The notes beneath the pieces are model-generated. The model was not told where the DNA came from. It ran no database searches and worked only from the letters and a program-made list of their open reading frames with translations. Made by a program: the position numbers and the translations under genes. Below are positions 1 through 45,501 of a stretch of 45,501 nucleotides of DNA, one piece after another. The stretch comes from Methylococcaceae bacterium. GTDB taxonomy: Bacteria > Pseudomonadota > Gammaproteobacteria > Methylococcales > Methylomonadaceae. The stretch is taken from positions 1 through 45,501 of the forward strand of contig CANNKG010000018.1 of the NCBI GenBank assembly GCA_947505105.1. The letters are read 5' to 3'. The number at the start of each line of letters is the position of its first letter. Position 1 is the first letter of the stretch.

Positions 1-228
1 AAACGTAGGCTTATTTGCTTGGAGCCAAATTTGTGATTCGCTCATCAAATCGTCTGGATCACGTCGGTATTGGATGATTTTGAACGTGCCCAACGGACTC
101 TCTTCTGATCTCATTTCTTTGAAATCATTCGGTGGAACCTCCTGTGTGTAGGCCACTCCTTGCCATAAGCACAGGATAAGCAATAAGGTTCGTTGAGTGA
201 TTATTTTGATAGTATGGTTAGGTTTCAC
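1..228 (-). CDS. 5' part of a secreted or periplasmic protein gene (cut by window edge)
   Basis: This open frame on the minus strand runs off the left edge, so only the first 76 codons are visible. It starts at a GTG three codons after an in-frame TAA, which makes the GTG the most upstream possible start. The first ~28 residues have a basic N-terminus (KPNHTIKIITQR), a hydrophobic stretch (TLLLILCLW) and an A-Y-T-Q-E region that could be a signal peptidase site. This suggests export. The rest (for example MRSEESPLGTFKIIQYRRDP) matches no family I recognise. It lies downstream of the small lipoprotein gene on the same strand, so the two may be co-transcribed as part of the element backbone. 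No strong Shine-Dalgarno is visible. The start and function are uncertain; the open frame with a signal peptide is the main support. Confidence 0.55.
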   Translation of the reverse strand, partial: MKPNHTIKIITQRTLLLILCLWQGVAYTQEVPPNDFKEMRSEESPLGTFKIIQYRRDPDDLMSESQIWLQANKPTF

Positions 229-320
229 TGGATTTCGTTACCAGGATGTTGGTCAATGAGAACGATGGCAATGCGTCTTCCCGCACCACTTCACTGGCAT
301 TTTTTATGCGCTGATTGACA

Positions 321-587
321 TTAATGTCTCCGCGATAGAAACTTGACGATAGCCCACCAGGTGACAGATACGATCAGTATCGACAAGAATATGGTTCCAT
401 TAGAGTCATCGCCATGTTGCCAAGACCCCGTTCCTTCTTGATTAAAGCAAAAACCAAGAAACGCCGGGATTGAATCAGAATCATCTTCACATAACGCCCA
501 ATTCCAAGTACAGCCAACCAACATGCCAGTTAATAGAAACGCAGCAATAATGTGTCGGATTTTGCCGCGTAGCGGTCTAATGGTCAT
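321..587 (-). CDS. Small lipoprotein with C-terminal membrane segment
   Basis: The product is 88 residues. A basic N-terminus (MTIRPLRGKIRH) is followed by a hydrophobic core and a lipobox-like LVGC near residue 26, so the protein is predicted to be exported and lipid-modified. A second hydrophobic segment (residues about 66-82, with the WW pair) is followed by a basic LSRRH tail, which suggests an inner-membrane anchor as well. The middle is acidic and Cys-containing. A GAGAG purine tract lies about 10 bases before the ATG. Similar small lipo/membrane proteins are common in conjugative-element backbones, but I cannot name a family. It is transcribed away from the coiled-coil gene at 757, so the gap 588-756 should hold divergent promoters. 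Confidence 0.6.
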   Translation of the reverse strand: MTIRPLRGKIRHIIAAFLLTGMLVGCTWNWALCEDDSDSIPAFLGFCFNQEGTGSWQHGDDSNGTIFLSILIVSVTWWAIVKFLSRRH

Positions 588-756
588 AAAAGAGACTCTC
601 TATTGTTAGCAATAGCCCTTGAGAAGCTTAGGTGCAGAACAATCGGGCGCAGTATTCTAATTTTCATAACTTATTAATGATAAAATTCTAGATCCACAGC
701 AAAGCCAATTTGCAATTATAAATCGGATTGCTGCGACCCACTTAAACCTATCTCTC

Positions 757-1110
757 ATGTCAAACGAAGAAAATCAAATCCCCCAACGTCAGAATTCCGA
801 GCAATCTGCCACTTTACAAACAATCATGGAATTGCAACGTAGTATCGGCCAACTAACTGAGTCGGTCAATTCATTGCGTACCTCTATCGAGCGGCAGGAA
901 ATGCGCTTTGATCGCTTCGAAAGTAAAGTGGATGATAAGCTCAACCAACTTTCAGACATCAAAACCTCCCTCTTGTTTGCCGGAATTGTGCTGTTGATTT
1001 TACTAATTGTTGGTGGGTTTCTCGTTAATAAATCTTGGGATTTGATGGTGAAAACAGTCACGGTATCGGCAAGTAAAGAATCCGGTTCTGGATCCATTCT
1101 GCAGAAATAA
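757..1110 (+). CDS. Coiled-coil membrane protein, unknown function
   Basis: The product is 117 residues. The N-terminal 20 residues are polar. Residues about 22-70 form a heptad-like coiled coil (LQRSIGQLTESVNSLRTSI, then KVDDKLNQLSDIK). Residues about 72-90 form one strong transmembrane helix (LLFAGIVLLILLIVGGFLV). A short Ser/Gly-rich tail follows. The likely topology is a cytoplasmic coiled coil tethered to the inner membrane. The gene ends 13 bases before topB and is probably co-transcribed with it. The opposite-strand open frame over the same bases lacks coherent protein features and is taken as a shadow. I do not recognise a named family. Confidence 0.65.
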   Translation: MSNEENQIPQRQNSEQSATLQTIMELQRSIGQLTESVNSLRTSIERQEMRFDRFESKVDDKLNQLSDIKTSLLFAGIVLLILLIVGGFLVNKSWDLMVKTVTVSASKESGSGSILQK

Positions 1111-1123
1111 CAATTCCTAAATC

Positions 1124-3493
1124 ATGAAAGTCATCTTAGCCGAAAAGCCCTCCGTCGCGCGTGACATAGCTTCCTGCCTGAACGTCAACAAGAAACATGA
1201 CGGTTATCTGGAAGGTAATGGCTATCAAATCACCTGGGCATTCGGGCATTTAGTCGAACTAAAAGAACCGGATGAATATAACAAAGCCTGGAAATCCTGG
1301 ACTTTAGCATCGCTACCCATCATCCCTGAAACATTCGGTTTAAAAGCTAAGAACGATCCATCAGCTCAAAAGCAGCTCGACATTATTAAGCATTTGTTCA
1401 AAGCCGCCGATGAAATCATTTGTGCGACCGATGCGGGACGTGAAGGCGAGTTGATTTTTCGGTATATATTGTCTTGGACTCAGTGTTTACACAAACCCTT
1501 CAAACGTTTATGGATCAGTTCTCTCACTGACGATGCTATCCGTAAAGGATTCGCTCACTTACAGGAAGGCCATGTTTACGATGGGCTTTATCGCGCCGCT
1601 AAATGTCGCAGCGAATCAGATTGGATTGTCGGCTTAAATGCCACACGATTTTACACGCTCAAATTCGGTCAACAGGGACACTTATGGACTATTGGTCGAG
1701 TCCAAACGCCGGTATTGGCGCTGATCGTGCAAAAGGATTTGGAAATAAGCCATTTCAAACCCAAAGATTTCTGGGAATTGCATACGCTTTACCGGGAGGC
1801 TGACTTTCACTATGTTGGCGGTCGCTTTGATGTCAAAGATGATGCGGAAGCGCTGTTAAGCAAAATCACGGGTGGCGATTTTCAAATCACCAGTATCGAA
1901 GGAACGCGTGAATCAATCAACCCGCCGTTACTCTATGATTTGACTGCATTGCAGAAAGATATGAGTATTCGTTATGGCTTGACGGCGGATCAAACTTTGA
2001 ATTGCACTCAACAGCTATACGAAAAGAAACATGTGACCTATCCTCGCACAGATAGCCGATACTTAACCCACGATATGAAGTCGGGTATGAAGCCGTTACT
2101 GGAGAAATTAGGCTCTAAATTTGAAACGCAAATCAAACCGCTTAACCTCGAGGCATTAAACTTGAGCAACCGCTTATTTAACGATGCCAAAGTCACCGAT
2201 CATCACGCGATTATTCCCACAACCAGCTTACCTGGATCGTTATTAGGTGATGAAGCTAAAGTTTATGAAGCAATCGTTCTGAGGTTTATTGCGGCATTTT
2301 ATCCGCCCTGCATTAAACAAGTGACCACAGTGCTGGGCGATGCCTTGGGAAGCGACTTGAATGGATCCACCCAGGTAACTTTTAAAACCGTCGGTACCAT
2401 TATTGAAGCACTTGGCTGGCAAGCTTTATATAAGAACGATGCCGCCAATCAAAATTCCAAAGAAGCGAATAACGATGAGATCAAAATCCTGCCTCATTTC
2501 GTCGAAGGTGAAACCGGTTCACACCAACCATCGATCATCCAAGGTAAAACTTCACCGCCGAAACCCTACAATGAAGCTAGTTTATTAAGCATCATGGAAT
2601 CCGCCGGTAAAACTTGTGATGATGAGCAACTTAAAGAAGCGTTAAAAGAAAAAGGCTTAGGCACACCGGCCACCCGAGCCTCCATCATTGAAGTACTGAT
2701 CAAACGTAACTATATTCAACGCCAGAAAAAGACTTTGGTGAGTACCGAATCTGGCCGACATCTGATTGCTTTGATAGCAGACGATAGACTCAAATCTGCA
2801 GCAATGACTGGTGAATGGGAGGGTAAGCTTAAAAAGATTGAGCATAACGAGTATGATCCCGATCAATTCATGACTGAAATCATCCAATTCACGCAGCAAA
2901 TAAAAGATCAGTCAGACCAACCGCTGTATGATCAAAGTCGATTAGGGGATTGCCCGCTCTGTCAAAGTCCGATCATTGAAGGCAAAAAGGGCTATGGCTG
3001 TAACGCTTGGAAGAGCGGTTGTCGGTTTGTATTATGGAAAGAAGTTTATGGGGTCCAAATCAGTCAGGATATGGCTTGCCAGCTATTGCAGATAAATCGA
3101 ACCCTGAACAGTTATGCCATCAAACCAAACGATGAAGTTTTTAGAGCGCAACTTACCATGAATAAGCTGGGTGAGCTAGGTTTCATTAAATCCGAGCCTG
3201 CACATGTACCGCGATCTGAAATTAAGGAGGCTATTGCTGACTGCCCCTTGTGTAACGGTAAAATCGTCGAAACCGTAAAAGCTTACAGTTGTAGTGAATG
3301 GCGGAATGGCTGCAAGATGGCCATCTGGAAAACCATCGCACACAAAAAAATTACTATCACAATGGCCAAGAAATTACTAAGCAAAGGTGAAACCGGATTG
3401 CTGAAGGGCTTTAAATCAGCCAAAGGAACTGAGTTTGAAGCGACGCTAAAACTGATCGATGGCAAAGTTGAAATGCAGTTTGCAAAGCGCTGA
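1124..3493 (+). CDS. topB: DNA topoisomerase III (type IA), mobile-element type
   Basis: Type IA topoisomerases cut one DNA strand through a 5'-phosphotyrosine and pass another strand, resolving replication and recombination intermediates. The 789-residue product has the TOPRIM start ILAEKPSVARDIA with the catalytic Glu at residue 7. The TOPRIM acidic block TDAGREGE begins near residue 102. The active-site region HVTYPRTDSRYL has the catalytic tyrosine at about residue 306. The HHAIIPT motif is present. The tail carries two zinc-ribbon units, each CPLC...C...C (beginning near residues 608 and 708). Such tailed TopB copies are typical of integrative conjugative elements and plasmids beside the chromosomal enzyme. 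It follows the coiled-coil gene by 13 bases. The Shine-Dalgarno is weak, but the ATG directly precedes the conserved N-terminus, so the start is secure. Confidence 0.95.
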   Translation: MKVILAEKPSVARDIASCLNVNKKHDGYLEGNGYQITWAFGHLVELKEPDEYNKAWKSWTLASLPIIPETFGLKAKNDPSAQKQLDIIKHLFKAADEIICATDAGREGELIFRYILSWTQCLHKPFKRLWISSLTDDAIRKGFAHLQEGHVYDGLYRAAKCRSESDWIVGLNATRFYTLKFGQQGHLWTIGRVQTPVLALIVQKDLEISHFKPKDFWELHTLYREADFHYVGGRFDVKDDAEALLSKITGGDFQITSIEGTRESINPPLLYDLTALQKDMSIRYGLTADQTLNCTQQLYEKKHVTYPRTDSRYLTHDMKSGMKPLLEKLGSKFETQIKPLNLEALNLSNRLFNDAKVTDHHAIIPTTSLPGSLLGDEAKVYEAIVLRFIAAFYPPCIKQVTTVLGDALGSDLNGSTQVTFKTVGTIIEALGWQALYKNDAANQNSKEANNDEIKILPHFVEGETGSHQPSIIQGKTSPPKPYNEASLLSIMESAGKTCDDEQLKEALKEKGLGTPATRASIIEVLIKRNYIQRQKKTLVSTESGRHLIALIADDRLKSAAMTGEWEGKLKKIEHNEYDPDQFMTEIIQFTQQIKDQSDQPLYDQSRLGDCPLCQSPIIEGKKGYGCNAWKSGCRFVLWKEVYGVQISQDMACQLLQINRTLNSYAIKPNDEVFRAQLTMNKLGELGFIKSEPAHVPRSEIKEAIADCPLCNGKIVETVKAYSCSEWRNGCKMAIWKTIAHKKITITMAKKLLSKGETGLLKGFKSAKGTEFEATLKLIDGKVEMQFAKR

Positions 3494-3544
3494 TGCCAAT
3501 AAAAGCAAGATTAACGTCTATCCAGAAAATTGAAGCTCCCCCGG

Positions 3545-3740
3545 CATCCAGGACAAATCCCAGATAGAATTTAAGCATCCAAGACAAAATAGATTAATAA
3601 TATCAATTAGTTATATTAATTTGGATAGATATCTTAGATATTATTATTAAAAATTAATAGATTGGGTTTGTTATTTTTAAGGAGGATGAAATAGGGCCGG
3701 GGGAAGGAGTTGCTGATTTCACTGGGAATCTATCCTTTTG
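3545..3740 (+). repeat. Left copy of a dispersed non-coding repeat
   Basis: It begins 51 bases after the topB stop. It shares CATCCAGGACAAAT exactly with 42957-42970 and an 18-base TATCAATTAGTTATATTA (3601-3618) exactly with 42982-42999. Further similarity follows in the same order: a TAGATA word, an A-rich ATTAAAAATTAA stretch, a T-rich stretch, a purine-rich GGGGGAAGGAG-like block and then a TTTCAC/TTCATC word. A second, variant CATCCAAGACAAAA at 3575 aligns best with the right copy. Both copies lie in the same orientation. Confidence 0.7.
3601..3618 (+). repeat. TATCAAYTAGTTA word, copy 1
   Basis: TATCAATTAGTTATATTA is identical to the copy at 42982-42999 and close to the TATATCAACTAGTTACA copies at 3754 and 39837. 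It could be a protein-binding site. Confidence 0.55.
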
Positions 3741-3753
3741 ATATTTTATGTTA

Positions 3754-3770
3754 TATATCAACTAGTTACA
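3754..3770 (+). repeat. TATCAAYTAGTTA word, copy 2
   Basis: TATATCAACTAGTTACA is identical over 17 bases to 39837-39853. It contains the palindrome AACTAGTT. Confidence 0.55.
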
Positions 3771-4051
3771 CTGGATAGCATCTAGGACTGATCTAATCCA
3801 ATCTAAGCTAGAGGGGAATTGAGGGGGGGAGCTGTATATCTCAGACTGACTGAGGTCAATATTGATAATACTATCGAGTTTGATGGGAGTGTCCCGATCT
3901 GTTTACAACGTTAGTTGCTGCCCCTTCTATGGTAAGCGAGCGACTGTGCCATAAATAATCCATTGGTTGTTTCGGAAATCCCTGCTCAAGTGGCTAGCAC
4001 ATATGCCACACATCTTGCTTATTTGTTAACTTATATAATTTCCCTAATGAT

Positions 4052-4073
4052 CTATACTTAACTTAATGTATAG
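4052..4073. promoter_or_regulatory. Inverted repeat just upstream of the defence operon (possible operator)
   Basis: CTATAC (4052-4057) and GTATAG (4068-4073) form 6-base arms around an AT-rich 10-base spacer. The repeat lies 36 bases before the first start codon and just after a TATAAT. Its position suits a repressor site, but a repeat this short could be chance. Confidence 0.35.
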
Positions 4074-4109
4074 TCTAAAACTCATCTACCTTATTTCAAG
4101 GATGAACAC

Positions 4110-6992
4110 ATGAACCAGTTAACTATAGCTCCTGGCACGAGAATTGAGTTAAGAGATGAAGAATGGTTAGTTCGTCGGGTCGATTTTACTACTAGCGGCG
4201 GCCACCAGCTCACCTGCATTGGTTTAAGTGAACTAGTCAAAGATAAGGAAGCTATTTTCCTGGACGAATTGGACAATAATTCAACATTTGGCACCCGTAT
4301 CAATGTCCTTAAGCCAGAAGATACTGAATTCGTTCAAGATCAATCTGATGGTTTTATCGATAGCAGACTTTATTTGGAGGCACTATTAAGAGAGTCGCCA
4401 CCTACTGACAATAAGCTCTATATCGGCCATCGTGCGGCAATGGATGTGGTTCCTTACCAAATGCAACCAACCATCCAAGCATTAAACCAACCTAGACAAC
4501 GCATCTTGATAGCTGATGCGGTAGGGTTGGGTAAAACTTTGGAAGCCGGTATTCTGGTTTCGGAACTGATGCGCCGTGGCAAAGGCAAACGCATTCTCGT
4601 AGTTGCCGTTAAATCCATGCTTACTCAATTTCAAAAGGAATTCTGGAACCGTTTTACCATTCCTTTAACCCGACTCGATTCGGTGGGCATACAACGGGTA
4701 AGAAATCTGATTCCTTCCAATCACAATCCGTTTTTTTATTTCGATAAAGCCATTGTTTCAATGGATACCTTAAAACAGGGTATCGAATACCGCAATTATC
4801 TGGAAAATGCCTACTGGGATATCATCGTCATCGATGAAGCCCATAACGTGGCGGAACGATCCGGCAGTAGCCAACGCGCACGACTGGCAAGATTGCTTTC
4901 CACCCGTTCCGACACCCTGATTATGCTCTCGGCTACTCCACATGATGGTCGGGCAAAAAGTTTCGCCAGCTTGTTAAATATGCTGGATGCAACGGCTATC
5001 GCCAATCCAGAAAATTACAGTAAAGACGATTATGCCGATAAAGGCTTGGTGATCCGGCGTTTTAAAAAAGATATCATCGATCAGGTAAAAGGCGAATTTA
5101 AAGAACGTAAGACGCAGCAGATTAAAACACCCGCTTCTCAATCAGAACAAGCGGCATTTGATTATTTAACTGAAATTCAGTTTGCTAAAATTGACCAAGT
5201 GCGTTCAGCAGGAATTCTGTTCAAAACCACCCTGACCAAAGCGCTGTTTTCCAGTCCAGCGGCCTGCAAGCAAACTATCCAAAACCGCTTGAAAACATTG
5301 GATCAGAAACAGGATGCAGCCTATCAGCATGACTTTGAGCAACTCACAGAATTGTATGACCTTTTAGCAAAAATTAATGTCGAGCAGTTTTCAAAATACC
5401 AATGTTTGGTTAAAACCATTAACGATCCACATAATGGCATAGGCTGGAAACCAAATGATGCCAAAGACCGAATCGTCATTTTTACTGAACGTATCGAAAC
5501 TTTGAAATTTTTGCAAGAACACTTGCAGCAGGATCTTAAGCTCGAAGATAATCAAATTGAAGTGTTGTATGGCACTTTATCGGATACTGAACAACAACGT
5601 ATTGTTGAAGATTTCGGGCAGGAAAATACCCCAGTACGCTTATTACTTTGCTCAGATGTTGCTTCAGAGGGTATTAACCTGCATTATCTCAGCCACAGGA
5701 TGATCCATTTTGATATTCCTTGGTCACTGATGGTATTCCAGCAACGTAATGGCCGGATTGACCGTTATGGACAAGAACATTCCCCGCATATCATCTATTT
5801 AATGACCGATTCCGGTAATGATATCATCAAAGGCGATACTCGTATTTTGGAAGTCCTGATCGAAAAAGATGATCAAGCCATGAAAAACATTGGCGATCCG
5901 TCGGTATTCATGGGTGTTTACGATAGTGATGCAGAGGAACTGATAACTGCGCAAGCTATCGAAAAAGGCATTACTGCTAGCGCTTTCAATCAACAACTGG
6001 AAGCAAAAGCACACGATTTTGATTTATTTGCCGAAGACTGGTTTGCCACGGATACTGAAACCACGGCTGATCCCATCAAGGAGACCTGCGCTATTCCCAG
6101 TTTGTTCAAATCCGATTTTGATTACCTGTCGAATGGTATACAACGTCTTGCCGAAAGAGAAACTCGTGATCGGATAACCCAGTTTCAAGCCAATCCAAAA
6201 CTACAGCGTGTTGAATTTACCGCTCCATCCAGTCTGGAATTACGTTTTAAATCGCTAAGCAAGGAAATCTGGCCCAGCAATGGACAATTTATCCTTTCAG
6301 CGGAGAAATCCGCTATTGAAGCTGCTATCAAAGAAAGTCGGCAATCCGAACAAAGTTGGCCTCTGGTTCATTATCTATGGGAACAACATCCGGTATTCCA
6401 ATGGCTCAATAATAAAGTTGCGAGCAGTTTAAAACGACAGCAGGCTCCAGTTATTATCGCAGGTGATAAATTGGCAACAGGTGAAGCGATTTATATTACC
6501 TACAGTCTGATCGCCAACCAAAAAGGCCAACCCTTAATTCAACGCTGGCTGGGCATCCGATTTGTTAATGGCGCCTTCAAAGATATTGAACCCTTAGAAA
6601 TTTTGCTGAATAGAACCGGCTTAGCTCAAGGTTTACCTAATTCAGGTGAGGCATCAAATGCGCTTATCCAGCTTAAAGCACCGTTACCAGAAGTTGTTAA
6701 ACACGTCAGAGAGAAAATGTCGGTTTATCGTAAAATTTTTGAACAGGAAAACCGACCCAAATTAAACGATCAACTGGCAAAGCTTGAAAAATTGGAACAT
6801 AAACACATTCAGCAGCTAGATATTTTTATTGATTTTAACGAGCCATTGTCTGCGAACAAAGAAAAGCTCTATCAGGAAGAAAGCCAAGCCATACGCAGCC
6901 GATTCGAAGAATACCGGCAATGGATACAAGAAACCATGAATACCGAGGATCAGCCTTACATCCAGATTATTGCCGCCATTGTTAATCAATAA
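4110..6992 (+). CDS. SNF2-family helicase/translocase, DISARM DrmD-like
   Basis: The 960-residue product is a superfamily 2 ATP-dependent DNA translocase. The N-terminus (PGTRIELRDEEWLVRRVD and the GLSELV region) forms the small beta-rich domain seen in DrmD-like helicases. Motif I is DAVGLGKT at residues about 136-143, motif II is DEAH at 242-245 and motif III is SATP at 274-277. The C-terminal helicase lobe carries SDVASEGINL and QQRNGRIDRYGQ, the latter the arginine-finger motif VI. A charged C-terminal third follows. DrmD is the SNF2 subunit of class 1 DISARM, a methylation-based phage defence system; assignment here is by overall style and the downstream methyltransferase. It opens the operon, with AAGGATGA a few bases before the ATG. 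No nuclease domain is visible. RapA-like helicases are the main alternative. Confidence 0.88.
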   Translation: MNQLTIAPGTRIELRDEEWLVRRVDFTTSGGHQLTCIGLSELVKDKEAIFLDELDNNSTFGTRINVLKPEDTEFVQDQSDGFIDSRLYLEALLRESPPTDNKLYIGHRAAMDVVPYQMQPTIQALNQPRQRILIADAVGLGKTLEAGILVSELMRRGKGKRILVVAVKSMLTQFQKEFWNRFTIPLTRLDSVGIQRVRNLIPSNHNPFFYFDKAIVSMDTLKQGIEYRNYLENAYWDIIVIDEAHNVAERSGSSQRARLARLLSTRSDTLIMLSATPHDGRAKSFASLLNMLDATAIANPENYSKDDYADKGLVIRRFKKDIIDQVKGEFKERKTQQIKTPASQSEQAAFDYLTEIQFAKIDQVRSAGILFKTTLTKALFSSPAACKQTIQNRLKTLDQKQDAAYQHDFEQLTELYDLLAKINVEQFSKYQCLVKTINDPHNGIGWKPNDAKDRIVIFTERIETLKFLQEHLQQDLKLEDNQIEVLYGTLSDTEQQRIVEDFGQENTPVRLLLCSDVASEGINLHYLSHRMIHFDIPWSLMVFQQRNGRIDRYGQEHSPHIIYLMTDSGNDIIKGDTRILEVLIEKDDQAMKNIGDPSVFMGVYDSDAEELITAQAIEKGITASAFNQQLEAKAHDFDLFAEDWFATDTETTADPIKETCAIPSLFKSDFDYLSNGIQRLAERETRDRITQFQANPKLQRVEFTAPSSLELRFKSLSKEIWPSNGQFILSAEKSAIEAAIKESRQSEQSWPLVHYLWEQHPVFQWLNNKVASSLKRQQAPVIIAGDKLATGEAIYITYSLIANQKGQPLIQRWLGIRFVNGAFKDIEPLEILLNRTGLAQGLPNSGEASNALIQLKAPLPEVVKHVREKMSVYRKIFEQENRPKLNDQLAKLEKLEHKHIQQLDIFIDFNEPLSANKEKLYQEESQAIRSRFEEYRQWIQETMNTEDQPYIQIIAAIVNQ

Positions 6993-7051
6993 CGGACAAT
7001 ATTCTTGATTTGGTGTATTGTTTAATGAAATCATACACACAGGAGAAGCCC

Positions 7052-7246
7052 ATGCGCACCAACATCAGCATAGATGATAACTTAATGGCCGATGTGCTAG
7101 CGGCAACCGGCATTAAAACCAAACGGGAAGCGGTAGAGCAAGGCTTAAAAATCTTGTTACTGCTTAAGCAGCAAGAAGCCATCAAGGGGTTTAAAGGTAA
7201 ATTAAAGTGGGAAGGCAATCTGGAGCAAATGAGGACTGACAGTTGA
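7052..7246 (+). CDS. vapB: VapB-type antitoxin (ribbon-helix-helix)
   Basis: The product is 64 residues, taken from the ATG at 7052, which sits behind an AGGAGAAG ribosome-binding site. An upstream in-frame ATG at 7010 would add 14 poor-looking residues. MRTNISIDDNLMADVLAATG followed by TKREAVEQGLKILL is the beta strand plus two helices of the RHH fold of VapB (DUF2191-like) antitoxins, which bind DNA as dimers. The C-terminal part would wrap the toxin. Its stop overlaps the toxin start by 4 bases, so the pair is translationally coupled. Autoregulation of the pair would be expected, although it sits inside a larger operon. Confidence 0.85.
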   Translation: MRTNISIDDNLMADVLAATGIKTKREAVEQGLKILLLLKQQEAIKGFKGKLKWEGNLEQMRTDS

Positions 7247-7632
7247 TTTTAGTAGATTCTAGTGTCTGGATCGACTATTTCAACGGCACGGAAACGCTAG
7301 CGACCAAAAAATTAGATAGTTTGTTGGGTGTGCAGCCTGTCTGTACTGGTGATTTGATTCTGGCGGAGGTGCTGCAAGGCTTCAGGCAGGATGCCGATTA
7401 TCAAGCTGCCAAAACCTTGCTTTGTTCCTTACCCATATACGCTATGGTAGGTTCCGATATCAGTTTAAAAAGCGCGGATAATTTCAGATTGTTGCGTAAG
7501 CAAGGCATTACTATCCGCAAAACCATAGACACGCTGATTGCCACCTATTGTATTGAAACTGGTTTGTCACTATTGCATTCTGATAAAGATTTCCAGCCAT
7601 TTCAACAGTTTTTAGGCTTAGTGACCGTATGA
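7243..7632 (+). CDS. vapC: VapC-type PIN-domain ribonuclease toxin
   Basis: The 129-residue product has the full PIN-domain acidic set: D5 in LVDSSVWID, E42 in ILAEVLQG, D96 in TIDTLIA and D114/D116 in HSDKDF. PIN toxins of this family cut tRNA or rRNA in a metal-dependent way and are held inactive by VapB. Translation starts at a TTG that overlaps the vapB stop (TTGA), an economical coupling. The length is normal for the family and nothing seems broken, so the toxin is probably active. Finding the pair between the two first large genes of a defence operon suggests a locus-stabilising or back-up abortive role, but it may be a passenger. Confidence 0.88.
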   Translation: MILVDSSVWIDYFNGTETLATKKLDSLLGVQPVCTGDLILAEVLQGFRQDADYQAAKTLLCSLPIYAMVGSDISLKSADNFRLLRKQGITIRKTIDTLIATYCIETGLSLLHSDKDFQPFQQFLGLVTV

Positions 7633-7672
7633 AAAACTTGATGGATTAAAAAATAATAACTAGGAAAATCTA

Positions 7673-10600
7673 ATGTCGCTTGATCTTACCGGTATCAACA
7701 ACGAAAACGAATACTACAGCCACCATTATCTTTCAGCGATTTTCGAAGGTGACTTAAAAGAGACATTCAGCCTATGGCAGGAAATGGAAGATGTTTATAG
7801 GGAAACCAATAAAGCACAACCACAAAAGAGCGATCCGTTTGCTGATCTGCGTGCCCCCTGGGTAAGACTACGTTCACTAGCTCAGGAGTTTGCTCGCCTG
7901 CAAAACCAGCTTGAAAAAGACCGTAATATAAAATCTCGTCTGGATAGGCAAAACGATTTTTTTGCCAAATTATTATCTGCGCTGGGTTACAACTGGCATC
8001 CCGTGATGAAGCATGTAGGTGAAATAGGCGAAATTCCTATATTAGCTGAAGTTGCACAGGGCCATAATCCAGCACTTTGGGTGCTAGGGGCTGTTAACGT
8101 CAGAGAAGACAAGGATGATCCGCTCAACCTAAACCTACAACCGCAACAATGGCTACACGACCACGAGCCACAACCCATAATGTTAACACTCAGACTGGAA
8201 GATTTGGTTAACAAAGCCATCTTTGGTTTGGATCATCCCCCTCGTTGGGTATTGCTGTTTAGCGATAACCAATTGTTATTGATAGATCGCAGTAAATGGC
8301 ATGAAAAACGGCTGTTACGTTTTGATTTATCTGAAATCTATGGACGCCGTGAAGACAGCACCTTTAAAGCAATGGCTGCTCTACTATTCAAAGAGCATTT
8401 AACCCCAGCCCAAGGTTTATGCTTAATGGATAGCCTAGACGAAAATGCTCACAAACATGCATTTGCCGTTTCTGAAGATTTAAAGTTTGCCCTGCGTGAG
8501 TGTGTGGAATTACTGGGCAACGAAGCTATGCGCTATCATCGCGAAGTCAGCAAAGAAAAAGTTTACACCGATGTTATGGCGGCTTATCTTAGTCGTGAGT
8601 GTTTACGATACATGTACCGGCTATTATTTTTATTTTATATCGAAGCTAGACCAGAACTCGACTATGTTCCTATTAAAGGCTCAAATGCTTATCTTAAAGG
8701 CTATAGTATAGAATCTTTGCGTAGCCTGGAAATGATACCGCTCCATACAGAAGAAGCACAACAAGGCACATATATCAGCGACAGTATACAATTACTTTTT
8801 AAGCTGATAGACCAAGGCTTCCAACCGAATACTAATCTCAATCCTTTTGCTTTTGGTAGTGGCGAAGCCCAAGCTTTCAGCATTATACCGCTAAAAAGCC
8901 ATTTATTCGATCCAAAAAGCACACCTACCTTAAATCGGGTGCGCTTTCCAAATCAAGTCATGCAAACCATCATTCAATTGATGTCCTTGACTCGCCCAGG
9001 CTCTGGACGCTTTTCACGTCGAGGCCGTATTTCCTATGCGCAACTTGGTATCAACCAACTCGGTGCCGTTTACGAAGCGCTGTTATCTTATAAAGGCTTT
9101 TTTGCTCCGCACGATTTATACGAAGTCAAAAAGGCTGATAGCCAACCCAATGAGCTGGACTCTGCTTATTTTGTACCAGAAGCAGAGCTTATCCACTACA
9201 CCGAGGCAGAGCGGGTATTAAACGCTCAGGGTGGCTTTAAAGTTTACCCCAAAGGTACTTTTATCTATCGTATGAGCGGGCGTGATCGGGAAAAATCCGC
9301 ATCTTATTACACACCGGAAGTATTAACTCAAACGCAGGTTAAATATGCACTAAAGGAATTACTCAAAGACAAAAGCGCTGATGAAATACTTAAACTTAAG
9401 GTCTTGGAGCCAGCAATGGGATCAGCTGCATTCTTGAATGAGGCTATCAACCAACTGGCCGCGGCCTATATTCAGCGCAAAGAAAAAGAAACCGACAATC
9501 GTTTAGCGCATGAGGACTATGCAGACGAATTGCAAAAGGTCAAATTGTACATCGCCGATAACAACGTGTTTGGTATCGACTTAAATCCAGTTGCTGTGGA
9601 ATTGGCGGAAGTGTCATTATGGCTTAACTCCATCCATAAAAGCGGTTTTGTGCCTTGGTTTGGTTTGCAGTTATTTAACGGTAACTCCCTTATTGGTGCC
9701 AGACGGCAAGTATTTGCTGCTGATGTCTTAAACAAAAGTAAAAAAGACCAGCTTTGGTTTAACCAAACGCCCAGTCGCTTAAACCCCTTCAGTTTAGTTG
9801 ATAGCAATAAATTCGACCGCAATGCAAAGCTGACTGACCATAATAATCAGCCCCTACTCAGCGAACGCGGCAATCGTATTTATCATTTTCTGCTGCCAGA
9901 CCCCAACATGGCCAATTATCAGGATAAGGTAGTTAAAGCCCTTGCAACTAACGAAATTAAACAGATCAATGCCTGGCGCACCAGTTTCAATAAAGCCTTT
10001 ACAGATCCAGAAATAAGTCAGTTACAAATCTTCTCTGACAAAATCGACCAGCTTTGGCAGGCTCATACCCTAGAACAAGCCAAAATTAGGGAAAAAACCA
10101 CCGATCCATTTAATATTTGGGGACAGCCAGACGATAATCGTCACCAGTGCAGTCTATTGGCGCAAAAAGATCGCATTTTAGCCCAGGAGCGCCAATCTAA
10201 AGACCTGAAAAATTCTTCCCCCTATCGCCGCCTGAAACTGGTGATGGATTATTGGTGCGCCTTATGGTTTTGGCCGTTGGATCAAGCAAAGCTGTTACCG
10301 GATCGTAAGCAGTTTTTTTTCGATATGAATTGGTTGCTGATGGGCGGCACGCTAGAACCAGTCACCGAATTCGGCAAAACGACTGATTTATTCCCTGAAA
10401 CTTTGCCGCAACAACTAACACTGGATTTTAACGACCGTTTCGGGCAACTGGATGTCGATAAAATCATCAGTGAACACCCTCGTTTAAACCTTGCCAATCG
10501 CCTGTCTGAAACCTATCGATTTTTTCATTGGGAATTGGAGTTTGCCGATGTGTTTGCACAGAACGGCGGTTTTGATTTAATTTTGGGGAATCCTCCTTGG

Positions 10601-12646
10601 TTGAAAGTGGAATGGCAGGAAGCTGGAGTAATGGGAGATGCTAATCCTTTGTTTGTATTGCGTGATTTTACCGCTGCTCAGCTTAATGAACTTAGGGATG
10701 AGAGTTTTGATAAATATCCGAAACTGAAAACTGATTATTTTTCTGAATTTGAACAAAGTGAGGGCACACAGAATTTTTTGAATGCACAGGTCAATTATCC
10801 TCTGCTAAAAGGCATACAGACTAATTTGTTTAAGTGTTTTTTACCTCAAGCATGGATGGCTAATAGTAATAAAGGGGTATCTGGATTTTTACACCCTGAA
10901 GGGATTTATGATGACCCTAAAGGAGGACTGTTTCGGGTAGCCATTTATCCACGTTTAAAGGCGCATTTTCAGTTCCAAAACCAATATATGCTGTTTCCAA
11001 TTGGCCACCGTAATAAATATAGTATCAATATATATAAGCCTTATGGTGAAATTAATTTCGATTCAATTGCTAATTTATTTTTACCAAAAACCATTGATCT
11101 CAGTTATCAACATGACGGTATTGGTCTGGTGGGTGGTATTAAAAATGATAAGGATGAGTGGGATTTAAGTGGTCATAAGCAACGTATATTGGTAATTAAT
11201 AAGCAACGATTGGCTTTATTTGCATCTTTATACGATGAGGCAGGTACTCCAGTTCTACACGCACGTTTACCAGCATTACATTCAGAACATTTAATTCATG
11301 TATTAGAAAGTTTCTCAAAACAGCCTAAGCGATTAGGCGATTTGAAGAACGAGTTTTATTCAACAGGAATGTTTGACGAAACAAATGCTGTGAAGAAAGA
11401 AGGAACAATTAAACGACTAACTCTATTTCCCGACTTGGCTGATGAGTGGATAATTTCAGGGCCTCATTTTTATACTGGCACACCATTTTATAAAACACCA
11501 AGAAGAATTTGTACGGAAAAAGGACACTATGATATTTTAAACCTTGCGACGTTATCTGATGATTACTTACCTCGAACTAATTATCAGCCCGCTTGTAATA
11601 ATACCGAATATCTTAGTCGAATTCCGTTTGTTTCATGGTTAGATGATGGGGAAACAGAGGTTAAACGAATAACAGAGTATTATCGATTAAACTGTAGAGC
11701 AATGATCAGTATTGGAGCTGAGAAAGGTTTGATCTCTGCTATCTCACCGATGCATACTGCACACATAAATGGAGTTAGAAGCTATGCATTTAAAAATACT
11801 AAATATTGCTTAATTTTTAGTTCGTTTTGCTTAAGTTTAGTATGGGATTTTTTTGTCAAATTATCAGGGCGTAATAATTTACATCAAATGCTTGATGACT
11901 TTCCTTTTGTCGAAAACTCAAATAATGAAAACGAATTAATACTAAGAGCTTTGACACTCAACTGCTTAACTTCACACTATACAAGTTTGTGGGAGTCTGT
12001 CTATCAACCAAAATTTACCAAAGATTGCTGGGGCAAATCAGACCCACGTTTAACCAACTCTTTTTTTAAACAACTCTTACAAACTTGGCAACGTAACAAC
12101 ACACTGCGAACAGAATATAACCGCCGGCAAGCCTTAGTAGAAATCGATGTTTTAGCCTCAATGGCCTTGGGATTAACTCTTGAAAAATTGCAAACAATCT
12201 ACCGAGTTCAATTCCCTGTTATGCGCCAATATGAACAAGATACTTGGTACGACAGAGCTGGACGCATTGTATTTACCATCTCCAAAGGTTTAGTGGGGGT
12301 CGGTCTACCCCGCAAAGCCAATAGAACCGATACACCCTGCCAAATCAAAACCCCACCACCCACCATCAAAGACCGTTGGCTTGACTGGTGTGCCGAAGAA
12401 GTCAGCCCCAAAAACGGTCAGTTCTTTATCGATACCAGTGATTGGCAATCCGAATCCACAGTGCTTGGTTGGGAAGATGTGCAAAAGCTGGATTGCGCAA
12501 TCATCGAACGTACCATATCAGACGACACAGTGCCCAATGGCCCTGTTGAACGAGTCATTCAATATGTCGCCCCTTTCGATTTATGTAGCCGCGAACACGA
12601 TTACCAAACCGTTTGGGAACATTTTGAGCAGCGCTTTGCAGAATAA
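7673..12646 (+). CDS. Large N6-adenine DNA methyltransferase (Eco57I/DrmMI/PglX-like)
   Basis: The 1657-residue product begins with an alpha-helical domain ([20 protein letters not shown]). The methyltransferase core follows: [11 protein letters not shown], then the SAM-binding motif [10 protein letters not shown] at about residue 577. [18 protein letters not shown] lies near 634 and the catalytic NPPW, in [12 protein letters not shown], near 971. The long gap between motifs and the large C-terminal half are typical of Eco57I-type and BREX/DISARM enzymes that carry their own target recognition. I see no clear PD-(D/E)XK nuclease motif, so it is probably a self-marking methylase with cutting done by partners. 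Bases from about 10650 to 12000 look AT-richer than the core and probably encode the exchangeable recognition region. It lies 40 bases after vapC. PglX-like enzymes are an alternative; no pglZ gene is present. Confidence 0.9.
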
Positions 12647-12710
12647 TTAAACACCATGCTGATTAAGCATTTTTTATAGTCATCACAAAATTCACATAAG
12701 GAAGTAGCAA

Positions 12711-15700
12711 ATGATTGAGGGTTCAAGACAATTACCGGTTCACCATATTACTGTTCGAGTTCCTTGGCACGACAACGGCTGGAATGGTACTTTTTGTAAT
12801 AAGCCTTGCGTGAATACCAGTTGTATGGTGTTACCCAGAATTGCTTCCAGCCGAGATGATATCCATGAAATAGACATGGCTGGTAAATCCATTGCAGACT
12901 TGGAACAAAATCAGTTCCCACCCTGTGTTGATGAACATGGCACGCTGATGGCCGGTTTTAGTCAGGTATTAAATAAAAATCACCCATATACTCAATCAGC
13001 GCCAAAGACGCATGGCCATTTTGAGATCACGCCTCATACGATACAACCTTATTCAGTCGATGCCATTCCATTTCGCTGGATGCTCAAGGAAAACGTAGAT
13101 GTTTTGAGAGAGGATTTACAGCTTGATTATACTCCCGAGCGTGAACCACCTATGGAATGGAATGATGCTTGGATTCAGGAAGGAAAAAACCAGCTGATAA
13201 TGCTAGACAGTTATTTTAGTGCGATAAAGCCGCAAGATAGCTTGGTGTTTTTTTATGCCAAACGCACGCCACTGGTTGATGATCCTCGCAGGGTGATTGT
13301 TGGTGTTGGTCGTGTTACTAAAGTAGGTGCTCCGACTGAATATCGATATAAACAGGACAAACCCGCCAATGCCATCAGCGGATATTTATGGGAACGCGGT
13401 ATCCATCACTCAATCCGATCAAAATTTGACGACGGCTTTTTATTACCATATCAGCAATTACTTGAGCTAGCGGAAACAGATGTATCTATTGATTTGGCGG
13501 CATGCACGGCATTTTCACCGGACGAATATTTTGAGAAATATTCCTATGGCTCAGAATTGCTACCTCAAGATGGTGCCATAGCATCGTTGCTTGCTATTGA
13601 AAAAGCAATTAAGGTAATGCGCGGATATATCGAAGCACCTTGGGATGAATACCTTAAATGGGTTGATAAAGAGCTTAATCGATTATGGCAGTTACGAGGC
13701 GCATTTCCAGGTTTAGGTGCAGCGTTAAATGCTTTTGGTTTGCCGCATGGCAACTTGTTAGCTTGGTATTTGTGTGCTGATCTTAAGCAAACCGATGATC
13801 CTTGGGCATTACTTTCACCGGCTTTATCCAATCCTTCTTCATTACCCGATTATTTGCAAAACGGTATTGGTAGTACGTTGAATGAAAAATGGCAAAATTT
13901 GCCAGATGAGCGTAGAGCGTTATTACAATTGTTGAGTCGATTTACGCTAACTAATGATCAGGCAGAACGCTGGTATCAACCGACTGAACGCGCTAATGTC
14001 GGTATTTCCATAACTGATAGCGATATTTTGGCTAATCCTTACCTGATTTATGAAATGGATCGATTGCAGGCCGATGCGATTGCTTTCGCTGTGATTGATA
14101 GAGGCATGTTTCCACCAGAAAATTTGCGTCAAGCTTTTCCTATCCCAGAGCCAAGTGTCATAAAAGAAGCCATTGATAAACGCCGTGTTCGCGCGCTGAT
14201 GATGCAGGTTCTGGAAGAAGCTGGAAACAATGGACATACGCTGTTACCGGAAAATTGGTTAATTCAGCAAGTTCGAGACAAAGCGATGAAGCCGGAGTGC
14301 CCTCTCGATAGCGATACCTTAAGTGTCATTTCTGATTTTCTTTCGCCATTTGTAAAGACAATAGAGCCGGAAAATAGCTATAAAAGTTTTCAACTGGATC
14401 GTTATGCTGATACTGGTAAATTGATTAGTTCTGCCGTTGCAAAACGTCAGAAAGCTGAATTGCATGAGGGTGATTATGATTGGGCTGCGTTAGTAGATGC
14501 GGCAATCGATAGTCAATCAAAATCAGAAAATGATACCAATGAGCAAAGAGCTAGAGAAGAAAAGTCGAAAGCACTTGAAGTCATCTTTAGATCGCGAGTA
14601 TCTGTGCTCATGGGGGCGGCTGGCACAGGAAAAAGCACTTTAATTAAAGCCTTATGTAATATTGAAGAGATACAAAAGGGGGGCGTGCTTTTATTGGCTC
14701 CTACAGGAAAAGCTAGAGTCAGATTAGAGCAAACCAGCGGTCAGACTGGTAAAGGGAAAACGATAGCACAGTTTTTATATGGCTATCAGCGGTATGACGG
14801 TAGCACTGGTCGTTATTACATCAATACCAGTGCAACTAAATCCAGTGCCCATAAAACGGTTGTCATTGATGAATGTTCAATGCTCACTGAAGAGCAGCTT
14901 GCAGCGCTATTAGATGCAATTAAAGGTGTTGAGCGTTTGATTTTAGTGGGTGATCCAAAACAGCTTCCCCCTATTGGCGCAGGAAGGCCTTATGTTGATA
15001 TTGTGCAGCAATTATCCCCAGATAATATTGATAGCCTTTTTCCTAAGGTATCATCGTGCTATGCAGAGTTAACGGTTACTCGTAGGCAACAAAATTTAGG
15101 TTTGGGAGAACGGGTTGATATTTTGTTAGCCAATGTTTTCAGTGGAAAAACTCAAGATGCGGGTGCCGATGAAGTTTGGAATGTTTTGGATAATCAACAA
15201 ACGCCCTATGTTAAGTTGGTTAAATGGAATCAGCCCGATCAATTGCAAGAATTAATCACAAAAGAAATCGTTGAAGAATTGAAGCTAAGTTCTGATCAAG
15301 ATGAAGTTGGTTTTGAATGTAGTCTTGGTGGAACCAGCTCAGAGTATAACGGGAAAACCTATGTATTCTTCAATCCGGCTTATCAAGGCAAACCAGGCGC
15401 ATCCGAAAAAGCTGAAAACTGGCAAATTCTTTCACCGCATAGAGTTGCCCAGTCGGGCGTAGATGTTATTAATCGCTTTATCCAAGCAAGATTCAGACGC
15501 AATGCAATTGAAATGGCTGCGCTAAATGGTTACGCGAAACGAATCCCGAACCCAGTGGGCCCGCAAAATATTATTTGGGGCGATAAAGTTATCAATATCC
15601 AGAACAGCGGCAAAAGGAAGGTTTACCCTGATAAAGATAACCACTATGTGGCCAATGGTGATATTGGCATTGTTACTGGCAATTATAAGAAGAAGGGGCA

Positions 15701-16472
15701 AAAATTTTTCAATCAGCTAGAAGTTGAGTTATCTACGCAACCTGGATTTAGTTACAAATATTGGCCTAGTGAATTCAGTGGACAGGAAGCAAATCCACCT
15801 TTGGAGTTGGCTTACGCACTAACCGTTCATAAAACTCAGGGTAGCGAGTTCGGAATAACATTTTTGATCATTCCTAATCCGTGTCGACTACTTTCAAGAG
15901 AAATGCTCTATACCGCATTAACGCGACATAAAAACAAAGTAGTGATTCTACATCAAGGCGATTTTAAAGAATTAGTAAAATTTAGTACCGAAGGTTATTC
16001 GGATATTGCTAAACGTTTGACTAATCTATTTACTCCGTCCCGACCAACGGAGGTTAAAGTCAGTAATGCAAATGTGTTTTTGGATAACAATCTGATTTAT
16101 AGGACTGAGCGTGGAGAGTTGGTGCGATCAAAATCAGAATGGATAATTGCGGATAAATTACATGCAGCTGGAATTGAATATCAATACGAACAGCCTTTGA
16201 CACTAGATGGTCACCAACGCTTTCCAGATTTTACGATTATAGATGATGATAGTGGAAAAAGATGGTATTGGGAGCATAACGGTATGCTGAGCAATGATAG
16301 TTATAGACAGCGCTGGGAAAGAAAGTTAGCCGCTTATCGGAAAGAAGATATTCGCCCATTAGAAGAAGGCGGAGGGAAATATGGAACTTTGTTAATAACT
16401 GAAGAAAAAGAAGGAGTAGGTCTTGATGCCTCGCGTATCAATGAGTTGATTAAAAAAGTTATTGACGCCTAG
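12711..16472 (+). CDS. RecD-like SF1 helicase with C-terminal PD-(D/E)XK-like domain
   Basis: The 1253-residue product has three parts. The N-terminal domain has VPWHDNGWNG and a Cys cluster (C29, C33, C38); a later stretch with DSLVFFYAKRTPL and VIVGVGRV might be a PUA/EVE-like fold. An SF1 helicase core of RecD type begins with GAAGTGKS at residues about 634-641. It continues with VIDECSML (II), LVGDPKQLPPIG (III), LTVHKTQGSEFG (V) and LYTALTRHKNKV (VI). The last ~130 residues show a nuclease-like order: E1143 in RSKSEWIIADKL, P1172-D1173 in RFPDFTII, and E1188 in WYWEHNGM. This suits the PD-(D/E)XK superfamily with an altered last catalytic position. It is inferred to unwind and cut DNA in the defence operon. 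It starts 64 bases after the methyltransferase, behind an AAGGAAG site. Confidence 0.9.
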   Translation: MIEGSRQLPVHHITVRVPWHDNGWNGTFCNKPCVNTSCMVLPRIASSRDDIHEIDMAGKSIADLEQNQFPPCVDEHGTLMAGFSQVLNKNHPYTQSAPKTHGHFEITPHTIQPYSVDAIPFRWMLKENVDVLREDLQLDYTPEREPPMEWNDAWIQEGKNQLIMLDSYFSAIKPQDSLVFFYAKRTPLVDDPRRVIVGVGRVTKVGAPTEYRYKQDKPANAISGYLWERGIHHSIRSKFDDGFLLPYQQLLELAETDVSIDLAACTAFSPDEYFEKYSYGSELLPQDGAIASLLAIEKAIKVMRGYIEAPWDEYLKWVDKELNRLWQLRGAFPGLGAALNAFGLPHGNLLAWYLCADLKQTDDPWALLSPALSNPSSLPDYLQNGIGSTLNEKWQNLPDERRALLQLLSRFTLTNDQAERWYQPTERANVGISITDSDILANPYLIYEMDRLQADAIAFAVIDRGMFPPENLRQAFPIPEPSVIKEAIDKRRVRALMMQVLEEAGNNGHTLLPENWLIQQVRDKAMKPECPLDSDTLSVISDFLSPFVKTIEPENSYKSFQLDRYADTGKLISSAVAKRQKAELHEGDYDWAALVDAAIDSQSKSENDTNEQRAREEKSKALEVIFRSRVSVLMGAAGTGKSTLIKALCNIEEIQKGGVLLLAPTGKARVRLEQTSGQTGKGKTIAQFLYGYQRYDGSTGRYYINTSATKSSAHKTVVIDECSMLTEEQLAALLDAIKGVERLILVGDPKQLPPIGAGRPYVDIVQQLSPDNIDSLFPKVSSCYAELTVTRRQQNLGLGERVDILLANVFSGKTQDAGADEVWNVLDNQQTPYVKLVKWNQPDQLQELITKEIVEELKLSSDQDEVGFECSLGGTSSEYNGKTYVFFNPAYQGKPGASEKAENWQILSPHRVAQSGVDVINRFIQARFRRNAIEMAALNGYAKRIPNPVGPQNIIWGDKVINIQNSGKRKVYPDKDNHYVANGDIGIVTGNYKKKGQKFFNQLEVELSTQPGFSYKYWPSEFSGQEANPPLELAYALTVHKTQGSEFGITFLIIPNPCRLLSREMLYTALTRHKNKVVILHQGDFKELVKFSTEGYSDIAKRLTNLFTPSRPTEVKVSNANVFLDNNLIYRTERGELVRSKSEWIIADKLHAAGIEYQYEQPLTLDGHQRFPDFTIIDDDSGKRWYWEHNGMLSNDSYRQRWERKLAAYRKEDIRPLEEGGGKYGTLLITEEKEGVGLDASRINELIKKVIDA

Positions 16473-16521
16473 TTTTACTGAATAATTTGATACATAGCAA
16501 CCTTATAAAGGAATAAGTTAC

Positions 16522-19500
16522 ATGACTGGCGTAAGACATGACTCACTCGCTGATATAGGTTTAATTTCGGATAATTTGAGAGATCGCTATAAATCTGGAT
16601 TTCCTATTCTCAAAGAAATTGTTCAAAATAGCGATGACGCCGGTAGTACTCAACTGAGCTTTGGGTATAGTCTAGGTTTACCTGATGCCCAGCATGAATT
16701 ATTAATAGGGCCAGCAGTATTTTTTATCAATGACGGACCTTTATCCGAAGAAAATGCTGATGCTATTTTATCAATAGCTTTAGGTTCTAGTGCATCGAAT
16801 GAAAATGCCATTGGTAAATTTGGCCTTGGAATGAAAAGTTTATTTCATTTGTGTGAAGCTTTTTTTTATATTTCTAATCAATGGGACACGGGCGAAAGTT
16901 ATCACAGTAATATTTTTAACCCGTGGGGTGATTTAAGGGCACAATGGGAAAGTTTTAAACCGCGCGATAAACAGTTAATTGAAGAATATTTAACACCTGT
17001 TATTGCGGTCCTTAATGCCGAGTCTAAATCTAAAACCTGGTTTATCGTTTGGGTGCCATTAAGAACACGTCATTTTAGCTATGACGGATCGATTATAGAA
17101 AATTATCCAGGCGATGATCATAAAGCTCCAGATTTTATCCTTGATGAGACGATAGATGTTAAGTTGGGGCAGTTGTTGCCTTTGTTGCGAAATCTAAAAT
17201 GCATTTCTATATGGCAACCCGAAAACTTAGGTCTCCAGTGCAGCAGCACAATCAAAATAAGTGAAAATGCTGTCCGTCGACAATTTCAAGCACCTCAGAT
17301 TGATTCTACTTTACAGGGTAAGATTTTATTAGCTTCAAAAAATGATAAAAAACAGATCGACTATGCAGGCTATGAAAATTTATTAAGCGAAGATTTGTTC
17401 AAAACGGTTAGAAATTCTGAGTTCTGGCCTAAAAGTTATGAACGGAATCGTGCTACAGGTAAAGAACAAAAGGTCGAAGATAAAGCAAAGCCACATGTAG
17501 CAATAGTGATTTGCCAGCGAAAAGCTAAAGGCTCTGCAAATAGCTATAGCGATTGGGCAGTGTTTTTGCCGTTAGGTTCATATCCGCAAGCTGGTCGTAG
17601 TAATTGGGTAAACTCCGAAGATAAGTATGATACTCAAATCTTTATTCATGGCTATTTCTTTATAGATGCTGGCCGAGTCCATATCTATGCTTTAGATAAC
17701 ATTGATAAAACATTGAATGTTATTGAAAATAGTGATCATGTACGTAGTCAATGGAATTCAATACTCGCTACAGACGGTTGTCTAAGTCATTTGCCGAAAG
17801 CAGTAAATAATTTTGTGATTGCACACAAATGTAGTGCTGAAAGAACCCAGCATTTAAGTGAGGCAGTTTTTAAGTCTGATTTTGTTAATCAGCATAGAAA
17901 ATGGATTAGTGCTCGCTACCAATGGCTATACCAATTGAAAGCGGATGAAAAATCATGGCAATTGATAGATGCTGGATCAATCGCACTAGCGTTACCCAGC
18001 TATCCAAAAGATGAACAAGGACGAGCCTGGGCAGTTTTTCCTGAATTAACTAAATTGGAAGATCAAGGCTTTGTTTTCTTTGATCAATCTCATGTTGCTT
18101 TGTTGAATGAAAATAACGGTGGATGGCGTGATGAATTAATACTCCAAGTGTTAGAGGTTAATATCGAAAAAGTATTTTCTGATAGAACCAAGTTTACTTA
18201 CTTCAATGATTTTCTAGATTTAGATCAAGTTAATCGTACTGAAGCCATTAGCAAAAAATTAATGGTCATCGCAAAGCATGGCTTGACGATTGATAGTAAA
18301 AAATGGATTAAATCAGAACTAACACGCTTGCTAGGCTTTACACCACCTGGTCAGCGTGTTGTTTTAAGCAAAGTTAATTTAGATGGTCTCTGGCCAAAAA
18401 TATGCAAAATAAACACTCATTTATTGATAATCCCTAAGGATATCTCACCAATAATAGAGAAAACCACTTTATTATCAGTCGATGATGCCTACTTACTATT
18501 AGAAGCACTTGATACAGTTTTGGGAAATGCAGGCTCATCTAAATTACATAGTGAAGCACAAGAATTAGTTGCTGAAATTATGGGATTAGTCAATCCAGGA
18601 GAAAAGGATCGTTTACTAAAGCGGTGTACAGATTTTCGCTTGTTTAAGGCGCATGATCTAGCAAATAAGAGTGATGAATTTTTTACTAAATCAGATTTCG
18701 TCAGATTTGTCCAACAAAAGAAGCTGTTTCGATTTGTATCTGGCTTAGGCGATGCCAGGTTTAAATTGGGGCGTGAATTATTAAATGCACTTAAGAATTC
18801 GCATATTTATTTTACTGATATAGCAAATAAAGATTTGGCTTTAGGTAAGCAAACCGATGTACCGAATTGTGAAGGAAAATTCTGTTTAAATTATATCCAT
18901 TTTAATAAACCATTGCTGGCTGATACAAAGCATAGAAATAAACTTATCATAGAATTATCGAACCTTAATGAATTAGCTGTTCAAGAAAAAAGAGCATTTA
19001 GATATCTATTACATGGTGATTTGGAGCACTTTGAGAATGACGAGTTTTTATTGACGGTTGCCACCGGATTGGACGTTGTTTGGGAGAAAATCACCCGTGC
19101 TATCTATAAAGCGAGTGGGAATGATTGGCGTTTGATTGATCAATTATTGATTGACGATTTATCTAACAAACTAAGTAACGAGTTAAACGTTAGAAAATTG
19201 GGGATTGCAGAAATTATTGAAGCGCTAAACCTTAATGTAGAAAAAATTAACTTTCTAAATTTGGGGTTGGGGCAAAAGGAATGCGATGCAATTTTACAGG
19301 AATCGGATGAAAATTTATGGAAAAAATTGCCGTTTCATACAGAAATAAACGGGGATAAAGTTTCTATTACAGAACAATGCTATCTAGATAATGATATAGA
19401 AATTCCGAGCATATTAGACAATGAGTTTAGCCGTATTAAGAGATCTAAAAACCCAAGCATTGCAAAAAAACAATCCCAATGGATTAAGCCACTTGATAAA

Positions 19501-22500
19501 AAGGCCTTACTTTATATTATTTTATCGAGCTCGAATCGAAGTAATCATTACCATATAGTGCTTGATCATCTTGATCAACACTTACTTGAAAATACCTTGG
19601 ATTTGGTTAATAAACTAAAAACATCAGAATGGTTAATTAATAGCGCAGGAATGCCTATAAAACCTATAGATATTATCGTTATTGATGGATTAGATGATGA
19701 AGTGAAGAGGTTGACGACCGAATGTCAAGCGGGGTTTTACGCTCCTGATGATCTTCATCCAGATATTCGACAACACAAAGCTTATGAAACGCTTAAAGGA
19801 CTTTTCTCTCAAGAACAAGAAGGGTTAGATAGTCTGCTGTTAATGTTGGGCGAAAGTAAGAAGTATGCTATAGGAACTTTGGCGCTTGAAGTAAGAGAGC
19901 TGCTTTCAATTTCTAGTCTAGTTGCTGATGATTTAAATATGCCAGGCTGGCTATTATTAGCGAATAATAAAATCAATAGCTTATTGTCTAATCAAAATTA
20001 TTCACTGAAGAATCCAATTGAACCGCTATTAAAAAATTTGCCAATAGAGAATTATCGAGAAATATTAACTAATTTGATTCAAATCCATGAAAAAGCAGAA
20101 AATGTTGATAATAAGAAAAAAATTATTAAACTTTTTAATGCATATTTGGAGTTGTTAGCTGATGAACCAAATGCAATCGAATTTCTTAAACAAATCAAGC
20201 TACAAAATGCTAAAAAACGTTGGGTCTTAGCAGATAGTTTATGTTGGGGAATAGAGGGTGTCGATGATGACTATCTATTAGATCGAAATCAAGCTGAATG
20301 CTTAACCTATATAATCTATTCAGGGGTGATGCGTGATATTGAGATGCCGACATCAGGCGTTGTAAAAAATGAGGATTTATTGTTACAGAGCACGCCTAAC
20401 TCTTTAAGAAGCTATTTTAAAGAATGGAGTGTATTTGTCGAAAATCAGTTGATTGGCTTATTTATTAGCCTTTTAGGTAATCAACCAGAGATTGTTACAG
20501 CCGCTGGCGATTATTTAGGTAAGCGCAGTATCGAAGGCATTCGTAATAAAATAATTTGGAATGAAAAACATAGCTCAGGGCGAGATAAAGTATTATTTGA
20601 TGGACTCAATCGGGAAGAATCATTCGATAAAATGGTTTTTTTGATTCGCCCTGAGGATAGAGATACCATTGAAGTGGCTTCTATTTTTAATCAACCAATC
20701 AAAGTCGGATTACATAGTCACCCCAAAACAATCATCTTAGATCACCGCTTTCTTAGTCCATATAAGATTTCATTTCAGTTGCGAAAATTGAATTTGAATG
20801 ATTGGACCGAAAGTTATTTATCCGAGTTATTAAAAAATTCTGCTGAATTTATTTTAAGAACAGTGTACGAGCAGTCTGGCGGTTTAGAACGCATCTGGAA
20901 CGAATTAAGTGTCTCTGATCAACTAGATATCGAAGTAGCAAAAGGGCTGATACTAGATGAATTGCCTGCTAACCTAAGGCAATTATCGTTACAACAAACT
21001 GAAATTCATGAATATTTAAAGTGTTTCCAAAATGAAAAATCCAAAAAAAAAGAGTTGGAGTTAACAAATGTTTCGACTGGAACGGTTGATAAAAAAATAA
21101 CTCAACTATTGACCCAGATGCAACAGGCATTGATAAATGATACCAAAGCTCAAAACGACATTCTTAATGCGATAAAATCGAAAATTGGCAGTCATCAATA
21201 TCAATCATACAGTGTTCCTTTTGAAATGTTTCAAAATGCTAACGATGCAGTATATGAATTTGCTGAAATGTTAGCCTTTCCTGCAACAGATAATATCTTA
21301 GAAGAAGGTGAACTTGATACATTGCAATCTAAGTTCCAGGTGTCGTTTGATAAAGAAAAAGTCATTTTTATACATTGGGGACGAGCCATTAATTATTTTC
21401 GTGGTAGTGAGGGTTTTCCTGGCAAAGATCGTGGATTTCATCGTGATCTAGAAAAAATGCTGTTGATGAATACCTCAGATAAACAAGCTGAAAATCATGT
21501 GACAGGAAAATTTGGTCTAGGTTTTAAAAGTGTCTACTTAATTTCTGATCGGCCTAAAATCTTAAGCGGTCGTTTGGGGGTTGAAATTCTCGCAGCTATG
21601 CTGCCCCAGCCGTTACAAACAGATGATCGCTGTCGATTACAAAGTGAAATCGAAGCAGTATCGAATCATAGTCAGTTGATAGCAACGGCGATTGAGTTAC
21701 CTTTTATTGAAGGCATTGAACATGAAACGGTACTTCAAAGATTTATATGCTATGCAGGCATATTAACCGCTTTTAGTAAATGTATTAAACAGATTAGCTT
21801 TAATAAAAACAAAAGTGTTTCTTGGCACGAACAACTGTTATTTGATGAATTACCTGAAATCAGAAAAGGTCGGCTAATGCTTGCTGACCAACAGATCGAT
21901 GCGCTCAAGTTTACTTTTAAGGATGAGTATAAGAAGTATGATTTGTTATTTTACATAGGTGCAACTGGATTCAAAAATTTTCCTAATAAGATTGAGCAAG
22001 AAATCTTACCTAGAATCTGGATTTTAGCACCAACCGTTGACGAGTCATCGGTTGGCTTTTTAATCAATGCTAACTTTGATGTCGATACTGGGCGATTGCA
22101 ATTGGCATATGAAAGTCAAAATAATGAGTATATTGTTCGTTATTTAGGCGAGCATTTTGCACGCATTCTATGCCAACTAAACGAGATGATCATTGATGAT
22201 TGGCCTATGGTTCAGCAAAAGCTAAATTTAGCGAACGATGTTAAGCCCTACCAATTATGGTTGTCATTATGGCAAGTTTTAGTTAGCTCTTGGATTAGCA
22301 AAGATGATCACAAAGCGCATCAGCTAGTTAGATCTATGTTGACAGGATCTAAACTATCTTTTGTAAGCATTTTATCTGAAAAAGCCCTTATTCCTAATGG
22401 ATTATGGGGTGAACTTCAGCAACTTACTATGCTAGCAGATATAAAGTTCACATTAAAAGGCGTGTTAAGCACGGAGTCATTTTTTCATCAAGCGATTGGG

Positions 22501-24402
22501 CAAATATCTGAATTTATCACTGCGGATGCATTAGTCCATGAAAAAATACAACAGGAATTGTTTAGGTTATTGCCTGAACCAGATAAAGAAAAACTACGCT
22601 GGCCAACATTTGATTCGGTCATTTTAGCTGATAAATCATTCGCAAATCGACGGTGCGATATGGAATGTTCACTATTATGGGGGCAGTTATTAAATACTGA
22701 TTTAGTTCAGCAATTTGAGAAGTCGGAGGAAAGCCAAAAAGAGCGTCTACAATTAGAAAAACTGCTTGCGGAGTTAGAATTTCTCAATGATGAAAATAAG
22801 TTTAAACCAGTATCCGATTTACTAGACGAGCGTTTTAGTTCTGAAGAAGAAAAATTGAGAGCTGCCTTTGCGCCTGAATCATGTCTATTAAACCATAACT
22901 ATTCTGAGATAGGAGCCTATTTTTTCCGTTTTGCACGCCCAAGACTTTTTACAACTATCGAAGAATTGGAGTATTGGGCACTTAGTGCCAATGAGCTTAA
23001 TAAACAAATAGGAGTGCTAACTTACTTATTAAAAGGCGAGCATAATGATCGGTTAGCGGATGTTTTACGTAGGCAATCAAGTGGTACGTGGCTAAGAAGT
23101 TTAAATGAAGCTTCTCAGCATTTCTCTGGATGGTCAAAAACTGATATTACAACAGTATTAAAAAGAAAGTTAGCTACTGACGAAGAGATGGATAAGCTGA
23201 CTATCAATCCAGCTAAGAATGAACAAGAAGAGCCATTAAAACCGGAAATTGTGCTTAGCAATGTTTACACTTGGTGGAGTAAGAATAAAGATTCATATTT
23301 GAAAAAATATAATCATGCGATTTATCCTGATGGCTATTGTCCTAATTTATTAGATGGTGAGGAAATAGATCGAAATGGCTGGATGATATTGTTTTTTTTA
23401 GGCTCGTTACATACCGTGGGACGGACATTAGATGCTCAAAATCGCGGGGCAATTATTCATTTTAAAAATAAAGGTTGGTGGGATATTTTTGTTAAAGATA
23501 ATCCTCAAAATGTACCCGAACAATGGATGCGAGTCTTAGATGATTATTTAGAAGAACAGTTCTATAGTAGCTCGTACGAGTCGTGGATGATGCGATTTGT
23601 AACAATTTATCGATTTGCTCGCTGGTTGGATGAATATGCAGCCTCTTGGTTGGCTATTCGCCAACAATCAAAGAAATTTAATTTAGCCGATATATTAGAT
23701 ACTGCAAGTAGCCATATCCACGCTGGTGGCGGTCTAAGTGCACCAAAAACAGCTAGAACTTTAGGAATCGGTGCCAACTTTATTTTACGTGAATTAGTTA
23801 GGAATGAGATGCTTTCTGCTGCATCTGCGATTGTAAGCAGTGAACATTGTTTCGTGGCTCCAAAACGAGTGAGGGATTTATTCAATCTGTTAGGAATGCA
23901 ATTAGATGAAGATTCAGCCGATATTCAGAATTCAAGTAAAATATATGAGTTTATTTCTTATTATTTAGGAAAAGAAAACGCGACTTTTGAGCTTTGTTTC
24001 GACATTCCATTCCAGTTTATCGCCAAGGATATTCAACTTCAACAACAGCTATTTAATAATAACTACATAAACGTCGAGCATGTTCCAAGTAGTGAGTTAA
24101 TCAGTGCACCTTCGTGGGCGTGGGATTTATTGGAGAATGTATCTTTTTTTGTTGCTTTAGTTTCAAATCATCAATTACCCGAACCAATCGTTGGTTATGA
24201 TCTAGGTGATTCTGATGGGGTTGTACTACTCCAATTGGAGTTGGCATGGAATCTTAATAAGGTCGGTATTTTAGTAGGTGATGTTTATGATGTGTGGAAT
24301 GAATTTAAATTAGCACAAAATCTAGGCTGGCAAATTTTTACTGTTGAAGAGCTTGAGGAACAGGAAGAATTAAACCGATTTTTAGTTTGCTTTCAACAAT
24401 AG
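16522..24402 (+). CDS. Giant sacsin-like protein with two GHKL (HSP90-type) ATPase modules
   Basis: At 2626 residues this is the longest gene of the window. The N-terminus is a sacsin/HSP90-type nucleotide-binding module: KEIVQNSDDAGS with N36 and D39, FINDGPL, and the glycine lid GKFGLGMKSLFHL near residue 98. A second module begins near residue 1565 with FEMFQNANDAVYE and has TGKFGLGFKSVYL near 1660. Both keep the Asn that binds magnesium and the GLG lid; the second has NDA where the first has DDA. The intervening and C-terminal regions are large, helical and unrecognised. GHKL proteins clamp on ATP and act as chaperones or conformational switches, as in sacsin, HSP90 and MORC. No signal peptide or membrane segment is seen, so it is cytoplasmic. 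It follows the RecD-like gene by 49 bases with AAAGGAA before the ATG. Confidence 0.88.
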   Translation: MTGVRHDSLADIGLISDNLRDRYKSGFPILKEIVQNSDDAGSTQLSFGYSLGLPDAQHELLIGPAVFFINDGPLSEENADAILSIALGSSASNENAIGKFGLGMKSLFHLCEAFFYISNQWDTGESYHSNIFNPWGDLRAQWESFKPRDKQLIEEYLTPVIAVLNAESKSKTWFIVWVPLRTRHFSYDGSIIENYPGDDHKAPDFILDETIDVKLGQLLPLLRNLKCISIWQPENLGLQCSSTIKISENAVRRQFQAPQIDSTLQGKILLASKNDKKQIDYAGYENLLSEDLFKTVRNSEFWPKSYERNRATGKEQKVEDKAKPHVAIVICQRKAKGSANSYSDWAVFLPLGSYPQAGRSNWVNSEDKYDTQIFIHGYFFIDAGRVHIYALDNIDKTLNVIENSDHVRSQWNSILATDGCLSHLPKAVNNFVIAHKCSAERTQHLSEAVFKSDFVNQHRKWISARYQWLYQLKADEKSWQLIDAGSIALALPSYPKDEQGRAWAVFPELTKLEDQGFVFFDQSHVALLNENNGGWRDELILQVLEVNIEKVFSDRTKFTYFNDFLDLDQVNRTEAISKKLMVIAKHGLTIDSKKWIKSELTRLLGFTPPGQRVVLSKVNLDGLWPKICKINTHLLIIPKDISPIIEKTTLLSVDDAYLLLEALDTVLGNAGSSKLHSEAQELVAEIMGLVNPGEKDRLLKRCTDFRLFKAHDLANKSDEFFTKSDFVRFVQQKKLFRFVSGLGDARFKLGRELLNALKNSHIYFTDIANKDLALGKQTDVPNCEGKFCLNYIHFNKPLLADTKHRNKLIIELSNLNELAVQEKRAFRYLLHGDLEHFENDEFLLTVATGLDVVWEKITRAIYKASGNDWRLIDQLLIDDLSNKLSNELNVRKLGIAEIIEALNLNVEKINFLNLGLGQKECDAILQESDENLWKKLPFHTEINGDKVSITEQCYLDNDIEIPSILDNEFSRIKRSKNPSIAKKQSQWIKPLDKKALLYIILSSSNRSNHYHIVLDHLDQHLLENTLDLVNKLKTSEWLINSAGMPIKPIDIIVIDGLDDEVKRLTTECQAGFYAPDDLHPDIRQHKAYETLKGLFSQEQEGLDSLLLMLGESKKYAIGTLALEVRELLSISSLVADDLNMPGWLLLANNKINSLLSNQNYSLKNPIEPLLKNLPIENYREILTNLIQIHEKAENVDNKKKIIKLFNAYLELLADEPNAIEFLKQIKLQNAKKRWVLADSLCWGIEGVDDDYLLDRNQAECLTYIIYSGVMRDIEMPTSGVVKNEDLLLQSTPNSLRSYFKEWSVFVENQLIGLFISLLGNQPEIVTAAGDYLGKRSIEGIRNKIIWNEKHSSGRDKVLFDGLNREESFDKMVFLIRPEDRDTIEVASIFNQPIKVGLHSHPKTIILDHRFLSPYKISFQLRKLNLNDWTESYLSELLKNSAEFILRTVYEQSGGLERIWNELSVSDQLDIEVAKGLILDELPANLRQLSLQQTEIHEYLKCFQNEKSKKKELELTNVSTGTVDKKITQLLTQMQQALINDTKAQNDILNAIKSKIGSHQYQSYSVPFEMFQNANDAVYEFAEMLAFPATDNILEEGELDTLQSKFQVSFDKEKVIFIHWGRAINYFRGSEGFPGKDRGFHRDLEKMLLMNTSDKQAENHVTGKFGLGFKSVYLISDRPKILSGRLGVEILAAMLPQPLQTDDRCRLQSEIEAVSNHSQLIATAIELPFIEGIEHETVLQRFICYAGILTAFSKCIKQISFNKNKSVSWHEQLLFDELPEIRKGRLMLADQQIDALKFTFKDEYKKYDLLFYIGATGFKNFPNKIEQEILPRIWILAPTVDESSVGFLINANFDVDTGRLQLAYESQNNEYIVRYLGEHFARILCQLNEMIIDDWPMVQQKLNLANDVKPYQLWLSLWQVLVSSWISKDDHKAHQLVRSMLTGSKLSFVSILSEKALIPNGLWGELQQLTMLADIKFTLKGVLSTESFFHQAIGQISEFITADALVHEKIQQELFRLLPEPDKEKLRWPTFDSVILADKSFANRRCDMECSLLWGQLLNTDLVQQFEKSEESQKERLQLEKLLAELEFLNDENKFKPVSDLLDERFSSEEEKLRAAFAPESCLLNHNYSEIGAYFFRFARPRLFTTIEELEYWALSANELNKQIGVLTYLLKGEHNDRLADVLRRQSSGTWLRSLNEASQHFSGWSKTDITTVLKRKLATDEEMDKLTINPAKNEQEEPLKPEIVLSNVYTWWSKNKDSYLKKYNHAIYPDGYCPNLLDGEEIDRNGWMILFFLGSLHTVGRTLDAQNRGAIIHFKNKGWWDIFVKDNPQNVPEQWMRVLDDYLEEQFYSSSYESWMMRFVTIYRFARWLDEYAASWLAIRQQSKKFNLADILDTASSHIHAGGGLSAPKTARTLGIGANFILRELVRNEMLSAASAIVSSEHCFVAPKRVRDLFNLLGMQLDEDSADIQNSSKIYEFISYYLGKENATFELCFDIPFQFIAKDIQLQQQLFNNNYINVEHVPSSELISAPSWAWDLLENVSFFVALVSNHQLPEPIVGYDLGDSDGVVLLQLELAWNLNKVGILVGDVYDVWNEFKLAQNLGWQIFTVEELEEQEELNRFLVCFQQ

Positions 24403-24413
24403 GAAAAATAGCC

Positions 24414-27131
24414 ATGTTTCAGAAAGGCGACAAAGTTGAGCATCCAAAGTTTGGCTTTGGAACAATCCGAATGACAGATGATGATATCGTCATTGTTCGT
24501 TTTGATCATGGTGTTGAGGAATGTTTAATTGACGATGTCACGCCAATCAAGGCGATTGATCAAGCGATCAAAAGTTTGAGTTTCGATTCGGCCACTGAAG
24601 TTGTTTTGCGCTGTCAGGCAGCGGCTATCCAGTCCGTCAATGACAACTGGGGGGTTTTTTCAAAATCATTAATCAAGTTACTTCCGCACCAACTATGGGT
24701 CTGTCATCGTGTATTGAGACAATGGCCAACTAATTATTTAATTGCTGATGATGTGGGCTTGGGGAAAACGATAGAAGCAGGTTTAATTCTTTGGCCTTTA
24801 CTTTCAAAAGGCTTGGTTAAGCGCTTATTAATTGTTGCTCCTGCTGGCCTAGTTGAACAGTGGCAATATCGGTTGCGAGAAATGTTCGACATTCGAATGA
24901 CAATTTATAGTCCAGACCTTGATAAACCAAAATCGGATTATTGGAATACTCACCCGCTTGTAATCGCTTCATTACCTACTTTAAGAAAAGATGTTAATGA
25001 TAGACATGAGCGCATGTTACAAGCTAATCCCTGGGATTTATTGATGGTTGACGAGGCACATCATTTAAATGCATTAGAAAATCAAGGTGTGACACTTGGT
25101 TATCGTTTTATAAATAAACTTATTGAAAACGATAAGTTTAATTCTAAAGTCTTCTTTACTGGTACACCGCACCGTGGAAAAAATTATGGGTTTCTTGCCT
25201 TAATGAAGTTGGTAAGACCTGATCTATTTGATCCTGATAAACCGACTGATCTACAGTTGCCTCTGTTGAGAGAAGCGCTCATTAGAAATAATAAACAAAC
25301 AGTCACTGATATGCTTGGGCAAAAGCTATTTCAACCCGTCTCAGTGTATCAAGAAACCTATCATTATTCTGAACAGGAATCATATTTTTATAATTTGCTA
25401 ACAGACTTTATATTATCGGGGCAAGCCTATGCTTCTACATTAACTAATTCTACAAATCAGCGAGCTGTCATGCTTGTATTGATTTCGCTGCAAAAATTAG
25501 CTTCCAGTTCTGTTACAGCTATTACAAGAGCAATTAAAAATCGGTTAAATGCGGTTGCAGGCATAAAAAAGAATCTTGCTAAATTAGAGAAACAAAAAGA
25601 TCAGCTTAATGCTTTCTTTGCTCTCAGCGATGATAGTGTTGATTCTGCATTGACAGACCAATTGCAGATACTCGAAGAAAATATCTTCGAGTATTCAGAA
25701 AAGCTTACGTTAATGGAAGATGAAAAACCCCGCTTAGAGGCTTTATTAGTTGCTGCTGATGCTATTCAAACAGAAACAAAATTTGAGCAATTGCTGGTTG
25801 TCTTAGATGAAAGATATAAGGATCGCAATGTTTTATTTTTTACTGAGTACAAGGCCACGCAATCATTATTGATGAGTTTGTTACAGCAAAAATATGGGGA
25901 TGGTTGTGTAACTTTTATTAATGGTGATGGCTGTGCTTATGGGGTAGCCAACCAGCATGGTGGATCTCAGGATATTCACCTGCCTCGTCCAGCAGCCGTT
26001 GAAAAGTTCAATAGTGGTCAAGTACGTTTTATTGTATCAACTGAAGCTGGTGGTGAGGGTATTGATCTACAGGATAATTGTTATTCGATGGTTCATGTTG
26101 ATTTACCCTGGAATCCTATGCGAATGCATCAGAGGGTCGGTCGTTTAAATCGCTATGGGCAAACAAAGAATGTGGAAGTTATTACTTTGCGTAATCCGGA
26201 AACGGTCGAATCTAGGATATGGGATTTATTGAATACCAAATTAAATAATATCACAATGGCTTTGAGTGAAGTAATGGATGAGCCAGAAGATTTATTACAG
26301 ATTGTACTAGGCATGACCGATGGTAATCTTTTCAATCAGCTTTTTTCTAAAGCCAGCGGTCAATCAGAAAGTACCTTAAAAAGTTGGTTCGATTCACAAA
26401 CCAAGCAATTTGGTGGTGAAGATGCTATTCAAGCAGTTAAGGACTTAGTTGGAAATAGTCAGCATTTTGATTATCAGAGTCTAGATTCAATTCCTAAAAG
26501 AGATTTGAAGGATTTACAGTCGTTTTTCGAAAATATGCTTGCGTTCAATAGAAAAAGAATCATGCGAATCAATAATACTATTTCTTTCAATACTCCTGAT
26601 TCATGGAAAGTGGATATGGGTATTAGACAGAAATATGAAGGCATTGTGTTTGATCGTGATCAGAAGCAATCCCAGTCTGCTGAAAAAGTCATGGGTGTGG
26701 GACACCGAGTTTTTAACCTTGCCCTAAAACAAGCCTTATCCTTGAATGTTAATCTTTGTACTTTAAATAAATTGGAAAAACCATTAGTAATTTTTTCAAT
26801 TTATGATCGAATAACAGGAAATTTATCAAATATTGGGAAAACAATTGCAGGTGTTTATTGGAATAAGGATATTAATAACATGGAAATTCTGCAAGATTGG
26901 CAAGTTTTGGATATCTTGAATGATCAGAAACTTGAAAAGATTGACTCTAACGAAATTGGTATTTTTGTAGACGATATCAATGGATTGAAGATTACGTGCT
27001 TAGATGTACTGAAAAATAACATAAATACCCTAAAACTGCCTTATAAAAAACCTGAGATTGATGTTCTTTCAATTCTTTTACCCGTTGTTATTGATCAGTC
27101 CATTACACAATTAAAAAATGAATTTGCATGA
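24414..27131 (+). CDS. SNF2/RapA-like helicase with N-terminal Tudor/SH3-like domain
   Basis: The start is taken at 24414, behind AGGAAAA and directly before the conserved MFQKGDKVEHPKFGFGTI; an ATG 27 bases upstream lies inside the previous gene. The product is 905 residues. The first ~45 residues form a small beta-barrel of the kind seen in UvrD/CarD-like proteins (KV.H..FG.G..). The helicase core has DDVGLGKTIEAGL near residue 112, DEAHHLN near 213, TGTPHRG (III), EAGGEGIDL (V) and HQRVGRLNRYGQ (VI). A coiled-coil insert (residues about 390-450) separates the lobes. It differs clearly from the SNF2 helicase that opens the operon, so the two are unlikely to be recent duplicates. DpdE of the 7-deazaguanine system is a possible relative, but no dpdA-like gene is here. 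Its stop overlaps the next start (ATGA). Confidence 0.88.
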   Translation: MFQKGDKVEHPKFGFGTIRMTDDDIVIVRFDHGVEECLIDDVTPIKAIDQAIKSLSFDSATEVVLRCQAAAIQSVNDNWGVFSKSLIKLLPHQLWVCHRVLRQWPTNYLIADDVGLGKTIEAGLILWPLLSKGLVKRLLIVAPAGLVEQWQYRLREMFDIRMTIYSPDLDKPKSDYWNTHPLVIASLPTLRKDVNDRHERMLQANPWDLLMVDEAHHLNALENQGVTLGYRFINKLIENDKFNSKVFFTGTPHRGKNYGFLALMKLVRPDLFDPDKPTDLQLPLLREALIRNNKQTVTDMLGQKLFQPVSVYQETYHYSEQESYFYNLLTDFILSGQAYASTLTNSTNQRAVMLVLISLQKLASSSVTAITRAIKNRLNAVAGIKKNLAKLEKQKDQLNAFFALSDDSVDSALTDQLQILEENIFEYSEKLTLMEDEKPRLEALLVAADAIQTETKFEQLLVVLDERYKDRNVLFFTEYKATQSLLMSLLQQKYGDGCVTFINGDGCAYGVANQHGGSQDIHLPRPAAVEKFNSGQVRFIVSTEAGGEGIDLQDNCYSMVHVDLPWNPMRMHQRVGRLNRYGQTKNVEVITLRNPETVESRIWDLLNTKLNNITMALSEVMDEPEDLLQIVLGMTDGNLFNQLFSKASGQSESTLKSWFDSQTKQFGGEDAIQAVKDLVGNSQHFDYQSLDSIPKRDLKDLQSFFENMLAFNRKRIMRINNTISFNTPDSWKVDMGIRQKYEGIVFDRDQKQSQSAEKVMGVGHRVFNLALKQALSLNVNLCTLNKLEKPLVIFSIYDRITGNLSNIGKTIAGVYWNKDINNMEILQDWQVLDILNDQKLEKIDSNEIGIFVDDINGLKITCLDVLKNNINTLKLPYKKPEIDVLSILLPVVIDQSITQLKNEFA

Positions 27132-30100
27132 ATCCCAGCGTATTAGCACAACAATTACAGCAAGCGGTTAGTGACTATCTTCGCTTAAGCTTTGAAACGA
27201 CCACGCCATTTTTTGATGGTATGCTGGAACGCTTTTTAAACACACCTAGTTTATTGGCGAAAGGGCCATATCTGTCGATAAAGTTACCCTTTGAAAAAGG
27301 CTCCGGCAACGCTGCATTTTTCCCAGATGTCCCGCTTGGCTTTCCGCCGCATAAACATCAGGAAATCGCTTTTAACCGCATCGGTGTTGATTTTAAATCC
27401 ACTTTGGTCGCTACTGGTACCGGCTCAGGTAAAACTGAATGTTTCCAATTACCGATACTCAATTACTGTTATCAGCAACGGCATAAACCAGGCATCAAGG
27501 CGATTCTGATTTATCCGATGAATGCCTTGGCATCCGACCAGGCTAAACGACTGGCCGAGTCAATTTATGGTAATCCATTATTGAAGGGCAAAATTACTGC
27601 CGGTATTTATGTGGGTGATCAGGAGAAAAACGCCTCTACCAGCATGGAAACAAAACGCATCATCTCAGACAAGGAAACTCTGCGTAACAATCCACCCGAC
27701 ATTTTACTGACCAACTATAAAATGTTGGATTTCCTATTAATCCGCTCTAAGGACCATATTTTATGGTCTAAAAATGCCGAGGATACTCTGCGTTTTTTGG
27801 TGGTCGATGAATTGCATACTTTTGACGGCGCACAAGGTACTGATCTGGCCTGTTTAATTCGGCGCTTAAAAGCCAGACTGGATATTCCTAAACAACATTT
27901 GGTATGTGTCGGTACGTCAGCAACCTTGGGTGGTCAGGATGCCGGTCAAAATCTAATCAGTTATGCGACGGCGGTATTTGATGAACATTTTGATGAACAA
28001 TCGGTGATTACCGAATATCGGCAATCTTTGGGTGACTATTTGGCTTCATCGCCCGTTGAGCATATTCGTTTTCCAGAGCTGAGTAAATTGCTGGCTTTAA
28101 AAGCTGAGCAATACCCAGACCTGGACAGTTATGCCCGCGCCCAAGCCATGCTTTGGTTTGGCTCTTTCCAGTTGATAAACCACCCCACGCTCTGGCGTAT
28201 CGAACTGGCTAGACAATTGAAGAAACATTTCTTATTTCAAAACTTATTGCGTTTGCTTAATGGTCAAGTTACCGACTGGCAGGATTTGTTGCCACGTTTA
28301 AAACGTGGCTTAGGGCTTCAAGTTGAAGCCAGTGATGAATTTGTCGAGCAGTTATTAATCAGCTTAGTTTCACTGGTTTCTGTTGCCAGAGATGATAGTT
28401 TTCTGAAAACCAATGACGATAATCAGGCGATAGAGTCACTATTAACCTTAGCCCAAGAAACCAAGGAGCTGAAGCTGTTTCCGTTTTTGGATGTACGTAT
28501 GCAACTGTGGTTAAGAGAACTACGCCGTTTGTTGGTGTTATTACCTTTAACCAATGAACAACCCCAATTGCAGTTTGCTGATGACGGTAAAGTTCCTCAA
28601 GATCGTTTGGCATTACCTGCCATTCATTGTCGGGATTGTGGGGCCATGGGTTTTTTGGCGCATAAAATTAAAGATGAATCTCGCATTAATTCAGATTTAG
28701 ACCTGATCTATAAAGCTTTTTTTGAACATTCAACAAAAGCAACTTTACTGTTCCCCATGCAAGATGTGGATGTGCCGTGGAACTTTGCCAATAGTCTGGA
28801 TAAAAAGCTATGTGTCTGTTGCGGTTTTTTGAATCGCTATTTGCAAAACAGTTGTCAAAACTGCGGTTCGGAAGATGTGCTTTGGGTGCATCAGCCAGAT
28901 AATAGTAGGCAGGAAAAAAATCAACACACCGGTGAAGCAAATAACAAGAGCCATAATGATTGCCCGTTCTGCCAAAGCCGTGGCAGCTTATTGATTATCG
29001 GAGCCAGATCAACCAACTTGTCGTCAACCATTGTTGGGCAATTAAGTGCTTCGCCGTTTAATCGGGATAAGCAGTTAATTGCCTTTTCCGATGCGGTGCA
29101 GGATACCGCCCATAGAGCGGGGTATATTTCCGCACGGACTCGTTCTTATGGTTTTCGAGTCGCTTTAAAAAAAATCATAGATCGTCAGCATTATGGTCAA
29201 TCGTTAACTGTGGTTGTATCTCATTTTAACGACTATTGGCTTGAACAATTAGATGAAGTCAGCTTTATTGGCACTTTTTTGCCCAATGACATGGAATGGT
29301 TGCGGGATTTTAGTGCCTTGAAAGCAGATGGAAAACTACCCGAAGGTTCTAATTTATTAAAGTTACTGCAGCGCCGTTTAGCATATGAAATTACCAGTGA
29401 ACTAGGATTTCGCTGCCGCATTGGTCGATCACTGGAACGAAGCGGTGCAGTTGCTTGTTATTTCGATCATGATATTTTGGCCAAGGCCATCAATCATCTA
29501 TTAACGGCCTTGCAAGAAACCATGGGGCCACTAAAAACTCTACAACTTGACGAGTTACAGGGCTTTGTCTATGGCATATTAGCGCATTTGCGTATTGGTG
29601 GCGGCATCTATTCAAGTGAACTAGATGGGTATCTAAGAGATAATGCCAACCCTGGCGTGTTCATCAGTCAGATACATTTGCCTAATTTTGCCCCATCTGC
29701 GCGTGTGCCTACCTTTTTGGCCAGTAAAAAAACCAAGGGGTTTGAAACCATTTCTGCTGATTCTGCTTCAGGGAGTAGTTGGTATCAGATTTGGTTGATA
29801 AAAAACCTGTTAAGCGATGAAGTAGTACATCACGCTGGCGATATCAGCGCCCCAATTTATCACGAGGTGCTAAAGCATTTGCTAAAAGCCAATGTGCTAT
29901 TACAGCAAACGACAGGCAAAGGGGAAACAGTTTGGGCGATTAACCCCGATGCTCTATTGCTCAGTTCCGAATCAGCACGCTTAACCTGTAATCATTGCTG
30001 CCACAGCCATCATGTAGCGGCACTAGAGCTTTCTGTTTGGTTGGATACCCTTTGTTTAAGAAAGAATTGCTTAGGCCATTATCAACTTGATAAAGATCAT

Positions 30101-33100
30101 AGCCAGTCGCTAGATTTTTACGGGCGTTTGTATCGGGATGGTGAAGTGAACCGGGTAGTAGCGGCAGAACATACAGGCTTATTATCGCGTGATGAACGAG
30201 CAGAAGTAGAGTTTTCTTTTAAAAAGGAAGCAAAGGATCGGCAAGTATGGGACATTAATTTATTGTCGGCTACGCCTACGTTGGAAATGGGGGTTGATAT
30301 CGGTGATGTGTCTTCGGTACTTTTATGTTCTGTACCACCCGCTCAAGCTAATTATTTACAACGTATCGGCCGAGCTGGTCGGCGTGATGGTAATGCTATC
30401 AATGTCACCTTGGCCAATGCGGATGCCCACGACCTTTATTTCTACAGTGATCCTTTAGAAATGATGGCAGGTGAAGTGGCATCGCCAGGGGTATTTTTGG
30501 ATGCTTCAGCAGTGTTGGAGCGTCAATATACGGCTTTTTGTTTGGATTCCTGGGTGAAAAAAGAGGCTGACCAAGCGGTCATTCCTAATCAGTTAAAAAC
30601 AGTATTAGCCACTATTGCCAAAAAGGATAAAGATAAGGATTTAAAACGTTTTCCTTTTTCATTTCTAAATTACGTTGAAATCAATAGAACATCTTTGGTT
30701 AACCAATTTTTGGGTTTGTTCAGTTCAGAACAAGGTGTGAACTTAAGCGATTTTTCCGTGCAATGGATTAAACAATTTGCGGAAGGTGATTTTTCCAGCC
30801 AAGGCAGTTTGAGTTTTCGGATTCAGGAAAAGCTATTGCAGCAACAGCTAGAGCTGGATTCGCTGGTTAAAGAGGCTAAACGGGTTAATACCGTTATGCA
30901 AAAGTTAAAAAAACAGGAGCTTTTGTCACCGCAAGATTTAGATCATGTAGAACAATTAGAAACTGAACTGAATGCGTTACAGTCCTTAGCCAGCCGTATC
31001 AATAGTAAAGATACTCTTCAGTTTTTTACCGATGAAGGTTTGATTCCGAATTACGCCTTCCCAGAACAAGGCGTATTGTTGCGCTCAGTGATTTATCGTT
31101 CAAAAAAAGATAATGAAGCTTCTGTAAAAGCTGCTGGAGTAACTGCCGAATCTGAACGCTGGATGTATGAATATGAGCGTCCGGCTGCGGCGGCATTATC
31201 GGAACTAGCACCTTTGAATACGTTTTACGCGGGTGGCCGACGTGTGCAAATCACCCGGATCGATATGCGGGTTTCTAAAAAAGAAACCTGGCGCCTATGC
31301 CGAACTTGCCATCATTCGGAATGCATTGACGCAGGTGATCTTTATAAAAATTGCCCACGGTGTGGTGACGCGTGGTGGACCAATGTTTCTCAAAAGCAAA
31401 CCATGTTACGCTTAAAGCAGGTGTATGCGAATACGCCTGATCGTAAGAGCCGAATTTCTGATGATAAAGATGATAAAGATGATAGAGACAGTCAGTTTTT
31501 TACTCGGCAATTATTGATCGATTTTGAACCGCAAGCGATTACAGCCGCCTGGAAAGTGGATAAAGAAGACTGGCCATTTGGGTTTGAATTTATTTCTAAA
31601 GCGGATTTTCGCGAAATCAATACGGGGCATAGTGATGAAAGCTCTCCGGATATCACGATTGCTAGTCAGGAAGCCAAACGCAAAGGCTTTAAGCTTTGCC
31701 AATTTTGCGGCACAGTACAACAAGCTATTGGTCAACACCAAGAGCAAGATCATACCATCAGTTGTACGGCCAGAAATCAAGATAATGAGAGTAATCTGAT
31801 CAGCGGACTTTTTCTTTACCGCGAGTTTCATTCTGAAGCTATCCGAATTTTATTGCCGATAACCTCTGGTACAGAAGCAGAGATTATCGAAAACTCTTTT
31901 GTCGCCGCATTACATCTGGGGTTAAAGAAGAAATTTGGTGGGAGTATTGATCATTTGCGGGTAGCTCAAAATGTTGAACCTGATACGGAGACAGGCATCA
32001 GTAAACGCTATTTAGTCATTTATGATGCCATACCAGGAGGGACCGGTTATCTAAAGCAGTTAATGACCAACAGCCAAGCGTTGATGGATGTCTTGATTAA
32101 ATTTGCCATGCCGGTATTAGAACAATGCAGTTGCATGCAAAAAGAGGGGGCTGATGGCTGTTATCGCTGTCTTTATGTGTATCGCAATAGCCGTGATATG
32201 AATAAAATTTCCCGTCGAAAAGCGCGTGATTTTATTCAAACTCTAAAGGATTATGCCGAAAAAATTATACCAGTCGCAGGCTTACATGAAATAAAAATCT
32301 CACCTCTGGTGGAAAGCGAACTGGAAGCGCGTTTTATTGAAGCCTTACGCCGTATTGGAAAAAATATTCCCGATTTTGAATTGCGCCCTGAGTTCTATGC
32401 TGGCAATGCTGGCTGGTATATTCGTTTTGACCAATTCCGTTATTTTTTGCAACCCCAAGTTGAATTGGATGCTGCTCAAGGGATTGTGGTAGCGTCGAGA
32501 GCTGATTTTATTTTATGGCCTTTGGGTTATGCCGAGCGCAAGCCTATTGTCATTTTCACCGATGGTTACCAATATCACAAAGATCGATTGGCTTTGGATA
32601 CCGCGCAACGTTTGGCCATATTAGCTTCAAATGATTATTGGGTCTGGTCAGTAAGCTATGATGATGTGCAAAGTATTATTGAGGGTAAACCCAATCAACA
32701 TCTCAGCTTGTTACTGGACATGCCGAACGAGAAGGCTAAAGCCTTGTCCGGTCAATTTAAATGTGAAGAGTTATTGCCATTAAGAGATCAATCTAGTTTT
32801 ATCTGGTTAATTGAGCTATTAAAAGCGACTGATCAAAAAGTATGGGAGCGCTTTGCTGCCATGACTTGCTTTGTTTGGGTTTTGAAAACCAAGCCCGCCG
32901 AGACAACATTAACATTGCCGGAATTTGCTCATTATCAATTAGCCTGTTTATCCGCCAACGCTATTACTAATGCCGACCCAACCGGCAGCATATTTGGCGA
33001 TGCTTACCAACGTTTTTACATCTCGCTTACTATTGATAAAGAGGCAATACAACGGGGCCAACATGATCAGCTAAGCACCATGATTGTTTTCGATGATCAG

Positions 33101-33565
33101 TCCACATTAATTGATTCGGATTCGGGGCTTGATCTTAAACAGTGGCAAGCATTGTTAAGGTTTATGAATCTTTTTCAGTTTCAAGCACTGAGTGGCTTTT
33201 TTACGGTTAAAGGTATTGCCGAGCAAAAATATGCTGACTTACCAATCAGTTCGTCAGCCACAGTTTCAGCAGCGTCTGATTCTGCTTGGGCGTTATTGTT
33301 AGCAGATGCAATTGGTGATGAGTGTGCGGTTATTCATTTCTTGAGTACGTATGCCATCCCAATTCCACAACTTGGCTTTGAGTTGAATAATGAAACTGGT
33401 GAAGTTGTGGGAGAAGCATTTTTAGCTTGGCCTACGGAAAAAATAGTCATTATTTTTGATGAGTATGACAGTGATGTCGAAACATTTACCCAAGTCGGCT
33501 GGAAAGTATTCTTGAATAGTGGATTAGAAATGGATATTCAATCCTTGCTTAACGCCTTCAAATAA
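27128..33565 (+). CDS. DEAD/DEAH helicase with zinc clusters, DUF1998 and C-terminal nuclease-like domain (DruE/DrmA-DrmB/DpdJ-like)
   Basis: The 2145-residue product starts with an SF2 core: ATGTGSGKT (residues 95-103), VDELHTFDGAQGTD near 227 and GTSATLGG. Zinc-type clusters lie between the lobes (HCRDCG, CVCCG...CQNCG, CPFC). The second lobe has LLSATPTLEMGVDIGD near 1047 and YLQRIGRAGRRDG near 1080. Further Cys groups and the DUF1998/MZB region follow (GGTGYL near 1638, then CSC...GCYRCLY). Next comes a domain with SELEARFIEAL, RADFIL (D near 1793) and IFTDGYQYHKDR (D near 1812), the layout of DUF559/Vsr-like nucleases. Large DUF1998 helicases are core parts of Druantia, DISARM and Dpd. 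It overlaps the preceding gene by 4 bases. The product is inferred to sense or remodel DNA and perhaps cut it. Confidence 0.9.
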   Translation: MNPSVLAQQLQQAVSDYLRLSFETTTPFFDGMLERFLNTPSLLAKGPYLSIKLPFEKGSGNAAFFPDVPLGFPPHKHQEIAFNRIGVDFKSTLVATGTGSGKTECFQLPILNYCYQQRHKPGIKAILIYPMNALASDQAKRLAESIYGNPLLKGKITAGIYVGDQEKNASTSMETKRIISDKETLRNNPPDILLTNYKMLDFLLIRSKDHILWSKNAEDTLRFLVVDELHTFDGAQGTDLACLIRRLKARLDIPKQHLVCVGTSATLGGQDAGQNLISYATAVFDEHFDEQSVITEYRQSLGDYLASSPVEHIRFPELSKLLALKAEQYPDLDSYARAQAMLWFGSFQLINHPTLWRIELARQLKKHFLFQNLLRLLNGQVTDWQDLLPRLKRGLGLQVEASDEFVEQLLISLVSLVSVARDDSFLKTNDDNQAIESLLTLAQETKELKLFPFLDVRMQLWLRELRRLLVLLPLTNEQPQLQFADDGKVPQDRLALPAIHCRDCGAMGFLAHKIKDESRINSDLDLIYKAFFEHSTKATLLFPMQDVDVPWNFANSLDKKLCVCCGFLNRYLQNSCQNCGSEDVLWVHQPDNSRQEKNQHTGEANNKSHNDCPFCQSRGSLLIIGARSTNLSSTIVGQLSASPFNRDKQLIAFSDAVQDTAHRAGYISARTRSYGFRVALKKIIDRQHYGQSLTVVVSHFNDYWLEQLDEVSFIGTFLPNDMEWLRDFSALKADGKLPEGSNLLKLLQRRLAYEITSELGFRCRIGRSLERSGAVACYFDHDILAKAINHLLTALQETMGPLKTLQLDELQGFVYGILAHLRIGGGIYSSELDGYLRDNANPGVFISQIHLPNFAPSARVPTFLASKKTKGFETISADSASGSSWYQIWLIKNLLSDEVVHHAGDISAPIYHEVLKHLLKANVLLQQTTGKGETVWAINPDALLLSSESARLTCNHCCHSHHVAALELSVWLDTLCLRKNCLGHYQLDKDHSQSLDFYGRLYRDGEVNRVVAAEHTGLLSRDERAEVEFSFKKEAKDRQVWDINLLSATPTLEMGVDIGDVSSVLLCSVPPAQANYLQRIGRAGRRDGNAINVTLANADAHDLYFYSDPLEMMAGEVASPGVFLDASAVLERQYTAFCLDSWVKKEADQAVIPNQLKTVLATIAKKDKDKDLKRFPFSFLNYVEINRTSLVNQFLGLFSSEQGVNLSDFSVQWIKQFAEGDFSSQGSLSFRIQEKLLQQQLELDSLVKEAKRVNTVMQKLKKQELLSPQDLDHVEQLETELNALQSLASRINSKDTLQFFTDEGLIPNYAFPEQGVLLRSVIYRSKKDNEASVKAAGVTAESERWMYEYERPAAAALSELAPLNTFYAGGRRVQITRIDMRVSKKETWRLCRTCHHSECIDAGDLYKNCPRCGDAWWTNVSQKQTMLRLKQVYANTPDRKSRISDDKDDKDDRDSQFFTRQLLIDFEPQAITAAWKVDKEDWPFGFEFISKADFREINTGHSDESSPDITIASQEAKRKGFKLCQFCGTVQQAIGQHQEQDHTISCTARNQDNESNLISGLFLYREFHSEAIRILLPITSGTEAEIIENSFVAALHLGLKKKFGGSIDHLRVAQNVEPDTETGISKRYLVIYDAIPGGTGYLKQLMTNSQALMDVLIKFAMPVLEQCSCMQKEGADGCYRCLYVYRNSRDMNKISRRKARDFIQTLKDYAEKIIPVAGLHEIKISPLVESELEARFIEALRRIGKNIPDFELRPEFYAGNAGWYIRFDQFRYFLQPQVELDAAQGIVVASRADFILWPLGYAERKPIVIFTDGYQYHKDRLALDTAQRLAILASNDYWVWSVSYDDVQSIIEGKPNQHLSLLLDMPNEKAKALSGQFKCEELLPLRDQSSFIWLIELLKATDQKVWERFAAMTCFVWVLKTKPAETTLTLPEFAHYQLACLSANAITNADPTGSIFGDAYQRFYISLTIDKEAIQRGQHDQLSTMIVFDDQSTLIDSDSGLDLKQWQALLRFMNLFQFQALSGFFTVKGIAEQKYADLPISSSATVSAASDSAWALLLADAIGDECAVIHFLSTYAIPIPQLGFELNNETGEVVGEAFLAWPTEKIVIIFDEYDSDVETFTQVGWKVFLNSGLEMDIQSLLNAFK

Positions 33566-33579
33566 AATCAGGAGTCATC

Positions 33580-35697
33580 ATGCACCCTAAAGTTGCTATA
33601 TCGTCAGATTTTTTCAGCAGTGTCTTGAGGCTGCCTAAGACTCAGCAGGAAAAGGCTGTCAAATTTATGGAATTGTTTCGGCAAGATCCCTCTTCGCCAG
33701 GCATTCATTACGAGACTATTTTAGCTGCCAGAGATAAAAATCTACGCTCAGTCAGAATTGATCAAGCCTATAGAGCCATCGTTTTAGCACCCGAGCGCGG
33801 CGATGTTTATATCTTGTTATGGGCTGACAAACATAATGATGCTTACGCTTGGGCATGTAATAAGGTATTGAAGATCAATCCTGAAAATGGTGTTCTCCAG
33901 GTTCTGGAATCACAACATATCGATGAAGCGCAACAGATTCAACAATCTACTGCACAACAGGTTAAGCAAGGTTTATTTGAAGGAATCAAAGATCGGCATT
34001 TAGTTAGACTTGGACTACCTGTTGAGCTTCTGCCCTTAGTTCGCCAAGTTGAATTTCCGGCAGAGCTTGACGATTTAAAAGCCAAATTACCTGATGAAGC
34101 TTATGAAGCCTTGGCGTTGATTGCTGATGGTGTCAGTCTTGAGGAAGTGTTATCAGTTTACGATGTCAGCTTGCATGACGAACCTGCACAAGTAGATACT
34201 AATGATTTTGCTAGCGCTTTAGATCTTGCCGATAGCAAACGGCGTTTCCTGTTAGCATCCGATGATGAAGCCTTACAATCCATGCTGGATGCACCATTAG
34301 AAAAATGGCGGGTATTTTTACATCCACTGCAGCGCACACTAATTTTTCGGGACTGGAACGGCCCTGTCAGAGTATTGGGTGGCGCAGGTACGGGAAAAAC
34401 TGTAGTAGCCATGCATAGAGCGAAATGGCTGGCTGAAAAATCCTTAATTGATAGCGATACCCGTATTTTGTTTACCACCTTTACCAAAAATCTGACGTTC
34501 GATATCGAGCAAAACTTAAAACATATTTGTACGCCAGAAATATTGAGAAAAATCGAGGTGATCAATCTAGATGCCTGGGTCAAGAGATTTATGGTCAAGC
34601 AAGGCTACCCTATCAAGTTTGTATTTCAGGAACCTGATGCAACAAGACAGCTTTGGGAAAAAGCTTTGATCTTAAAGCCTGATGAACCGGATCTACCCGA
34701 TTCGTTTTTCCATGAGGAATGGGAGAAATTAATTCAGCCGCACAATATCAGTTCTTTGAATGATTATATTAAAGCTCGTCGTGTAGGTCGTGGCGTTCAA
34801 CTGAATAGGGCTTTACGCAAAGCTGTGTGGCCAGTATTCGAAAACTATCGTTTAGGATTGAATGATGCAGGGCTTAAAGAAACTGAAGATGCTTATCGGG
34901 ATGCGCTGACCCTGATTGAAAGCAAGTCTATCCAATTACCCTATACCAGTATCGTTGTCGATGAGGGGCAAGATTTTGGTTTAAATGCTTTTCGCTTAAT
35001 GCGGAAATTGGTACCGGAAGGTCAAAATGACTTATTTGTGGTAGGAGATGCTCATCAGCGCATTTATGGTAGTAAAGTGATATTGAGTCAATGCGGTATC
35101 AAAATTACAGGCCGAAGCCGGAAGTTACGTATTAATTACCGAACCACAGAGCAAATCAGGCGTATTGCTGTTTACTTATTGAATGGCATTCCTTTTGATG
35201 ACTTGGACAGCGGAATTGATGAGCAAATAGGATACCGCTCATTAATGTCTGGTGACGAACCCGTTATTCAATGTTTTGACTCGGCGAAAGATGAAGTGGA
35301 ATTCATTATTAATGCGTTGAAAGAGTTATCCGAACCGGAATTGGCCAAAGCTTGTATTACTGTCAGAAGACATGTGGATATGGATCGCTATTTGGCTGCA
35401 CTAGTCGATAATGGCATTCCCCATTATCAAATTGATCAAAATACACAGGACAACAACACTCAAGCAGGTGTAAGACTTGCCACCATGCATAGAGTTAAAG
35501 GACTTGAATTTGATTATATGTATGTAGCTGGCGTTAATGAGGGCGTGATGCCACTGAATTTTTTGGACTCGGATGATCTGACTATTATTAGGGAGCATGA
35601 GCAGCGAGAGAGGTCCCTACTATATGTAGCAATCACCAGAGCTAAACGTTTTTGTGCGATTACTGGCTTTGGGAAGGTTTCGAGTTTTATTCGATAA
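33580..35697 (+). CDS. UvrD-family helicase with N-terminal RelE/ParE-fold domain
   Basis: The 705-residue product starts behind an AGGAG site, 14 bases after the DUF1998 gene. Residues 1-100 resemble RelE/ParE toxins: IHYETI, NLRSVRIDQAYRAIVL, and LLWADKHNDAYAWA, the last typical of toxin-helicase fusions. The helicase part carries GGAGTGKTVVA (residues about 266-276), VVDEGQDFG near 460, VVGDAHQRIYG, INYRTTEQI, MHRVKGLEFD near 637 and LLYVAITRAKR. This makes it an SF1A 3'-to-5' helicase, shorter than chromosomal UvrD. It closes the operon. The toxin-fold domain could be a nucleic-acid-binding module rather than an active ribonuclease; the lack of a partner antitoxin gene favours that view. 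No nuclease domain is apparent at the C-terminus. Confidence 0.9.
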   Translation: MHPKVAISSDFFSSVLRLPKTQQEKAVKFMELFRQDPSSPGIHYETILAARDKNLRSVRIDQAYRAIVLAPERGDVYILLWADKHNDAYAWACNKVLKINPENGVLQVLESQHIDEAQQIQQSTAQQVKQGLFEGIKDRHLVRLGLPVELLPLVRQVEFPAELDDLKAKLPDEAYEALALIADGVSLEEVLSVYDVSLHDEPAQVDTNDFASALDLADSKRRFLLASDDEALQSMLDAPLEKWRVFLHPLQRTLIFRDWNGPVRVLGGAGTGKTVVAMHRAKWLAEKSLIDSDTRILFTTFTKNLTFDIEQNLKHICTPEILRKIEVINLDAWVKRFMVKQGYPIKFVFQEPDATRQLWEKALILKPDEPDLPDSFFHEEWEKLIQPHNISSLNDYIKARRVGRGVQLNRALRKAVWPVFENYRLGLNDAGLKETEDAYRDALTLIESKSIQLPYTSIVVDEGQDFGLNAFRLMRKLVPEGQNDLFVVGDAHQRIYGSKVILSQCGIKITGRSRKLRINYRTTEQIRRIAVYLLNGIPFDDLDSGIDEQIGYRSLMSGDEPVIQCFDSAKDEVEFIINALKELSEPELAKACITVRRHVDMDRYLAALVDNGIPHYQIDQNTQDNNTQAGVRLATMHRVKGLEFDYMYVAGVNEGVMPLNFLDSDDLTIIREHEQRERSLLYVAITRAKRFCAITGFGKVSSFIR

Positions 35698-35914
35698 GAC
35701 CATAATGCTACTTCTAAAACTTTTAACAACATAACCAAAACTGAGGATTTCTTGATCTACTTTGGACATATAATGCCCGCTAGCAATATTTGGAATATTT
35801 TCAGCAGTCAGATCATCCAGAAACGCCATAAACAGCATTCCTTCAAATAATCCAGTTACTTCGACACATTCAACGAAAAGCAGAAAGTTGCATATAAAAT
35901 TTATTCACACAGTG

Positions 35915-36328
35915 TCAGGGTTTCTCGCATCTCAAGTAAGTATTAATTTGCACCGCCAAAGGTTCGTCACCTTCCATCACAAATCCTTTAGCTTTAAGGA
36001 GTTCCATGATCCGTTGATTTTCTTTATAGAATTCGCTCTCCAGTCGCGCATTTTCAATAGGATCATCCGATATCATATGTCCTGTAGAGATAACTGGCAG
36101 ATATTCAATGCTACCATCAACTCGAATTCGAACGTGTTCATCCGAAGTCATACGATGCGAGGCATAATAATCCAGATATTCGCCCTGATCATCCTTATCG
36201 AACAAAAACCATATACACCAACCGGCCACAAGAATTTTACCTCGTTTCCGTTGAGCAACTTGCTCTTCAGGTAATGTAATAGACCAGTTCGAGAAGCGAT
36301 CATTAAAAATACGGACTATTTGTTCCAT
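35915..36328 (-). CDS. Hypothetical small protein, convergent with the defence operon
   Basis: The product is 137 residues, with an AGGAG site 9 bases before the ATG. It has a basic patch (QRKRGK) next to a hydrophobic, aromatic stretch (ILVAGWCIWFLFD) and then an acidic, helical C-terminal half rich in Glu and Asn. The hydrophobic stretch looks like a beta strand core rather than a membrane span, because it is short. I do not recognise a family. It faces the UvrD gene tail-to-tail across about 217 bases and has the 80-bp repeat array directly upstream (36379-36897), so those repeats may affect its expression. The coherent composition and good ribosome-binding site support it over the overlapping plus-strand open frame. 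Confidence 0.6.
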   Translation of the reverse strand: MEQIVRIFNDRFSNWSITLPEEQVAQRKRGKILVAGWCIWFLFDKDDQGEYLDYYASHRMTSDEHVRIRVDGSIEYLPVISTGHMISDDPIENARLESEFYKENQRIMELLKAKGFVMEGDEPLAVQINTYLRCEKP

Positions 36329-36378
36329 TCCATTTAGCTCCTGTGATTTTGCTTAATTATTCATCGTCACAACCGTCA

Positions 36379-36458
36379 TGTCGTCATCAATTCGGTTGTT
36401 GTCACGTTTACATCATTGAATAATAATAGAACATGACAGCGTAACAACGATGACGACA
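36379..36458 (+). repeat. 80-bp palindromic repeat, unit 1
   Basis: It begins with TGTCGTCAT and ends with ATGACGACA. Inside are TTGTCACGTTTACA, CATTGAATA and ATGACA in the same order as the other units. Confidence 0.8.
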
Positions 36459-36513
36459 CCTATGACGGAATCATTATAAAGCGGTACTGACAAGTATCAT
36501 GATGACGAGGTTA

Positions 36514-36594
36514 TGTTGTCATCGCTCTCTAAAGTTGTCATGTCTAAGATATTGATTAGTAATCTTAAATGACAAGATGACGACAGTGACGACA
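36514..36594 (+). repeat. 80-bp palindromic repeat, unit 2
   Basis: It starts with TGTTGTCAT and ends with ATGACGACAGTGACGACA. The internal TTGTCATGTCTAAGATATTGA and AAATGACA words match other units, with more divergence in the middle. Confidence 0.75.
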
Positions 36595-36666
36595 TGTTGC
36601 AAGGTCACTTTGGTCTTATAACGGCAAGTTATCTTGCTTATATCGTATGCCGCAATGACGATGCTA

Positions 36667-36746
36667 TGTCGTCATAAATCCAGTTATTGTCACGTTTACA
36701 GCATTGAATATAAAGTTAAAATGACAGTATGACGACAGTGACGACA
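36667..36746 (+). repeat. 80-bp palindromic repeat, unit 3 (closest to consensus)
   Basis: It contains TGTCGTCAT, then TTGTCACGTTTACAGCATTG (20 bases, nearly identical to unit 1), then AATGACA and ATGACGACAGTGACGACA. Confidence 0.8.
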
Positions 36747-36819
36747 CCTTGACAGAATCGTCATTAAGTCGCCCGCGGCAATTATGCTATGGGAGTAATC
36801 TGGTAAAATGACGACCTAA

Positions 36820-36897
36820 TGTCGTAACAAATCCAACCATTGCCATGCTTAAGATATTGAATATTATGTTAAAATTTCACCATGTCGATCATGTCAA
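36820..36897 (+). repeat. 80-bp palindromic repeat, unit 4 (degenerate)
   Basis: It starts with TGTCGTAAC and keeps CTTAAGATATTGAATATT and GTTAAAAT, but the right end has decayed to CATGTCGATCATGTCA. It ends just before the stop codon of the HTH gene. Confidence 0.55.
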
Positions 36898-36904
36898 TAT
36901 ACTC

Positions 36905-37852
36905 CTACCCCAGTAATTCTACATATTCCCAGTTGTCCATGAAAAAACTCGCTGCTTCATCTCCATAAACAGCGCCTATTTCTAGGGAAAGTGACTGCCA
37001 AAAATCCCCTTGCTGGTTCTCACCAATAGACTCTGAAGCCTCATACGAAGCTATTTTCCCGCTAAGAAAAGCTATTATTGCAGCACTTTTATAATCTAGT
37101 TCTGAATCTGAATCTGAATCTGAATCTGAAGATTTGATTTTTTCCAATTGACGGCGGAAACGTTCAAGAGCTCTTGCATCAGGGGAGCGAAGCAATGACC
37201 AAACGGGTTCCTGTTCGGCCAGTGACTGTTCTTCTGCGACCAGCAATGCCTTTCCAATTTCAGACATTGTGGAAAAGCCTTCATCTTGTTGTATAAAAGC
37301 ACAAAATTCGCCATTAATAACGCCACCAACCATTTCAGCAATCGGCTCTTCGTCGCTTTCAAATACGTTTACAGACATGCGATCAGTGAAGTTTCCGTGT
37401 TTACTGTATGCCCATTGTTCTATTGCAAAGATAGAATCGCTTGTAATGGTTTTATCGACAATAATATTAAAATTTCTTAACTTGCTTTCGGTAAATGAAA
37501 GCATCTGAGTGCAATCAATTCCAGCGCTTTTGTCCATGATGATAATAGCAGAGCTAGCTGATGATAATAATTGAGCTGTACCTTCAAAACTCATTTCTAT
37601 CGCCCCGCCTAGAATTTCCCTTTTGAATGTTATAGCAAATTTGTTGTAACAATCATTCAGACTATATTTGAATTTCCGGTACAGCTTGCCAAGCCTAGTC
37701 AAATTGAAAAAATCTTTCTGATTCCTCAATCCTTTATTGAGTGTTTGCGGCGTTATCTTTAGATATCGGGCGATGTCAGCTTCGTGTAGAGTTGCATCAC
37801 AGTCAAATAAATCATGGATTCGTTTGATAATATATAAATCGAGTTCGCTCAT
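36905..37852 (-). CDS. HTH-containing protein next to the replication module (possible regulator)
   Basis: The product is 315 residues if started at 37852 (SELDLYIIKRIHDLF, with GGAAAAG about 9 bases upstream); an ATG 27 bases earlier is also possible. Residues about 20-45 form a helix-turn-helix (ATLHEADIARYLKITPQTLN followed by KGLRNQ). The middle looks like an alpha/beta domain (SSASSAIIIMDKSAGIDC). Near residue 240 a Ser-Asp run (SSDSDSDSDSELD) is encoded by five copies of a 6-base repeat. The gene is divergent from the SF3-like ATPase gene across about 158 bases that contain a 14-base palindrome, so it probably regulates itself and that gene. A replication initiator is an alternative. 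The C-terminal half is unrecognised. Confidence 0.7.
   Translation of the reverse strand: MSELDLYIIKRIHDLFDCDATLHEADIARYLKITPQTLNKGLRNQKDFFNLTRLGKLYRKFKYSLNDCYNKFAITFKREILGGAIEMSFEGTAQLLSSASSAIIIMDKSAGIDCTQMLSFTESKLRNFNIIVDKTITSDSIFAIEQWAYSKHGNFTDRMSVNVFESDEEPIAEMVGGVINGEFCAFIQQDEGFSTMSEIGKALLVAEEQSLAEQEPVWSLLRSPDARALERFRRQLEKIKSSDSDSDSDSELDYKSAAIIAFLSGKIASYEASESIGENQQGDFWQSLSLEIGAVYGDEAASFFMDNWEYVELLG
37101..37130 (+). repeat. Hexanucleotide tandem repeat (TCTGAA)5 inside the HTH gene
   Basis: Five exact copies of TCTGAA encode Ser-Asp repeats on the minus strand. Changes in copy number would keep the frame and vary the length of an acidic linker. Confidence 0.85.
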
Positions 37853-37928
37853 AGATACTTTTCCAAACATGCAATGCAATTTGTAAATATAACGCTTTTT
37901 GCTTTCAAATAGTGTTTTAAAACTCGTA

Positions 37929-37942
37929 TCAACTAAAGTTGA
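37929..37942. promoter_or_regulatory. Palindromic operator candidate between divergent genes
   Basis: TCAACT-AA-AGTTGA is a palindrome with 6-base arms, located 76 bases upstream of the HTH gene start and 68 bases upstream of the ATPase gene start. It reads TATCAACTA at its left side, the same core as the words at 3601, 3754, 39837 and 42982. Confidence 0.5.
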
Positions 37943-38010
37943 CGATTTCTGACTGGCTGATTCAACCGCTCTAGAATTGCAATTTTTAATTCAAACATCG
38001 AGTAACCACA

Positions 38011-39510
38011 ATGACAAGAGCAAAAAAAGCTGTTCTATCCCTGGTAGAAGATACCGTAGTTGGAAATTCCCAAATTAATTTGGAATTATTCGAAAAAATC
38101 ATTTCACATGATCCGGTTTTAAAAGGCAACCCAGTTAGATTATATCGTAGTCACGACGGAAAAGATTTTGTTGAATTGGTCGGTAAAGGGATGAAAAAAC
38201 ACGGGTTGATGATCCTATCTTCAAAGGCGTTTAAAAAAACTTTGAATTACTATCACTTAAGCAACAATCCGTTATCAAGTATGGATGCTATTGAAAAAGA
38301 TGTAAATGAGGCCATTAAAAAGCTTGACGCGATTTTTGAAGGTGAAGTTAATCCTCAACACATTTTTAATCGTATTGCCAATTTGGGAGATACGATTTTT
38401 GTGAATTTGAATAACGACGCGAAAGAAGTAGTTAAAATCACAGGAGATGGCTGGGAAACCATCACTGAATGTCCGGTTCTCTTCATTCCTTCTAATAACG
38501 CGCTTGAAATGCCAAAGCCAGAAACAGGCGGAAGTCTGGAAGACCTGACCGAGCTATTTAATGTTGATGACGATAGCGCAAAACTTATTGCGGCCTCAAT
38601 CCTTATGATGTTTCGCGGAATGGGTCCTTATCCAGTATTGAATTTGATTGGACCTCAAGGTTCTACAAAAAGTACCACAGCAACAATTATTAGAAACCTC
38701 GTTGATCCGGTACGTCATCCTTTACTCCAAATTCCCAAGAGCGTTCATGATCTCAATGTTGTCGCTGCAAAAAATGCAATTTTGAATCTCAATAATGTTA
38801 GCAAACTGAGCGACGCGATTAGCGATGCTCTTTGCGTTATTGCTACAGAAGGCGGGGCTGCTAATCGAAAGTTATTCACGAGTGATGACGTGGTTGTTCT
38901 TGAGAATAATCGACCTATTATTATAAACGGGATAACCCGCGCGATTAATCGTGGAGATTTGATTGATCGGACCATTTCCATTCATTTGCCGAAAGTATCA
39001 AAAGAGGATCGTAAAACGCGAAAAAAAGTCATGGACGAATTCGAACGGAGACACTCACGTATTTTAGGTATGTTGTTTGATGGGGTTGCTGCTGGTTTGA
39101 AATACTTCGATACAATGGAACCAAATGGCTTACCTCGCATGGCGGATTTCGCACAATTTATTTGCGCGGCAGCGAAAGGGATGAATGGAAAGATGGACTC
39201 TTTCCTTGAAATTTACAATAACAATCAGGAAGAAGCATTGAATGACACTTTGGAAAATTCGGTTACAGTTCAAGCTATCAATAATTTGATGATATCAAAG
39301 AAAAGTTGGACCGGACCAATGTGGAAGTTACTCTCAGAATTAAAGGTTCATCATAATAATTGTATGGGGGCACTTCCAGACAACGCGCAAACGTTGAGAA
39401 ATGAGATTCGACGTGTCGAACACTTGCTAACCATTGAAAACATCACAATAGAGCAACTCCCTCGAAAATCTGGAGAAAGACCTTACATCATCACAAAAAC
39501 CATTATTTGA
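38011..39510 (+). CDS. SF3-like helicase/primase-associated ATPase
   Basis: The product is 499 residues. The ATPase core has the P-loop IGPQGSTKSTT near residue 213, a LNLNNVSKLSDAISDALC stretch that replaces Walker B, the ATEGGAANRKLFTSDD segment and RPIIINGI...GDLIDRTI. These are features of a family of phage and plasmid ATPases related to primase-helicases and D5-like proteins. The N-terminal ~180 residues are mixed alpha/beta and unrecognised. The inferred role is DNA unwinding at the element's origin. The gene is divergent from the HTH gene and is followed by an 80-bp repeat unit at 39583. The ribosome-binding site is weak (GAGTAACCACA), yet the ATG is the natural start. No primase catalytic motif is visible, so it may need a partner. 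Confidence 0.8.
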   Translation: MTRAKKAVLSLVEDTVVGNSQINLELFEKIISHDPVLKGNPVRLYRSHDGKDFVELVGKGMKKHGLMILSSKAFKKTLNYYHLSNNPLSSMDAIEKDVNEAIKKLDAIFEGEVNPQHIFNRIANLGDTIFVNLNNDAKEVVKITGDGWETITECPVLFIPSNNALEMPKPETGGSLEDLTELFNVDDDSAKLIAASILMMFRGMGPYPVLNLIGPQGSTKSTTATIIRNLVDPVRHPLLQIPKSVHDLNVVAAKNAILNLNNVSKLSDAISDALCVIATEGGAANRKLFTSDDVVVLENNRPIIINGITRAINRGDLIDRTISIHLPKVSKEDRKTRKKVMDEFERRHSRILGMLFDGVAAGLKYFDTMEPNGLPRMADFAQFICAAAKGMNGKMDSFLEIYNNNQEEALNDTLENSVTVQAINNLMISKKSWTGPMWKLLSELKVHHNNCMGALPDNAQTLRNEIRRVEHLLTIENITIEQLPRKSGERPYIITKTII

Positions 39511-39582
39511 GTAATAGCTAACCAAAAACGGTATTTAATCTACCGCTCGAAATTGTTTAATTCGAATCTATGACGACTCGGG

Positions 39583-39662
39583 TGTCGTCATAGATAGCTA
39601 GATTGTCACTCTTAAACAGTTGAATATTAAATAATAATGACACCATGACGACAGTGACAACA
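39583..39662 (+). repeat. 80-bp palindromic repeat, unit 5 (isolated copy)
   Basis: TGTCGTCAT, ATTGTCAC, GTTGAATATTAA, AATGACA and ATGACGACAGTGACAACA occur in the order and spacing of units 1-3. It lies about 2.8 kb from the cluster, just beyond the ATPase gene. Confidence 0.8.
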
Positions 39663-39836
39663 TATTTTAAAGCCCAGCTATTCTTTGTTCGTTATCCAAT
39701 TCCCCACTCCATCACAGTAATTTATTTGTCAATTTAATAGCTCAGGCTTATCCATATTTTTTGCCGTAGTTCGTCTATTTAATTATTTTTACAAAGATTT
39801 CGTTCCCAGCCGGTAAAAAATAAGCGAAATAATATC

Positions 39837-39853
39837 TATATCAACTAGTTACA
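39837..39853 (+). repeat. TATCAAYTAGTTA word, copy 3
   Basis: TATATCAACTAGTTACA matches 3754-3770 exactly, about 36 kb away. Confidence 0.55.
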
Positions 39854-39983
39854 AGCCATTCTGTCCCATCCTGTCTGTCTGGAATACGATACCGGTTGCA
39901 GCCTGAATTGTCGCTATCGGTCGTGCCAGATGCAGCTATCTGCATTATCCTAAACCAGGTGACAACTCATCTCGGATAACAAC

Positions 39984-40374
39984 ATGCAACGCCTACTCGA
40001 CATCGGCTTTCGACACGTCGGCTGCTGGACCGTTAATGATAAAAATCTCAGCTTTGAACTTGACACTTCAATAACCTCAACGAATGCACTGTACGCCTTT
40101 ATCGACAGCGACACTGTTCTTATACATTGGTAAGACCACCCGATCACTTGCCAAGCGCATGTATGGCTACGAGCGTCCAGGTTCAACGCAGCTAACGAAT
40201 CTCCGCAATCACGCCAATCTCAAAGAATTGCTCGCTCAAACCAACGCGGTTGAAATTTTCGCATTGCCTGATCACGGACTGCTCCAATACGGCCCATTCA
40301 AAATTAATTTAGCGGCAGGATTGGAAGAAAGTTTGATCAAAACATTCAAACCAATTTGGAATAATCGACAGTAA
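39984..40374 (+). pseudogene. GIY-YIG nuclease-family gene, broken by a +1 frameshift
   Basis: Two overlapping frames together form one protein of about 129 residues. The first runs from the ATG at 39984 (MQRLLDIGFRHVGCW...) to a TAA at 40131. The second reads LYIGKTTRSLAKRMYGYERPG through to 40374. The switch lies around 40116-40120: removing one base there joins ALYAFIDSDTV to LYIGKTT, the expected GIY-YIG motif order (YAF...LYIGKT). The later STQLTNLRNH and NLAAGLEESLI segments with the terminal PIWN also fit this family, which cuts DNA with a single metal. The gene is therefore either a recent pseudogene or carries a sequencing error. GGATAAC lies before the first ATG. It sits between the two helicase genes, a common place for accessory nucleases in mobile elements. 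Confidence 0.75.
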
Positions 40375-40379
40375 TGGTG

Positions 40380-40463
40380 CTAATGAATGAAAAAATACGA
40401 TTAATGAATAAAAAACACTATTACATAATAAAAATATGAGCACTGATGAATGAAAAAACATCA
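40380..40463 (+). repeat. Array of four 21-bp iteron-like repeats
   Basis: Units start at 40380, 40401, about 40422 (degenerate) and 40443, exactly 21 bases apart. The core is TRATGAATGAAAAAA followed by YAY. Two helical turns per unit is typical of initiator-binding iterons. A further degenerate unit may follow at 40464. Confidence 0.55.
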
Positions 40464-40667
40464 CTTACATAGGTAATAAACAAGGTATTAAACAGAGTAT
40501 AAATTTAGTATTACAATGTGCTCAGTAAACTATCAGGACAAGATGAAACAGCATGAAACACTATAATACATTTTGGATCATATATATTGCATATGTAATT
40601 GATATTAAAGTAAATTAAATATTTTTATAAATGTTTATGTTAGACGAGTAGATAATTAAAATTATTC

Positions 40668-40695
40668 TTGACATACCTAAATTTCACAGTAGAAT
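40668..40695 (+). promoter_or_regulatory. Sigma70-type promoter candidate
   Basis: TTGACA at 40668-40673, a 16-base spacer and TAGAAT at 40690-40695. Transcription would begin near 40702, giving a leader of about 430 bases before the helicase gene. Confidence 0.5.
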
Positions 40696-40708
40696 TAGCT
40701 GCACACGT

Positions 40709-40717
40709 TGTGGATTA
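40709..40717 (-). promoter_or_regulatory. DnaA box candidate (one mismatch)
   Basis: The minus strand reads TAATCCACA against the consensus TTATCCACA. Confidence 0.35.
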
Positions 40718-40893
40718 TATCAGCGTAAGATTGAAGATTAAGAGAATTAAAATTTAATTTGCATAATTCGATTTTACTGTTATTATGTAAACCGTTTCTA
40801 AGCTAATCAGTAATATCAATTTCAGCACAGGAAGTTAATGTGCGCAAATATCAGATAATGGCAACTGGCGATGTCTACCGGAGTGCCTAGGCG

Positions 40894-40902
40894 TTATCCA
40901 CA
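40894..40902 (+). promoter_or_regulatory. DnaA box (perfect consensus)
   Basis: TTATCCACA matches the high-affinity DnaA box exactly. It lies about 230 bases upstream of the helicase gene. Confidence 0.55.
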
Positions 40903-41128
40903 ATAACGTCGACATCATATAGCGGTTTTTTGCCGCAACACAAATATAAATTACGATTTACCTATGCTTGGCGTTATCTCGTTCTTCGCCAATGGTTTTT
41001 TGTCGTTGAACCGGATAGCAATTTTTTAAATATTTTGTCATGCCCGTCTTCTGTGGAAATCAGAAGCCATTCGTGACTTTAGATTACTGCTGATGAGCGT
41101 GTGGCATTTCCTCCCGGAGGATTTGAAA

Positions 41129-42901
41129 ATGCAAAACGACGACTCAGATGATGAAGACTTTGAGGACCAAGAGGACGACGACGATTACGCAACCAATGCC
41201 CTGAAGCAACGGAACGCTGAAATAAATTTGCTGCGGCAAAGCGGGAGATTTATCGAAGCCTATCTTTGCAACAACGCAGCGCTGGAATTTCTACAGAACG
41301 TCCAAACAATGTCTGCGCTTAATTGTGGAAAGCGAGTTAAGGATGATGCAATAAAAGAGTTGCTGGAAGCAATTAACGACGACCGAGACTTAGTTGGCGA
41401 AGTGGTTAGTCTGTTAGATAAGCAGGGCTACAAATTGCCTAAAATCGAGGCATCGCCGCACTCTGATAAAGCGAAAGTAATGCCGAAATTGACTGAGGTT
41501 GTACAATCGGCTCTGGGAGTGCTAGAGCCATCGTTGGTTGTTAATTTTCCAGTTGCAACGAACACGGTATTTAATTCGTTAGATCCTCCGTCAGATACTT
41601 TAACGCCGGAACAGGCATTAGATTGGTGCCGGAGCAGGTTCATTTTCGCGCTGGTAAACAAGAAGTTTCGCTTGGTCGATTTGAAGTATTTCGATCCTGT
41701 GACTGAGATGCTGTGCCTTGAGCCTTACGATGTGACTGAGCTGAATCGGTTTTTTGGTTGGTGTTCGGTTGCAATACCGATCACCAACAAAGCTGGGAAG
41801 CCTGATTTTATACTTCGAAAAGTTATTGACTATTTCGAAGCTAATGAAAAACGACGTTATGAACAGATTGTTTTCTCACCTGGAGGAACGCTACCACCTA
41901 ACATTTTTAATACGTGGAAAGGTTATGCGGTAACTCCGTTAGCGGGCTCTTGGGCGAAGTTGGATCGGCATATCTTGGAGGTTCTTTGTGACAATGATCA
42001 AGGTCATTACCAATATTTTTTAGATTTGTTGGCAAACCTAGTTCAACTGGATCAAAAGCCGGGAGTTGCAATCGTTCTGGTTGGCAAAAAGGGTACAGGA
42101 AAAAGTTTAGCTGTTAGTTATATCGGGCGAATCTTCGGTAGACATTATGCTCAACTCACGAAACGCGACCATCTTCTCGGTCGCTTCAACTCAAACTTAA
42201 TCGACAAGCTGTTGATCTTTCTCGATGAAGGTTTTTGGGGTGGAGACAAGGTTGCAGAGGGAGCCCTAAAGGGGCTAATTACTGAAGATCAACTTACAGT
42301 AGAAGCTAAATTTGAAAATGTCAAGTCAGTGGTCAATCACATTCGCATAGTTATGGCATCTAACGAGGACTGGGTGATACCAACATCACATGACGAGAGA
42401 CGTTATTTTGTATTGAGAGTGTCAGATAAATGGATTGGAAATTACAAGTATTTTGAAGAGCTTGCGTATGAAATGGAGGGCGATGGACCAGCGGCAATGC
42501 TGCATGATTTGCTCAAAAGAAAATACGACATTAAAAAATTGCGATCGGCTCCAAGGAGTTCGGAGTATGCGAGTCAAACGTTTCAGTCGGATCCAGTGTT
42601 CCGGTTTCTGGTTAAGTGCATTGATAGAAGCAGTTTACTCGATCCGGCAATGAATGGTGGTGTTCTGGCTTGGGGCGCGGTAGTCAAAGACGATTTACAC
42701 AAGGAATTTCAGATGTTTAGAAATTGTGAAGGACAAAAACACCCCGAGAATAAGGTTAATTTCGGGCGAAAGTTAAAGGAGTGGTTGCCGATGATTGGGA
42801 CAACTAAGATAAATGGAATGCCAGCGCATAACTTTCCGCAGATTGAAGAATGTAAAACTGCAATTGAAGCGGTTCTTAAGACACCTTGGCATTGGAATTG
42901 A
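41129..42901 (+). CDS. DUF5906-type phage/plasmid primase-helicase (SF3-like)
   Basis: The start is set at 41129 because CGGAGG sits 8 bases before that ATG; an ATG at 41093 would add 12 residues and lacks such a site. The product is 590 residues. An acidic N-terminus (DDSDDEDFEDQEDDDD) leads into a helical region. The ATPase domain has VLVGKKGTGKSLA near residue 319, LLIFLDEGFWGG near 366, GLITEDQLTVEAK, and the IRIVMASNEDWVIP sensor segment followed by DERRYFVL. This order defines the DUF5906 helicases of satellites, phages and plasmids, in the family of P4 alpha and D5. It would unwind the origin just upstream. Only the helicase half is present; a primase active site is not seen. It is the second ATPase of this type in the module. 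Confidence 0.88.
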   Translation: MQNDDSDDEDFEDQEDDDDYATNALKQRNAEINLLRQSGRFIEAYLCNNAALEFLQNVQTMSALNCGKRVKDDAIKELLEAINDDRDLVGEVVSLLDKQGYKLPKIEASPHSDKAKVMPKLTEVVQSALGVLEPSLVVNFPVATNTVFNSLDPPSDTLTPEQALDWCRSRFIFALVNKKFRLVDLKYFDPVTEMLCLEPYDVTELNRFFGWCSVAIPITNKAGKPDFILRKVIDYFEANEKRRYEQIVFSPGGTLPPNIFNTWKGYAVTPLAGSWAKLDRHILEVLCDNDQGHYQYFLDLLANLVQLDQKPGVAIVLVGKKGTGKSLAVSYIGRIFGRHYAQLTKRDHLLGRFNSNLIDKLLIFLDEGFWGGDKVAEGALKGLITEDQLTVEAKFENVKSVVNHIRIVMASNEDWVIPTSHDERRYFVLRVSDKWIGNYKYFEELAYEMEGDGPAAMLHDLLKRKYDIKKLRSAPRSSEYASQTFQSDPVFRFLVKCIDRSSLLDPAMNGGVLAWGAVVKDDLHKEFQMFRNCEGQKHPENKVNFGRKLKEWLPMIGTTKINGMPAHNFPQIEECKTAIEAVLKTPWHWN

Positions 42902-42913
42902 AGCGTGACAGAT

Positions 42914-42937
42914 CTATCCCAGCCCCGTCCGGGATAG
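42914..42937. terminator. Hairpin just downstream of the helicase gene
   Basis: CTATCCC (42914-42920) pairs with GGGATAG (42931-42937) 13 bases after the stop codon. It has no T-tract, so it could be a weak or factor-dependent terminator or a protein site. Confidence 0.35.
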
Positions 42938-42956
42938 GTGCGAGATAATGGAAACC

Positions 42957-43115
42957 CATCCAGGACAAATTAGACTATATATATCAATTAGTTATATTAT
43001 ATAGAATAGATTCCTAGATAAAAGTTATAAAAATTAAATAGTTATGCTTTTATTTTAGGGGTGGGAGAAGGAAAAAGGGCTCAGGGAAGGATTGGTAAAT
43101 TCATCTAGGATCTAG
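42957..43115 (+). repeat. Right copy of the dispersed non-coding repeat
   Basis: It is a diverged direct copy of 3545-3740, with exact blocks CATCCAGGACAAAT and TATCAATTAGTTATATTA and weaker similarity beyond. It starts 55 bases after a helicase gene stop; the left copy starts 51 bases after the topB stop. Confidence 0.7.
42982..42999 (+). repeat. TATCAAYTAGTTA word, copy 4
   Basis: It is identical over 18 bases to 3601-3618. Confidence 0.55.
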
Positions 43116-43151
43116 GAAAAATTAGTAAAGTTGTTATAAATCAATAATATA

Positions 43152-43195
43152 AATGGGATAGATGATTTTGGGTATCTAGGTTCATCTATCCCATT
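43152..43195. repeat. Perfect 14-base inverted repeat
   Basis: AATGGGATAGATGA (43152-43165) and TCATCTATCCCATT (43182-43195) are exact reverse complements around a 16-base loop. It has no T-tract, so it is more likely a protein site or RNA structure than a simple terminator. Confidence 0.75.
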
Positions 43196-43349
43196 GCAAG
43201 AAAAGTCCAGCATCAAGACTCAACCGCAATTGCATTAAGCGGCAGCCGTTAAATGGGTGTTCGGAGGTCATAGCAGATACATGCAACCATCTTAACTCCA
43301 TCTAAACGTTATGTTGGATGGTTAACTTTAAAAAAACTAAAGGATTTTT

Positions 43350-43814
43350 ATGGAAAAGATCGATATTGTTCATTATTTAATGAATTGCCATATGTACTGC
43401 GCTGTTAATACCGAGAATTTAGCCTACCTTGATGCTATCGAAACTCATCCGCTGAATTTATATGCGGATAGAAATTTCTCTAGTTCCATCGGTTATATCG
43501 AGCTAACAGTTGATGCATCCGTTAAGTTTTCTATGGAATCGCCAAACTGGAGTGTTAAAGGTGATTTCGTATCGACCATGAATTCGGAATTGCTTTCGGT
43601 CAAACATCTACCAGGAAACGCCAAGTTTTGTGTCAAGGATTCGCGCGTTACTGCTATATTCGAATTTGAGGTAGGTGAGCCTATTGAAATAATTTATAAA
43701 ATAACATTATTTCTTGAGGCAATTTCGAACATTATTCTGATTATTGAAAATGAAATAGCAATCGCTAAGGCGAAGAGTAAATTAGCTTCTTTGAATACAA
43801 ATAATTCTCACTAA
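43350..43814 (+). CDS. Small hypothetical protein
   Basis: The product is 154 residues and begins behind an AAAGGA site. It has an alternating beta-like middle (IGYIELTVDASVKFSM, then GDFVSTMNSELL) and a C-terminal amphipathic helix rich in Ile and Glu (IIYKITLFLEAISN...). There is no signal peptide or known motif. It precedes another small gene by 11 bases and is probably co-transcribed with it. I do not recognise a family; small cytoplasmic proteins at this place in mobile elements are often phage or element accessory factors. Confidence 0.65.
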   Translation: MEKIDIVHYLMNCHMYCAVNTENLAYLDAIETHPLNLYADRNFSSSIGYIELTVDASVKFSMESPNWSVKGDFVSTMNSELLSVKHLPGNAKFCVKDSRVTAIFEFEVGEPIEIIYKITLFLEAISNIILIIENEIAIAKAKSKLASLNTNNSH

Positions 43815-43825
43815 GGAAACGAGTC

Positions 43826-44170
43826 ATGAAAAGTATTGTTATTAAAGAAAATGAATTAAAAGATACTATTTTTGCAAAATGGAAAAAAGAAATAATCGAA
43901 GCCGATGCTTTGATATTTCAGGCATGCGTTTCAAATGTGCTCCGCAATACCGATGATAACTATTTTTTCAACGCTGATACTGGTGTTTTAGAAATTGATC
44001 GAAAAGAGGTGTTAACAACTTTCTTCGCAGAAAAGAAAGTTTCTCCGGAAAATGAAGCGGCTTACCAAATATTGGCTGATTTTATTATGTTTAAGTTGTA
44101 TGGCGCCTATTTTTTCCTTGAAAGAGGCGATAGCGGCATGTCGAACCAATATATCCTGCCTGTTTTATAA
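43826..44170 (+). CDS. Small acidic hypothetical protein
   Basis: The product is 114 residues, with AAGGAAACGAG before the ATG. The predicted content is helical and acidic (ENELKDTIFAKWKKEIIEAD; later AAYQILADFIMFKLYG). It ends 12 bases before a strong terminator, so it is the last gene of the two-gene unit that begins at 43350. No domain is recognised. Confidence 0.65.
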   Translation: MKSIVIKENELKDTIFAKWKKEIIEADALIFQACVSNVLRNTDDNYFFNADTGVLEIDRKEVLTTFFAEKKVSPENEAAYQILADFIMFKLYGAYFFLERGDSGMSNQYILPVL

Positions 44171-44182
44171 TTAAAGAAAAAT

Positions 44183-44214
44183 ACCACCCTGATAATAACT
44201 TCAGGGTGGTTTTT
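44183..44214 (+). terminator. Strong Rho-independent terminator
   Basis: ACCACCCTGA (44183-44192) pairs perfectly with TCAGGGTGGT (44201-44210) around an 8-base loop and is followed by four T. It ends the two-gene unit upstream. Confidence 0.92.
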
Positions 44215-44250
44215 ATAATCAATTTTCTTTATTCCTTAGGAGGAATAATT

Positions 44251-44547
44251 ATGAATATTTTGCCTGAAAAAGAAATTATGAAAAGTATATTAGTTGATGT
44301 TGTTGTTGAAGAATTCAATATCGAAGAGCAAAGCGATCTTTTGTTTTACGAGAGAGGCTCGTTTTATATCAATGGGACCTTACTTTATACTGCGTTCAGA
44401 GTCGCTACAAGAGCATTAAATCAGAATGCTGATATTACTTGGACTGGCTTTCGTGATGCAGTAATTAAATACTTTAACGCCGAATTGTTTTGTTCTGATG
44501 ATAACGATTTTGGATGGTATTTTAAATTCGACGTCATCAAAGGCTGA
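44251..44547 (+). CDS. Small hypothetical protein with excellent ribosome-binding site
   Basis: The start at 44251 is chosen for the AGGAGGA site 7 bases upstream; an ATG at 44206 lies inside the terminator stem of the gene before. The product is 98 residues, acidic, with a helical start (NILPEKEIMKSILVDVVVEE) and an aromatic end (DDNDFGWYFKFD). It is a single-gene unit between two terminators. No family is recognised. The near-perfect Shine-Dalgarno suggests strong translation. Confidence 0.7.
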   Translation: MNILPEKEIMKSILVDVVVEEFNIEEQSDLLFYERGSFYINGTLLYTAFRVATRALNQNADITWTGFRDAVIKYFNAELFCSDDNDFGWYFKFDVIKG

Positions 44548-44600
44548 AAATGGTTTGGTAATTAACTTATGTTGATTACCAAATAGTGAAAATATTATAT

Positions 44601-44636
44601 AACGGCAGTCTTTATATTTAATTGGCTGCCGTTTTT
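44601..44636 (+). terminator. Rho-independent terminator
   Basis: AACGGCAG (44601-44608) pairs with CTGCCGTT (44626-44633) around a 17-base loop, with a T6 run overlapping and following the stem. It ends the gene at 44251. Confidence 0.8.
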
Positions 44637-44665
44637 TGAAAAAACAATTTTAAATGAGAATTATT

Positions 44666-45040
44666 ATGTCAACTTTTAGTTTTATTTACGCAGTAATAAC
44701 TATTCCAGAATTAGTCCTTGAAATAGGAAATTATTATGGCTATAAAAAAGCGAGAAAAAGGTTCGGAATGTATTTGAGAAAAACTATCGGGTCAAAAACT
44801 TTGTTAAAATTATATGAAGATCTTTACGATTCATATATTGGGCATGCTCAAAAGATCAGCTATCAGTACGGCGATGGTGATATTACAATCTTTCATGTGA
44901 GGGGTTTATTTATGGTTCGCACCAGTGATTATAAATATCAGCATTTATTTTATTCATGGCATGAGGCTTATCGTCATCAGCGTATATTGGCAAAAATAGT
45001 AGCGCCAAGATCAAAACCATCGTACAGAAAACAGATGTAG
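44666..45040 (+). CDS. Small basic hypothetical protein
   Basis: The product is 124 residues from the ATG at 44666; an ATG at 44654 would add four residues and neither has a strong ribosome-binding site. The N-terminus (STFSFIYAVITIPELVLEIG) is moderately hydrophobic, and the rest is basic and Tyr-rich (YGYKKARKRFGMYLRK; HEAYRHQRILAKIV). This charge suggests nucleic-acid or membrane-surface binding, which is only an inference. The gene follows a terminator closely and is followed by an inverted repeat at 45072. Confidence 0.6.
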   Translation: MSTFSFIYAVITIPELVLEIGNYYGYKKARKRFGMYLRKTIGSKTLLKLYEDLYDSYIGHAQKISYQYGDGDITIFHVRGLFMVRTSDYKYQHLFYSWHEAYRHQRILAKIVAPRSKPSYRKQM

Positions 45041-45458
45041 TAATTCCTCCGTAATTGAACAAAGTTACAACACTCGCGAATTGGCAAAGATCCCGTTCGC
45101 GAGTTTGCTTCAGTCGCATTTATTTCGATCCGTATCGGTCTGATACTATGACCATCAAAACTAACTCAAGTCAAATCCTGTCAAAATGAGGGACGTGAAG
45201 TCATCCAGCTAACGACTAACAGTTGCACCTCTACTTACGTTGATGCTTCTAATAAGCCCGCAAACTTACTAAACATTGAAATGCAACGACTTTACTATTA
45301 AATTTACATTTTTGTGTCAAAAAAGTGCCGACCAGGAGGGGGAAGGCTCCGTTAAAAAAAGGCGGATTCAACTCCGAAGTGCAATCGCCAATAATAGGAT
45401 ATTAAGGAAGGCTAACTGATATAGTGCCAAGCTTTTTTCTATCCGACTAAAGACGAGA
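45041..45458. other. 418-bp gap before the transposase gene; contains likely IS30-type left end
   Basis: No gene is seen. The first part has an inverted repeat at 45072-45104. Around 45355-45390 the GGCGGATTCAACTCCGAAG stretch, followed by GTGCAATCGCC, resembles the ends of IS30-family elements by general memory; the exact end cannot be placed because the element's other end is outside the window. Confidence 0.4.
45072..45104. terminator. Inverted repeat, possible terminator
   Basis: ACTCGCGAA (45072-45080) pairs perfectly with TTCGCGAGT (45096-45104) around a 15-base loop. Only a short TTT follows, so termination would be weak; it lies 32 bases after the small basic protein gene. Confidence 0.5.
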
Positions 45459-45501
45459 ATGAACTTGAAAGACTACCATCAGTTAACCCAAGCACTAAGA
45501 T
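45459..45501 (+). CDS. Start of an IS30-family transposase (cut by window edge)
   Basis: Only 14 codons are visible: MNLKDYHQLTQALR. The YxQLTQxxR pattern is the beginning of the N-terminal helix-turn-helix of IS30-family transposases, which use a DDE chemistry. GACGAGA lies directly before the ATG. The preceding bases (about 45355-45390) may be the element's left inverted repeat. The identification rests on a short stretch, so it is moderate; a complete gene to the right would confirm it. Confidence 0.6.
   Translation, partial: MNLKDYHQLTQALR

Follow-up and report, generated by a model that had tools for sequence, protein, structure and literature searches.

The window analyzed here, a contig of a Methylococcaceae bacterium taken over its full length of 45,501 nucleotides, carries five copies of an ~80-bp palindromic repeat around two divergently oriented genes, and the question that this locus raises is what these copies do. 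An earlier reading made from the letters alone (the sequence-only reading) had placed the units at starts 36379, 36514, 36667, 36820, and 39583, with spacings of 135, 153, and 153 nt in the row of four, and had proposed that they serve as sites for an initiator or a partition protein or as a transcribed hairpin family. Starts and spacings were confirmed by our analysis. We found no earlier description of this repeat or origin in the open-licence literature. The units and the genes that bear on their interpretation are as follows.

U1, 36379..36458, plus strand: CGTCA and TGTCA boxes, an AT-rich core at 36406-36432, then TGACA and TGACG boxes; the copy in common with contig C180 of the same genome.
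U2, 36501..36594 including the leading inverted box, plus strand: 80-nt register 36515-36594.
U3, 36654..36746 including the leading inverted box, plus strand: top match to the unit model, 89.5 bits.
U4, 36807..36899 including the leading inverted box, plus strand: degenerate, without the right arm; reaches almost to the stop codon (36905) of the minus-strand 315-aa gene.
U5, 39570..39662 including the leading inverted box, plus strand: ~60 nt beyond the stop codon of the ATPase gene.
137-aa gene, 35915..36328, minus strand: start codon 50 nt from U1.
315-aa protein, 36905..37852, minus strand: ATG start, or 324 aa from TTG at 37879; labeled HTH by the sequence-only reading.
499-aa ATPase, proposed replication initiator helicase, 38011..39510, plus strand: Walker A GPQGSTKST, AAA+/D5-SF3-like core.
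DUF5906 primase-helicase, 41093-42901.

The repeat is real. When each unit was scored with a PWM from the other four, U1 to U5 reached 57.0, 33.6, 76.3, 49.7, and 54.8 bits, respectively; the maximum away from the units in the 45.5-kb contig was 6.5 bits on the forward and 12.3 bits on the reverse strand, and the maximum in 20 dinucleotide shuffles of the contig, both strands included, was 11.1 bits. The box TGACGACA occurs 10 times in the contig, nine times within the two repeat blocks (692 bp together), for which 0.02 occurrences are expected from the rest of the contig. The same 692 bp hold 17 TGACG and 13 TGACA, and no 9-mer cluster of the contig is denser than the repeat array, which has eight boxes compared to at most five elsewhere and in shuffles. 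In every unit, a dyad of TGACG/TGACA boxes flanks an AT-rich core, the 27-nt cores being 78–85% AT compared to 60% for the contig, and the dyad centers on a TTGAATA stretch that is present in four of the five cores. The fixed sequences ascribed to the units earlier hold in part: core and spacing are kept even in U4, but this unit opens with TGTCGTAAC, has TTGCCAT as an inner box, and has lost its right arm, while U2 opens with TGTTGTCAT and carries ATTGATTA where CATTGAATA is expected, and U5 has GTTGAATA. Likewise, the closing tandem ATGACGACA-GTGACGACA is exact in U2 and U3 only; U5 has GTGACAACA, and U1 has one good box there. Finally, U2–U5 start ~10 nt earlier than had been described, with an extra inverted box, ATGACGA, preceding the opening TGTCGTCAT.

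A model search of the genome recovered six strong copies, i.e. the five at this locus and a sixth at C180:7307-7419 that is 93% identical to U1 with its flank; the two further matches listed at E<0.01 are both reverse-strand matches of the same units, and the next independent match has an E-value of 0.037. Hundreds of chromosomal copies, which the sequence-only reading had named as the mark of an ordinary repeat, are therefore not there, and because the genome has six strong copies only, five of them in this locus, we reject a REP-type chromosomal repeat; the many dispersed copies typical of REP/BIME or MITE repeats are missing. Searching the exact right-arm pattern in collections of genome contigs and viral contigs, an approach that misses diverged copies and may have excluded the bacterium's own genome, gave no match, nor did blastn of 36330-40000 against plasmids. 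In 237 genomes of the family, a unit model based on sequence only gave matches at E<=0.1 in 87, the own genome included; most of these are probably due to chance, and outside the own genome no match was better than E 3.2e-4. Among five weak matches for which genes were listed, two (L049 and L053) adjoin unrelated genes and three (L054, L056, and L058, the first two being near-copies at 97%) adjoin primase-helicase genes. These P4/DUF5906-type neighborhoods have TTGTCA/TGCCA-type boxes around AT-rich DNA beside the primase-helicase gene; the matches are weak (E 6e-4 to 1.6e-3 per genome), and the genes seem to belong to a family other than that of the 499-aa ATPase.

Which protein would bind the units? 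The HTH label of the 315-aa protein found no support: searches against Pfam, PHROGs, and NCBIfam gave no match of weight, and its single-sequence structural model (pLDDT 38) was useless. Because neither this protein nor the 137-aa protein has a match in the other 236 genomes of the family, co-occurrence could not be used for them. The 137-aa gene has a second copy (96% identity) adjoining the U1 copy on C180. The 499-aa ATPase is the better candidate. It has no Pfam match, and a search of the genome-contig collection confirmed no relative, but homologs over most of its length were found on plasmids, among them pFP11 (NC_006911.1; 29.8% identity over 382 aa). According to papers citing PMC2423013, pFP11 replicates from a rep gene and iterons bound by Rep, and we infer from its position beside iterons that the pFP11 homolog is this Rep. 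The C-terminus of the ATPase (about 418–497) is winged-helix-like. We generated a structural model from an alignment in which 9 of 11 sequences were kept (L114 and L118 were left out). This model, of modest quality (pLDDT 60.7, pTM 0.62), aligned best with the SaPI5 primase-helicase (7ola; Z 12.3, rmsd 6.2, 287 residues aligned) and with PriRep1 bound to dsDNA (7pds; Z 11.7, rmsd 7.4, 277 residues aligned), both alignments spanning the C-terminal domain as well; the MCM rows, at Z 11.4, lie less than one Z unit below the SaPI rows, which is a tie by the rule of the tool. The predicted structure resembles initiator helicases as a broad fold class (SaPI5 primase-helicase, PriRep1, and MCM). A profile of the ATPase alignment against PDB sequences was uninformative: of its 129 matches, the 60 listed included Walker-A matches, mostly to ABC transporters.

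Boxes of the same kind were also looked for beside homologs of the ATPase. We counted [TG]GACG around the ATPase stop codon (−700 to +1100 nt) and compared the densest clusters with 200 shuffles (p<0.01) at 72 loci including the window, i.e. 74 less L080 and L083, where the ORF runs off. Five of the 72 were fetched twice (L009/L091, L020/L087, L021/L092, L022/L088, and L073/L124; none significant), leaving 67 distinct loci, and the homologs fall into 17 clusters at 45% identity. Dense clusters were found at 16 or 17 of the 72 loci (p 0.010 for L107), in 6 of the 17 homolog clusters: 11 or 12 loci belong to the Streptomyces-type clusters 2 and 4, two to cluster 1 (of 12), one each to clusters 9 and 14, and one, perhaps by chance, to cluster 3 (of 8). 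On the Chlorohelix plasmid, 12 boxes (mean 0.7) lie within 300 bp that start 8 nt past the ATPase stop codon, and L011, L095, and L119 have 15, 11, and 15 boxes. The remaining 55 or 56 loci are not significant near the ATPase stop codon, and neither are 11 of the 17 clusters; the largest homolog group has 0 of 24 (best p 0.04), and the window itself has three boxes there (p 0.47). The motif [TG]GACG was chosen after part of the loci had been seen; when all 512 5-mers were ranked at 71 loci with the window excluded, TGACG and GTGAC tied for first place with z >=6 in three clusters and five loci, a narrow lead over the next best 5-mer with two clusters, and two of the five top TGACG loci (L099 and L104) are near relatives with 93% DNA identity. 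At the loci displayed, the boxes form inverted clusters that often flank AT-rich spacers, an arrangement also seen in the window, but their orientation relative to the core varies between lineages. A GACG core is common to the window, the pFP11 group, and several other lineages but not to most loci.

Taken together, we suggest, at a probability of about 0.7, that the units are iteron clusters that form the replication origin of a mobile element and are bound by the element's own ATPase. Among the three options of the sequence-only reading, initiator sites are therefore the best supported, and the likely binder is the ATPase, not the HTH-labeled protein. In our working model, the C-terminal winged helix of the ATPase would bind TGACG/TGACA boxes in both arms of a unit; two ATPase assemblies would face each other across the AT-rich TTGAATA core; this core would melt, and the AAA+/D5-type helicase would load and unwind the DNA. 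Because no PrimPol gene was found beside the ATPase among the neighbors scanned, the primase would be supplied from elsewhere, by the DUF5906 primase-helicase or by the host. Several units may increase the strength of initiation or allow copy-number control via titration and handcuffing. The position of U5 just downstream of the ATPase gene speaks for an origin; against it, four of the five units lie beyond the HTH-labeled gene, leaving only U5 near the 3′ end of the initiator gene, and an adjacent PrimPol gene is missing, unlike in the Streptomyces loci. Because none is named beside the Stanieria homologs either, an adjacent PrimPol may not define the whole family. The two ends of the contig, which we take to be a mobile element, do not overlap and offer no evidence of autonomous replication. 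Its DNA is rich in defense genes of DISARM-, Druantia-, and type-IIG-like kinds.

The arrangement is most readily compared with theta replicons of the pFP11/pFP1 type in Streptomyces, with which the window has in common a homologous ATPase gene and short GACG-core iterons that are grouped in inverted clusters close to the 3′ end of that gene (U5 in the window). In that type, a PrimPol gene precedes the ATPase gene and the iterons GGGACGCAC form one block 3′ of it, whereas the window, in which we found no PrimPol neighbor, uses the box TGACGACA/TGACA, and has five separate similar dyad units, four of them on the other side. According to PMC7581432, the C-terminal domain of SaPI Rep recognizes an iteron origin directly downstream of rep, and that of Cch2 of SCCmec binds a putative origin downstream of cch2; these systems resemble the window in their AAA+/D5-type initiator fold and C-terminal DNA-binding domain (both predicted in our case) and in having iterons near the gene, but differ in identity (~10% or less in structural alignment), in the Cch2 iteron (AAGTG), and in unit layout. 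Similarly, orf904 of pRN1, as described in PMC4234260, is a primase-helicase-type initiator with a winged-helix C-terminus and an origin of similar length just downstream of its gene, a 100-nt stem-loop; unlike the window, its sequence is unconserved and lacks repeated TGACG boxes.

We also considered that the units have other functions. They could be operators or promoters through which the HTH-labeled protein or the ATPase regulates the 137-aa gene, its own gene, or neighbors, with TTGTCA and AT-rich hexamers inside the units as −35 and −10 elements. In agreement with this, 36300-39700 contains 23 promoter-like hexamer pairs compared to 10.6 (sd 3.6) in shuffles, 10 of them wholly inside units, and U1 lies close upstream of the 137-aa gene. 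Nevertheless, the intergenic region between the divergent HTH-labeled and ATPase genes (37853-38010) has no unit and a single TGACG, U2–U5 are not directly ahead of any obvious gene start, and five 80-bp dyads with AT-rich cores are more than an operator needs; we therefore consider this explanation unlikely, while noting that regulation could coexist with origin function. Recombination or transposition sites, as cassette ends or a MITE-like family bounding exchangeable modules, appear slightly less credible. They would account for the block shared with C180 at 93% identity (35794-36458), whose end coincides with the final base of U1 (ATGACGACA), the contigs differing beyond it, and for the similarity that resumes 35 nt after U5, weakly (52/70, E 3e-4) and then in a 78% block from 39917. 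However, such an edge is also explicable by homologous exchange at the repeat, we found no unit at the opposite edge of the block (35794), and a U5 remnant on C180 that was first suspected by eye was not recovered by local alignment. Moreover, U1–U4 form a direct-repeat array with conserved central cores rather than terminal repeats around cargo, and Pfam detected neither transposase nor integrase in the 20 ORFs scanned of the 34 listed in the window (>=80 aa).

The same Pfam scan detected no ParA or ParB, leaving the earlier option of partition-protein sites unsupported. Dyad arrays near a candidate DNA-binding protein would fit a centromere-like site bound by a partition protein of the element, and in three Streptomyces plasmids (L074, L099, and L104) TGACG boxes separate the ATPase gene from parA. 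But the boxes of the Chlorohelix plasmid come after the ATPase gene, in a neighborhood for which no partition gene is named, and those at L095 lie inside the ATPase gene; because of these two loci, we argue that the boxes track the ATPase and not a partition gene, and we regard a partition site as very unlikely. A transcribed hairpin RNA family is the least probable of all and, as an option of the sequence-only reading, is disfavored. Some units fold better than shuffles (U1, z −3.9 and −4.3 on the two strands; U2, z −3.5 on the minus strand; U5, z −2.1 and −2.7), but z ranges from −1.5 to +1.0 for the remaining folds and exceeds −3 in 7 of 10 strand folds, and the structures predicted vary from unit to unit. 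Furthermore, the RNAalifold covariation term is unfavorable (+1.81), with two-sided changes in 2 of 24 pairs (from six sequences, which gives little power), and no Rfam family matched at gathering score.

Returning to the replication origin as the favored function, the copy on C180 invites an extension that we consider doubtful. This unit adjoins an IHF/HU-like gene, and the ATPase gene is absent from C180. Conceivably, a Pfam-less initiator-helicase family recognizes one and the same TGACG iteron across Actinomycetota, Chloroflexota, and Pseudomonadota, the window holds five discrete, self-contained dyad origins for it, and the same initiator drives the C180 unit, either as a trans-acting satellite origin or as a titration site that causes incompatibility.

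With this analysis, an unexplained palindromic repeat becomes a candidate origin that can be tested: its box (TGACG) is short, there is a single candidate binder, and the site comes in five natural variants, one of them decayed. The comparison suggests that the iteron core of a Pfam-less initiator family is conserved across several lineages and phyla; if so, sequence-based prediction of origins in unclassified plasmids and islands would become easier. For this bacterium, an origin at the repeats would tell how DNA loaded with such defense genes is copied.

The five 80-bp dyad units (U1-U5) lie at the right-hand border of a long run of large helicase and methylase genes, among the following features:

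35915-36328 (-), gene for a 137-aa protein, beside U1
36379, 36514, 36667 and 36820, starts of U1-U4
36905-37852 (-), HTH-labelled gene, 315 aa
38011-39510 (+), gene for a 499-aa ATPase, the proposed initiator helicase
39583, start of U5

Scored with a matrix built from the remaining four, each unit reached 33.6-76.3 bits, compared with a maximum of 11.1 over 20 shuffles of the contig, and the array is the densest 9-mer cluster in the contig. In U2, U3, and U5, TGACG/TGACA boxes occupy unit positions -10/-11 (+), 3/4 (-), 22 (-), 56 (+), 64 (+), and 73 (+), of which 4/73 and 22/56 form mirror pairs around a symmetry centre within a TTGAATA stretch; the 27-nt unit cores are 78-85% AT. U1 has a left side with three CGTCA boxes and lacks the box at 64, and U4 retains hardly anything beyond the leading box and the core. 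Based on this layout and the scores relative to shuffles, the sequence-only description of five palindromic repeats stands, corrected here for U1, U4, and the arrangement of boxes.

In its own genome, the unit model found six strong copies, and the next independent match had an E-value of 0.037. The sixth copy is on another contig (C180; 9,619 bp), in a 665-bp block that is 93% identical to the window, includes the 137-aa gene, and has its edge precisely at the final base of U1; the U1 copy is at C180 7307-7419, and the neighbourhood described here also takes in 6927-7232. Past the block, an IHF/HU-like gene (Pfam Bac_DNA_binding, E 7e-25), adjacent to the U1 copy and the 137-aa gene, and others replace U2-U5, the HTH-labelled gene, and the ATPase gene; C180 has no ATPase gene. 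Weak similarity returns 35 nt past U5; from 39917 onwards, a 78% block spans a gene whose GIY-YIG match is below threshold. In this gene (39984-40374), the ATG of the homologue on C180 is retained at 39984 while the open frame of the window begins at 40084, and because the alignment also contains gaps the gene is likely frameshifted. Separately, 45361-45501 is identical over 141 bases to C180 6-146, close to both contig ends; this is probably a repeat where the assembly broke, perhaps an IS end.

The window is a complete contig (C18; 45,501 bp), one of 307 in a 5.1-Mb genome, and its two ends do not overlap. A genome classed in the same phylum as the host contains a 4,107-bp stretch identical to part of a Methylobacterium bullatum plasmid, which places the host most likely in the Pseudomonadota. 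In 1124-35697, which has DISARM-, Druantia-, and type-IIG-like matches (PADLOC), the following genes are contiguous:

type IA topoisomerase, SNF2, PIN, type-IIG-like methylase, RecD-like (PADLOC PDC-S68)
2626-aa sacsin-like ATPase, DrmD-like, Druantia DruE-like, UvrD-type

This run has the appearance of a single, very large defence island or of a composite system. Within the HTH-labelled gene, a perfect TCTGAA tandem of five copies (37101-37130) encodes a serine-aspartate run. Directly 3' of a DUF5906 primase-helicase gene (41093-42901) is a second repeat set (42902-43200) that differs from U1-U5, with GGGATAG/CTATCCC four times in 280 bp (six times in the whole contig) and ATCTAGG three times. 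These repeats flank an AT-rich stretch, and the set may represent another origin module.

The ATPase had no match of weight in Pfam, PHROGs, or NCBIfam. By tblastn, relatives were found in 28 plasmid records (20 from Streptomyces). The order sample of 301 genomes had 33 with a relative, and the phylum sample of 398 had 12 at E<=1e-20, both counts including the own genome. A PrimPol gene lies upstream of the homologue in all 13 Streptomyces-type plasmids read (L074, L076, L099-L109), and parA follows it directly in three (L074, L099, L104). An alignment of 11 family members has an AAA+ core plus a C-terminal domain that is also conserved; for this domain, the AlphaFold2 model (overall pLDDT 60.7, with most C-terminal blocks near 80) predicts a winged-helix-like order, H-E-H-H-E-E. 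The top structural matches were the SaPI5 primase-helicase (Z 12.3) and PriRep1 with dsDNA (Z 11.7). Because MCM, ASFV PrimPol, magnesium chelatase, poxvirus E5/D5, and NrS-1 primase followed closely, the predicted fold is more safely labelled an AAA+ replication helicase than SaPI Rep.

An iteron search around the ATPase homologues, with no sequence assumed beforehand, found strong box clusters in most Streptomyces-type plasmids, in a Chlorohelix plasmid, and at some loci from the host's own phylum, just 3' of the ATPase gene or within its 3' end. (T/G)GACG is common to these boxes (GTGACGCAG, GGGACGCAC, GGTGACGC, TGTGACGCT, TGACGGAT). Relative to shuffles, 16 or 17 of the 72 loci scored (67 distinct) reached p<0.01, in six of 17 clusters of related proteins; 11 or 12 of them are Streptomyces-type (clusters 2 and 4), and cluster 3 enters through one of its eight loci only, possibly by chance. 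None of 24 loci in the largest homologue group reached p<0.01, and the window itself was non-significant because only U5 falls inside the scored region. One homologue locus (L095 5526-5767; G028) has TGACG iterons within the ATPase reading frame itself, in its 3' tail, where translation turns them into MTDR-like repeats; at another (L011), a 15-box cluster likewise begins 318 nt ahead of the ATPase stop. To remove motif choice, we ranked all 512 5-mers over 71 loci, leaving out the window: TGACG and GTGAC were joint first with three clusters each, and the next had two. By this sequence ranking, the family's two most recurrent boxes thus include that of the window, though most loci do not show it. 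Because the annotated regulators adjoining the homologues vary (GntR, other HTH, none named), the best candidate for a shared binder is the ATPase.

We suggest that the ATPase would bind boxes flanking a unit on both sides via its C-terminal winged helix, melt the AT-rich core, and load as a helicase, with primers from the DUF5906 protein or from the host. The model for such binding is SaPI Rep, which according to PMC7581432 binds its origin by its C-terminal domain; the same paper shows binding of a putative origin by the C-terminal domain of Cch2. A further parallel is pRN1, described in PMC4234260: its origin, a 100-nt stem-loop, lies immediately 3' of the gene for a primase-helicase with a C-terminal winged helix. 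The Streptomyces plasmid pFP11, which carries one ATPase relative, has a replication locus of rep and Rep-bound iterons, according to PMC3583192, which also covers pWTY27.

What an origin by itself leaves unexplained is chiefly the homology edge exactly at U1; recombination at a repeat could account for it, as could a second element that depends on this initiator. As accounts of the units themselves, a recombination site, operators or promoters, a partition site, and an RNA hairpin are each weaker than an origin. We conclude that the set of units is real and specific to this locus and that they are probable origin units; what makes them valuable is the TGACG link seen by comparison and the unusual five-unit layout.
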